Virus record (IMG/VR): IMGVR_UViG_3300048996_000142
Span: 1-36,823 of that record
Reading direction: 5' to 3' (one strand)
Source: a virus
DNA: 36,823 nucleotides
This document shows, piece after piece, positions 1-36,823 of the stretch. The notes under the pieces were generated by a model, which saw nothing but the letters and a program-made list of their open reading frames with translations, was not told the DNA's origin and did not search any database. The translations under genes and the position numbers were made by a program. Numbering within the stretch: the first letter of the stretch is position 1; each line of letters begins with the position of its first letter.

Positions 1-43
1 CGGGACGGGGGGATGTCGGACCGCGCCGCGGTGGATTGGGGGT

Positions 44-121
44 CTAGCGGGTGGGGTGCTCGCTGCGGTGGTTGACCTCGCGCAGCCGGCGGAGCATGCG
101 CTCCCGGTCGGCGGCGGTCAC
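44..121 (-). CDS. possible 25-residue microprotein
   Basis: The last reading frame of the leftward operon at the window's left edge. It starts at a GTG overlapping the stop of the preceding gene by 4 nt (GTGA) and encodes a basic peptide ending HRSEHPTR. I do not recognise it. The only support is the overlap, which matches the style of the genes upstream. It could equally be untranslated sequence after 118-279. Confidence 0.3.
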   Translation of the reverse strand: MTAADRERMLRRLREVNHRSEHPTR

Positions 122-279
122 GACGCCGCCTTGGCGACGACAAGGAAGCTGTCGCTGTCCAGGTCCATGACGACGGTCGCCGGGGTGCCCTGCTCGGACA
201 GCCGGGCCGCGACCTCCTCCGCCGGCCAACTGCCGCGCGGGCCGCCGGCCGAGAAGCGGTCGAGGATCTCGCGGGCCAT
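118..279 (-). CDS. hypothetical 53-aa phage protein
   Basis: The ATG start overlaps the previous stop (TGATG), which points to translational coupling. The product begins MAREILDRFSAGGPRGSWPA and ends VVMDLDSDSFLVVAKAAS. It is acidic to neutral with no membrane segment and no clear domain. It is the third member of a tightly packed leftward operon (877 to 44). I do not recognise the family. Confidence 0.5.
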   Translation of the reverse strand: MAREILDRFSAGGPRGSWPAEEVAARLSEQGTPATVVMDLDSDSFLVVAKAAS

Positions 280-446
280 CACGCCACCGCCCCGACGAGG
301 TACGGGTGCGGGCCACGCGGACGCGGCGGAAGGGGTTCCTTCGTCCGGTCGTGCTCAGCGGCGGCCTGCGGCGCCAGCGGGCGGCGGACGTAAGACCCCA
401 GTTCGTGGGCCAGACGGTCGGCGGCGGACATCGTGGGGGTGCTCAT
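279..446 (-). CDS. hypothetical 55-aa phage protein
   Basis: Starts at an ATG inside an ATGA overlap with the DUF6907-like gene and ends in a TGATG overlap with the next gene. The product begins MSTPTMSAADRLAHELGSYV, a short predicted helix, and continues into a Pro- and Arg-rich tail (PLPPRPRGPHPY). No catalytic motif is visible. A second in-frame ATG (fifth codon after the first) is an alternative start. Function unknown; the overlap arrangement is the main evidence. Confidence 0.5.
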   Translation of the reverse strand: MSTPTMSAADRLAHELGSYVRRPLAPQAAAEHDRTKEPLPPRPRGPHPYLVGAVA

Positions 447-877
447 GCCGTCACCGCCTTCAGGGAGCGCCCCATGGCGCGGACCTTCTCCGCGAAGGCG
501 ACGAGGTTGTCGGCGAACTGCTCAGCGTGCTCGGCGTCGAGATAGGAGCCTTCGGCGCTGCTGCCGTCCTCAACGAAGATGAACGGCTTGCGCATCGCCT
601 CGTTGCTGCTGAACGGATCGGCGCCGAGGCGGGCGTAGGCGAGCAGGGCGGGCGTGCTGTCGCGACGGGGCGCCTCAAGGTCCGCGAAGGGACCGGAGTG
701 CCAGATGTCGACGAGGAACTTCTGGTTCTCGCGGACGTGATCGATGGCGCACCACGTCGGGCATTCCAGGTAGACGTGCTGCCCGTCCACCATGGCGGGG
801 ACGATGCGCTTGTCGGTGAGCGGTGCCGCCTGATCGGCGGGTTCCGGCGTTGCCGGGGGCTGTACGGTGGTCGTCAT
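443..877 (-). CDS. DUF6907-like protein
   Basis: A 144-aa protein with the signature CPTWCAIDHV at about residues 40-49, characteristic of DUF6907 proteins, which are common in Streptomyces chromosomes, phages and plasmids and have no assigned biochemistry. The C-terminal half (FADNLVAFAEKVRAMGRSLKAV) looks like an amphipathic helix. Its start follows a GAGAGGA ribosome site at normal spacing. It heads the leftward operon that leaves the window at position 44. The gene is divergent from the regulator at 1086, so the 878-985 interval probably carries promoters for both. Confidence 0.7.
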   Translation of the reverse strand: MTTTVQPPATPEPADQAAPLTDKRIVPAMVDGQHVYLECPTWCAIDHVRENQKFLVDIWHSGPFADLEAPRRDSTPALLAYARLGADPFSSNEAMRKPFIFVEDGSSAEGSYLDAEHAEQFADNLVAFAEKVRAMGRSLKAVTA

Positions 878-977
878 GGATTCGGTTCCTCTCAGCGATC
901 CGATCCAGTGCCCCGTTCCGGTGTTGGCCCACCGGGCGGGGCTTCTTCATGCCCTGTCGTAGCGGCCTGATGCGCTC

Positions 978-1068
978 TATAGTTGCAACATGAGGAAGCA
1001 AACGCAAGTGCATGAAGGAAGGTGGCCGGATCTCGTGGTCAATGACCCCTCAGGTTGCAACCGAGGGG
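978..1068 (+). promoter_or_regulatory. promoter with two GTTGCAAC palindromes
   Basis: A TATAGT -10-like element at 978-983 lies 6 nt before an ATG at 990. The perfect palindrome GTTGCAAC occurs at 982-989, overlapping this promoter. A second copy, GGTTGCAACC, is at 1053-1062 and is embedded in a longer near-palindrome with CCCCTC (1046-1051) and GAGGGG (1063-1068). The spacing of about 72 nt and the position just before a DNA-binding-type gene suggest autoregulatory operators. The regulatory role is inferred. Confidence 0.45.
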
Positions 1069-1085
1069 TGTGGGATCATCTGGCT

Positions 1086-1355
1086 ATGACGGACGAGGAG
1101 CGAGCGCGCAGAGATGCCGCACTGAAGGAGCTGGACAAGCTCACGGCTGCCTACGAGGCGGCAGAGAGTGCCCTCGACAAGCGACGCGACGCCCTCCACT
1201 CCGCAATCGTGAAGCACCTCATGGAGCGCAACGTCCGGCCGGTCGAGGTCGAGAAGCACACGCCTTACGACCGCAATCACATCCGTCGAGTCGCCAGCGC
1301 GGCCGGCGTTCCTCCCCTCCGCGAGCGCACGGTGCGCAGCGCCAAAGGCGACTAG
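1086..1355 (+). CDS. small coiled-coil/HTH DNA-binding protein
   Basis: An 89-aa product starting MTDEERARRD. The first 45 residues are a charged helix likely to form a coiled coil. The second half (VRPVEVEKHTPYDRNHIRRVASAAGV) reads as a helix-turn-helix whose recognition helix would be YDRNHIRRVAS. Small proteins of this pattern are common in Streptomyces. The frame is open back to an ATG at 990 placed right after a TATAGT box, so a longer leaderless product (121 aa) is possible; I prefer 1086 because the N-terminus then matches the usual family layout. Probable local regulator acting at the GTTGCAAC sites. Confidence 0.6.
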   Translation: MTDEERARRDAALKELDKLTAAYEAAESALDKRRDALHSAIVKHLMERNVRPVEVEKHTPYDRNHIRRVASAAGVPPLRERTVRSAKGD

Positions 1356-1408
1356 CCGCTGAAGCGGCGCACTCCCCGACGTTCCGTGGTCCGTCATGCC
1401 TACAAGGT

Positions 1409-1484
1409 GACATCTCGGCGTCACTGTCCGCGACGACATCCGAGGCGACATCTCGGCGCCATATGGGGCGACATCCCGGCGTCA
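1409..1484. repeat. three GACATCYCGGCGYCA direct repeats
   Basis: The 15-mer GACATC(T/C)CGGCG(T/C)CA occurs at 1409-1423, 1447-1461 and 1470-1484. A partial copy beginning GACATCC lies at 1435. The first copy with its flanking T has dyad ends (TGAC...GTCA). They lie immediately before the XRE-type gene at 1505, whose -10 (TACCGT, 1492-1497) sits 7 nt before the ATG. They are likely operators for that regulator. Confidence 0.6.
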
Positions 1485-1504
1485 TTGCAGCTACCGTATA
1501 AGGC

Positions 1505-2266
1505 ATGACCGAACCCAACGCCACGCTCCGGGCGGTGCGCATCTCCATGCTCCTGAGCCAGGACGACTTCGCCCACGCGCTCCGGGAAGCCGGAGCGCGA
1601 GCCGGGTACCCGCTCGACGCGAGTAAGCGGCTCGTCCAGCGGTGGGAGTCCGGAGCCATTGCCGTACCGAGCCCGCGCTACGCCCGAGCCCTTGAGGCTC
1701 TCACCGGCATGCCGATCGATTCTCTCGGCTTCAGCTCACCCATCATGGCCCGAGTCACGGACGACGGAGCGGGCGGCCACGACGTCCACCCCTCCCCCGA
1801 AGGTGTCGCCGCACCAGGCCCCGGCCCCACATCACAGGCGTCGCCGCGCGCCAACTACTCCGGCGTCTGGCTGTCCAAGTACGAGTACTTCTCCAGCGGC
1901 CGGGACGCCGCCTTCGTGGGGCTGCACCATGTGGTGCTGCTTCAGCACGGCAACCGGCTCACCGTCCGGTCCCTGCCGGGCGCATCCTCGAACCCGGACT
2001 CGCCGCTCACCATGGACCTGACTTTGGACGGCAGCGTCATCACCGGAACCTGGGTCGAGCAGACCGCATCCGACGGCTACTACCGAGGCGCTCGCTACCA
2101 CGGTGCGATCCAGATGCTCGTCGAACCGACCGGCACCCGCATGGCTGGCAAGTGGATCGGCTTCGGCAAGGACATGGACGTCAACACCGGCCCCTGGGAG
2201 TTGCGCCTCCAGGACGCTTCGACGAACCAGGCGACGATCGCCAAGTACAGCCGGCCGCCTGAGTGA
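1505..2266 (+). CDS. XRE-family regulator with C-terminal sensor-like domain
   Basis: A 253-aa protein. Residues 5-75 form an XRE-type helix-turn-helix (RAVRISMLLSQDDFAHALRE ... KRLVQRWESGAIAVPSPRYA). A Pro/Gly linker (about 80-115) follows. A C-terminal part of about 130 residues is rich in beta-strand patterns and aromatics (YSGVWLSKYEYFSSGRDAAF, GTWVEQTASDGYYRGARYHG, MAGKWIGFGKDMDVNTGPWE) and resembles a small-molecule-binding barrel. Such XRE-sensor fusions are frequent in Streptomyces; the ligand is unknown. No ribosome site is visible and the ATG follows a -10 box directly, so the mRNA is probably leaderless. Direct repeats upstream suggest autoregulation. Confidence 0.75.
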   Translation: MTEPNATLRAVRISMLLSQDDFAHALREAGARAGYPLDASKRLVQRWESGAIAVPSPRYARALEALTGMPIDSLGFSSPIMARVTDDGAGGHDVHPSPEGVAAPGPGPTSQASPRANYSGVWLSKYEYFSSGRDAAFVGLHHVVLLQHGNRLTVRSLPGASSNPDSPLTMDLTLDGSVITGTWVEQTASDGYYRGARYHGAIQMLVEPTGTRMAGKWIGFGKDMDVNTGPWELRLQDASTNQATIAKYSRPPE

Positions 2267-2287
2267 CGAACGATCCGAATCAGAGGA

Positions 2288-2331
2288 ACGCGTAAAGCCC
2301 GGACGGGAGAACCTGTCCGGGCTTTACGCGT
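2288..2331. terminator. bidirectional terminator, 17-bp stem
   Basis: A perfect 17-bp inverted repeat (2288-2304 with 2315-2331, ACGCGTAAAGCCCGGAC on the left arm, 10-nt loop). It separates the rightward gene ending at 2266 from the leftward gene ending at 2324, whose last codons lie in the stem. It can serve both transcripts. Confidence 0.85.
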
Positions 2332-2794
2332 CTTCGTTGCCCGTCTGCTGCATCTTCCTGGCCATTCGACGCCACTCCAGCAGCGCTTCTTGGATCTGCT
2401 CCGGGGTCGCGTCGACATCCCCCTTGACGACTACGATCATTCGGGCCCCGGACTCGCCAGGCAGGTCAACAACCTGAGCGTCATAGGTTCGACCTTGGCC
2501 TAGCTCTTCGGCGATCCGAAGCGGAAGGTCTGCGCCCTCGGGGGCGCCGCGCTTGACCGGAGGAGCCGAATCGACGCCAGCCAGAAGATCCTCCACGCGG
2601 CCACTAGACCAGCCGAGAGTGCGCGCCACATTGAGCAGGGCGGAACTGACTCGCGCCCTGGGGCCGCCACTTTCCAGGCTCTGGATCGTGACGCGCGAGA
2701 CGCCCACCTTCAGGGCAAGTTCCTCTTGCGTCATGCCGTGAGACAGCCGTGATGCTCTGATGGCGTCCGCGACGGCCTTCCAGTTCTGCTCCAT
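2324..2794 (-). CDS. XRE-family repressor
   Basis: About 156 aa from ATG 2794 (a GAGGG site precedes it; an ATG at 2809 is an alternative). An N-terminal HTH_XRE covers residues 5-65: ADAIRASRLSHGMTQEELAL, VSRVTIQSLESG as recognition helix, then the scaffold helices. The C-terminal part (GESGARMIVVVKGDVDATPE, EALLEWRRMARKMQQ) ends in a helix that could oligomerise. There is no LexA-type protease motif, so inactivation would need another protein. It faces the Bro-N antirepressor across a promoter region with two identical 11-mers, a second immunity-like switch in this element. Confidence 0.8.
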   Translation of the reverse strand: MEQNWKAVADAIRASRLSHGMTQEELALKVGVSRVTIQSLESGGPRARVSSALLNVARTLGWSSGRVEDLLAGVDSAPPVKRGAPEGADLPLRIAEELGQGRTYDAQVVDLPGESGARMIVVVKGDVDATPEQIQEALLEWRRMARKMQQTGNEDA

Positions 2795-2827
2795 GCCCTC
2801 ATCATGCATGGACCTCGCGACGACGCC

Positions 2828-2879
2828 AAGCTAAAGCACGGAATCCTCGGATCTGCTTGCGCGATGCAAAGCTAAAGCA
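2828..2879. promoter_or_regulatory. operator pair AAGCTAAAGCA
   Basis: The 11-mer AAGCTAAAGCA occurs at 2828-2838 and 2869-2879, 41 bp apart (about four helical turns), between the divergent XRE repressor and antirepressor genes. The sites have locally low GC. Placement suggests binding sites for the XRE repressor controlling both promoters. Inference from repeat and context only. Confidence 0.55.
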
Positions 2880-2972
2880 TACTTTCTAAGCGGCGGGCCC
2901 ACCCCGAACCTCCAAGAACCGGGCGGGCCCTGTCGATCAATTCCGCCTGTCTCCAAACAGAAGGAGTCGACC

Positions 2973-3818
2973 ATGACCATGGTCGCATCCCCCGACGATC
3001 CCGGCGACAACCGGGCCGTCGAACGCTTCACGAACAGCGAGTTCGATGTCGAGCTGGTCCCCGACGGCGACAGCTTCAAGGTCGTCGCCTCCGGCGTAGC
3101 GCAGGCCCTCGGCTTCCACGCCGCCAAGGACATGCTGCGCACCGTCCCCGACGAGGAGAAAGGGTGGGAGACAGCTCCCACCCCTGGTGGAGAGCAGCGC
3201 GTTCACGTCCTCCTGGAGCCGGGCTTCTACCGCGTCATCGGCCAGCGGCAGGCCACTCGCATCAAGGACCAGGTTGTACGCGAGCAGGTCGAGCGCTTCC
3301 AGTCGTGGGTGTACGGCGAAGTGCTGCCGTCCCTGCGGAGGCACGGCCGCTATGAGGCGCCAGCCGCGCCCAAGCAGCGGGAGATCACGGCCGCGGCTGG
3401 CCCGCTGCCGTACAAGGAGCAGGCCGAGGTCGTCGTCATCTTCGCCCAGGCCGGCGTGCTGCCCGAGTCCTACGCGACCGCCACGGCAAAGGTGATCGTC
3501 GCTCGGGCGATGGGTGAGCGGCCCGAGCTGGAGCCGTCAGAGACCCCGCTGTATGCGGCGACGTTCCTGGCAGAGAAGGGGCACAAGCCGAAGACGGTCG
3601 TGAAGTTCCAGTCCGGGTTCGGGTCTCGCGTGTCGAACCGCTACTTCAAGGTGCACGGCCGTCGTCCGGAGAAGATCCCGGGCCCGGCTGGCTCACGCAT
3701 CGACAAGGTGGCCGTGTACACGGAGGACGACCGTCCGATCCTGCAGCAGGTGTACGCCGAGATCGCTGATCTGATCAGCGCGTTCGAGACGGGAGGGCAG
3801 ATCGCGCTCAGCGCGTAG
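2973..3818 (+). CDS. Bro-N domain phage antirepressor
   Basis: A 281-aa protein. Residues about 17-125 match the BRO N-terminal domain: FDVELVPDGDSFKVVASGVA, ALGFHAAKDMLRTVPDEEKG, and FYRVIGQRQATR ... FQSWVYGEVLPSLRRHGRY. Bro-N proteins in phages act as antirepressors or DNA-binding regulators. The C-terminal half (residues 140-280) contains a helical region and GFGSRVSNRYFKVHGRRPEK, which could be a second HTH. I cannot assign it to KilA-C with confidence. AGAAGGAG precedes the ATG. Divergent from the XRE repressor at 2324-2794, it probably controls or antagonises that protein. A strong terminator follows. Confidence 0.85.
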   Translation: MTMVASPDDPGDNRAVERFTNSEFDVELVPDGDSFKVVASGVAQALGFHAAKDMLRTVPDEEKGWETAPTPGGEQRVHVLLEPGFYRVIGQRQATRIKDQVVREQVERFQSWVYGEVLPSLRRHGRYEAPAAPKQREITAAAGPLPYKEQAEVVVIFAQAGVLPESYATATAKVIVARAMGERPELEPSETPLYAATFLAEKGHKPKTVVKFQSGFGSRVSNRYFKVHGRRPEKIPGPAGSRIDKVAVYTEDDRPILQQVYAEIADLISAFETGGQIALSA

Positions 3819-3829
3819 TCGCACGCGAG

Positions 3830-3864
3830 AAGGCCCCGCTTCCGGATAGCCGGAGCGGGGCCTT
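3830..3864. terminator. bidirectional terminator
   Basis: Inverted repeat AAGGCCCCGCT-T-CCGG (3830-3845) with CCGGAGCGGGGCCTT (3850-3864), one bulged base and a 4-nt loop. It lies between the convergent antirepressor gene and the end of the leftward gene at 3867. Confidence 0.8.
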
Positions 3865-3866
3865 CG

Positions 3867-4523
3867 TCACGCCGCGGCCTCCTGTTCCCGGATGGTGTTG
3901 GGTCCGTATTCGGAGTCGAGTTGCATGAGCTGGTCGCGTCGGTAGGTTTCGCCGCAGTCGGGGCACCGGGACCGTTCCACGATCATGGTGATGTTCATGG
4001 CGCCGCCGCAGTCGGCGACGCCGCAGTAGACGGTGAAGCGGCGCGGCCCTGGTTCGCCTTTGGTGATGCCGTCGAGCTGGGCGTGGAGGTGGGCTATGGA
4101 CCGCAGGTCGGTGTCGACCTCACCGTAGTTGGAGCAGGCCCATCCGAGCTGGTTGATGAGGAATGTAGTGGCGCCGTCGATGTCGGCGTGATGCCGGGTG
4201 GCGCCCATGGACCAGCCGAGGGCTTTCCGCCAGTCGTCCTCGATGATCTGCAGTTCCGTGACGACGCCGCCCTTCGCGATCAGCGAGAGTATGCCGAGCT
4301 TGAGCGGGGCGGGGATCTCCCGGGTGCCGCCGACCTGGCCTGTACTGCTGCCCTTCATGAGCGCGGACAGCTGGTCGAGGCTCTTGAACAGGGCGGGCAG
4401 GGCGCGGAGTTGTTCGAACGCGGTGTGCTCGCAGCGGCCACAGGCCCAGCGGCCGGCGGCGAGTTCGGTGTCCCACAGGTGGGCGTGGCACTTCGTGCAG
4501 CAGGGCGTCGGGGCGTCGTTCAC
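3867..4523 (-). CDS. phage protein with two zinc-ribbon motifs
   Basis: A 218-aa product. The N-terminus has CCTKCHAHLWDTELAAGRWACGRC (Cys pairs at about 8-12 and 28-31). The C-terminus has CGVADCGGAMN ... SRCPDCGETY. Both look like Zn ribbons around a helical middle (LFKSLDQLSALMKGSSTG). Actinophages often carry such proteins of unknown role, sometimes used in DNA or RNA binding. The last gene of the leftward early operon chain, it ends against the terminator at 3830-3864. Confidence 0.65.
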   Translation of the reverse strand: MNDAPTPCCTKCHAHLWDTELAAGRWACGRCEHTAFEQLRALPALFKSLDQLSALMKGSSTGQVGGTREIPAPLKLGILSLIAKGGVVTELQIIEDDWRKALGWSMGATRHHADIDGATTFLINQLGWACSNYGEVDTDLRSIAHLHAQLDGITKGEPGPRRFTVYCGVADCGGAMNITMIVERSRCPDCGETYRRDQLMQLDSEYGPNTIREQEAAA

Positions 4524-4558
4524 GGCGTGCTCCTTGCGGGCGGTGCGGGTGGGGCGGG

Positions 4559-4915
4559 TCAGGAGAATTCGCGGGTGCTGAATTCGTGGCCGTCGCTGAC
4601 GAACCAGTCGTCGTAGACGCGGTGCATGCCGAGGTCGGGCTGCGGCTTCATGTGGCTGCGCAGTTCCCGCTTGTCATGGATGAGCGACAGGAGGTCGGCG
4701 ATGGTGTGCGGTCGGCCGTACTCGTCGACGATCTGGCCGTTGAGGGCGAGCTTCATCCAGTCGGCGAAGGCGGTGTCGGGTGCCCAGTCGGCGTCGGCTT
4801 GGAAGCTGAAGCGCCAGCCGCCGCTGCTCTTGCCGAGGTGGATGCTTTCGCTGGCTGAGCAGTGCTTGCAGGCGTTCTCGCAGGGCGGCGTCTGAACGTA
4901 GTAGTTGGTTCCCAT
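4559..4915 (-). CDS. hypothetical protein with CxxxC-x2-C site
   Basis: A 118-aa product beginning MGTNYYVQTPPCENACKHCS. The start is fixed by AAGGAG 7 nt upstream; the frame is open further upstream but that part is low-complexity Arg/Pro. The CENACKHC segment followed by IHLGKSSGGW suggests a small metal-binding N-terminus. The rest (WMKLALNGQIVDEYGRPHTI, SLIHDKRELRSHM) is soluble and helical. MGTNYYV-type proteins occur widely in phages without known function. Confidence 0.65.
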   Translation of the reverse strand: MGTNYYVQTPPCENACKHCSASESIHLGKSSGGWRFSFQADADWAPDTAFADWMKLALNGQIVDEYGRPHTIADLLSLIHDKRELRSHMKPQPDLGMHRVYDDWFVSDGHEFSTREFS

Positions 4916-4953
4916 GGCGGGGCTCCTTGCGGCGGTGCGGGGGTGCGGGTGGG

Positions 4954-5118
4954 TCAGGTGCGGGGCTGGCAGGCGGGCCAGTGCCGGTGGACGGGCCGCT
5001 CCACAGGCGCGGCCGGGTCGCTGTCGAAGCCGCCGAAAATCCGCCGCCCGCAGTCGTGGCAGCGGGACGGGCTGGTACCGAGCAGCCACTGCCACAGGAT
5101 CCGGAGGCGGGCGGTCAC
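4954..5118 (-). CDS. small Cys-containing protein
   Basis: A 54-aa product from a GTG in a GTGA overlap with the gene upstream. It begins VTARLRILWQWLLGTSPSRC and contains CHDCGRRIFGG, a single zinc-knuckle-like pair, and a last C near the end. A short hydrophobic stretch (LRILWQWLLG) precedes the Cys pair. Function unknown. Confidence 0.5.
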   Translation of the reverse strand: MTARLRILWQWLLGTSPSRCHDCGRRIFGGFDSDPAAPVERPVHRHWPACQPRT

Positions 5119-5312
5119 CGGGGCTCCCGGTGACAGCGGCAGACGCACTTGGCGCCGCAGTGCTTGCAGGTTGCCGGCCGCTTCGCCCCGGCCAGTCCGG
5201 TCATGTTCTGGCAGTAGCCGTGGTCGCCGTGGAGGCAGCCGGTGGACAGATAGACGTGGCGGCCGACGATGCGGTGCGCGAGGCGCTGGAGGGCGACGGT
5301 GATCGCGGTCAC
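5115..5312 (-). CDS. small Cys-rich protein
   Basis: A 65-aa product from a GTG overlapping the previous stop by 4 nt. After a helix (TAITVALQRLAHRIVGRHVY) it has C-x4-H-x3-Y-C and ATCKHCGAKCVCRCHREPR, with seven Cys in 40 residues, consistent with one or two bound zinc ions. Actinophage early regions are rich in such mini-proteins; no specific function is known. Confidence 0.55.
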   Translation of the reverse strand: MTAITVALQRLAHRIVGRHVYLSTGCLHGDHGYCQNMTGLAGAKRPATCKHCGAKCVCRCHREPR

Positions 5313-5752
5313 GGCTGCTCGCCGTCATCCGGGCGTGGACCGCGCCAGTCGAGGAGGGCGTCGGGGCACACGCCGGGCTGGCCGTCGTCGTCCTGGTCTG
5401 GGTACGACTTGCCGCAGGTGCAGTCATGGCGGAGTGATCCGAAGGCCATGAGATGCGAGTGGGCGGAGCGGTGGGTGAGCGGGCCGACGTATTTCGGGCA
5501 GCGCATGAAGTGCCGTCCGGTCCGCGGGCTCGCGCTGGCGGCCGGGTGCTCGGGATGTTTGACGTAGCAGCGGTGGCACGTGCCGCGGGGCCATTCGCTG
5601 GCGAAGCGTCGGGCGTCGTACAGCGGGGAGATCAACTCGTCCCACACGGCGTCGACGTAGGCGGCAGGGATGATGCTGGCGAGGTGCTCGGCAGCCTCGG
5701 CTCGGCTGAGCGGCTTGGGCCAGCGCTGGTCGATGTCGAGGGGTTCGCGCAT
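5309..5752 (-). CDS. hypothetical protein with Cys pairs
   Basis: A 147-aa product starting MREPLDIDQRWPKPLSRAEA at an ATG that overlaps the previous stop (TGATG). The frame runs open further back but the 5' part is Arg-rich out-of-frame sequence. Visible features: a helical N-terminus, TCHRCYVKHPEHP, GRHFMRCPKYVGP and HDCTCGKSYP, suggesting structural zinc. I do not recognise the family. Confidence 0.6.
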   Translation of the reverse strand: MREPLDIDQRWPKPLSRAEAAEHLASIIPAAYVDAVWDELISPLYDARRFASEWPRGTCHRCYVKHPEHPAASASPRTGRHFMRCPKYVGPLTHRSAHSHLMAFGSLRHDCTCGKSYPDQDDDGQPGVCPDALLDWRGPRPDDGEQP

Positions 5753-6111
5753 CACTCGCCGCCCTTCTGGAGTGGCCAGACGCGGTCGACCTCGCGGCAT
5801 TCGGCGACGCTCGGCCCGTCGTCGCCGTCTTCGAGGGCACGGTGGATTGCGGCGGCTGCCGGGTGTCGTTCCCCGGGGCGCATGGCGGCCTGCCACTGGT
5901 CGGCGAGGCGGCGCACCCGGGCGAGGCGCTGCTGGTCGTGGACGAGCTGGGCGGTGTACGCGGCGAGCGCCGCATCCCGGGCGGCGAGTTCCGCTTCGAG
6001 CTTCGCCTTGGCCGCTTCCTGGCTGGCGCAGATGTCGGCGAGGTCGAGCTCGTCGAAGTTCTCCATGAACCAGCGGGCGCGGGGGCTGAGTTCGTCGTAG
6101 CGGCCGGTCAC
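5752..6111 (-). CDS. coiled-coil phage protein
   Basis: A 119-aa product from a GTG coupled to the preceding stop by a 4-nt overlap. It begins VTGRYDELSPRARWFMENFD and has a long Ala/Glu-rich helix (ASQEAAKAKLEAELAARDAA through LARVRRLADQWQAAMRPGE) that should form a coiled coil. No enzymatic motif. Similar short helical proteins recur in Streptomyces phage early operons. Confidence 0.6.
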   Translation of the reverse strand: MTGRYDELSPRARWFMENFDELDLADICASQEAAKAKLEAELAARDAALAAYTAQLVHDQQRLARVRRLADQWQAAMRPGERHPAAAAIHRALEDGDDGPSVAECREVDRVWPLQKGGE

Positions 6112-6455
6112 GGCTGCTCCTGCGGCTGGTCGGGGATGGATAGGTCGCGGGTTCCGGCGCGCAGCCACTGCCCCGACGCGTCCGGCTGGAGGTGCCCGAA
6201 CTCCCGGAGCACTTCCCGGAGGTCGGCGATGCCGGCCCGGTATCCGTCGCCCCACGCGGTGCGGTCGGTGACGGGTTCGTCGGCGAGGTCGAGGCAGGCG
6301 TCGATGGTGCCGCGGAGGCGGCTGGCGGTGACGGCGCGGCGGATCGCCTTCAGGCGCCACCCGTTGGCGTCGGCGCGGAGCTGGTCTGTGGCGGCCTGCG
6401 CCGTGGCCGGGTGGTCCGGCTCGATGAGTGTCTCGGCTGTCGGCTGGTCGGTCAC
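6108..6455 (-). CDS. hypothetical helical protein
   Basis: A 115-aa product from a GTG preceded by AGGAAAGG. It begins VTDQPTAETLIEPDHPATAQ and has helices QLRADANGWRLKAIRRAVTA and YRAGIADLREVLREFGHLQP. Soluble, no Cys clusters. It is the first gene of a coupled set running to 5115-5118; the interval 6456-6570 holds the previous gene's end and no other gene I can support. Function unknown. Confidence 0.6.
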   Translation of the reverse strand: MTDQPTAETLIEPDHPATAQAATDQLRADANGWRLKAIRRAVTASRLRGTIDACLDLADEPVTDRTAWGDGYRAGIADLREVLREFGHLQPDASGQWLRAGTRDLSIPDQPQEQP

Positions 6456-6570
6456 GGTTGGCCTTTCCTGGGTGGCGGGTTTGGGTTCTGGCGGCCTGTC
6501 AGGGCCGGGTTGAGGTCTGGGTCGTGGCGGGGCGTCCGGGGCCGTCTGGCGGCGTTCTGTGGCTTCGAGG

Positions 6571-7017
6571 TCACGCCGCCGCCTCCCCTCGCGGCCCCGA
6601 GCGCCTCTGTGGCGGCCTCAGAGCACCCCGGACGTCCCGAGCGCCGTCCGGCACCTCCGAGGCGCTCCTGGGGCCGTCTGTGGCCTCCTGGCGGGCCCTC
6701 CGACGCCTCTCGACGAGATAGGCCCGCTCCCCCGCCTTGCACGCGTCGCACGGCTCCTCGCCCCGCTTCCGGTGGGTCGTGTAGCCGGCGTGGTCGCCGT
6801 GCCGCTGCGGGCGGCCGTTGAGGATCCCGGCCCGGCAGCCGAGCAGCACGGCGTGCGTGATGTTGTTCGCGCCGAGCTTCCGCGCCAGACGGAGCGCCAT
6901 CTTCGAAACGCTCTTCTCCGCGTAGCCCAACTCGCGGGCGATCACCGCGTAGGTCTCGCCGTTCGCCGCCCGCTGGAGAACGGCGAGTTCGTTCGCGGTC
7001 AGCAGCGGCCCGCTCAC
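6571..7017 (-). CDS. LuxR-type HTH protein with Cys motif
   Basis: A 148-aa product from a GTG in a 4-nt overlap. Residues 5-65 (LTANELAVLQRAANGETYAV, IARELGYAEKSVSKMALRLA, RKLGANNITHAVLLG) match a GerE/LuxR-type helix-turn-helix. Next comes HGDHAGYTTHRKRGEEPCDACKAGERAY..., a short motif seen in many actinophage proteins (HG-x-Y-x-RKRG-x-PC-x2-C). The tail is basic and Arg/Pro-rich. Probably a DNA-binding regulator of the early genes; the target is unknown. Confidence 0.7.
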   Translation of the reverse strand: MSGPLLTANELAVLQRAANGETYAVIARELGYAEKSVSKMALRLARKLGANNITHAVLLGCRAGILNGRPQRHGDHAGYTTHRKRGEEPCDACKAGERAYLVERRRRARQEATDGPRSASEVPDGARDVRGALRPPQRRSGPRGEAAA

Positions 7018-7190
7018 GTCTGCCTCCCGCGTTTGATCTGTCCGTCCGCGTTGAGGTGGCCGTCGGAGTCGGCGAGCATGTCCAGCCCGCGGCCGAGGAC
7101 GGCGACCGGGTTCTCGCCCCGGTAGCAGCGGCGCAGGATCTGCCACATGCGGGCCGTCGGCTGCAGCAGCGGCAAGGCGCGGGCGGTCAC
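7014..7190 (-). CDS. small basic protein
   Basis: A 58-aa product from a GTG overlapping the previous stop. It contains RMWQILRRCYRGENPVAVLG and ends IKRGRQT. The short helical protein is basic, so nucleic-acid contact is possible. Nothing more can be said. A GTG one codon upstream is an alternative start. Confidence 0.5.
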   Translation of the reverse strand: MTARALPLLQPTARMWQILRRCYRGENPVAVLGRGLDMLADSDGHLNADGQIKRGRQT

Positions 7191-7390
7191 GACGCGGTCC
7201 TGACGTTGCGCTGGGGGGCGAGCGTGTCCCCGAGGGCGAGGATGGCCTGCGCCACGGCCGCGGTCGCGATGGCCTGCGCTCGTGCGGCGTTGGCGATGGT
7301 TATGTCGGTAGTGGTGCGCTGGCCTTGGATCTCGGCGAGGGTGCTGCGGGCGGCGGCGATGCTGGCCTCGGCGTCGGATCGGTGGCTCAT
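7187..7390 (-). CDS. small Ala-rich helical protein
   Basis: A 67-aa product starting MSHRSDAEASIAAARSTLAE and continuing as an almost continuous Ala-rich helix (ATAAVAQAILALGDTL). No membrane signal strong enough to call. AGGAACACC precedes the ATG. Function unknown. Confidence 0.55.
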   Translation of the reverse strand: MSHRSDAEASIAAARSTLAEIQGQRTTTDITIANAARAQAIATAAVAQAILALGDTLAPQRNVRTAS

Positions 7391-7443
7391 GGTGTTCCTC
7401 CAGGCGGGCGGCGGCCGGAACCACCGCCCGGGATCGGGGCGGG

Positions 7444-7833
7444 TCAGGGGGTGGGGTCGACCTCGGAATGCGTGAACCGGACGGGCTTGCCCAACTCGCG
7501 GGCGTAGCCGATCTCGGCGCGGGTGCTGTCGCCGATGTAGTCCCCGACGACGAGGACTTCGTCGGCGATGCGGATCTTCGCCCGGTGCAGTCCGTCGAGC
7601 CGGACCTTGAGCGCCTCGGCCTCGGCCGGGTCAGCCCACAGCGGGTGCGGCTGCTTCATGTCGCAGCCCGGCTTGACGACGATCTTCCCGGCGGCCGTCT
7701 CGCGGAGATCCACCTCAGCCATCTCCGCCATGAAGCGGGTGGAACCGCAGATCACGACGATCGTCGGGATGCCGAGCAGCGCTTTGCCGTCGGCGAGCTT
7801 CTCTTCCGGGGTAAGCAACTGCGGGTCCGACAT
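7444..7833 (-). CDS. nucleoside 2-deoxyribosyltransferase-like (DUF4406-type) protein
   Basis: A 129-aa product from an ATG with AGGAGGA upstream. It has the fold signature IPTIVVICGSTRFMAEMAEV near residue 25 and, at the end, HRAKIRIADEVLVVGDYIGD followed by STRAEIGYARELGKPVRF. This pattern is shared by nucleoside 2-deoxyribosyltransferase and DUF4406 proteins, where the loop after the first strand binds the nucleotide and the Glu of the AEIGYA helix is part of the active site. In phages these proteins may salvage or remodel nucleotides. The substrate cannot be read from the sequence. Confidence 0.75.
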   Translation of the reverse strand: MSDPQLLTPEEKLADGKALLGIPTIVVICGSTRFMAEMAEVDLRETAAGKIVVKPGCDMKQPHPLWADPAEAEALKVRLDGLHRAKIRIADEVLVVGDYIGDSTRAEIGYARELGKPVRFTHSEVDPTP

Positions 7834-7870
7834 GGGATTCCTCCTGCTGGTTGTGGTGGGGTTGGGGTTG

Positions 7871-7901
7871 CGGCCCGCCCTCATTCGCCGAGGGCGGGCC
7901 G
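7871..7901 (-). terminator. hairpin terminator
   Basis: CGGCCCGCCCTC (7871-7882) pairs perfectly with 7890-7901 across a 7-nt loop, just after the stop of the leftward gene 7910-8128 and before the start region of 7444-7833. Confidence 0.7.
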
Positions 7902-7909
7902 TCCTGCGG

Positions 7910-8128
7910 TCAGGTGGCGCGCTGCTCCCCCGCGGTGTCGGCCTGCCGCGCCTCGGCGGTCGGGCTGCTCTTGCCCAGCTCGGCGTGGGCGGCGGCGAGG
8001 GTGACGGCCGGGCCACCGCTCTGGGCAACGAGGGCGTTGACGCGGCTGGTGCGGCGGCAGTCGTCGCACGGCGTCGGGCAGACGGGGCCAGTGTTGAAGA
8101 TGCGGCACCAGGTGACGAGCTCGGCCAT
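7910..8128 (-). CDS. small Cys-motif protein
   Basis: A 72-aa product starting MAELVTWCRIFNTGPVCPTP. The Cys arrangement C-x8-C-x3-C-x2-C (WCRIFNTGPVCPTPCDDC) followed by RR suggests a small zinc site, then an Ala-rich helix. It begins 2 nt after the stop of the gene upstream and is followed by a terminator. No known family recognised. Confidence 0.55.
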   Translation of the reverse strand: MAELVTWCRIFNTGPVCPTPCDDCRRTSRVNALVAQSGGPAVTLAAAHAELGKSSPTAEARQADTAGEQRAT

Positions 8129-8130
8129 GG

Positions 8131-8832
8131 TCAGGCCTCCTTCGGCTGCTGCGCCCCGACGGCGGGCTGGGACACGGCGGCGTGGTGGCGGCAGTGGCAG
8201 AGCTCGGCGGGGCACTTGCAGACAAACGCCTCGGCCTCTGGCTGCTGCGCCTCGTCGGCCCTGCGGCGCAGGTGGTCGGCGACGTCCTCGCGGGCGTCGC
8301 AGGAAGCGCACGGCTTGCGCTGGCCGCAGCCCTCGTTCATCGCCTCGACGACTTCAGCCTGCTCCCGCAGGATCGCGGCCCGGTCGACGGGCGCAGACGC
8401 CACGGTGGGAGCAGGCAGCGCGGCCAGCACCGCGTCGGCCATCGCGCCCCACGTGGTGCCGCCCTGGCAGGTGGCCAACGCTGTGACGATGCGGTCGCGG
8501 AGTGCGGCCCGGTCTGCGACAGGCGCTCCGTCGGCGGGCTTGTGCTCACGGGCCAACTCGGCCAGCCAGTCCGGCCAGTCGTCGGGGCCCCCGATGCGGT
8601 ATTCCTGGTCGCAGGGGTCGTCGGTGAGTTCACCGTCCTCCCGCACCCAGACCCCGTACAGGTGGGCGTGGATGCCGTCCTGCCGGTAGGTGAAGACGAC
8701 GATGCCGGGGCGGATGCTGCCGCTGCCCCACTTGTACCTGACGTCGGGCTTGCCCGTGAGGAGCAGTTCGATGGACTGGGAGGCGACGGTCACGGTGGCC
8801 TCGGTGGGCTGCGGCTCGGTGGTCTCGGTCAT
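8131..8832 (-). CDS. hypothetical phage protein, Cys/His-rich C-terminus
   Basis: A 233-aa product starting MTETTEPQPTEATVTVASQS at an ATG overlapping the previous stop (ATGA). The N-terminal domain (residues 20-110) looks beta-rich (YKWGSGSIRPGIVVFTYRQD, HLYGVWVREDGEL). The C-terminal third has GCGQRKPCASCDAREDVADH and AFVCKCPAELCHCRHH, a dense set of metal ligands. Common as a mosaic protein in Streptomyces phages. Function unknown. Confidence 0.65.
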   Translation of the reverse strand: MTETTEPQPTEATVTVASQSIELLLTGKPDVRYKWGSGSIRPGIVVFTYRQDGIHAHLYGVWVREDGELTDDPCDQEYRIGGPDDWPDWLAELAREHKPADGAPVADRAALRDRIVTALATCQGGTTWGAMADAVLAALPAPTVASAPVDRAAILREQAEVVEAMNEGCGQRKPCASCDAREDVADHLRRRADEAQQPEAEAFVCKCPAELCHCRHHAAVSQPAVGAQQPKEA

Positions 8833-9242
8833 GCTGCTCCTTGATCGGTGGTGGATGTCCGGGCGTTCCAGGCGTCGTCGCTCTCGGCGAGCGCCGCGGT
8901 GAGCAGGGCCTTCGAGATGGGGCCGGGCTTGGCCAGCAGCGCTTTGATCCGCTTGTGCCGGGCGTCCAGCTCCTGGATCACATACAGCGGCGGTGTCTGC
9001 CGGGTGATCGCCTGCGACTGCTCGGCCTCCCGCTGGTAGTGCTCGGCGTTCCACTCGGCCAGGCGCAGCCGCCGCCACAGCTCCAGCAGCGGGATGTCGG
9101 CGTACTCCTCGGCGAAGAAGCGACGCTCGTCAGGGTTGGCGTCGTCGAGGGGCCGCTCCTGGATCGTGCGCTGGAAGGCGGCGTCCCCGGCGGTGGGCCA
9201 CAGGACAATCCGCAACGTCACCGCTGCGGCAGGCTCGGTCAT
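8829..9242 (-). CDS. hypothetical phage protein
   Basis: A 137-aa product starting MTEPAAAVTLRIVLWPTAGD. A central helix pair (LLELWRRLRLAEWNAEHYQR, IQELDARHKRIKALLAKPGP) is the main visible feature. It overlaps the next gene by an ATGA. A terminator lies just upstream at 9281-9311, so it probably has its own promoter within 9243-9280 or is read through from above. Function unknown. Confidence 0.6.
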   Translation of the reverse strand: MTEPAAAVTLRIVLWPTAGDAAFQRTIQERPLDDANPDERRFFAEEYADIPLLELWRRLRLAEWNAEHYQREAEQSQAITRQTPPLYVIQELDARHKRIKALLAKPGPISKALLTAALAESDDAWNARTSTTDQGAA

Positions 9243-9280
9243 GCTGTGGCTCCTTGATCGATGTGGTTGGGTGGGTGCCG

Positions 9281-9311
9281 CGGTCGGCCCCGATAACGGC
9301 GGGGCCGACCG
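9281..9311 (-). terminator. hairpin terminator
   Basis: CGGTCGGCCCCG (9281-9292) pairs perfectly with 9300-9311, loop 7 nt. It follows the stop of the leftward gene 9333-9692. Confidence 0.7.
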
Positions 9312-9332
9312 TCCTGCGTGTCACGGGGTGGT

Positions 9333-9692
9333 TCAGGAGACGGCGAGGAGCGTCACGGGCTGCGCGCCGGGCTCGCCCTCGCGGCTGCTCTCGAAGTACC
9401 AGGAGCAGTCCGGGTCGTCGCCGCGCGCCGGGTCCGGGCTGCGGAAGATCACCCACCGCTCCTCGACGCAGCCGTACCAGTCGTCGAGCTCGGCGCGGTG
9501 ATCGTCGGCGAGGTTCACCAGGAGGCAGAAGACGCGGGCGTGCCGGTTGAAGGCGGCGAAGGCGCGGCGGGCGCCGGGGTGTCCGAGGGCGAGCATGTCG
9601 CCGTCCTCGCCGATGTGGCAGACGGGGATCCCGTAGTGCGTGTCCTCGGTCTCCGGGTCGGTGATCACGTTGGACGCGGTGTCGGTGGTCAC
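9333..9692 (-). CDS. hypothetical phage protein
   Basis: A 119-aa product from a GTG with AGGAGGA upstream. It begins VTTDTASNVITDPETEDTHY and contains beta-strand-like stretches with aromatics (RVFCLLVNLADDHRAELDDW, ERWVIFRSPDPARGDD, CSWYFESSREGEPG). Acidic and soluble. It stands alone between the coupled set above (stop at 9771) and a terminator below. Not recognised. Confidence 0.6.
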   Translation of the reverse strand: MTTDTASNVITDPETEDTHYGIPVCHIGEDGDMLALGHPGARRAFAAFNRHARVFCLLVNLADDHRAELDDWYGCVEERWVIFRSPDPARGDDPDCSWYFESSREGEPGAQPVTLLAVS

Positions 9693-9770
9693 AGGGTTCC
9701 TCCTGGGTTGTCGTGCCCCACCCGGCTGGTGTGGGGCGGAATCGGGGTCGGGCGGGGAACAACGGGCGGT

Positions 9771-10037
9771 CTAGGCGGCCTCTCGGAGTGCGGCGAGCAA
9801 CGCGGCCCGGTTGGCGGCCTGCTGGCCGGGCGACAGCGGTAGCCGGCCGGTGGGCGCTGCGACCCGTCCGGTGGGTACCGCTTCGGCGTACAGGCGGCCG
9901 AGGGTGTCCGCGGGCGGGAGGCGCAGCGCCTGCCGTGCCCGGGCCACCGTCGTCGGGTCGCAGCGGAGGCGGAGGGCGATGGAGGCGTTGGTGTGGCCCT
10001 CGCGGATCAGGGCGGCAATGTCGGCGCGGACCTTCAT
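9771..10037 (-). CDS. small HTH DNA-binding protein
   Basis: An 88-aa product starting MKVRADIAALIREGHTNASI. Residues 3-40 (ADIAALIREGHTNASIALRL, CDPTTVARARQALRL) form a helix-turn-helix of the type seen in resolvase tails and sigma-like proteins. The C-terminus has a Gln/Ala-rich helix. It overlaps the gene before it by ATGA. Actinophages use such proteins as early regulators; the target is unknown. Confidence 0.65.
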   Translation of the reverse strand: MKVRADIAALIREGHTNASIALRLRCDPTTVARARQALRLPPADTLGRLYAEAVPTGRVAAPTGRLPLSPGQQAANRAALLAALREAA

Positions 10038-10339
10038 GCGGCTGTCGCCTCGGCTTCCTGGTAGCGGCGGGCGTGGGGTGTGAAGCGGCGGTTGCCTTCG
10101 TCGTGGCAGTCGATGCCGGGCTCGACCTGGCATTCGGGGCAGCAGGCCGTCGCCTTCGCCCAGGCGGATACGCGCTGCGGGTGCGGCAGTTCGAGCTGCC
10201 GGCGCTTCGACGGGGTGGTGCACGGTCGGCGGGCGACGGCTTTGCAGTGCGGGCAGTCGACGGAGCGGGCCGGGTGCTGCTTGGCGCGCATCCAGTGGCG
10301 GAGTTCGTCGGGCATCGGCGCTCCGGGGCGGATGGTCAT
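10034..10339 (-). CDS. double zinc-finger phage protein
   Basis: A 101-aa product starting MTIRPGAPMPDELRHWMRAK. It carries two copies of the pattern CPxC-x5-6-PC/DC ... PHxxR: CPHCKAVARRPCTTPSKRRQ followed by LPHPQR, and CPECQVEPGIDCHDEGNRRF followed by TPHARR. This is the phage zinc-binding finger common in actinophage DNA-metabolism genes. It is coupled to the gene upstream, which has a third copy. Confidence 0.7.
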   Translation of the reverse strand: MTIRPGAPMPDELRHWMRAKQHPARSVDCPHCKAVARRPCTTPSKRRQLELPHPQRVSAWAKATACCPECQVEPGIDCHDEGNRRFTPHARRYQEAEATAA

Positions 10340-10944
10340 GAGGTCTCCTCGAGTCGGTTCAGGTGGCGGAGGGATGCGGCGCGGCGGCGCTCGGCTTCGG
10401 CTTGTTCGGCGACCGGGTCAGTTCCCCCGCCGCGGGCCGCGTGAGGGGCGCGCTCATTGCCGCCCGGGGTTCGGCACGGCCGGCCTATGGCGGCCTGGCA
10501 CTTGGGGCACTCGGCACCGAGGGGGCCGGGCCGCTTCACCTCGGCGATCTCCGGCGGGACCTCGCGGCCCACGCCGGCCAGGAGCTCGGCCATCTTTCGG
10601 GGCTTCAACTCGAAGCCGTCCGCTGCTCGACTGCGCTGACCGCGCAGGGCGGCGAGGTACGCCCGCACGTCGTCCGGATCGGCGTCCGGAACCTCGGCGG
10701 GTAGGCCGGGCCCTTGGAAGTCCGCTGCACGCTCACCGCGGATCTTCTTGATCTCACCGATGATCTCGGCCGGGCTGACGAACGGCTGACGCTTCGCAAC
10801 TGCGGCAGCAGCTGCACGGGCGTCGGCGAGGGCGAAGTCGCCGAGGACGTCGTGCCAGGCGTCGGGGGTGTACTCGTCGAACTTCTGCTGGGGGCAGAGG
10901 GCTTTCACGTAGCGGGCGAGCATGACTGTCTCGCTGGGGTTCAT
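10336..10944 (-). CDS. helicase-loader-like replication protein with zinc finger
   Basis: A 202-aa product starting MNPSETVMLARYVKALCPQQ. The first 75 residues (DAWHDVLGDFALADARAAAA, RQPFVSPAEIIGEIKKIRGE) match the N-terminal pattern of actinophage helicase loaders, in which a short helical domain ends in a FVxPAEI motif. The C-terminus has CPKCQAAIGRPCRTPGGNER...PHAARG, a zinc finger shared with the next gene. Placed directly after the replication initiator with an ATGA overlap, it probably helps load the replicative helicase. Confidence 0.65.
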   Translation of the reverse strand: MNPSETVMLARYVKALCPQQKFDEYTPDAWHDVLGDFALADARAAAAAVAKRQPFVSPAEIIGEIKKIRGERAADFQGPGLPAEVPDADPDDVRAYLAALRGQRSRAADGFELKPRKMAELLAGVGREVPPEIAEVKRPGPLGAECPKCQAAIGRPCRTPGGNERAPHAARGGGTDPVAEQAEAERRRAASLRHLNRLEETS

Positions 10945-12086
10945 GAGGACTCCTGCTGCTGGCGGGCGTTGGCGCGCTCCATGGCGCGGGCGAAGAGGTC
11001 GTCTGATTGCTGCTGTTGGCGGGCAGCGAAGGGGATGACATCGGCGCCGGCTGCTGCCTTGCGGATGTCGGAGAAGGCGAACTGGAGGGTGTTGGCGGTG
11101 ACCGGCTTGCTGGTCTCACCAAGGCGCTCGAGGGCGCGCCACAGCTCGCTGGAGTCGGTGTGGTTCGCGAGCGCGTCGGCGATGGTGGTTCGGACTTGGC
11201 GGCGCTTGTAGGAGTTGCCGCGGGCGAAGCGCTCGAGGAAGGCGTCGGCCATCCGGTCTGGGAGCGCCCTTTCCGTCTGCGCGACGGCGGGTTCGCTGGA
11301 CGGCTCACCGGGGGGTAGGGGGGTGTTCCCTTCCCTTCCCTTCCCTTCCCTTCCTTTCCCTTCCGTCAGTGAATGGTTCAGTGAAGAAATCTCACTGTCC
11401 GCATCCCTCTCAGTCTCAGAGTTGGACGGAGCGTGAGATTCGTTCACTGAGTCATTCACTGAACGGTTCAGTGAGTCATTCAGTGAATCCTCAATGCCTG
11501 CGAGCTCCGCGGGCGGAATGAACTCCTCCCCGTCCGGACCGCCGCGTCGACTCCTGGCGCACGCTTGGTGCGCGGCACGGACGTTGGACGGGTGGTCCGT
11601 ACCGCCTGCGGACACCGGCCGGACGTAGTCGATGGCCAGGTTGTGGGCGTCGACGCTGACGAGGCGTCGCGGGATCTCACCGCCGCACAGCTGGCACATC
11701 CAGCCGTCGCGGCGGGCGTACATCTCCCGCACCTGCCACGCCCCAGTCGAGGGCGGCGGCAGCTTGCTCTTCTGCGGCCGGTTGATCCGCTGGTGCTTAC
11801 GGAAGTTGACGACCAGAGCCATCTGCTGACGGGCCGCACCCCCGATGTACGGGAAGACGAGCCCCGTGTCGGTGAGGCACCGCATCAACTGGTCGACGTC
11901 CTTGATCGTCAGGTCGTCGTCGTACATGAACGCCTGCGCCTTGATGTAGGCCGGCGTCCAGCGCAGGATGCCCTCGTCGTCCGCCATGTTGAATGTCGCG
12001 ATGAACAACAGCCGGGCATCGCGCGGCATGACTCCGAGGAGCTCGTCCTCCCAAAACTCGGGCTTCACAGTGCGAATGCGCGGCAT
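10941..12086 (-). CDS. phage replication initiator with embedded HNH-like domain
   Basis: A 381-aa product starting MPRIRTVKPEFWEDELLGVM (residues before this in the open frame are Pro-rich and unlikely). Residues 1-100 are a DnaD-type winged helix typical of phage initiators. Residues 128-180 form an HNH-like zinc domain (C131, C134, DYVRPVSAGG, SNVRAAHQAC). The first catalytic His is replaced by Tyr154 (usual DHV), so cleavage activity is doubtful. Residues 200-256 are low-complexity (SLNDSLNRSVNDSVNE, EGKGREGKGREG), produced by iterons and a GGGAA tract in the DNA. Residues 280-380 are helical (LPDRMADAFLERFARGN, AFSDIRKAA). Binding to the iterons inside its own gene is inferred. Confidence 0.8.
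   Translation of the reverse strand: MPRIRTVKPEFWEDELLGVMPRDARLLFIATFNMADDEGILRWTPAYIKAQAFMYDDDLTIKDVDQLMRCLTDTGLVFPYIGGAARQQMALVVNFRKHQRINRPQKSKLPPPSTGAWQVREMYARRDGWMCQLCGGEIPRRLVSVDAHNLAIDYVRPVSAGGTDHPSNVRAAHQACARSRRGGPDGEEFIPPAELAGIEDSLNDSLNRSVNDSVNESHAPSNSETERDADSEISSLNHSLTEGKGREGKGREGNTPLPPGEPSSEPAVAQTERALPDRMADAFLERFARGNSYKRRQVRTTIADALANHTDSSELWRALERLGETSKPVTANTLQFAFSDIRKAAAGADVIPFAARQQQQSDDLFARAMERANARQQQESS
11326..11364 (-). repeat. GGGAA pentanucleotide tract (G4 motif)
   Basis: Read on the coding (minus) strand: five perfect GGGAA units (11326-11350) preceded by GGAA, GGGAAA and GGAA. Five GGG runs spaced by AA meet a G-quadruplex pattern. The unit length of 5 nt is not a multiple of three, so gain or loss of units by slippage would shift the reading frame of the initiator's C-terminal 130 residues. 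Confidence 0.9.
11365..11487. repeat. six 12-bp-phased iterons, candidate replication origin
   Basis: The 9-mer TTCA(C/G)TGA(A/G) occurs at 11377, 11443, 11455, 11467 and 11479, with a one-mismatch copy at 11365. Spacing within each group is exactly 12 bp. Each copy is itself palindromic around its centre. The region is visibly lower in GC than the rest and lies inside the initiator gene next to a G-rich tract. This layout resembles lambda, whose origin iterons lie in gene O. Origin function is inferred. Confidence 0.7.
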
Positions 12087-12137
12087 GTGACGGTCTTCCT
12101 TCGAGCGGTACGGATAGGGTTCCGGCGCGAGATCAGG

Positions 12138-12165
12138 GGTGGGGTCGCCAGCACGCGGCCCCACC
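12138..12165 (-). terminator. weak hairpin after the ParB-radical SAM gene start of the interval
   Basis: GGTGGGG (12138-12144) pairs with CCCCACC (12159-12165) around a 14-nt loop, between the stop of the gene at 12171 and the initiator start at 12086. It may attenuate rather than fully stop leftward transcription. Confidence 0.4.
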
Positions 12166-12170
12166 TGGCT

Positions 12171-13625
12171 TTACTGCTGCGGGTATTCGTCGATGGGCTG
12201 CATGCCGGGCCGGCCATTGAAGAGGTTCGGCTTGAGATGCACGCGGCATCCCGCTTCGCGGGCCTGGGCGACGATCCGGGCGACCCACTCAAAGGGCGGG
12301 GCGAACGCGGGCACGGTGCCGGTCGGCTGCCTCGTTTCGGTCTGGGCGCCGATGACGACCCAGTCGAACATCGACAGATCCGTGAACTCCAAGGGCTCCA
12401 GGAGGGGTTCGAGAGACAGCCACTTGACGCGGCCTCCGTCGATCTCACGGAAGGCGTCTTCTGCGATCCGCACGCGCTTCTGCTCGTCGACGCTGGTGCC
12501 GATCCATGCGCCGGGAGGCATGTCGAGTCCGACGTATCGCTTGGGGAACTTGGTGAGGGTGATGTACTGCCACGCCGGGTTGGCACACATCGCCTGGTGC
12601 ACCTGGTTGATCCACTCGTCGGGAACCCACCTGCCGTAGAGGTCGGCCATTGAGCAGACGAACACCCGCTGGTATGCCGGGTCGTCGCGATGCATGGCGG
12701 GGATCGCCGTGTTGGCCGGCGCGTCGAGCCGCTCGTGGTGGAACAGCGGAGTGAAGCCGACCGGGTAGGCCCCCCGGTAGCGCTCGCTGGTGGCAATCTC
12801 GCGGGCGTAGCAGTAGGCGCAGCCGTGCAGGCAGCCCGTCACCGGGTTCCAGGACCAGGCCGCCCAGGAAATCCCCTGCCCCTTGGACTCGTTGAACGTG
12901 GCCTTGCTCTGCGGCTCCGGGTACCGGACTTCGGTTCCGTCGTGGGTGCGGAGGGTGAGCATGACCGCAGCCGGCTTGGTCGCGACCGGTTCGGGCCTGG
13001 GCATAGCGGCGATGCGTTGACGGCGCTGCTTGTCCGCGGCGTCCAGGGCGATCTCTCCGGTGCGGACCTTCTCGGCCAGATCTGGAGCGTCGCGTTGAAC
13101 GGCGATTGCCCGCTGAACAGAACGGCCCGACGCTCCGACGACCTTGGCGGCGCGCTCACTCGACTCGCGCTGCCGCCGGTCGGCAACGGCATTGATGGGC
13201 CGCAATTCCCGCCGATCGGCGGGAATTGTCTCGCTCTCGGTAATTGTCCGATGCGATGAGTCACCGATCGGGCGGCCCGGTGGATTTGCCGCGGCATAGA
13301 ACCGCTTGTATTCCACCGCCATGAACGCCTGTTGCCCGGGGTTCAATTGCCGTCGGGCCAGGTTCTTCGACACGATCAGGTCGAGGATCATGGTCTCCGT
13401 GTAGCGCTCCGGCAGCGTCTCGAAGACCGGGTCCGATCCGGCTTCCTCGCAGGCCCGCCACCGGTTGCGGCCATCGACGAGGACGGTCTTGTCGTGGTTC
13501 AGGATGATGGGCTCACGCAAGCCGTTGCGCTTGATGTCCCGCACCAACTCGGCGAATTCCTCGCCGCCGATGAGGGGGAAGGCGTCCGCGAACGGGTGCA
13601 CTTCGTAGGGGCCGAGCTTGTTCAC
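12171..13625 (-). CDS. ParB-like / radical SAM (DUF5131, Gp37-Gp68 type) fusion
   Basis: A 484-aa product from GTG 13625, with a GGAAAG site upstream and 1 nt after the HNH stop. Residues 8-110 match the ParB/sulfiredoxin fold: EFAELVRDIKRNGLREPIIL and VLVDGRNRWRACEEAG. Residues 150-205 include an HTH-like stretch (ASGRSVQRAIAVQR). Residues 250-480 match the DUF5131 radical SAM family (ISWAAWSWNPVTGCLHGCAY) with C265-x3-C269-x2-C272 to bind a 4Fe-4S cluster and, downstream, conserved FVCSMADLYGRWVP, WLSLEPLLEPL and WVVIGAQTETRQ. DUF5131 proteins often pair with TcmP partners; a TcmP-like gene is two genes upstream. The ParB part could bring it to DNA. Substrate unknown. Confidence 0.85.
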   Translation of the reverse strand: MNKLGPYEVHPFADAFPLIGGEEFAELVRDIKRNGLREPIILNHDKTVLVDGRNRWRACEEAGSDPVFETLPERYTETMILDLIVSKNLARRQLNPGQQAFMAVEYKRFYAAANPPGRPIGDSSHRTITESETIPADRRELRPINAVADRRQRESSERAAKVVGASGRSVQRAIAVQRDAPDLAEKVRTGEIALDAADKQRRQRIAAMPRPEPVATKPAAVMLTLRTHDGTEVRYPEPQSKATFNESKGQGISWAAWSWNPVTGCLHGCAYCYAREIATSERYRGAYPVGFTPLFHHERLDAPANTAIPAMHRDDPAYQRVFVCSMADLYGRWVPDEWINQVHQAMCANPAWQYITLTKFPKRYVGLDMPPGAWIGTSVDEQKRVRIAEDAFREIDGGRVKWLSLEPLLEPLEFTDLSMFDWVVIGAQTETRQPTGTVPAFAPPFEWVARIVAQAREAGCRVHLKPNLFNGRPGMQPIDEYPQQ

Positions 13626-13626
13626 G

Positions 13627-13887
13627 TCAGCTTTCCTTTCCGTGAATCTCGCAGTGGCAGCGGTGGCACACCGCCGAAAGGTTTTCTGGGATGTCGAACG
13701 CGCCCCACGGCGGATAGCGCCAGTGGTGCGGCTCCGTCGGCGGACGCACCTTGCAGCGCTCGCACTTGCCGGCCGCCCGCTCGAAGACCGCGGTGCGCAC
13801 CGCGAGGAACCGCGGGTGGCCCAGGTACTCGCGGTACGACCGGTATGGGGCGTCTCCGGGCGTGGGCGGCTGATAGTGGCGAACCAT
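13627..13887 (-). CDS. small HNH endonuclease
   Basis: An 86-aa product starting MVRHYQPPTPGDAPYRSYRE at an ATG overlapping the previous stop by 1 nt. It has a typical HNH core: zinc pair KCERCK, first His pair PTEPHHWRYPPWG, Asn in IPENLSAVC, then CHRCHCEIHG with the second zinc pair and final His. All expected catalytic residues are present, unlike the degenerate copy in the initiator. It lies between the TcmP-like and ParB-radical SAM genes in one operon. It may be a homing-type nuclease or act with its neighbours. Confidence 0.8.
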   Translation of the reverse strand: MVRHYQPPTPGDAPYRSYREYLGHPRFLAVRTAVFERAAGKCERCKVRPPTEPHHWRYPPWGAFDIPENLSAVCHRCHCEIHGKES

Positions 13888-14873
13888 CAGGCGGCGTCCC
13901 CGATGTCGAACAGCTTCAGATCTCCGCCGACGTCGGGCAGGTTGCCGGGCTTCGGGGCGACGGGCCGCGGAATCATCGACAGACGCTGTTCGCTGCTCGC
14001 CGCCATCCACTCGCGCTCGCGGCCACGGATCTGCTTCAGCTCGGACTTCTGCAGGAAGAGCCGCAGCAGGATGTCGTCGAACCCGTCGCGGTTCTGCCGC
14101 CACCACGCGATGCTGACCGAGCGGTTGCAGCTCTTAGCGCTCTTCCTGGCGGCTTGGTCGGTCTTGGAACGCCACTTGTCGGACGTTGCTACCAGGTAGG
14201 CCCACTGTGCTTCGTCCTGGTCGAGAGCTGCGAGCGACAAGTCCCGGTAATCGGGCAGCGATTGCTGCTGTTCGCGGACCGTGGCGAACCACTTGATCCG
14301 CTCGTCGATGGTGAGCCGCTTCAGGCCGGCCGGGTTGCAGCCCATGGTCGACAGGGACCTGGACAGCCCGGTGCGCGTTGCTATCTCGGCGGTGAAGCTG
14401 TCGCGCATTGCCCAGTCGACGATGGCATTGGGGTCGTTGACGACGAAGACGGCGGCGTTGCGGTCGATGTCGGTGACGTCGGCATGGGCACCGCTGATGT
14501 TGTGGGCCGTGACGGTCGAGTCGTTGCCGGGGTGGGTCCAGGCGTTCGGCCCTGCTGTGTTGTAGCCGAGGGCCGGCAGGTAGCTGGCCAGGTTCCCGAG
14601 GAGTCGGTCGTAGGTGGCGGCCTGGATCTCGTGGAGGCGGACCTGCACGGGGATCCGGGACTGTGCGGCGTAGTAGGCGAGGATGCCGGGCGAGCAGGCG
14701 CGATGCCACATTTCGCCGGGGATGAGGGCGGCGTCTCCGGCGGTGAGGTCGTACCAGGTGCCGCGGTGGGCGCCGAGGTGGGCGATGGCGCCGACTTCCT
14801 GGCCGACGACGCTGCACAGGTAGTCGTGCTTGATGGGCGTGCGCCAGCTTCGGCCGACGTTGGGCTTTGCCAT
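13887..14873 (-). CDS. TcmP-like protein with methyltransferase-type fold
   Basis: A 328-aa product starting MAKPNVGRSWRTPIKHDYLC with GAGGAA upstream. The order KHDYL ... TWYDLTAGDAAL ... VRLHEIQAATYDRLLGNLAS ... AAVFVVNDPNAIVDWAM matches the layout of three-Cys-motif partner proteins (TcmP), whose core resembles a SAM-dependent methyltransferase: a YxDLxAG loop, an acidic end of strand 2, and a DPN/DPP motif. The central region (CNPAGLKRLTIDERIKWFAT) and helical C-terminus are not assigned. TcmP proteins occur beside DUF5131 radical SAM proteins; that partner is encoded two genes downstream. Similarity judged by eye and remote, so the family call is moderate. Confidence 0.55.
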   Translation of the reverse strand: MAKPNVGRSWRTPIKHDYLCSVVGQEVGAIAHLGAHRGTWYDLTAGDAALIPGEMWHRACSPGILAYYAAQSRIPVQVRLHEIQAATYDRLLGNLASYLPALGYNTAGPNAWTHPGNDSTVTAHNISGAHADVTDIDRNAAVFVVNDPNAIVDWAMRDSFTAEIATRTGLSRSLSTMGCNPAGLKRLTIDERIKWFATVREQQQSLPDYRDLSLAALDQDEAQWAYLVATSDKWRSKTDQAARKSAKSCNRSVSIAWWRQNRDGFDDILLRLFLQKSELKQIRGREREWMAASSEQRLSMIPRPVAPKPGNLPDVGGDLKLFDIGDAA

Positions 14874-14952
14874 TCGAGGTTCCTCTGCTGTTGGACACGG
14901 ATGGGGAGTCGCTCTGGCGCGGCGGGTTCTACGCTGCCATACTACTTTAAAG

Positions 14953-14975
14953 ATTGGCCATATTGGAAGGATTGG
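14953..14975 (+). repeat. ATTGG repeats before the Phd-type gene
   Basis: ATTGG occurs at 14953, 14962 and 14971, a strict 9-bp period, overlapping the ribosome site (GGAAGG, 14965-14970) of the gene at 14978. They could be part of an autoregulatory site, or just reflect an upstream extension of the coding frame (which has TTG codons here). Confidence 0.35.
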
Positions 14976-14977
14976 AA

Positions 14978-15310
14978 ATGACTTACACTCTGTTCATGCC
15001 TGCTGACCAGCGCATTCAGATCGCAGAGGACGGCGTCGCCGAGGTCCCCATGACCCACGCCCGCGCTGCCCTGACCTCGCTCATTCGCGAAGTCAGTTGG
15101 GGCAAGCGCCCTGGCGCCTTCACGGAGCGCGGCAATCGGGTCGCGATGGTCGTGCCGCCCGAGGAGTACGAGGACATCGCCGTGCTTCGCGAGCTGCGCC
15201 AGTACCTGACCGAGCAGGAGGCTGGCGAGGGCGCGCCTGCCACGACGAATGCCCGCGTCCTGCGCGAGGCGCTCGACATCGCCAAGCGCCGCGCTCTCGA
15301 CTCGACCTGA
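14978..15310 (+). CDS. solo Phd/YefM-family antitoxin-like protein
   Basis: A 110-aa product starting MTYTLFMPADQRIQIAEDGV, ATG 7 nt after GGAAGG. The segment VAEVPMTHARAALTSLIREV then KRPGAFTERGNRVAMVVPPEEYED matches the Phd/YefM fold (antitoxin DNA-binding N-terminus and RGxxVAVxVxxxxY core). The C-terminal helix (VLRELRQYLTEQEAGEG, VLREALDIAKRR) would neutralise a toxin. No toxin gene lies next to it; a terminator follows at once. The only rightward gene between 3.9 and 25.8 kb, it is divergent from the Tcm-like operon, so it may be a repressor of it or an antitoxin against a host toxin. Confidence 0.7.
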   Translation: MTYTLFMPADQRIQIAEDGVAEVPMTHARAALTSLIREVSWGKRPGAFTERGNRVAMVVPPEEYEDIAVLRELRQYLTEQEAGEGAPATTNARVLREALDIAKRRALDST

Positions 15311-15333
15311 CCTCATCGCTCCTCCTGTCCTCC

Positions 15334-15358
15334 AAGCCCCGCCTGTACGGCGGGGCTT
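15334..15358. terminator. hairpin terminator
   Basis: AAGCCCCGCC (15334-15343) pairs with GGCGGGGCTT (15349-15358), 5-nt loop, followed by TTG. It ends the Phd-type gene and may also protect against the leftward methyltransferase transcript ending at 15413. Confidence 0.8.
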
Positions 15359-15412
15359 TGTCGTGTGCGGCTGCTGCGGTTCAGGGCCCGGTGCGCGGCC
15401 GGCGGGAGACGG

Positions 15413-16534
15413 TCACGCGGCGGCTGCGGTGGCTGTGGCACGCGCGTGAAGGAGCCGGATGGCGGCGGCCGCCTGCTGCGGGACCACCCCGTTGCCGAGG
15501 GCCTTCAACTGCTGGGTGCGGGTCATCCCGGGGACGTCGGTGACGTGGCCGGCGGGCAGGCCCATGAGCCACTCGACGAAGGCGGGGCTCAGTCGATTGC
15601 GATCGTCAGTTGCCCAAGGGGCTCGTCGTCCGAGGACGTGCTCCCAGCGTCGGATGGCAGGGTCGAACCGGCCCCAATCCGATGTGCCACGGCTGGGAGC
15701 GCCAGGTCCCCCTTGCTGCCCCTCTGGTTCGGGCCGCCCTTCTCGCCGTCCGACGCTCTGGGTGTCGGCAGCAGCAGAACCGCATCGGTCAGCGTCGGTC
15801 CCGCGCTGTACAGATCCTTCGCGCGCTGCGAAGTCCTTGTGGCCTTCGAGTCGTTGGCCTTCGGCGTCGGCAGCAGCGTCACCGCCGTCCGCAGGTCCAT
15901 GCCCCCGTCCCCGTGCGCCCCGGATCCGTTCGTGTCCGAGGTCCGCGGCGTCGGCAGCAGGGCGATCGCTGTGGCCAAGTTCGGTCCGCCCTGCCTGTTC
16001 GGCGGCGCCTCCACTGCCGAACATCCGCCTTTCGTCTGCGGCCGTGGCGTCGGTAGCAGTGGCGAGGATGAAGAGCCGGTTTCGCTGATGGGGAGCGCCG
16101 ACCTCCGACGCGCGTACAAGGCACCACTCCGCATCGAACCCGAGGCGGGCAAGGTCGGCGAGGACGGCGTCAAATCCGAGTCGAAGGTGCCCTGAGACGT
16201 TCTCAAAGATCGCGAGTCGGGGTCGTAGTACGCCAAGGGCAGTGGTGATGTAGGGCCAGATGTGCCGGTCATCTTCAACTCCCTTGCGTAGTCCGGCGTT
16301 GGAGAAGGGCTGGCAGGGGTAGCCGCCGCACACGATGTCGACGGGCTCGACCTGGCCCCAATCAGTGGTGGTGAGGTCGCCGATGTTCGGGGTGGTCGGC
16401 CAGTGGTGGGCGAGGATCTTGTTTGCGCCGGGGTCGACGTCGGACACCCACGCGGTGGTGCCGCCGAAGACTTCTTCGACGGCCATGTCGAGGCCGCGAT
16501 AGCCGGAGCACAGGGAGCCGATGCGGAGCGTCAT
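15413..16534 (-). CDS. C5 cytosine-specific DNA methyltransferase
   Basis: A 373-aa product starting MTLRIGSLCSGYRGLDMAVE at an ATG in an ATGA overlap. Motif I (LCSGYRGLD), motif IV with the catalytic Cys74 (GGYPCQPFSNAG), motif VI (ENV, 111-113), motif VIII (QRNR, 150-153), and the C-terminal IX/X block (RLSPAFVEWLMGLP, LKALGNGVVPQQAAAA) are all intact, so it should be active. It transfers a methyl group from SAM to C5 of cytosine. Residues 155-300, the target-recognition region, are low-complexity (AADA/DADR repeats) and overlap a second long reading frame. No cognate restriction enzyme lies nearby, so it is probably an orphan phage methylase that evades host restriction. Confidence 0.9.
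   Translation of the reverse strand: MTLRIGSLCSGYRGLDMAVEEVFGGTTAWVSDVDPGANKILAHHWPTTPNIGDLTTTDWGQVEPVDIVCGGYPCQPFSNAGLRKGVEDDRHIWPYITTALGVLRPRLAIFENVSGHLRLGFDAVLADLARLGFDAEWCLVRASEVGAPHQRNRLFILATATDATAADERRMFGSGGAAEQAGRTELGHSDRPAADAADLGHERIRGARGRGHGPADGGDAAADAEGQRLEGHKDFAAREGSVQRGTDADRCGSAAADTQSVGRREGRPEPEGQQGGPGAPSRGTSDWGRFDPAIRRWEHVLGRRAPWATDDRNRLSPAFVEWLMGLPAGHVTDVPGMTRTQQLKALGNGVVPQQAAAAIRLLHARATATAAAA
15589..16272 (-). CDS. overlapping ORF with LLPTP repeats inside the methyltransferase gene
   Basis: A 227-residue open frame on the same strand as the methyltransferase, entirely inside it and in another frame. It starts MTGTSGPTSPLPLAYYDPDS, with AAGGGAG 6 nt before the ATG. It has protein-like composition and four copies of LLPTP followed by a short polar stretch (LLPTPRPQ, LLPTPRTSD, LLPTPKAND, LLPTPRASD), plus SLRTSQGTFDSDLTPSSPTL and SGSMRSGALY. 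I recall proteins with these same motifs annotated next to or over phage cytosine methylases, which argues for a real product. Alternatively the frame is open only because of GC-rich codon bias and conserved methylase motifs. Confidence 0.45.
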   Translation of the reverse strand: MTGTSGPTSPLPLAYYDPDSRSLRTSQGTFDSDLTPSSPTLPASGSMRSGALYARRRSALPISETGSSSSPLLPTPRPQTKGGCSAVEAPPNRQGGPNLATAIALLPTPRTSDTNGSGAHGDGGMDLRTAVTLLPTPKANDSKATRTSQRAKDLYSAGPTLTDAVLLLPTPRASDGEKGGPNQRGSKGDLALPAVAHRIGAGSTLPSDAGSTSSDDEPLGQLTIAID

Positions 16535-17394
16535 GCGGCGGCCTCCAGTCCGGCCTTGGCCGTCTTCTCTTGCCGGTCCGGCTCGGGGTGGCGCAGGAGT
16601 TCCTGCTGGAGGTGGTTGCGGCTGACGCCGAGGCGGGCGGCGGCCCGCTCGACGGTGACGCCGTAGGTGAAGAGCTCGCGGGCGTCGCAGGCAAGGATTT
16701 CGCCGCGCGTCCTGCCGTACTCGGGTGTGAAGTGCGGGTCGTCGATGGCGTCCATGCGGTCGGCCCAGTACTTGGGGTTGGGCCACCGGTTGGCGGCGGC
16801 GCGCTGCCTGGCTTGCCGCGCGTACTGCTTGGGGACGCCGTTGCGCTCGGGCTTGCGGGCGGCGAGTTGCTCGTAGGTGGTGACGATGAGCTGCTCGGTC
16901 GAGCCGAGGATCATTGTTTCGGCGAGGATCTTCCGCATGCGTTCCCGCTTGAAGCCGAGCCTGCGGTCGATGCTGATGAGGGGCCAGCCAGCGGCCAGGA
17001 GCGCCTGGATGCGCCGGTGGGTTCCGGTCGGGTCGACGTACAGCGGTGCGGTGTTGCCCGCGGTGACGGAGAGGATCTTGGCTGCTGTCTCCGGGGATGT
17101 GCGGTAGCGGCGCCCGCGCCATGGGACGCCGGCGAGGTCGCGGATGGACTGCAGAGGAATGCCGGAGGCTTTGGCGATCCGGTTGGGCAGGACGCCAGCG
17201 GCTTGCAGGGTGAGGATGTGCTCACGGACGGGCGTCGCGTCGATGAGGTTGTCCCAGGTGCCTGCTGCCTGCTTCGCGATCCGGTCGCGGTCCCAGTCGA
17301 TGTACCGCTGGACGCATTCGGGCCGCCGGCAGCTGTAGTCGGTGTAGCAGGTGAGGTTGCGGTGATGGGGGGCTTCGCGGACGGCGGTGGTCAC
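16531..17394 (-). CDS. multi-HTH phage DNA-binding protein
   Basis: A 287-aa product from GTG 17394 in a GTGA overlap. The N-terminus has CYTDYSCRRPECVQRYIDWD, a Cys motif shared by many actinophage regulators. Two or three helix-turn-helix segments follow: AGVLPNRIAKASGIPLQSIR, AAGWPLISIDRRLGFKRERM, and near the end YGVTVERAAARLGVSRNHLQ. The first HTH is followed by LAGVPWRGRRYRTSPETAAK. Such tandem-HTH proteins are typical of Streptomyces phages, probably as early regulators. It sits directly upstream of the methyltransferase in the same transcript. Confidence 0.65.
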   Translation of the reverse strand: MTTAVREAPHHRNLTCYTDYSCRRPECVQRYIDWDRDRIAKQAAGTWDNLIDATPVREHILTLQAAGVLPNRIAKASGIPLQSIRDLAGVPWRGRRYRTSPETAAKILSVTAGNTAPLYVDPTGTHRRIQALLAAGWPLISIDRRLGFKRERMRKILAETMILGSTEQLIVTTYEQLAARKPERNGVPKQYARQARQRAAANRWPNPKYWADRMDAIDDPHFTPEYGRTRGEILACDARELFTYGVTVERAAARLGVSRNHLQQELLRHPEPDRQEKTAKAGLEAAA

Positions 17395-17735
17395 GGCGTC
17401 TCCTCTCCGGTGTCGCGCAGGTAGTTGATGAGGCGTCGGGTGGCGTCGGGGTCGGCGAGTGGTTCGGCGTCGATGCGGCGGCAGGTGGCGAGGAGCTCGT
17501 TGTCGCCGCCGGCGGTGTTGTCGGGTGCGGCCGGGGTGTGGCGGAGTTCGAGGAGCTCCTGCAGCCGGTGGGCGGCGTTGCGGAGGGCTCGGGCTATCCG
17601 CCAGGCGGCTATGCAGGCGGCGACGGCGAGGCAGCCGGGGCCGACGGTGAGGAGGAAGTCGACGACCGGGTCGACCCAGCCGGCGATGGTGTCGCCTGCG
17701 GTGATGAAGCCCGCGTAGGCGTCGACGGTGCTCAC
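17391..17735 (-). CDS. single-pass membrane protein
   Basis: A 114-aa product starting VSTVDAYAGFITAGDTIAGW (GTG). A hydrophobic segment (PVVDFLLTVGPGCLAVAACIAAW, about residues 23-46) predicts one membrane helix, followed by an Arg-rich stop-transfer region and a coiled, acidic cytoplasmic tail with ELLATCRRIDAEP. Coupled at both ends. Paired with the next small membrane protein; role unknown. Confidence 0.6.
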   Translation of the reverse strand: MSTVDAYAGFITAGDTIAGWVDPVVDFLLTVGPGCLAVAACIAAWRIARALRNAAHRLQELLELRHTPAAPDNTAGGDNELLATCRRIDAEPLADPDATRRLINYLRDTGEETP

Positions 17736-17863
17736 GTCCGCCTCCCGCGCCGCCAGTCGATGAGGCAGGACACGGCGGCGGACAGGCCGCCACCGAGGGC
17801 GCCGGCGGCGATGAGGGCGACGTACAGCCAGCCGAGGTTGAGGTGCTGCAGGCGCTCGGCCAT
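17732..17863 (-). CDS. small membrane protein
   Basis: A 43-aa product starting MAERLQHLNLGWLYVALIAA with one membrane helix (LYVALIAAGALGGGLSAAVSCLI) and a basic end DWRRGRRT. Stop/start overlaps on both sides support translation. Together with the 114-aa membrane protein it may form a membrane module of unknown role. Confidence 0.5.
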   Translation of the reverse strand: MAERLQHLNLGWLYVALIAAGALGGGLSAAVSCLIDWRRGRRT

Positions 17864-18237
17864 CACGCCGCCTTCCGCTGCTCGATGCGGGCGTTGCGGC
17901 GCTGGGCGGCTATGGCCCGGCCCTTGGGTGTCAAGGTCCAGACGGCGATGCGGTGGCCGTGCGTGTTCTCCTGCGTGGACGGCACCATCTGCCCGGTGTG
18001 GGCGATGATTCCGGCGCCGCGAAGGCTGTTGATGACGGCGCCGAGGAGGCCGGGTCCAAGATCCGGGAGGACGTCCCTCAGGTCGTTGCAACTCCACTCG
18101 GTGAGCGACTCCCCGAAGTGGAGGACGGCCTGCTCGACGAGGAAGCGATCCCACTCGGAGTGCTTGGCGATGTCGTCGAGGAGGGCGTCCTTCTCCGTGG
18201 ACGCGAGCCGCTCGGCGACCGTGAGGCGGCGGGTCAT
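17863..18237 (-). CDS. winged-helix DNA-binding protein
   Basis: A 124-aa product starting MTRRLTVAERLASTEKDALL in an ATGA overlap. The C-terminal half (LTEWSCNDLRDVLPDLGPGL, AVINSLRGAGIIAHTGQMVP, HRIAVWTLTPKGRAIAAQRR) has the helix-helix-wing pattern of MarR/PadR-like winged helices, including a WTLTPKG turn. It may act in phage replication or regulation. Context: same operon as RecT above and the methylase below. Confidence 0.65.
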   Translation of the reverse strand: MTRRLTVAERLASTEKDALLDDIAKHSEWDRFLVEQAVLHFGESLTEWSCNDLRDVLPDLGPGLLGAVINSLRGAGIIAHTGQMVPSTQENTHGHRIAVWTLTPKGRAIAAQRRNARIEQRKAA

Positions 18238-18509
18238 GACGCCCTCCGGTCTGCCTGCTCGAAGCAGTCGCAATCGCCGATGACCTGGCCGGAGCAGACG
18301 TGCTCGCTCAGCGGAGTGCGGGTGTCGGCGTGGAGGCGGTAGCTGTCGAGCAGGCCGTCGATGACGTGCCAGGCGATCGAGTCGGCCTGCTCGCGCTGGT
18401 CGCGCAGCCAGTGGTCGAATGCGTCGCTGCGGCGCGGCAGTGGGGCGGGGCCGTATCCGAGGCCGCTGTGGGTGAGGGCCGCGAGGACGCGGCGCCAGAA
18501 GTCGCTCAT
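18234..18509 (-). CDS. hypothetical protein
   Basis: A 91-aa product starting MSDFWRRVLAALTHSGLGYG. A helical middle (HWLRDQREQADSIAWHVIDG) and two Cys near the end (CSGQVIGDCDCFEQ) are visible. A terminator lies just upstream at 18533-18569, so it probably begins a new transcript. No family recognised. Confidence 0.5.
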   Translation of the reverse strand: MSDFWRRVLAALTHSGLGYGPAPLPRRSDAFDHWLRDQREQADSIAWHVIDGLLDSYRLHADTRTPLSEHVCSGQVIGDCDCFEQADRRAS

Positions 18510-18532
18510 GGTCTGTGGTCTCCTGTTGAGAG

Positions 18533-18569
18533 CCGGGGCCCCGCTTGTTTGCGGCGAGCGGGACCCCGG
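18533..18569 (-). terminator. hairpin terminator after recT
   Basis: CCGGGGCCCCGCT (18533-18545) pairs with AGCGGGACCCCGG (18557-18569) with one C-A mismatch, 11-nt loop, right after the stop of the RecT gene. Confidence 0.7.
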
Positions 18570-18581
18570 GATGGCGGTTGG

Positions 18582-19406
18582 CTAGTCGATGAGTTCGCCC
18601 TCGATGGGTCCTTCGTCGGCGGGGTCGGCGTCGTCCAGGGCGGACGGCTGCGGCGGGAGCGGGGCGCTGGCCACAGAGGGGGCGGCCGTGAGTTCTCCGG
18701 CGACTTCGGCCTGGGCGCGGAGCTGCTCGCGCATGTACTCGGCGGAGGTCGGCACCCACTTGGCGAGCTGCCGGACCGCAGACTTAAGCCACATGGATTC
18801 CTCGTTGGTGTTCCACGGGCTGTAGTCGGAGTTCTTGGAGTCGGACTTGGCGCGGATCTCCATGACGCGCTTGCGGTTGAGGACGACGACCTTGGAGACG
18901 GCTCCGTCCTTCATGACCGCGTAGGCGTACACGCCGACGAGGTCGCCGCGGTCGGCGCCGAACCAGTCGATGCCGTGGACGGGGCGGTCATCGCGGCCAG
19001 GCACGTACTGGAAGGAGTCGCCGGCGCGGACGGCCTCGACGATGACCGTGGAGACCGCACCGGCCCGGTAGATGAGTTCGACGATGCCCTGGTAGCCGAC
19101 GATGCCCTTGATGATCTGGCGGCCGTTGTGGGCCTTGCTTTTGCGCGGGGTGAGGTAGAACTGCTCGGTGCCGGGCTCCAGGCCGAGGCGGGCGGCGACC
19201 TTCATCTCGCGGAGGAACACTCCGACGTCGGTCTGGGCGGCGGCCATGAGGTTCTTGTCGCCGCGGATGGCGCCGACGGCGAGGCGGATCCACTGGTCGG
19301 GGTTGATGTGGGAGGGGACGAGGGCGGCGTATTCGTCGCGGTACTGCTCGATCTGGGCGGCGGGCCCGGTGTCGCGGGTGGCGATGGCGTTGCTGATCTC
19401 GCTCAT
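18582..19406 (-). CDS. recT: RecT-family single-strand annealing protein
   Basis: A 274-aa product starting MSEISNAIATRDTGPAAQIE in an ATGA overlap with the exonuclease gene. Features of the RecT family are clear: LRLAVGAIRGDKNLMAAAQ-type helix, REMKVAARLGLEPGTEQFYL, LTPRKSKAHNGRQIIKGIVG, YQGIVELIYRAGAVSTV, and WLKSAVRQLAKWVPTSAEYM near the end. RecT anneals the ssDNA that the paired exonuclease exposes, for phage recombination and replication repair. The acidic tail (DDADPADEGPIEGELID) is usual. Length is normal. Confidence 0.9.
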   Translation of the reverse strand: MSEISNAIATRDTGPAAQIEQYRDEYAALVPSHINPDQWIRLAVGAIRGDKNLMAAAQTDVGVFLREMKVAARLGLEPGTEQFYLTPRKSKAHNGRQIIKGIVGYQGIVELIYRAGAVSTVIVEAVRAGDSFQYVPGRDDRPVHGIDWFGADRGDLVGVYAYAVMKDGAVSKVVVLNRKRVMEIRAKSDSKNSDYSPWNTNEESMWLKSAVRQLAKWVPTSAEYMREQLRAQAEVAGELTAAPSVASAPLPPQPSALDDADPADEGPIEGELID

Positions 19407-20347
19407 GCGGCGGTGTCCTTGCTGGTGGTGTACGGGCTGAGGGAGTAGGTCTTGCCGTCGCGGACGGTGCGGTAGGCGATGCGGCGGTCGCCGACGACGG
19501 CTCGCTTGCCGTTGCCGATGTGGTCGAGGACGACGCCCTTTGCGGCGGTGAGTTCGGTTTTGGCGAGGCCCATCTGCTGCTGGGCGATCTCGTAGCGGGC
19601 GGCGTCTTCGAGGGGGATCTCGACGTCGACGTCTTCAAGGCCGTCGGGCTGGACGCGAATGGTCTGGTAGGTGTCGTCGGCGCCGTCGATGGGCGGCCGG
19701 TTGCCCTGGCGGACGTCGTCAAGGAAGCGTTCGGCCGCTGCCCGCATGATCTTGGCGTCGGCCTCGTCGTACTCGACGACGTACTCGCGGTAGTCCCAGC
19801 CGCCGATCAGCACGGCGAGGTTGCAGACCTTGAGGCCGAGAGCGTCGAGCTGCCACTGGATCTGGCAGCGGTAGTGCAGCGGGTACTCGTCGGATCCGTC
19901 CGGGCCCCAGCCGTCACCGAACGGGCTGGTCTTGACCTCGAGCAGGCCGACCGCCTTCTCCGGCACGTCGAACACGTCCGCGGGGGCCGCGTACAGGACA
20001 CGGTCCGGGGTGGCGCGCTGCCACTCGCGGTCCCGGTTCCGCCACGTGCCGGCCGGGGCGGCGAGCATCCCGGGGTGCTCTTCCTCCCACTTGAGGCAGA
20101 CCGCGTCTTCGAGCCGGTTGCCCCACTCGATCGCGGGGGTCATCTCGAACGGGCCGACGGGGAGGCCGGTCTTCTTGTGCCAGAGGCTGAAGCGGGACAT
20201 CCACGGGCTGAGGCCGAGGATGGCGGCGATCTCGGTGGCGGTGACCGTGAGACCGGTGCGGGCCTCGTCCCAGGCGGCGGTGCCGGGCGTGAAGTGCCCC
20301 AGCAACACCCCGGACGGGACGGTGTAAGGGTGGTCTGTGGTGCTCAT
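19403..20347 (-). CDS. YqaJ-family viral exonuclease
   Basis: A 314-aa product starting MSTTDHPYTVPSGVLLGHFT. The family core is visible: VTATEIAAILGLSPWMSRFS, MTPAIEWGNRLEDAVCLKWE with Glu80, ATPDRVLYA with Asp115, LLEVKTSPFGDGW with Glu137-Val-Lys139, and YRCQIQWQLDALGLKV. These form the lambda-exonuclease/YqaJ metal-binding site. It degrades dsDNA to give ssDNA for the RecT protein, with which it overlaps. The C-terminal 100 residues are helical (VEYDEADAKIMRAAAERFLD). The 5' leader (20348-20475) holds GC-rich hairpins that may control it. Confidence 0.85.
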   Translation of the reverse strand: MSTTDHPYTVPSGVLLGHFTPGTAAWDEARTGLTVTATEIAAILGLSPWMSRFSLWHKKTGLPVGPFEMTPAIEWGNRLEDAVCLKWEEEHPGMLAAPAGTWRNRDREWQRATPDRVLYAAPADVFDVPEKAVGLLEVKTSPFGDGWGPDGSDEYPLHYRCQIQWQLDALGLKVCNLAVLIGGWDYREYVVEYDEADAKIMRAAAERFLDDVRQGNRPPIDGADDTYQTIRVQPDGLEDVDVEIPLEDAARYEIAQQQMGLAKTELTAAKGVVLDHIGNGKRAVVGDRRIAYRTVRDGKTYSLSPYTTSKDTAA

Positions 20348-20477
20348 GGGACTCGCTTTCGGGTAGAAGGTGCCGCGGGCCGCCGCCGTTTCCCTGGGGG
20401 TGGGGAGGGCGGCGGCCCTCGGCTGGCAGGCGGAGCAAGGGGGGAAGCTCGACACCTGCCGGTCTGTGTGGTTGTGG

Positions 20478-20515
20478 CGCCCCGCCGCTGGCCGGTGGCA
20501 TCCGGCGGCGGGGCG
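20478..20515 (-). terminator. hairpin terminator
   Basis: CGCCCCGCCGC (20478-20488) pairs perfectly with 20505-20515. It follows the stop of the leftward gene 20520-21023 and separates it from the exonuclease operon. Confidence 0.75.
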
Positions 20516-20519
20516 AGAT

Positions 20520-21023
20520 CTATGCGGCCGGCTCGGGCTCGTCCTTCACGCCCCACGTGCAGGGCAGCCGGCCGGGGTTGGTGGTGGCAGCGGTCGGCCC
20601 GAGGTTGAGTGCCTGCCAGAGCGGCCGGACGTTGATCGGTTCAGTGGCCTGGTCGGCGCCGTCGCTGGTGTCGCGGACCATCGGCGGCACGTCGACGCGG
20701 GTCGCGTTGGCCTCGGCGGCGAGCTGCGGGCCGAAGCGGGCGCGCAGCCGGAGGGCTTCGTCGCGCCATTCGTTGCGCTCGGCGGTGAGTTCGTCGACGT
20801 CCGCCTTCAGCTGTACGACCAGCAGTTCGGCCTCCGCCTGGTGGGCGACGGTCTTCTCGTGCTGGTGGTCCTGGTCGTCGAGCTGCACGCGCAGGCCCTT
20901 GATGAGGAGCTCGGCGCCGGACACCTTGCGCTGGAGGCGTTCGATCTCGTCGGGGGCGCGGTGCTTACGGGTGGGCCGTTCCCGCCAGCCGAGGCGGACG
21001 GGGAGCAGGTCGGTGAGGGTCAC
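20520..21023 (-). CDS. coiled-coil protein
   Basis: A 167-aa product from GTG 21023, starting VTLTDLLPVRLGWRERPTRK. Residues 25-95 are a long charged helix (IERLQRKVSGAELLIKGLRV, AEAELLVVQLKADVDELTAE) expected to form a coiled coil. The tail is Pro-rich and contains TEPINVRPLWQALNLGPTAA. It is last in the coupled set 25085-20520, before the terminator. Function unknown; a structural or adaptor role fits. Confidence 0.6.
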   Translation of the reverse strand: MTLTDLLPVRLGWRERPTRKHRAPDEIERLQRKVSGAELLIKGLRVQLDDQDHQHEKTVAHQAEAELLVVQLKADVDELTAERNEWRDEALRLRARFGPQLAAEANATRVDVPPMVRDTSDGADQATEPINVRPLWQALNLGPTAATTNPGRLPCTWGVKDEPEPAA

Positions 21024-21124
21024 TGGTGCTGCCCCTTCCGGGCTTCGATGCGGTTGGAGATGCGCTCGCCGAGCAGCAGGAGGAACGGGGTGCTGGTCGC
21101 GAGGACGATGCCGACGTAGATCAC
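21020..21124 (-). CDS. 34-residue membrane microprotein
   Basis: Starts at a GTG in a GTGA overlap and ends overlapping the next gene's GTG. The product VIYVGIVLATSTPFLLLLGE then RISNRIEARKGQHQ is a single hydrophobic helix with a basic end. Both overlaps and the clean membrane pattern support it; too short to assign. Confidence 0.5.
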   Translation of the reverse strand: MIYVGIVLATSTPFLLLLGERISNRIEARKGQHQ

Positions 21125-21357
21125 GGCGTCCTCCGGATCAGTTCGGGTCGGATGTCGAGCGCGGCGAGGAGTTCGAGCACCCCGGCGGCGATCACCGGGT
21201 CCTGTGCGAGCTGCCGTCCGGCGTGGCGGGGGAACAGGTCGTCGATGTCGCTGGGGTGTTGGTCGGCGATGTGGTCGGCGACCCGGATGGCGGCGGCCCG
21301 CTGCTCTGCGGCGGTGGCACGCCGGTGGCGTTCATCCGTGGTGAGTTCGAGGGTCAT
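21121..21357 (-). CDS. hypothetical protein
   Basis: A 78-aa product starting MTLELTTDERHRRATAAEQR. Mostly helical, with ADHIADQHPSDIDDLFPRHA and a Leu-rich end (VLELLAALDIRPELIRR). No Cys, no membrane segment. Located in the coupled chain one nt after the previous stop. Confidence 0.5.
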   Translation of the reverse strand: MTLELTTDERHRRATAAEQRAAAIRVADHIADQHPSDIDDLFPRHAGRQLAQDPVIAAGVLELLAALDIRPELIRRTP

Positions 21358-21358
21358 G

Positions 21359-21535
21359 TCAGCGACCGCCCCTGGTGAGCTGGTAGGCCTGGTGTTCTTC
21401 CTGCTGGCGTTCGACGTTGGCCCTGGCGGCGGCGACCTGGTCTTCGAGGTCGAGGACCTGCAGGCGCAGCAGCTCGATCAGGCCGAGGAGGATGGCCAGC
21501 AGCGGGGCGTTGAGGAACGCGGAGTTCGCGGTCAT
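21359..21535 (-). CDS. small membrane-anchored coiled-coil protein
   Basis: A 58-aa product starting MTANSAFLNAPLLAILLGLI in a TGATG overlap. A short hydrophobic helix (APLLAILLGLIELLRLQVL) is followed by a charged helix (DLEDQVAAARANVERQQEEH). One membrane anchor plus a cytoplasmic coil is the likely topology. Unknown function. Confidence 0.5.
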   Translation of the reverse strand: MTANSAFLNAPLLAILLGLIELLRLQVLDLEDQVAAARANVERQQEEHQAYQLTRGGR

Positions 21536-21834
21536 CACGCCACCGCCTTGGCCGCGCTGCGGAGCGCGTGCAGCACGTGCGCCTGGGTGCGCTGTGGGGC
21601 CTGCTCCCACGGCACGACGAGCTGGTTGCCGAGGTGGGTGACGAGGGCGTCCCAGGCGTCGAGCGTGGTCTGCTCGGCGTCCGGCGTCCCCTTGCCGGGC
21701 ACGTAGCCGGCGGCCCGGTCGATGGCGGACACCACCGGGTTGACGAGCGGGTCCCAGCCTTCCGCCTGCAGCAGGTCGGCGGTGCCGTTGAGGACGGCGG
21801 CGACACGGGAGCGGGTCACGGACAGCGTCACCAT
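21535..21834 (-). CDS. hypothetical phage protein
   Basis: A 99-aa product starting MVTLSVTRSRVAAVLNGTAD at an ATG overlapping the stop upstream by 1 nt. Contains NPVVSAIDRAAGYVPGKGTP and DAWDALVTHLGNQLVVPWEQ, a soluble helical pattern. Proteins of this kind (an LxVTxxRVxxVLxxAAxxL start) recur in Streptomyces phages without known function. Confidence 0.55.
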   Translation of the reverse strand: MVTLSVTRSRVAAVLNGTADLLQAEGWDPLVNPVVSAIDRAAGYVPGKGTPDAEQTTLDAWDALVTHLGNQLVVPWEQAPQRTQAHVLHALRSAAKAVA

Positions 21835-22052
21835 CACGCCACCTGCCAGAGGCTGCGGTTGCGCTTGACGGCGGCAGCTTCGGCGGCGACGACAGCGAGC
21901 TTGTCGAGGGCGTCCTGGTCGGCGCCGTCGAGGTTGAGAGCGACGGCGGAGCCAAGGCCGATGACGAGCTGCCCGTTACGGACGTCGAGGGCGATGTCGT
22001 CGGTCTCGTCTCCGACAAACACGATCGCTTGAGATACGCGGGTCTGGCTCAC
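21834..22052 (-). CDS. hypothetical small protein
   Basis: A 72-aa product from GTG 22052, starting VSQTRVSQAIVFVGDETDDI. Alternating strands (IALDVRNGQLVIGLGSAVAL) followed by a helix (DALDKLAVVAAEAAAVKRNR) are predicted. Coupled on both sides by 1-4 nt overlaps. Not recognised. Confidence 0.55.
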   Translation of the reverse strand: MSQTRVSQAIVFVGDETDDIALDVRNGQLVIGLGSAVALNLDGADQDALDKLAVVAAEAAAVKRNRSLWQVA

Positions 22053-22342
22053 AGCGCCTCCTTGAGGGCTTGGGCCTGGCGGTTGTCGGCTTCGCGGGCG
22101 GCGATGTACTCGGCCCAGCCGGCGTAGTCGGCGTCGGTCGACAGGGGCGCCTCGGGGTGGCGGACCAGCCAGGCGTCCAGGTCGTAGGCGAGGTGATCCG
22201 ACGGGGACGCGGTGCGCTTCGCGGCGTCGGCGAGGATCTGCGAGTTGCGCTGGCCGGCGACGATCGCAGCCATCTGTTGCTGCAGCTTCGTCAGCGGCAC
22301 GTCCGGGACGGCGATCGGGTGCGGGGCGGGAGACGTCGTCAC
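22049..22342 (-). CDS. hypothetical helical protein
   Basis: A 97-aa product from GTG 22342, starting VTTSPAPHPIAVPDVPLTKL. Helices LQQQMAAIVAGQRNSQILAD and YAGWAEYIAAREADNRQAQA dominate. A SPSDHLAYDLDAWLVRHPEA segment lies between. Coupled on both sides. Function unknown. Confidence 0.55.
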   Translation of the reverse strand: MTTSPAPHPIAVPDVPLTKLQQQMAAIVAGQRNSQILADAAKRTASPSDHLAYDLDAWLVRHPEAPLSTDADYAGWAEYIAAREADNRQAQALKEAL

Positions 22343-22659
22343 GAGGTCGCCTCCTCGTCGTCGAGGGCGTCCTGACAGTCCGGGCAGAGGCCGGTGATGC
22401 GCCACTCGGCCTCGTACTGCTGGGCCTCGGCCTCGGACCAGAAGACGCGGGCCGTTCCGTCTGCGGCGATGAGCGGTTGCCCGCAGCCGATCGGAGCCTT
22501 CAGGCAGCGCTCCTCACGGACCGCGTCCGTCGGCAGGTCACCGCCTGAGAGCGATGCCATGAAGCTGGTGATGGTCGACGCCTGCGGCCCCATGTCCGCC
22601 GTCAGCGGGACGCCCGTTGCGGCAATCCGGGCGGCCAGGGCGGGGTCGGTGATGCTCAT
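22339..22659 (-). CDS. small protein with zinc-ribbon-like Cys
   Basis: A 106-aa product starting MSITDPALAARIAATGVPLT. The C-terminal half has REERCLKAPIGCGQPLIAAD and TGLCPDCQDALDDEE, Cys pairs that look like a zinc ribbon around WSEAEAQQYEAEWRITG. Widespread among Streptomyces phages. Function unknown. Confidence 0.6.
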   Translation of the reverse strand: MSITDPALAARIAATGVPLTADMGPQASTITSFMASLSGGDLPTDAVREERCLKAPIGCGQPLIAADGTARVFWSEAEAQQYEAEWRITGLCPDCQDALDDEEATS

Positions 22660-23435
22660 GAGGTCGCCGCTTTCCGGGTGTAGGCGGTGAGGCGGCAGTG
22701 GATGCCCCACCAGGTGACGTGCTGCGGGGCCGCCGAGGACTCGTCCCATTCGGCGTCGAGGAGTTCGAAGAACCCGTCGTCGGCAGTGCACCCGCCATGG
22801 CCCTCCCCCGCAAAGATGAGGAGATCGCCCTCGTACACGGACAGTGCGTGCCGGGCGTGCTCACCGCCGTAGGGCGGCCACACCATCAGCAGCCCGCGGT
22901 CCTGGTGGCGCTTGACGGCGGTCGCGTCGTCCTGCAGGACCGTCGTGTACGGGCCGCCCTTGCAGTACGAGTTGTCGTCGGCAGGCGGATACGGGTCATA
23001 GGCGGCGACGTCGACACCGGCCTGCTCCAACTGCCAAGCCCAGTAGCCGGTTCCGGCGCCGATTTCGACAACCGCTCGGCCGTCGAGCTGCTCGACCATC
23101 CATGTGACGTCGCCGGGCGAGATGATCGACCAGGCGTAACGGGTGGCCAGGCTCTCTCGGGTCGCGCCAGCCTCCGCGAGTGCGGCGCCCGTCGCCTTCG
23201 AGAAGGCGAGGTACGGGTACGTCGGCTCCAGTGCTCCGCCGTGCCAGTCGGGCTCGGCAGGCATCCAGCGGACTGCATCCCACAGCGGATTACGAGTTCC
23301 TTCCGGCGTGATCTGGTCCTGGTCGCTACCGGCGATCGGCCGGTAGTTGTCCTTGCTGCTGCCGTACTGGCGGAGACCCGCGTGCGGTTCGTTCCATGCC
23401 GCCTCAAGGCGGGCTGCGATCAGGTCGGCGTTCAT
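22656..23435 (-). CDS. SAM-dependent methyltransferase-like protein
   Basis: A 259-aa product starting MNADLIAARLEAAWNEPHAG in an ATGA overlap. Motif I is clear: RAVVEIGAGTGYWAWQLEQA, then VDVAAYDPYPP as the acidic end of strand 2, and LLMVWPPYGGEHARHAL at the motif IV position (WPPYG, similar to the DPPY of amino-methyltransferases). The rest of the fold is FAGEGHGGCTADDGFFELLD. The N-terminal 110 residues are unassigned. The substrate may be DNA, but the sequence does not decide; protein or small-molecule methylation is possible. Confidence 0.7.
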   Translation of the reverse strand: MNADLIAARLEAAWNEPHAGLRQYGSSKDNYRPIAGSDQDQITPEGTRNPLWDAVRWMPAEPDWHGGALEPTYPYLAFSKATGAALAEAGATRESLATRYAWSIISPGDVTWMVEQLDGRAVVEIGAGTGYWAWQLEQAGVDVAAYDPYPPADDNSYCKGGPYTTVLQDDATAVKRHQDRGLLMVWPPYGGEHARHALSVYEGDLLIFAGEGHGGCTADDGFFELLDAEWDESSAAPQHVTWWGIHCRLTAYTRKAATS

Positions 23436-24166
23436 GAGGCCACCGCCTGACGGGTGGCGTCGTACTGGCCGATGGCCCACGAGGCGGCGTGGCACTGCCA
23501 CACGTAGTGGTAGTTCAGCTTGTCGACGTTCCACTCGGTGAAGTCGTCGAAGTCGAAGCCAGCCGTCTGGCGGATGCTGATCTTGTGGCCCTTGCCGTCC
23601 GCCTTGTGCTTGCGGATGTCCCACATGATCGCGTCGACGTGCGATACGTCGCCGCTGTTCTGGCCGCACGAACACGTGGCCCGATGCTTCGCACCGAACT
23701 CGTACTCGCTGACGAGCTGGAACGCGGTGTCCTTGGTGTCCAGCAGGTGGCTGCCGAGGACTTCCTCGTCGACCGCCGCCCGCAGCCCCTCCGGCGCCCA
23801 GTCGTCTGCGATGGCTTCGGCGACACGCTCGTTGATCGCGGCGACCATGAGGTCGCGGTCGTACTCGCTGACCGAGTCGCGGCCGTTGACGAGCTTGCTC
23901 GCCCAACGGTCCGGGTCGACACGAATGCCGCGCAGCCAGCCGAACATGTCCGCGGTGTCGTCGCCGTACCGCGCGAAGTGGAACGAGCCGTGGCTACCGG
24001 CCACCAGCAGGTTGTACGGCCACGCGACGACGGTGATGCGCGTCATGCTGGTCCTCGGAGCGCCAAACTCCAGATGCCGGAAGACGCCGTCCTCGCGCTG
24101 CAACATGAGGGTGTGGTTCGCGGTGTCGCTCTTGAAGTGCTCGGCGATCTCTGCGTACTCGCTCAT
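23432..24166 (-). CDS. hypothetical phage protein
   Basis: A 244-aa product starting MSEYAEIAEHFKSDTANHTL. No catalytic motif. Beta-rich N-terminus with aromatic residues (TVVAWPYNLLVAGSHGSFHF), a helical centre (RDLMVAAINERVAEAIADDW), and C-terminal TEWNVDKLNYHYVWQCHAAS. Proteins of this layout are common in Streptomyces and Mycobacterium phages and unassigned. Coupled to both neighbours by ATGA overlaps. Confidence 0.6.
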   Translation of the reverse strand: MSEYAEIAEHFKSDTANHTLMLQREDGVFRHLEFGAPRTSMTRITVVAWPYNLLVAGSHGSFHFARYGDDTADMFGWLRGIRVDPDRWASKLVNGRDSVSEYDRDLMVAAINERVAEAIADDWAPEGLRAAVDEEVLGSHLLDTKDTAFQLVSEYEFGAKHRATCSCGQNSGDVSHVDAIMWDIRKHKADGKGHKISIRQTAGFDFDDFTEWNVDKLNYHYVWQCHAASWAIGQYDATRQAVAS

Positions 24167-24846
24167 GCCGCACCGCCCGGGATGAAGTAGGAGCACGCGC
24201 ACTTGCAGAGCCGGGCTCCTGAGGCGTTGCAGTCCGTTTCGCCGTCCTTGGAGTGCGCCGACTCGACGTGGCCGCAGTCGGCGCACACGTCCAGCTCGGC
24301 GATGCGGCACCAGGGGCAGCCACGCGTGTCGTCCGGCGCGCGAAGCCAGGTGGGGTGCTCGGGGTTGTCGCAGGACGCGGAGACACGGCCGTCGGGGTCT
24401 CCGAGGTCGAGTGCCCGGTACGCGGCCAGCTTGGCCGCCTGCTTCTCCTGCGCCGTCTCCGCCTCGTACAGCGGGGTGAAGACCTTTGTGCCGTACTTGG
24501 TGGCGGTGGCGCACGGCCATCCGGTGACGGTGCCCTCTTCCCAGCAGACCGCGCACAGCCACGAGTTGGGGATGCCGCAGTCGTCGAAGACGGGGAGGTG
24601 GAATCGGGCCGGGAGCTTCGCGTTCTCCTCCAGGGAGAAGCCCGCGAGGATCTCGTAGTCGGGGTGGTCCGGGGCGTGCAGCAGGGTGGCGCGCTGCTCG
24701 CAGCCGTCGTGCTCGACCGGCTTGCCGGCGGCGACGTTGCCACGGCAGGTGCCGCACGCGGACGGGTCGGCGTGGATGCTGCCCTTGGCGAGGAACTCGG
24801 CGCGCCGCTTCACCCAGAAGGGGTCCATGTCGGGGTAGCTGGTCAT
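24163..24846 (-). CDS. Cys-rich phage protein
   Basis: A 227-aa product starting MTSYPDMDPFWVKRRAEFLA. It has at least four Cys groups: ACGTCRGNVAAGKP, SWLCAVCWEEGTVTGWPC, GCPWCRIAELDVCADCGHVE, and GARLCKCACSYF. These probably hold several zinc ions. The third group resembles a short zinc ribbon and is followed by SAHSKDGETDCNAS. Function unknown; the density of metal sites suggests nucleic-acid or protein contacts. Confidence 0.65.
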   Translation of the reverse strand: MTSYPDMDPFWVKRRAEFLAKGSIHADPSACGTCRGNVAAGKPVEHDGCEQRATLLHAPDHPDYEILAGFSLEENAKLPARFHLPVFDDCGIPNSWLCAVCWEEGTVTGWPCATATKYGTKVFTPLYEAETAQEKQAAKLAAYRALDLGDPDGRVSASCDNPEHPTWLRAPDDTRGCPWCRIAELDVCADCGHVESAHSKDGETDCNASGARLCKCACSYFIPGGAA

Positions 24847-25085
24847 GCCGCACCCCCGTCGACAGTCGCGGTGTGGTATTCGATGCGGCCGTCGCCGTAC
24901 ACGGTCACGGCGGCAACCGCGCCCTCCATCGACGCGCCGGGGCCATTCGTGCCGAACTGGGCGACCTTCAGCAGGCCGCCAAACGTCGGCGTCACGTGCA
25001 AGTACTCGGTGTCCGTGTCGATCCGCTCAACCAGCGGGCTACCGCCGGGAACGGGAGTGTCGGGAGTGGGAGATGATGAAGGCAT
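24843..25085 (-). CDS. hypothetical small protein
   Basis: An 80-aa product starting MPSSSPTPDTPVPGGSPLVE, a Pro/Ser-rich start followed by beta-strand patterns (YLHVTPTFGGLLKVAQFGTN, VAAVTVYGDGRIEYHTATVD). First gene of the coupled chain running to 20520. The 25086-25135 interval before it holds an AGAGG-like site but no gene. Confidence 0.5.
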   Translation of the reverse strand: MPSSSPTPDTPVPGGSPLVERIDTDTEYLHVTPTFGGLLKVAQFGTNGPGASMEGAVAAVTVYGDGRIEYHTATVDGGAA

Positions 25086-25135
25086 GGTTCGCCTCGTCTC
25101 TGTTGGGATGGTGAGAGGTGGATCGCGCGGCGTGA

Positions 25136-25187
25136 GCCGCGGTGGCCCCGGCTGCCGGGTAGGCGCCCGACGGTTGGGGCCGCGGCC
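25136..25187 (-). terminator. possible hairpin after xis-like gene
   Basis: GCCGCGGTGGCCCC near 25137 can pair with GGGGCCGCGGC near 25177-25187, with internal mismatch and a long loop. It follows the stop of the excisionase-like gene. Weaker than the other terminators in the window. Confidence 0.4.
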
Positions 25188-25189
25188 GT

Positions 25190-25480
25190 TTAGGCGGCGG
25201 TGCGGGTACGGCTGGCGAGGCGGGGCTCGGCGGGCCGGCTGTCGTGCTCGCGGGCCGGGTCGGGCTCTACGGCCGCCCGGTACTGGGCTTCGAGGTAGGC
25301 GTCGAGGTCCGCGATGCGGTAGGCGACGTACTTCTGGCCGACGTTGAAGCCGGTGGGCCCCTTGCCCTGGACGCGCCACTTCCGCAGCGTGTGGTAGGCG
25401 ACGCCGATGTAGGCGGCGGCGTCCTCGATCCAGAGGTGGCCCGCCGGGGCCTTCCGCTTGGTGCGCTTCTGGGTGGGCAC
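25190..25480 (-). CDS. excisionase-like HTH protein
   Basis: A 96-aa product from GTG 25480 with AAGGAGT upstream. The core GHLWIEDAAAYIGVAYHTLRK then WRVQGKGPTGFNVGQKYVAY and RIADLDAYLEAQYRAA is a MerR-like winged helix of the excisionase family: HTH, wing, then an Arg-rich helix. It would bind next to the attachment sites and direct the integrase to excision. It is transcribed away from the integrase; a site resembling the repressor operator lies 32-48 nt before its start, so the repressor should control it. Confidence 0.75.
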   Translation of the reverse strand: MPTQKRTKRKAPAGHLWIEDAAAYIGVAYHTLRKWRVQGKGPTGFNVGQKYVAYRIADLDAYLEAQYRAAVEPDPAREHDSRPAEPRLASRTRTAA

Positions 25481-25484
25481 TGGG

Positions 25485-25817
25485 TTACTCCTTATGGGTG
25501 GGGGGATGCTCTGGAGACGTTTCGTCCAGTTCTGGAGACGCTTTGGGCGCGAAGAGGACGAGTAGGGCGACACCAAGGGACCTCACGAGGGAGTGAGCGT
25601 CTTCCATGTCGGCAGTCTTCTGTCGGCCGGTGGCGAGCTTTTCGATGAGGCCTGATCCGCAGCCGCTAGCCTCCGCGAGGCTGTCGTAGCCGTAGGGAGC
25701 CCCTCGACCAGGGTGTTTCATGATCCATCGGAAGATTTGTGCACTTCGGAGTGTGTATCTACGGCTCAACGGTTCCCCTGTGGTGCGGAGCGGCCTTGAT
25801 GGATCCAAGTGAAGCAT
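25485..25817 (-). CDS. Cro-like XRE-type regulator
   Basis: A 110-aa frame from ATG 25817; a TTG at 25769 with AGGGG at proper distance is an alternative, shorter start (94 aa). The core GYDSLAEASGCGSGLIEKLA and TGRQKTADMEDAHSLVRSLG then VALLVLFAP is an XRE-type HTH with the terminal LLxLF motif seen in phage Cro-like proteins. It is first in the leftward early operon and divergent from the repressor, matching the position of Cro. Repressor operators lie 3-20 nt before the ATG and inside its 3' end. Confidence 0.65.
   Translation of the reverse strand: MLHLDPSRPLRTTGEPLSRRYTLRSAQIFRWIMKHPGRGAPYGYDSLAEASGCGSGLIEKLATGRQKTADMEDAHSLVRSLGVALLVLFAPKASPELDETSPEHPPTHKE
25512..25528. promoter_or_regulatory. 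operator-like site before the excisionase gene
   Basis: The 17-mer TGGAGACGTTTCGTCCA matches the two operators of the divergent switch (25820-25836, 25898-25914) at 14 of 17 positions. A further half-site TGGAGACG is at 25533-25540. Both lie 32-60 nt before the excisionase-like start, inside the end of the Cro-like gene. Repressor control of excision is inferred. Confidence 0.6.
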
Positions 25818-25819
25818 AG

Positions 25820-25914
25820 TGGAGACGAATCGTCTACAGAACTGGACGACGAACCGGCGAGTATCGGCAAAGTTCTTGGCCGGATAGCATTGATCTATAG
25901 ACGATTCGTCTCCA
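25820..25914. promoter_or_regulatory. immunity operators: two inverted near-identical palindromes
   Basis: TGGAGACGAATCGTCTA at 25820-25836 and its inverse TAGACGATTCGTCTCCA at 25898-25914. Each contains the 13-bp palindrome AGACGA(A/T)TCGTCT. Their centres are 78 bp apart, one next to the start of the leftward regulator and the other next to the rightward repressor. This is the arrangement expected for a repressor-operator pair that may also allow looping. Confidence 0.8.
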
Positions 25915-26014
25915 TCACGCGATGGTTATACAGACTGACCTGCTAGTTTCCCGACGCAGACTCCCCCACATAGAGACAGTCGGTGTTGACGTGCCACGAG
26001 AGGACGAAGAGGAC

Positions 26015-26449
26015 ATGACGGCTCCGGCCACCGCCCCAGACCCCGGCGCGGCCGCTCCCCCCACTGTCGGCGCGCTCTCCCAGCTCATCCAGGAAGCGCT
26101 CGACAAGGGCGACTCCTATCAGCGCCTGGCCGACCGGGCGATCGACCCCGAGAGCGGCGAGACGGCCTCCAAGCCGTACCTTCAGCGGATCGTGAAGAAC
26201 CCGCCGGCCAATCCGCCGACCCCGAAGGTGTTGGGCGCGATCGCCGCAGCCCTGGGCAAGCCGGTGCAGCGCGTCAAAGATGCCGCGGCTCGACAGTGGC
26301 TCCTCTATGAGGCGACGGAACTCGCCGGCTACGACGAGGAAGTCCGCATCATCGTCGGCCACCTCGCAGGCAAGTCGAAGGCGGAGCTGATGAAGTGGCG
26401 CTACATGATCGAGGCCGAGGAGCGCGCGAAGCGCGAGGCCGGCGAGTAG
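26015..26449 (+). CDS. probable phage immunity repressor
   Basis: A 144-aa product starting MTAPATAPDPGAAAPPTVGA (ATG 26015; the frame is open back to 25922, where MVIQTD... is an alternative start). Residues 18-90 (GALSQLIQEALDKGDSYQRL, ADRAIDPESGETASKPYLQR, ILGAIAAALGKPVQRVKDAA-like helices) match the HTH pattern used in Streptomyces integrative elements for repressors next to integrases. The C-terminus (LAGKSKAELMKWRYMIEAEE) is helical and may oligomerise. Divergent from the early operon and upstream of the integrase. The palindromes at 25820-25914 are its likely binding sites. Confidence 0.7.
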   Translation: MTAPATAPDPGAAAPPTVGALSQLIQEALDKGDSYQRLADRAIDPESGETASKPYLQRIVKNPPANPPTPKVLGAIAAALGKPVQRVKDAAARQWLLYEATELAGYDEEVRIIVGHLAGKSKAELMKWRYMIEAEERAKREAGE

Positions 26450-26472
26450 CGCAACAGCTACTGAACTTCTGT

Positions 26473-26516
26473 CAACTGATCGCGAATGTCCGTAAGTAGA
26501 TATTTCTACAACTGAT
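26473..26516. promoter_or_regulatory. low-GC interval with repeats before the 26606 gene
   Basis: The 8-mer CAACTGAT occurs at 26473-26480 and 26509-26516. Between them GTAGA (26496-26500) and TCTAC (26505-26509) form an inverted repeat. The interval 26450-26605 has lower GC than its surroundings. A promoter or operator for the 26606 gene and integrase is likely; the binder is unknown. Confidence 0.4.
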
Positions 26517-26605
26517 TGTCGGCGACTCCGGGTAGACGTACCCTTCACCAACCGTGCACTTCCGGCCGATCTGGCTCAGAGTGCACGTTGCTCCTGGGAG
26601 GACAC

Positions 26606-27055
26606 ATGCTGGACGTCGCCTACGAAGTAGTCGAAGACCTGCCGCCGGGAACGCTGGCGAGGATCGACGAGGACAGAGGGCGCATACGAGTCCGCCTCGA
26701 CAAGGTTGCCCCGCTCGCAGACGTGGTGCGGCAACTCAACATAGAGATCGACGACCTCATGGCCTCCACCCGCTGGTTCCAGCTCTGGGATGACGAGATC
26801 GTCTCCGGCAACACGCCCGACCGGCCACTCCGTATCGACTACCTCCTGCGCTCCTGGGTTTCACCGGACATGGGCGTGGGGGTAACCGAAAACAAGGGCA
26901 TCATCCGGGTCTACATCTGCCCTACCCTCGACACCACCGATTTCGCGGCCTGGATGAACCCCGCCACCAAGAAGCAACTGGCTGCCGGACACTGGTTCCA
27001 GCTCTACGCCGGTGAGATCATCGACAACTCGCCGGGGCCCATGAGCCAGGTCTGA
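26606..27055 (+). CDS. hypothetical protein between repressor and integrase
   Basis: A 149-aa product starting MLDVAYEVVEDLPPGTLARI, fixed by GGGAGGAC upstream. It has beta-rich sections (RIDEDRGRIRVRLDKVAPLA, ENKGIIRVYICPTLDTTDFA) and repeated aromatic motifs (RWFQLWDDEIVSGN near 65 and HWFQLYAGEIIDNS near 130) that suggest an internal duplication. No known domain recognised. Position between repressor and integrase in the same direction suggests a role in lysogeny, perhaps immunity or superinfection exclusion; this is inference. Confidence 0.6.
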   Translation: MLDVAYEVVEDLPPGTLARIDEDRGRIRVRLDKVAPLADVVRQLNIEIDDLMASTRWFQLWDDEIVSGNTPDRPLRIDYLLRSWVSPDMGVGVTENKGIIRVYICPTLDTTDFAAWMNPATKKQLAAGHWFQLYAGEIIDNSPGPMSQV

Positions 27056-27071
27056 ACGAACGGGGGCCGTC

Positions 27072-28367
27072 ATGGCGGGATACGTCGAAGACCGCTGGTA
27101 CAAGCAGGGGCCCCCTGATCCGGACGACCCCAAAAAGCGGCCGACCCGGGTCAAAACGGATCTCCACGAAAAGTGCAAGCGGTACCGGGTGTGCGGCATA
27201 CCCGGCGTGCGGAAGCGGTCCTTCGAACGCAAGGCGGACGCGGAGACCTGGAAGGCAAAGGTCCAAACGGAGCTCCTGCGGGGCGAGTTTGTCGACCACC
27301 GTGACGGCAGCGTCTCCCTCGCGCACTACATCGCCGACGACTACTGGCCGACCAGGACCGGTGACCCTGGGAGCCTTCAGACCGTCAAGAGCCGGATCGA
27401 CAACCGCATCCTGCCCTATCTCGGCGGACTGCACCTCAACTCGATCAGAGTGCCGCAACTGCGTAAGTACCTGGCCGACATGAACGACAACTACGGCGCT
27501 TCCAGCACCATCGAAGCCTGGAGCACCCTGTCGTCCATCCTGCAGGCCGCTGTTGAAGACGAGCGCATCCCGCGCAACCCCTGCTTGGCCAAGACGGTGC
27601 GGCCACCGGCCAAGCCCGAGCGGAAGGCGCGAGCTTGGAGCCGAGCTCGCGTCATGGCGGTACGCGAGGGACTCGACGACCGGTTCAAAGTGATGGTCGA
27701 TCTCGGCGTCGCCGCCGGCCTGAGGCAGGGCGAGGTGCTCGGACTGTCCATTGACGACATCGACGGGGACGTCATCTATGTTCGCCGCCAGGTCCGTATC
27801 GTCAGGAACCGGCTGGTCTTCTCCCTGCCCAAGGGCGGGAAGACGCGCACGGTTCCGCTGCCCAAGTACCTTGCCGAACGGATCTCAGAGCACGCCGATC
27901 ACTTCCCGCCCGTCGAAGTCACGCTGCCCTGGACCAACCCTGCCGAGCCGGAGAACGAGAAGCAGGCGGCCGAACGGGCTCCCCAGACGCACCGGCTCTT
28001 GGTGACGGGCGAACGTCAGAAGGGCGCGCTGCGCCGGGGTGTGTTCAATGAGGGGCCGTGGAAGCGGGCGTTGGTGGCGGCCGGCGTGATTCCTGCGCCG
28101 CCGCAACGGACGCGGACGGTGGAGGAGAAGGCTCGCAGGGCCCGCGGGAACACGAAGTATGCGGCCGCCGCGGGGGACGGATTCCATGCGCTGCGCCACA
28201 CGTTCGCCTCAGTGCAGCTGGATGCCCGCGAGTCGGTCGTGGCGGTGTCGAAGTGGCTTGGGCATGCGGATCCGTCGATCACGCTGAAGATCTATGCGCA
28301 CATGATGCCGGAGGCCGACGGCCGCGGCAGGGCGGCCATGGATGCCTGGTTCGCGGGGGAATCCTAA
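27072..28367 (+). CDS. int: tyrosine integrase
   Basis: A 431-aa product starting MAGYVEDRWYKQGPPDPDDP. N-terminal arm-binding region (residues 1-85), a core-binding domain (SLAHYIADDYWPTRTGDPGS through VEDERIPRNP), and a catalytic domain with Arg218 (GLRQGE), Lys254/257, His372 and Arg375 (HALRHTFAS), His398 (WLGH) and Tyr408 (KIYAHMMP). All catalytic residues are in place. It should integrate the element at a chromosomal att site. The length is that of the Streptomyces phage and pSAM2-type integrases. The phage attachment site is expected just downstream. Confidence 0.9.
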   Translation: MAGYVEDRWYKQGPPDPDDPKKRPTRVKTDLHEKCKRYRVCGIPGVRKRSFERKADAETWKAKVQTELLRGEFVDHRDGSVSLAHYIADDYWPTRTGDPGSLQTVKSRIDNRILPYLGGLHLNSIRVPQLRKYLADMNDNYGASSTIEAWSTLSSILQAAVEDERIPRNPCLAKTVRPPAKPERKARAWSRARVMAVREGLDDRFKVMVDLGVAAGLRQGEVLGLSIDDIDGDVIYVRRQVRIVRNRLVFSLPKGGKTRTVPLPKYLAERISEHADHFPPVEVTLPWTNPAEPENEKQAAERAPQTHRLLVTGERQKGALRRGVFNEGPWKRALVAAGVIPAPPQRTRTVEEKARRARGNTKYAAAAGDGFHALRHTFASVQLDARESVVAVSKWLGHADPSITLKIYAHMMPEADGRGRAAMDAWFAGES

Positions 28368-28695
28368 AAGATCTCCCCGGCCGCTCCCTGGTGCTTGAAT
28401 CAGTCCGCCAGGGAACGGCCTTCGCCCAGGTGAAACCGTCAGCCGTTGGGGCGCAGCGTCCAGACAACCGTCATCTGGACTCCTGCTTTCTTGTACCAGC
28501 AGCAACACAACTCACGGGCCTCGCCAGCCCTCCGAGCTGGGCGTCTATCTGTATCCGTGTGGAGCTGCGTGGCGCGGCGTGGAGCTTGATGAGCCACCCT
28601 CACTACCCCCTGAGCTCATGATCGCCCCCTCAGTTCCCCCTGGATCGGGGCATCTGAGGCCGCTCTCCACCTGCCAATTCCCCGTCCCGCGAGCG
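28368..28695. other. non-coding interval after int, candidate attP region
   Basis: No gene that I can support. It contains an inverted repeat GTCCAGA/TCTGGAC (28458-28464 with 28474-28480), another CCCTGG/CCAGGG pair near 28386-28412, and stretches of C and T. Tyrosine integrases usually have attP within 300 nt of their gene. I find no match to a tRNA 3' end that would name the core, so the core cannot be placed. Confidence 0.4.
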
Positions 28696-28935
28696 CTACC
28701 CCAGCGCTTCGCCCGCGTGTCCCGGCTCGTACTTGCTCCCCGACCGTTCGGCCGCCTCACGCCTTATGGCTTCCATGGCGAGGACGCACTCGCGGCAGGC
28801 GCGGACGTCGTGGTCGCCGTCGAGGGGTGGGTGGAGGGTCTTGACGACGGTGGTGTCGACGGTGCCTTTGTTGGGGTGGCGGAAGCACACTCCGGGCTGC
28901 CAGTCGTAGAGGTCGAGGAGTTCCTGGCGGTCCAT
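28696..28935 (-). CDS. hypothetical Cys-containing protein
   Basis: A 79-aa product starting MDRQELLDLYDWQPGVCFRH, with CAGGAGT before the ATG. It has GVCFRHPNKGTVDTTVVKTL and VRACRECVLAMEAIRREAAE: one Cys, then a CxxC pair followed by a helix, a possible zinc site. It is the first gene of the accessory region and reads toward the integrase. An SOS-box match lies 108 nt upstream. Confidence 0.6.
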   Translation of the reverse strand: MDRQELLDLYDWQPGVCFRHPNKGTVDTTVVKTLHPPLDGDHDVRACRECVLAMEAIRREAAERSGSKYEPGHAGEALG

Positions 28936-29042
28936 GTGTCGACTCCTGTGGGAATGGGCGGAGAGTGTGGTGCGGGGGGTGACGCGCTGGTTCCCCGTCT
29001 GCCCAACGGGAACCGCAGGCCAGCCGTGGTTCACCCTTTTGA

Positions 29043-29058
29043 GCGAACACGCGTTCGA
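29043..29058. promoter_or_regulatory. SOS (LexA) box
   Basis: GCGAACACGCGTTCGA matches the actinobacterial LexA consensus TCGAAC-N4-GTTCGA at 11 of 12 defined positions (only the first T differs). It lies between the leftward gene 28696-28935 and the rightward XRE gene at 29231. DNA-damage control of one or both is inferred. Confidence 0.75.
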
Positions 29059-29230
29059 TTACTTGAAACTACCGGAAGCCCTGCGGCATATGCCAGCACG
29101 CCGCAAGGCTGAGGGTCTTCCATCTGCTCTACGGGGAGGGGTGGGCCGTCCGTCGCCCGGAACCTCAAGATCTAATAATGCCGCAAAACTGCTGCTGACT
29201 TATGATCATGATCCGTAAACGGTTGGGCGA

Positions 29231-29461
29231 GTGCCCGCCGAACAGCCGCAGTGGATCCTCGACGCCCGCCGGGCCGCCGGCGACCGCATCCGCGTGCGAC
29301 GGCTGCACCAGAACATGACCCAGGAATCCCTGGCCTACGCGTCCGGTGTCGACCGGTCCACAGTCCAGCGCATGGAATCCGGCAGCGAGATGAAACTCAG
29401 CCACCTGCTCCTCGTCGCCGAAGCGCTCCGCGTGCACGTCACCGACCTCCTCCACAGCTAG
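29231..29461 (+). CDS. small XRE-family HTH protein
   Basis: A 76-aa product from GTG 29231, starting VPAEQPQWILDARRAAGDRI. Nearly all of it is an HTH_XRE domain: GDRIRVRRLHQNMTQESLAY, ASGVDRSTVQRMESGSEMKL, SHLLLVAEALRVHVTDLLHS. There is no second domain. No strong ribosome site is visible; TATGAT near 29201 could be a -10. Possibly a small Cro-like regulator of the accessory region. A hairpin terminator follows. Confidence 0.75.
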   Translation: MPAEQPQWILDARRAAGDRIRVRRLHQNMTQESLAYASGVDRSTVQRMESGSEMKLSHLLLVAEALRVHVTDLLHS

Positions 29462-29508
29462 GGCGCAGGCCAGGGCCGCGCTACGGAATCGGAGTCAACA
29501 GCACGTTG

Positions 29509-29528
29509 AGCACCTTGGGAAGGGTGCT
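29509..29528 (+). terminator. hairpin terminator after XRE gene
   Basis: AGCACC (29509-29514) pairs with GGTGCT (29523-29528) around an 8-nt loop, shortly after the rightward XRE gene. Confidence 0.5.
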
Positions 29529-29656
29529 GCCTGCATTTATCTGCGCAACTCCTCCACGCCCCGCACGTTTCCGTTACGGCCCGCGCATCCTCTGGCCAGG
29601 GCTTACCTCATCGGCACGGCTGAACGGGCGTTCAGTGCCTGTCAGGCAACGGCCCG

Positions 29657-29800
29657 TCAGCGCCGTGCGGCCTTGTGCGCGTCGACGAGCCGCTGCCCCG
29701 TCTCGCAGGGCCCGCTGGTCCGGCATATCTGGCACGCCTGCAAGTGGACGACGAGGGCGGTCCACTCGGGGGTGGGCGGGGCGACGGCGGGCGGCTTCAC
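29657..29800 (-). CDS. small Cys-containing protein
   Basis: A 47-aa product from GTG 29800 in a GTGA overlap: VKPPAVAPPTPEWTALVVHL then QACQICRTSGPCETGQRLVD. The Cys pattern C-x2-C-x5-C suggests a small metal site. Likely real because of the overlap; the function is unknown. The same kind of peptide is widespread in Streptomyces elements. Confidence 0.5.
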   Translation of the reverse strand: MKPPAVAPPTPEWTALVVHLQACQICRTSGPCETGQRLVDAHKAARR

Positions 29801-29985
29801 AGTGCACCGCTGAGGCCGGTGGCGGATTCGGCGGGGCAGACGTAGACGGCGCGGATGGCGGAGCCGCTGGGTGACAGCTGGTCGCCGATGCGGAGGGCTT
29901 GGTGGTCGCGGCTGCCGCAGGTGCAGGGCGGCGGGTCCGTGTCGGTGGTCTGGTGCTGGGGCGGCGGGTTCGTAGGCTGTTCCAT
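29797..29985 (-). CDS. small phage protein with CTCGSRDH motif
   Basis: A 62-aa product starting MEQPTNPPPQHQTTDTDPPP; an ATG at 30081 would give 94 aa but starts inside a palindromic operator-like site. It contains PPCTCGSRDHQALRIGDQLS and VYVCPAESATGLSGAL, a beta-rich segment with three Cys. Not recognised. Probably controlled from the interval shared with the GntR-type gene at 30110. Confidence 0.5.
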   Translation of the reverse strand: MEQPTNPPPQHQTTDTDPPPCTCGSRDHQALRIGDQLSPSGSAIRAVYVCPAESATGLSGAL

Positions 29986-30071
29986 GGCGGCGCTCCACGT
30001 CGGTGTCGTCCACGCCCCCGGGCCGCGCTGCATGCGGTCGCGGGGGTTTCTGCTGCTCACCACGATGACAT

Positions 30072-30089
30072 AGCACGCCATGGCGTACT
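30072..30089. promoter_or_regulatory. 18-bp near-perfect palindrome before GntR-type gene
   Basis: AGCACGCCATGGCGTACT reads almost identically on both strands (one mismatched pair). It lies 21 nt before the GntR-type start, in the divergent interval with the leftward gene at 29985. Probable operator for that regulator. Confidence 0.6.
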
Positions 30090-30109
30090 ACCGATCGCCG
30101 CAGTAGATC

Positions 30110-30373
30110 ATGGCCGCCTACGGTGCGCTCATGGAGTTCGCAGCAGATCGCCCCAGGTGGAGGCAGGTCCACGAGGTGATCGTGGAGCGGATCCGGACGG
30201 GCCAGTACCCGCCCCGGTCGAGGGTGCCGTCGACCGTCGCGTTGATGGGCGAGTTCGGGATCGCCAACGTGACCGCGCAGAAGGTTTTGCGGCAGCTGCG
30301 AGACGACGGGGTCATCTACACGGAGGCCGGGATGGGGTCGTTCGTCTCCGAGACGCCCGCGACAGAGGGCTGA
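30110..30373 (+). CDS. GntR-family HTH domain protein
   Basis: An 87-aa product starting MAAYGALMEFAADRPRWRQV. It is a GntR N-terminal winged helix only: HEVIVERIRTGQYPPRSRVP, STVALMGEFGIANVTAQKVL, RQLRDDGVIYTEAGMGSFVS. The C-terminal effector domain found in full-length family members is absent, as in small plasmid-type GntR proteins of Streptomyces (KorSA-like), which repress transfer or replication genes. A later ATG (eighth codon) is an alternative start. Confidence 0.8.
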   Translation: MAAYGALMEFAADRPRWRQVHEVIVERIRTGQYPPRSRVPSTVALMGEFGIANVTAQKVLRQLRDDGVIYTEAGMGSFVSETPATEG

Positions 30374-30393
30374 CCGCTGTCGTACCCGGCGGC

Positions 30394-30399
30394 TAGGCT
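30394..30399 (+). promoter_or_regulatory. TAGGCT -10 element, leaderless promoter
   Basis: A TAGGCT hexamer, a typical Streptomyces -10, ends 7 nt before the ATG at 30407. CTGACC at 30370-30375 is a candidate -35 with 18-nt spacing. The mRNA should begin at or next to the start codon. Confidence 0.65.
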
Positions 30400-30406
30400 T
30401 TGATCT

Positions 30407-30595
30407 ATGCCTCCCACTCCCCCAGACCCGGCCCCCGTGCGGCCGTCTGCCGTGGTGAATGAGGAGATCCGCGCCCTGGTCGCGGGGGCGGGCGGCTGGC
30501 TGTACGGGGAGACGCGGCAGCGGTACGAGATGCTGCGGGATGAGTGGACCGTGGCGACGGCCGCCGAGCGGGGCGAGATCGTCGAAGCGGCGTGA
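30407..30595 (+). CDS. small helical protein
   Basis: A 62-aa product starting MPPTPPDPAPVRPSAVVNEE. After a Pro-rich start a helix follows (EIRALVAGAGGWLYGETRQR, YEMLRDEWTVATAAERGEIV). The start is supported by a TAGGCT box directly upstream. Similar short proteins are common in Streptomyces chromosomes and elements. Function unknown. An 18-bp-stem terminator ends it. Confidence 0.6.
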   Translation: MPPTPPDPAPVRPSAVVNEEIRALVAGAGGWLYGETRQRYEMLRDEWTVATAAERGEIVEAA

Positions 30596-30608
30596 GCGGT
30601 ACGCTGAC

Positions 30609-30651
30609 GCAACGACGCCCCCGCCACTTTGACTGGCGGGGGCGTCGTTGC
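30609..30651. terminator. bidirectional terminator, 18-bp stem
   Basis: GCAACGACGCCCCCGCCA (30609-30626) pairs perfectly with 30634-30651, loop 7 nt. It lies between the convergent genes ending at 30595 and 30674. Confidence 0.85.
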
Positions 30652-30673
30652 TCTGTGGACGCGCAGACCAGGC

Positions 30674-30961
30674 CTAGCGGTTGCTCCATCCAGTGACAGG
30701 CGAGTAGCCGGTTGGAGGCCGTTTGCCACGGAGAGGGTCGAAGCGGCGCCGCAGCGTCCACTGATGCCCGCAGGTGGGGCTACTGCAGACGGCGCGGGTT
30801 CGAACCGGGTTTCCCTGGTGGAACTCCATGTACTGCACGGCTGGTCGGACCGTGCCGTCCTCGTCTACAAGGGCGAGGCCCCAGTCGACGGTCCCGTCAA
30901 CGTCTTCCACGACACCGGCCTGACTGCCGCACCTGGTGCAGCGAAGAGGGCGACTGGCCAT
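30674..30961 (-). CDS. zinc-ribbon phage protein
   Basis: A 95-aa product starting MASRPLRCTRCGSQAGVVED at ATG 30961 with GGAGG 5 nt upstream. Two Cys pairs (CTRC near 8-11 and AVCSSPTCGHQW near 62-70) flank a beta-rich centre, giving a single zinc ribbon. It ends RFDPLRGKRPPTGYSPVTGW. Not assigned to a named family. Confidence 0.6.
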   Translation of the reverse strand: MASRPLRCTRCGSQAGVVEDVDGTVDWGLALVDEDGTVRPAVQYMEFHQGNPVRTRAVCSSPTCGHQWTLRRRFDPLRGKRPPTGYSPVTGWSNR

Positions 30962-30973
30962 GACGTCCTCCAT

Positions 30974-31153
30974 CTACTCGTCCTCCACGTTCCACCATGC
31001 GTTGACGTTGTTGGAGACGTGGACGTCAAGCACGTCGTCTGCCCACCTGTTCCGCTCCTCCTCGGTCATCGTGTCCCAGTCGTCGGGCAGCTGCTGCGTG
31101 TCCTCATCGCTGATGCCGCCCATCTCTACGCCGATCTTCAGCACCTTCGCCAT
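30974..31153 (-). CDS. small acidic protein
   Basis: A 59-aa product starting MAKVLKIGVEMGGISDEDTQ, with GGGAGT before the ATG. Strongly acidic, with TQQLPDDWDTMTEEERNRWA, a pattern known from Streptomyces phage small proteins. Its promoter lies in the interval with two GGTGG palindromes, so the RHH protein should control it. Confidence 0.6.
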   Translation of the reverse strand: MAKVLKIGVEMGGISDEDTQQLPDDWDTMTEEERNRWADDVLDVHVSNNVNAWWNVEDE

Positions 31154-31171
31154 GTCTACTCCCTGATAGCG

Positions 31172-31223
31172 GGTGGTTAACCACCTCCACAATGCCACCC
31201 CCTAGACGGGTGGTCAACCACCC
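31172..31223. promoter_or_regulatory. two palindromic operators GGTGGTYAACCACC
   Basis: GGTGGTTAACCACC (31172-31185, perfect) and GGGTGGTCAACCACCC (31208-31223, perfect apart from the central two bases). Centres are 37 bp apart. They fill the interval between the divergent genes at 31153 and 31239. Probable binding sites of the ribbon-helix-helix protein. Confidence 0.8.
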
Positions 31224-31238
31224 ATGCATGATTACCCC

Positions 31239-31442
31239 ATGGCGAATCAGCATCGGACCAAACTGCGCGGCGTGCGCAACGTCGACGACCAGCTGTGGGA
31301 CGACTTCGAGAAGGTCGCCGACGCCCTCGACAGCGACCGGTCAGCCGAGATCCGCCGCTACATCGAATGGGCCGTCCGCCGCCCCGGAGCCGAAGGCCCG
31401 CGGCGGCCAGCCGTACCCGAGCCCGGCGACGAGCCGACGTAG
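31239..31442 (+). CDS. ribbon-helix-helix (CopG/Arc-like) regulator
   Basis: A 67-aa product starting MANQHRTKLRGVRNVDDQLW (ATG 31239; an ATG at 31224 adds five residues). KLRGVRNVDDQLWDDFEKVA then DALDSDRSAEIRRYIEWAVR follows the RHH pattern: a short strand that enters the major groove, then two helices. The tail is Pro-rich. RHH proteins bind paired short palindromes, exactly what lies upstream. It probably represses itself and the leftward gene at 31153. Confidence 0.75.
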   Translation: MANQHRTKLRGVRNVDDQLWDDFEKVADALDSDRSAEIRRYIEWAVRRPGAEGPRRPAVPEPGDEPT

Positions 31443-31451
31443 GATCCTGCG

Positions 31452-31652
31452 GTGGCAACCATCGAATTTCCCGACGATCTGATCACGCTGGAACGTTCTG
31501 CCTGGGTTGAGATTCGGGCCGGGCGGCTGACCGTGGCGACGGCGCGCAAGGTGCACGAGGCGGTTACCGCGTTCGCGGTCCAGGCAGGGCTGCGGCGGAT
31601 GGACGTCGAGCTCGGGCTGAAGACGCTCGTGCGGTACGAGACGGCGGCCTGA
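31452..31652 (+). CDS. small protein paired with the RHH regulator
   Basis: A 66-aa product from GTG 31452, 9 nt after the RHH stop. It reads VATIEFPDDLITLERSAWVE then IRAGRLTVATARKVHEAVTA and a C-terminal helix. This small protein family is common in Streptomyces phages and plasmids with no known role. Its place after an autoregulated RHH gene resembles toxin-antitoxin order, but it shows no known toxin motif. Confidence 0.6.
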   Translation: MATIEFPDDLITLERSAWVEIRAGRLTVATARKVHEAVTAFAVQAGLRRMDVELGLKTLVRYETAA

Positions 31653-31661
31653 CAGCAGCGA

Positions 31662-31691
31662 GCCCCGCACCGGGCGCTGTCCGGGCGGGGC
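31662..31691 (+). terminator. hairpin terminator
   Basis: GCCCCGCACCGG (31662-31673) pairs with CCGGGCGGGGC (31681-31691) with one bulge. It follows the 66-aa gene. Confidence 0.65.
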
Positions 31692-31743
31692 ATCAGCAAC
31701 AACCCGACTGGATCGTTGGGATGTCGACGACAATTCTACGGGC

Positions 31744-31765
31744 GGCCACCGACAACGCGGTGGCC
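31744..31765 (-). terminator. hairpin terminator
   Basis: GGCCACCG (31744-31751) pairs with CGGTGGCC (31758-31765), loop 6 nt, directly after the stop of the leftward gene 31767-32048. Confidence 0.65.
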
Positions 31766-31766
31766 G

Positions 31767-32048
31767 TCAGCGCTTCAGCGTGTGCCCGCAAGGGGACAGC
31801 GTGACCAGCCAGCCGACGCCGCCCGCGAACTCCGTGAAGCCGGACGACGCACGCTGGCCATACACGCGCTCCTGCTCGATCCCGTTCGCAGGATTCCCGC
31901 ACACCGGGCAGGTAGCAGCCCGCCCTTCACGGAGCTCCGCTGCAGCAGCTGCGGCAAGCGCGTCGGTCCAGTAGCCGTCTGCGCCCTGCCAGCCATCGAC
32001 TGGCCCGCCCAGCTCTACGCCGTCGATCGAAATGTGCACGGAATCCAT
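31767..32048 (-). CDS. hypothetical protein with zinc-type Cys
   Basis: A 93-aa product starting MDSVHISIDGVELGGPVDGW, with GAAGGAG upstream. It has ATCPVCGNPANGIEQERVYG and later LSPCGHTLKR, a CxxC plus CGH that could hold zinc. The N-terminal half (strand, helix AALAAAAAAELREG) is small and globular. The upstream copy of the 14-bp repeat motif is 19 nt from the ATG. Confidence 0.6.
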   Translation of the reverse strand: MDSVHISIDGVELGGPVDGWQGADGYWTDALAAAAAAELREGRAATCPVCGNPANGIEQERVYGQRASSGFTEFAGGVGWLVTLSPCGHTLKR

Positions 32049-32067
32049 GACCACTCCTTCGTTGCCA

Positions 32068-32081
32068 CCAGGATGGCAGAC
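32068..32081 (-). repeat. start-associated motif GTCTGCCATCCTGG, copy 1
   Basis: Read on the minus strand, GTCTGCCATCCTGG. The same 14-mer lies at 32474-32487 and 32957-32970. This copy stands 19 nt before ATG 32048; after it comes AACGAAGGAG, a ribosome site. Possible promoter -10 region (CATCCT). Confidence 0.65.
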
Positions 32082-32220
32082 GGCCAACGCGGTTGCGGCG
32101 GGCGAGTTGGGAACCTCGCCCGCCGCCAGTCACCGATAGCCGGTCGGTACCCCCCGCCGACGGGGGTTGGCGGCGAGGGGCGTGCTCAGTCTGGCAGGCG
32201 GACGTCGAGCGCGGGTGGAG

Positions 32221-32469
32221 TCAGCGGGTCGACAGGCGGTACTCGCCGACGGGCGGCTGCTGCGTCTGCGGGTCGATGAGATCGGCGGCTTCCCCGAGAC
32301 CTTGTGGTGAGTAGTAGTCCAGGTCATCTCGTTCGGCGTGGGTGCGGATCCGCTCGGCCAGCTCGTGCGCGTATCCGTGCATCAGCGTCGTCGCCTCGTC
32401 CTCGCTCACGCCAGCAGCGAGCAGGCGGTGCCACAGGTTCATCGACGGGGATCGCGGGTCCAGGCTCAT
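32221..32469 (-). CDS. hypothetical helical protein
   Basis: An 82-aa product starting MSLDPRSPSMNLWHRLLAAG. Helices LLAAGVSEDEATTLMHGYAH and ELAERIRTHAERDDLDYYSP. A later ATG (MNLWHRLL, tenth codon) is an alternative start. It lacks a ribosome site and begins 4 nt after the 14-mer motif, so its mRNA is probably leaderless. Function unknown. Confidence 0.55.
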   Translation of the reverse strand: MSLDPRSPSMNLWHRLLAAGVSEDEATTLMHGYAHELAERIRTHAERDDLDYYSPQGLGEAADLIDPQTQQPPVGEYRLSTR

Positions 32470-32473
32470 GCCG

Positions 32474-32487
32474 CCAGGATGGCAGAC
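32474..32487 (-). repeat. start-associated motif, copy 2
   Basis: Identical 14-mer GTCTGCCATCCTGG on the minus strand, ending 4 nt before ATG 32469. If CATCCT is the -10 box, transcription would begin at or near the ATG. Confidence 0.7.
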
Positions 32488-32489
32488 GG

Positions 32490-32690
32490 CTACGTCTCCT
32501 CGGGCCAGGTCGTCAACCTCTCGCCCGTCTCCTTGTCGACGAGGACGACGCGGGCGCCGGTGACGCTGCCGTGCTCGCCGATCCAGCGGCGGAACTTGTC
32601 CTCGGCGGTCGGCAGGTCGTCCCACCAGCCGTGCATGACGGGCCGGGCGCCTGTGTACAGGGTGAGGTGGAAGCGTTCAAGGTCAGCCAC
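32490..32690 (-). CDS. hypothetical small protein
   Basis: A 66-aa product from GTG 32690 (8-nt overlap with the gene upstream; ATG 32714 would add eight residues). It reads VADLERFHLTLYTGARPVMH then GWWDDLPTAEDKFRRWIGEH and VLVDKETGERLTTWPEET, a mixed fold with aromatic residues. Not recognised. Confidence 0.5.
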   Translation of the reverse strand: MADLERFHLTLYTGARPVMHGWWDDLPTAEDKFRRWIGEHGSVTGARVVLVDKETGERLTTWPEET

Positions 32691-32952
32691 AGAGCAGCTC
32701 GTGCTCCGGGACATGGAAGCCGTGGCCGCAGGGTGCGAAATCGACGAGTAGCGGCGCCTCGTCCTGGTCGAAGGCGGGGTCGGCCGTTCGGCACGTGATT
32801 CGCTCCGGCGCCGCCTCGCAGGCAGGGCACTCAGGCAGTGGCGGATACTCCGGGAGCTGCAGCATGTTCACCACGATCTCCGTCTCGCGCTCCTCTGTGC
32901 GCTGTTTGAGGTAGCGGAGCCAGTCGGCGGGCATCTCTGTACGTTCGGCCAT
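32683..32952 (-). CDS. small protein with zinc-type Cys
   Basis: An 89-aa product starting MAERTEMPADWLRYLKQRTE. A helix (LKQRTEERETEIVVNMLQL) is followed by PECPACEAAPERITCRTADP and FAPCGHGFHVPEHELLCG, a CxxC...C...CGH pattern similar to that in 31767-32048. The ATG is 4 nt after the third copy of the 14-mer motif, so probably leaderless. Function unknown. Confidence 0.55.
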   Translation of the reverse strand: MAERTEMPADWLRYLKQRTEERETEIVVNMLQLPEYPPLPECPACEAAPERITCRTADPAFDQDEAPLLVDFAPCGHGFHVPEHELLCG

Positions 32953-32956
32953 GGCG

Positions 32957-32970
32957 CCAGGATGGCAGAC
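32957..32970 (-). repeat. start-associated motif, copy 3
   Basis: Identical 14-mer GTCTGCCATCCTGG on the minus strand, ending 4 nt before ATG 32952, the same spacing as copy 2. Confidence 0.7.
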
Positions 32971-32978
32971 GCGGCCCG

Positions 32979-33200
32979 TCACGTGAGCCGGATCCCGCGC
33001 GCACGGCCGGGCTCGCGGACGATGGCGCCCTTCGCCTCGATCTCCCGCAGCTGGTAGTGGACCGATGACGGGCGGCGCCCGACCTCGGCGGCGATCTCTT
33101 TCACGGTCGGCGCCTCGCCGGAATCGACGATGGCCGTGCGGATGCTGCGGAGGATGCGCTCCTGGACGTCGGTGAGGTGAGGGACCTTGTAGTGGGCCAT
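32979..33200 (-). CDS. LexA DNA-binding domain protein without protease
   Basis: A 73-aa product starting MAHYKVPHLTDVQERILRSI. The sequence LTDVQERILRSIRTAIVDSG, EAPTVKEIAAEVGRRPSSVH, YQLREIEAKGAIVREPGRAR matches the N-terminal winged helix of actinobacterial LexA over its full length, including recognition helix RRPSSVHYQLREIEAKG and the RxGRxRGIRL wing. The S24 protease domain with the cleavage site is absent, so RecA cannot inactivate it. A 14-of-16 match to the SOS box overlaps its promoter. It may hold host or phage SOS genes repressed during damage, or act as an immunity factor. Confidence 0.8.
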   Translation of the reverse strand: MAHYKVPHLTDVQERILRSIRTAIVDSGEAPTVKEIAAEVGRRPSSVHYQLREIEAKGAIVREPGRARGIRLT

Positions 33201-33208
33201 GACCCGAT

Positions 33209-33224
33209 TAGAGCGCGTGTTCGA
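33209..33224. promoter_or_regulatory. SOS-box-like site
   Basis: TAGAGCGCGTGTTCGA matches TCGAAC-N4-GTTCGA at 10 of 12 defined positions, with a complete right half GTTCGA. It lies 9 nt before the ATG of the mini-LexA gene and 22 nt before the rightward gene at 33246. Autoregulation by the mini-LexA is a simple reading. Confidence 0.65.
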
Positions 33225-33245
33225 TTATTGCTGCAAGCTGGACGC

Positions 33246-33581
33246 GTGAACGATCTGCCGCCCGACCTGCCCAGACTCCGCACCCTGGAGACCTGGCTCG
33301 CCCACACCCTCGACCGGGTACGGCAACAGATCGCGGAGCTGGAGCAGCGGGAAGCCGAACGGCAGCACGGCGAGCAGACCCGGCCGCCCGAACCGGACTG
33401 GCTGCTCGAGCGCGGCCTCGACGGACACGCACCCGCCGTGTACGTCCACATCGGCGGCTGCCACATGGCGGGGAAACGCAGCCGCGGCGTCGCGCAGGAC
33501 CAGGCGCTGCGGGCACTCGCGGACGGCGTCGACGCGTGCCCGCACTGCCGGCCCGACTCGGAGCTCGGATACCTGGACTAG
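33246..33581 (+). CDS. DUF6233-type protein
   Basis: A 111-aa product from GTG 33246, starting VNDLPPDLPRLRTLETWLAH. It has the family features: a helix LDRVRQQIAELEQREAERQH, then PEPDWLLERGLDG, VYVHIGGCHMAGKRSRGVAQ and ALADGVDACPHCRPDSELGY with CxxC. DUF6233 proteins are abundant in Streptomyces and unassigned. Divergent from the mini-LexA gene, so likely under the same SOS-type operator. Its stop overlaps the convergent recombinase gene's stop. Confidence 0.75.
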   Translation: MNDLPPDLPRLRTLETWLAHTLDRVRQQIAELEQREAERQHGEQTRPPEPDWLLERGLDGHAPAVYVHIGGCHMAGKRSRGVAQDQALRALADGVDACPHCRPDSELGYLD

Positions 33582-34597
33582 AGCCCGATGTCCTCGCTGG
33601 CGGCGTCGGTCCACTTGTCGGCTTCGCGGATGTAGCCCCAGAAGGCGGGGCTGTTCTCGGCGTGGCCGGACTGTTCGCGGATCTTCTCCTCACGCTTGCC
33701 TGCTCGGCGTGAGGTGGTGATGAACCCGGCCCGCATCGAGTGCCCGGTCAGCCGCACGGCGACGCCTGCGCGTTCGGCGTTGCGGGCGATGATCTCGCGG
33801 ACCGATTCGGCGGTGAGGTGGCCGTCGGCGATGTTGCCCCAGACGTCGATGGCGCGGAAGGCGGCTCCGGTGGTGATGCCGCTGGCGGCCTTCCAGGTGG
33901 ACCAGGCGCGGACGGGGCAGGTGTCGGGGTTCTTGCCGTACATGACGACGACTTCACGGGCGGGCCTGCCCTTCACGCCGGGGACTCGGACTTTGAGGCC
34001 TTCGCTGTGGAGGGTGATGCCTTCGGCTCGGATGGCAGCGACTTCGGCGGAGCGGCCTGCGATGAAGAAGGCCATGAGCCAGAGGGCGCGGTCGCGGATT
34101 CCGGTGAGCCCTTCGGGTACGGCGGCGGCCATCTGTCGGAGTTGGTCGGGGGTGGCGGCTTTGGCGGCTCCTCGTCCGCGTGCGATGCGGTCCTCGTCGG
34201 CCTTGAGTGGCTTGAGGGCTTTGCGTGCGGCGACGGTGGCTTCCTTGGGGACTTCGACGCCGAGGCTGCGGGCGGTGACGGTGACGCCGGTGATGCGGCG
34301 GTCGATGCTGCTGGGTGCGGCGGTCTTGATGGTGTCGAGCCAGACCACGAAGCCTACGAGCGTGCCCTTCGTGACGGCAGTGGAGGGCATGCGGTGGCCG
34401 GTACGTTCGGCTAGCCAGTTGTGGAACTCTTCCCACAGCGCCCAGTCGTTGGCGTAGCCGCGCTTCGTGTTGCTGGGGATGATCGCGTCGAGGTGCTCGT
34501 CGGCGGCCTTCTCCATGGCGGCGAGGACGGCGAGCGTCGCAGCGTCGTAGACGGCGGGGGCGGCGTCCGGCTGGCGTGGGACCAGGGCGTCTGTCAC
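33578..34597 (-). CDS. second tyrosine recombinase
   Basis: A 339-aa product from GTG 34597 in a GTGA overlap. Core-binding domain residues 20-130 (AIIPSNTKRGYANDWALWEE, TLVGFVVWLDTIKTAAPSSI). Catalytic residues Arg182 (AGRSAEVAA), Lys209, His286 and Arg289 (TGHSMRAGF), His312 (QSGHAENSPAF) and Tyr322 (WGYIREADKW). All are present. The domain pattern without a long arm-binding N-terminus resembles Cre- and XerD-like enzymes more than the main integrase. It may resolve dimers, drive a different insertion, or invert DNA; no repeated recombination sites were found next to it. Confidence 0.8.
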   Translation of the reverse strand: MTDALVPRQPDAAPAVYDAATLAVLAAMEKAADEHLDAIIPSNTKRGYANDWALWEEFHNWLAERTGHRMPSTAVTKGTLVGFVVWLDTIKTAAPSSIDRRITGVTVTARSLGVEVPKEATVAARKALKPLKADEDRIARGRGAAKAATPDQLRQMAAAVPEGLTGIRDRALWLMAFFIAGRSAEVAAIRAEGITLHSEGLKVRVPGVKGRPAREVVVMYGKNPDTCPVRAWSTWKAASGITTGAAFRAIDVWGNIADGHLTAESVREIIARNAERAGVAVRLTGHSMRAGFITTSRRAGKREEKIREQSGHAENSPAFWGYIREADKWTDAASEDIGL

Positions 34598-34932
34598 GGC
34601 CTCCACTCCTCGCGGTAGCCGGGCCGGTCCACGTAGGGCAGGGCGAGGAGGCGCAGCGTGGCGCATGGGTCCTTAGCGTGCCACTGAGTCGGGCCATCCT
34701 CGGCCACGCACTGGTGGTGGGTGCGAGCGTGCAGGTTAACGATGCGTCGCTTGGCGTCGATCTCGCGCAGCACCCGAGCCGGATCAGCGAACCGCGCGAT
34801 GTGCAGCGCCACCGGGGCCTGCGCATACGACCGAGGGATGCCCGTCACCATCTCCGGCGACGTGTTGGCCTCACGGACGATCCGCTCGTCCTCGTCGAGT
34901 TGGTCGCGCAGCCATCGCGCCAGCTCATCCAT
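34594..34932 (-). CDS. DUF6221-type protein
   Basis: A 112-aa product starting MDELARWLRDQLDEDERIVR. The full family pattern is visible: an N-terminal helix, VALHIARFADPARVLREIDA, KRRIVNLHARTHHQCVAEDG, and the ending PCATLRLLALPYVDRPGYREEWRP. DUF6221 proteins are common in Streptomyces genomes and phages and have no known role. Coupled to the recombinase gene by GTGA. Confidence 0.8.
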   Translation of the reverse strand: MDELARWLRDQLDEDERIVREANTSPEMVTGIPRSYAQAPVALHIARFADPARVLREIDAKRRIVNLHARTHHQCVAEDGPTQWHAKDPCATLRLLALPYVDRPGYREEWRP

Positions 34933-34934
34933 GG

Positions 34935-35117
34935 CTACCAGCCCTCCGGCGTCTCGGTCTCGATGGGCACCAACAGCGTCTCGCCCGAGTCGTATCCGGG
35001 CCACGTGACGTTACCTGCCACGTCGACGTGAGCACCGGCATCCTGTGCCCAGTTGAGGTATTCGGCGTCGCCGTGGCAGGCGGGCGATGCGTCGTGGGTG
35101 TCGTACCAGTCGCTCAT
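34935..35117 (-). CDS. small acidic protein
   Basis: A 60-aa product starting MSDWYDTHDASPACHGDAEY in an ATGA overlap with the gene upstream. Acidic, with NWAQDAGAHVDVAGNVTWPG and LLVPIETETPEGW. Not recognised. It lies 2 nt before the DUF6221 gene. Confidence 0.5.
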   Translation of the reverse strand: MSDWYDTHDASPACHGDAEYLNWAQDAGAHVDVAGNVTWPGYDSGETLLVPIETETPEGW

Positions 35118-35419
35118 GCGTGCCCCTTTCGAGACTCGGTCCAGGACCAGCCTTTTGGTGAACGGTGCTTGCCGTTGTGCCCTTCCGGCAGGAGGCAGAT
35201 GTCAGGCGGGTAGGGGTCTCCGACGAGGTGCGCAGGGCCGCCTATGTGACCGCACGGTGCTGTTCCTGGCGACGCGAAAGAAGCGAAGTGCTCGATATGC
35301 GCGAGGATGGCCCAGCCGTCGCGGGCGCAGTCGTGGTCCGGGCAGCCGCCACAAAAGTCACACCAGTGCGGGGTACACGGGCTCCGCATGGTTCGGCAGG
35401 TTTCGGGCCTCGCGGTCAT
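35114..35419 (-). CDS. Cys/His-rich small protein
   Basis: A 101-aa product starting MTARPETCRTMRSPCTPHWC at ATG 35419 (the adjacent ATG at 35422 gives one more residue). CTPHWCDFCGGCPDHDCARD has six metal-type ligands, and CGHIGGPAHLVGDPYPPDIC with LPEGHNGKH follows. Probably one or two zinc sites. The family is seen in Streptomyces phages; function unknown. Confidence 0.55.
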   Translation of the reverse strand: MTARPETCRTMRSPCTPHWCDFCGGCPDHDCARDGWAILAHIEHFASFASPGTAPCGHIGGPAHLVGDPYPPDICLLPEGHNGKHRSPKGWSWTESRKGHA

Positions 35420-35787
35420 CATCCCTCACCGCGACTGGGCGACTCATCGTGAGGCACGTCTCGGTTGGTGACGGCACGCCCGACCCAAGCGTTGAACTCC
35501 TGGCGCCTGCTGGAGTTGGGCACGAGCGTGTTGTCGTCCAGTTCCAGCACGTCGTTGACTATCTCCGAGTCGCCGTCAACAAGGACCGTGACCGTCAGGC
35601 GGCGGCGCAACATCCCGCGCAGGAGATCGCGCCATCCAAGGTGGATGGCGTGTCGAACGAATGGATCACCCAGAGGCTTTCGGAACTCGACGGTGCGGTC
35701 ATCGATGCGAGTGGTGACGTGATAGCGAAGCCCCGACAGGCGGCTGTCGTAGGTCGGCGAGATGGACTGGCGAAGGTTTTCCGGCAT
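35419..35787 (-). CDS. hypothetical phage protein
   Basis: A 122-aa product starting MPENLRQSISPTYDSRLSGL, first of the leftward set 35787-33578. Beta-rich N-terminus (RYHVTTRIDDRTVEFRKPLG), then RHAIHLGWRDLLRGMLRRRL and VTVLVDGDSEIVNDVLELDD. The mRNA may be nearly leaderless: TACAAT (minus strand, 35793-35798) lies 5 nt before the ATG. Not recognised. Confidence 0.55.
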   Translation of the reverse strand: MPENLRQSISPTYDSRLSGLRYHVTTRIDDRTVEFRKPLGDPFVRHAIHLGWRDLLRGMLRRRLTVTVLVDGDSEIVNDVLELDDNTLVPNSSRRQEFNAWVGRAVTNRDVPHDESPSRGEG

Positions 35788-35879
35788 GCCTAATTGTACC
35801 GTTTTTTCGCCCGCGATATGGCATGTTATCGAGAGTGGTCGACCCCAACGGGGAGCAGTTCAGCGGCCGTTGGTACGGC

Positions 35880-35913
35880 GAAGCCCCGCCCTCCCGAAGG
35901 AAGGCGGGGCTTC
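35880..35913. terminator. hairpin terminator
   Basis: GAAGCCCCGCC (35880-35890) pairs perfectly with GGCGGGGCTTC (35903-35913), followed by TTCG. It could stop transcripts from either side. Confidence 0.7.
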
Positions 35914-35916
35914 TTC

Positions 35917-36043
35917 GCGGGCCCCGAGAGACCTTGACCGTCAACGTCCCCTGGACGCTGGGTGCAGGCGTGCGCGTCTTGCCCTGTACGCGGGCTCCGA
36001 GAGCCTTGGCCGTCAAGCGGTTCGGCGTGCGCGTCCTGCCGTA
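35917..36043. repeat. two tandem degenerate ~55-73-bp units
   Basis: Unit 1 (35917-35989) and unit 2 (35990-36043) share GCGGGC-Y-CCGAGAG at the start, CTTG-R-CCGTCAA after it, GCGTGCGCGTC-Y-TGCC later and GTAC at the end. Unit 1 has about 19 extra nt in the middle. In unit 1 TTGACGGTCAA is a perfect palindrome (one mismatch in unit 2). No coding function fits; a regulatory RNA, protein-binding site or packaging-type site is possible. Confidence 0.6.
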
Positions 36044-36061
36044 CCCCCAGCATGACAGAAC

Positions 36062-36104
36062 CGCCCCCGGATCACTCACCGCGAAGGCGAGCAATCCGGG
36101 GGCG
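36062..36104 (-). terminator. terminator of the late-type leftward genes
   Basis: CGCCCCCGGAT (36062-36072) pairs perfectly with ATCCGGGGGCG (36094-36104), loop 21 nt, directly after the stop at 36108. Confidence 0.75.
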
Positions 36105-36107
36105 CTG

Positions 36108-36215
36108 TCACTCGGGTTCGTCGTCGGGTGGCCAGTCGGGTTCGAGGAACGGGCGCGGCGACAGCCAGAACGGTTCGGCGTCATCATCGTCCACCGGTCG
36201 CACTCCAGTTCTCAC
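36108..36215 (-). CDS. 35-residue acidic peptide
   Basis: Starts at GTG 36215 in a GTGA overlap and reads VRTGVRPVDDDDAEPFWLSP then RPFLEPDWPPDDEPE. Strongly acidic, Pro- and Trp-containing. The overlap and a terminator right after it support translation. Possible short late protein after the lysis-type genes; function unknown. Confidence 0.5.
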   Translation of the reverse strand: MRTGVRPVDDDDAEPFWLSPRPFLEPDWPPDDEPE

Positions 36216-36565
36216 GCGTCGACGTTGCGGAGGTATCGGGCTGCGGCCTCCGTCATCGGCTCGGCCGCGGGCGGCTCCATGCCGGCCTTCTTGATATGCG
36301 AGACCAGCGACCGGACCCGATGCAGGAGCCAGCCGATCGCCTCGTCCTGCTCGCCGATCCGCTCCCGCTGCTTCTCGGCTTCGCTCTCCTGGCGTTCGAC
36401 CCGCTTCTCCAGGCGCTCGATCGCCTTGCCCTGCTGCGTCGTGACTGCGAGGAAATCGTCGCGGTTCTCCTGGCGCTTGGTGCGCCGCGCCGAGCGGGCG
36501 GCCACCACGCCGCCCCCCGTGCCTATCAGTGCCAGCCCGGCCTGAATCCAGGTGTCCACGCCCAT
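36212..36565 (-). CDS. membrane-anchored coiled-coil protein (DUF2746-like, lysis-associated)
   Basis: A 117-aa product starting MGVDTWIQAGLALIGTGGGV. One N-terminal membrane segment (WIQAGLALIGTGGGVVAA), a basic stop-transfer region, then a coiled coil (TQQGKAIERLEKRVERQESE, AEKQRERIGEQDEAIGWLLH) and a short tail ending ARYLRNVDA. This layout is found in actinophage proteins that follow the endolysin and holin. It is coupled to the membrane protein upstream by a TGATG overlap. Confidence 0.7.
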   Translation of the reverse strand: MGVDTWIQAGLALIGTGGGVVAARSARRTKRQENRDDFLAVTTQQGKAIERLEKRVERQESEAEKQRERIGEQDEAIGWLLHRVRSLVSHIKKAGMEPPAAEPMTEAAARYLRNVDA

Positions 36566-36823
36566 CAGTAGCTCTCAACTCTCTTGGGCCGGGGCGGTTC
36601 CCGCCATCCGGCGACAACCAGTACCGGTGCGGCGATCGCCCCCCACACCACCGCCGCCAGCCACCCCCGCGGATAGTCCCCGAGGATCCAGGCGAGGAGA
36701 TACGACACAGTCCACGGCAGCACCATCAGCGGCAGCGCCAGAAACCCCGGCCAGTCCTTCTCCGGCGGCAGCCATGCCGAGACGATCGCGATGAGCCCGG
36801 ACACCACCCAGATCCAGCCCCAC
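36565..36823 (-). CDS. holin-like membrane protein, 5' end outside the window
   Basis: The frame stays open to the right edge (WGWIWVVSGLIAIVSAWLPP), so the true start is probably beyond it; an internal GTG at about 36807 would give 80 aa. Membrane segments: WVVSGLIAIVSAWL, LALPLMVLPWTVSYLLAWIL, and LAAVVWGAIAAPVLVVAGW, ending in basic PPRPKRVESY. Three helices with a charged C-terminus match phage holins. Context with the following coiled-coil membrane protein supports a lysis role. Confidence 0.6.
   Translation of the reverse strand, partial: WGWIWVVSGLIAIVSAWLPPEKDWPGFLALPLMVLPWTVSYLLAWILGDYPRGWLAAVVWGAIAAPVLVVAGWREPPRPKRVESY

Follow-up and report, generated by a model that had tools for sequence, protein, structure and literature searches.

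DUF5131 and TcmP proteins are widespread in bacteria and phages and count as a candidate defence pair whose reaction is not known. In PADLOC, the combination of TcmP and DUF5131 makes up the candidate anti-phage systems PDC-M41 and PDC-M30. In bacteria, TcmP genes score with the component A models and the DUF5131 genes beside them with the component B models. These bacterial pairs are located outside phages and have neither an HNH gene nor a DNA-binding head. The literature searched contains no work on the function of DUF5131, TcmP, PDC-M30 or PDC-M41, and the papers found only list the families.

Pairs are also present in cultured Gordonia phages, of which six are compared here (Angelique, ThankyouJordi, Fairfaxidum, BaxterFox, Jablanski and Easley; loci L157, L165-L168 and L170). 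There the two genes are convergent, flanked by the integrase region on one side and the immunity repressor on the other, with TcmP beside the repressor. Two characterised enzymes provide further points of reference. RlmJ is a nucleic-acid adenine-N6 methyltransferase that modifies A2030 of 23S rRNA, and spore photoproduct lyase is a radical-SAM enzyme with DNA as its substrate.

Setting and conservation of the trio

The window, meaning the whole stretch of DNA analysed, is a 36.8-kb virus record of high G+C content and actinophage type (IMGVR_UViG_3300048996_000142). Because it encodes two integrase-like genes (27072-28367, plus strand, and 33578-34666, minus strand), an antirepressor and RecE/RecT, it is taken to be a temperate phage or a phage fragment; the host group is soil actinobacteria. 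A long minus-strand run houses the trio together with the genes for RecE, RecT, a C5-cytosine DNA methyltransferase and a replication initiator. The preliminary description had placed three coupled genes directly upstream of this initiator, and both the coupling and the placement are borne out. The three ORFs are present, all on the minus strand, and the initiator gene is the next one downstream of the fusion (Table 1). The methyltransferase gene has the ribosome-binding site AGAGGA and its stop codon overlaps the HNH start codon (TGATG); the HNH gene in turn stops one base short of the GTG start codon of the fusion, which has the ribosome-binding site GGAAAGGAAAG.

Table 1. Features of the trio and the adjoining initiator gene, with the basis of each assignment
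Feature	Position	Strand	Basis
TcmP-like AdoMet methyltransferase, 328 aa	13887..14873	-	AF2 model, RlmJ fold match, iterated HMM, motif columns
HNH nuclease, 86 aa	13627..13887	-	PHROG HNH families, 1e-8; start overlaps methyltransferase stop
Fusion of ParB-like domain, HTH and DUF5131 radical-SAM domain, 484 aa	12171..13625	-	Pfam, PHROG, alignment, AF2, fold search
ParB N-terminal fold, residues 1-113	13287..13625	-	Fold match and solved-structure sequence match
ParB-type helix-turn-helix, residues 144-207	13005..13196	-	AF2 helices; Spo0J/KorB match
DUF5131 radical-SAM domain, residues 245-484	12171..12893	-	PF07505; fold match 4fhc
C265-x3-C269-x2-C272 iron-sulphur motif	12810..12833	-	Alignment of relatives
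Replication-initiator-type protein with inserted HNH (outside the unit)	10941..12164	-	phrog_5718, E 3.9e-153

The HNH domain inserted in the initiator is a relative of the trio's small HNH. On the other side of the trio, a Phd/YefM antitoxin-like gene (14954-15310, plus strand) is divergent and has an 80-bp intergenic stretch in common with it. This gene is kept in the five closest relatives and is a possible regulator of the trio; no toxin gene is seen beside it. A comparison of close relatives finds a conserved promoter-like stretch upstream of the trio, which belongs to the divergent gene, and no evident parS-like operator.

The association of the three genes, which the preliminary description had left to be checked elsewhere, recurs when neighbours are tabulated. 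The window and 33 phage contigs have a TcmP-family gene immediately upstream of the DUF5131 gene. Relatives of the fusion are found in 34 tabulated loci, 23 of which have an HNH relative; direct search detects a window-type methyltransferase in 20 of them, and the profile detects a TcmP-family gene in every one. Any given flanking gene occurs in at most eight of these loci, the flank counts being lower bounds owing to limited flank lengths. The pairwise distances of HNH, methyltransferase and DUF5131 are mutually correlated (Mantel r 0.66-0.81). Chance is excluded, because the trio is conserved in tens of independent contigs, and it is a real and, to judge from its gene junctions, translationally coupled unit among flanking genes that vary. 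In bacteria, the iterated profile described below places TcmP-family genes beside DUF5131 in 28 of 80 loci.

Domains and kinships of the three proteins

The methyltransferase fold first proposed for the 328-aa protein is upheld by an AlphaFold2 model (pLDDT 87, pTM 0.84) with a Rossmann AdoMet-methyltransferase fold, for which the best PDB match is RlmJ (E 2.3e-7). Scans against Pfam, NCBIfam, PHROG and PADLOC, including the PADLOC component A models, give nothing significant; a PDB profile search with the family gives a chance match only, a viral fold library returns generic methyltransferases only, and no such protein is found in the named phage records searched. Against TIGR04474, whose curated cut-off is 53 bits, the protein is without a match up to E 1, and two of its relatives match marginally (E 0.028-0.16; 14.3 and 11.9 bits). 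With the direct scans empty, homology was therefore shown via iteration. A profile HMM seeded with 20 close relatives was iterated over about 10,300 ORFs from the surroundings of DUF5131 genes. Within six rounds it takes in TcmP genes that score above the TIGR04474 cut-off in their own right, the E-values of the iteration being optimistic for so small a set of ORFs. The final TcmP profile also scores RlmJ-type genes, in line with the fold match, and an hhalign comparison of the family with 11 TcmP is marginal (65% probability, E 5.9e-5).

Independent of the iteration, motif columns, fold and gene position support the kinship. The protein carries T12, K15-H16, D42-LTAGD, S61-P62, E82 and D147-P148-N149, and the aligned family retains T-x2-K, D-x2-[AS]-G-x-[GA], S-P, an acidic residue at position 82 and D-P. 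The 328-aa protein is most likely a TcmP by descent and a distant relative. Its earlier reported resemblance to TcmP stands as homology through the iterated profile and the marginal hits of its relatives, but not as membership, because it falls below the curated cut-off. Window-type methyltransferases are nearly absent from chromosomes: only the two query genomes match, and none among about 690 other actinobacterial genomes.

The small HNH protein is intact, as had been claimed, with the catalytic residues H54-H55, N69 and H82 and the zinc cysteines C42xxC45 and C74xxC77 all in place; the last His is missing from some distant HNH relatives.

In the fusion, the DUF5131 domain matches PF07505 at E 1.3e-34 (120.2 bits against a gathering cut-off of 28.9) and the component B models of PDC-M41 and PDC-M30 at 1.1e-32 and 2.4e-31. 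C265, C269 and C272, picked out in the preliminary description, are invariant in an alignment of 31 relatives. The Pfam Radical_SAM model stays below its cut-off (19.1 against 29.5), and the domain is assigned to the radical SAM superfamily by its conserved C-x3-C-x2-C cluster motif, a sequence-based placement. Among solved enzymes, spore photoproduct lyase is closest in fold (4fhc, E 0.025, probability 0.95), a weak match common to many radical-SAM enzymes. Many phages carry DUF5131 alone.

The N-terminal head is below the gathering cut-off of Pfam ParB_N (20.3 against 26.3 bits). The fusion sequence matches solved ParB structures at E 3.9e-6, and the N-terminal half of its model, including the helix-turn-helix, matches structures of ParB, Spo0J and KorB; a PDB profile search with the fusion returns nothing. 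Both acidic residues of the ParB nucleotide-binding motifs are replaced (GERR by GRNR, ENLQR by KNLAR), so CTP switching is left unclaimed for this head. The AlphaFold model has a pLDDT of 84 overall and a pTM of only 0.57, which makes the arrangement of its domains uncertain. In Actinomadura sp. CNU-125 (L006 / L061), on a contig of 55790 bases, the fusion gene is split, with overlapping ORFs at 5172-6335 and 6095-6601 in L006, through either a frameshift or an assembly error. ParB-DUF5131 fusions lacking a recognised TcmP are found in the non-actinobacterial contigs L062 and L064; in the latter, from Bryobacterales, a 710-aa fusion (3627-5759) is near a C5-cytosine DNA methyltransferase-like gene.

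Constant core and exchanged parts

A new feature of the trio is its division into a constant core, DUF5131 and HNH, and two parts that undergo exchange, the methyltransferase and the DNA-binding head. Among pairs of loci with DUF5131 domains at least 75% identical, the median identity is 76% for HNH, 44% for the methyltransferase (down to 16%) and 46% for the N-terminal head (down to 14%). In one pair of loci, L011 and L025, the identities are 0.79 for both DUF5131 and HNH, 0.21 for the methyltransferase and 0.20 for the head. The fusion of a ParB domain is a property of the window type, in which it is joined to an HTH, but it is only one among several exchangeable heads: close relatives have at least three DNA-binding-like kinds, ParB, HTH_38-type and SpoIIID/Xre-like HTH.

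The Gordonia phages have DUF5131 proteins that are 92-97% identical, and their TcmP proteins fall into no fewer than four forms that are 19-26% identical, with one further pair at 51% and one at 97%. DNA homology between these phages covers the metalloprotease and DUF5131 genes, breaks at the DUF5131 end and is back in the repressor region, so that what these phages exchange is chiefly the TcmP gene. By these comparisons the methyltransferase is the polymorphic member of the pair. Some of this variation in Gordonia phages could come from mosaic exchange of immunity regions, and fast TcmP divergence could reflect escape from inhibitors instead of specificity.

Possible roles and comparison with known systems

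The preliminary interpretation, with DNA or nucleotide modification or counter-defence as its proposed activities, is supported in part, and neither of the outcomes that it named as refuting came about. We tentatively favour, at somewhat less than an even chance, a phage-borne, DNA-directed two-enzyme module of TcmP/DUF5131 type with a nuclease added and with a probable role in conflict. What it acts on would be chosen by two exchangeable parts, the ParB/HTH head and the TcmP-like methyltransferase, DUF5131 would carry out a common radical-SAM step on the chosen target, and HNH, where present, would cut or nick DNA as an enforcing step. The conflict would probably be between phages or between phage and host, with self DNA marked or other DNA excluded; allelic exchange and kinship to the PDC systems are the reasons for favouring such a role. 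We infer four elements of this reading: specificity by the variable parts, the order of reactions, the biological role and DNA as the substrate, the last from the lyase-like fold, the HNH and the heads. With a DNA-binding head present, DNA is the likely target, and the pattern of constant core and variable methyltransferase predicts that TcmP sets specificity. RNA is a possible substrate, because the closest methyltransferase fold is that of RlmJ, which acts on rRNA. Against the favoured reading count the methyltransferase motif, DPN and not the classical DPPY; the position of the trio in an early replication/recombination run, unlike the Gordonia immunity cassette; the loci that lack HNH; the bacterial pairs with neither HNH nor DNA-binding head; and the empty PADLOC scan of the window methyltransferase.

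A more novel reading, which we consider rather unlikely, makes the trio a system by which temperate phages achieve immunity or exclusion, aimed at DNA and polymorphic: swappable TcmP alleles and DNA-binding heads would define self and non-self, and the near-invariant radical-SAM protein, with HNH, would perform an undescribed modification or damage of DNA.

The early-run position is what one would look for if the trio modified the DNA of the phage itself early in lytic growth as protection from host nucleases, with HNH as a side component. The trio is on the same strand as RecE, RecT and the C5-cytosine DNA methyltransferase, and the rarity of the phage variant in chromosomes also fits. A nuclease would however be superfluous for pure self-modification, the Gordonia relatives sit beside the repressor, the usual site of lysogen-expressed exclusion genes, and bacterial pairs occur outside phages; we regard self-protection as unlikely.

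The preliminary description had treated the nuclease as a component lying between the two partners. This is so at most loci with an HNH gene, which is found between the methyltransferase and DUF5131 genes or fused, but the gene is missing in 11 of 34 loci, about a third, and is an accessory. That it is a homing or passenger gene with no part in the system is distinctly unlikely. HNH genes are common in phages, and beside these absences there is one locus (L019) where HNH is upstream of the methyltransferase. The position is nevertheless the same in most loci, HNH distances track those of DUF5131 (Mantel r 0.81, p 0.0005), two loci (L025 and L026) have HNH fused in frame to the methyltransferase C-terminus, and HNH is strongly conserved while the methyltransferase changes.

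DNA repair, with DUF5131 reversing a DNA lesion in the manner of spore photoproduct lyase and TcmP and HNH assisting, is very unlikely. It could draw on the closest solved enzyme fold and on the phages with DUF5131 alone, but that fold match is weak and shared by many radical-SAM enzymes, and swapped methyltransferases and DNA-binding heads are not expected for general repair. Least probable is replication or partition control by the ParB-like fusion and HNH at the phage origin, suggested by the head and by the adjoining initiator with its inserted HNH (a related HNH is there in several contigs), since the flanks examined include an initiator relative at only 8 of the 34 loci, other heads replace ParB, the nucleotide-motif acidic residues are lost and no ParA is seen.

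Among known systems, PDC-M41 and PDC-M30 have, like the trio, a TcmP-family methyltransferase directly upstream of DUF5131, the gene order in bacteria being the same; the trio differs in that its A component goes unrecognised by the models, its DUF5131 is fused to a DNA-binding head, an HNH gene is inserted and the whole is phage-borne. The Gordonia immunity-cassette pairs (e.g. Angelique gp42/gp43) likewise combine a constant DUF5131 with a variable TcmP, but they are convergent, without HNH or DNA-binding head, have a C-x6-C-x2-C spacing and lie beside the repressor. The fusion contains the full DUF5131 domain (PF07505, phrog_2045) with its invariant C-x3-C-x2-C, and departs from it in the N-terminal 240 residues of ParB fold and HTH. 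The 328-aa protein has the gene position and the T-x2-K, D-x2-A/S-G, S-P, E/D and D-P motifs of TcmP (TIGR04474), with DPN and CSPG in place of DPF/DPY and GSP. With RlmJ it has in common the N-terminal K-H and the D-x2-AG motifs, at about 10% identity and with the catalytic DPPY of RlmJ not retained.
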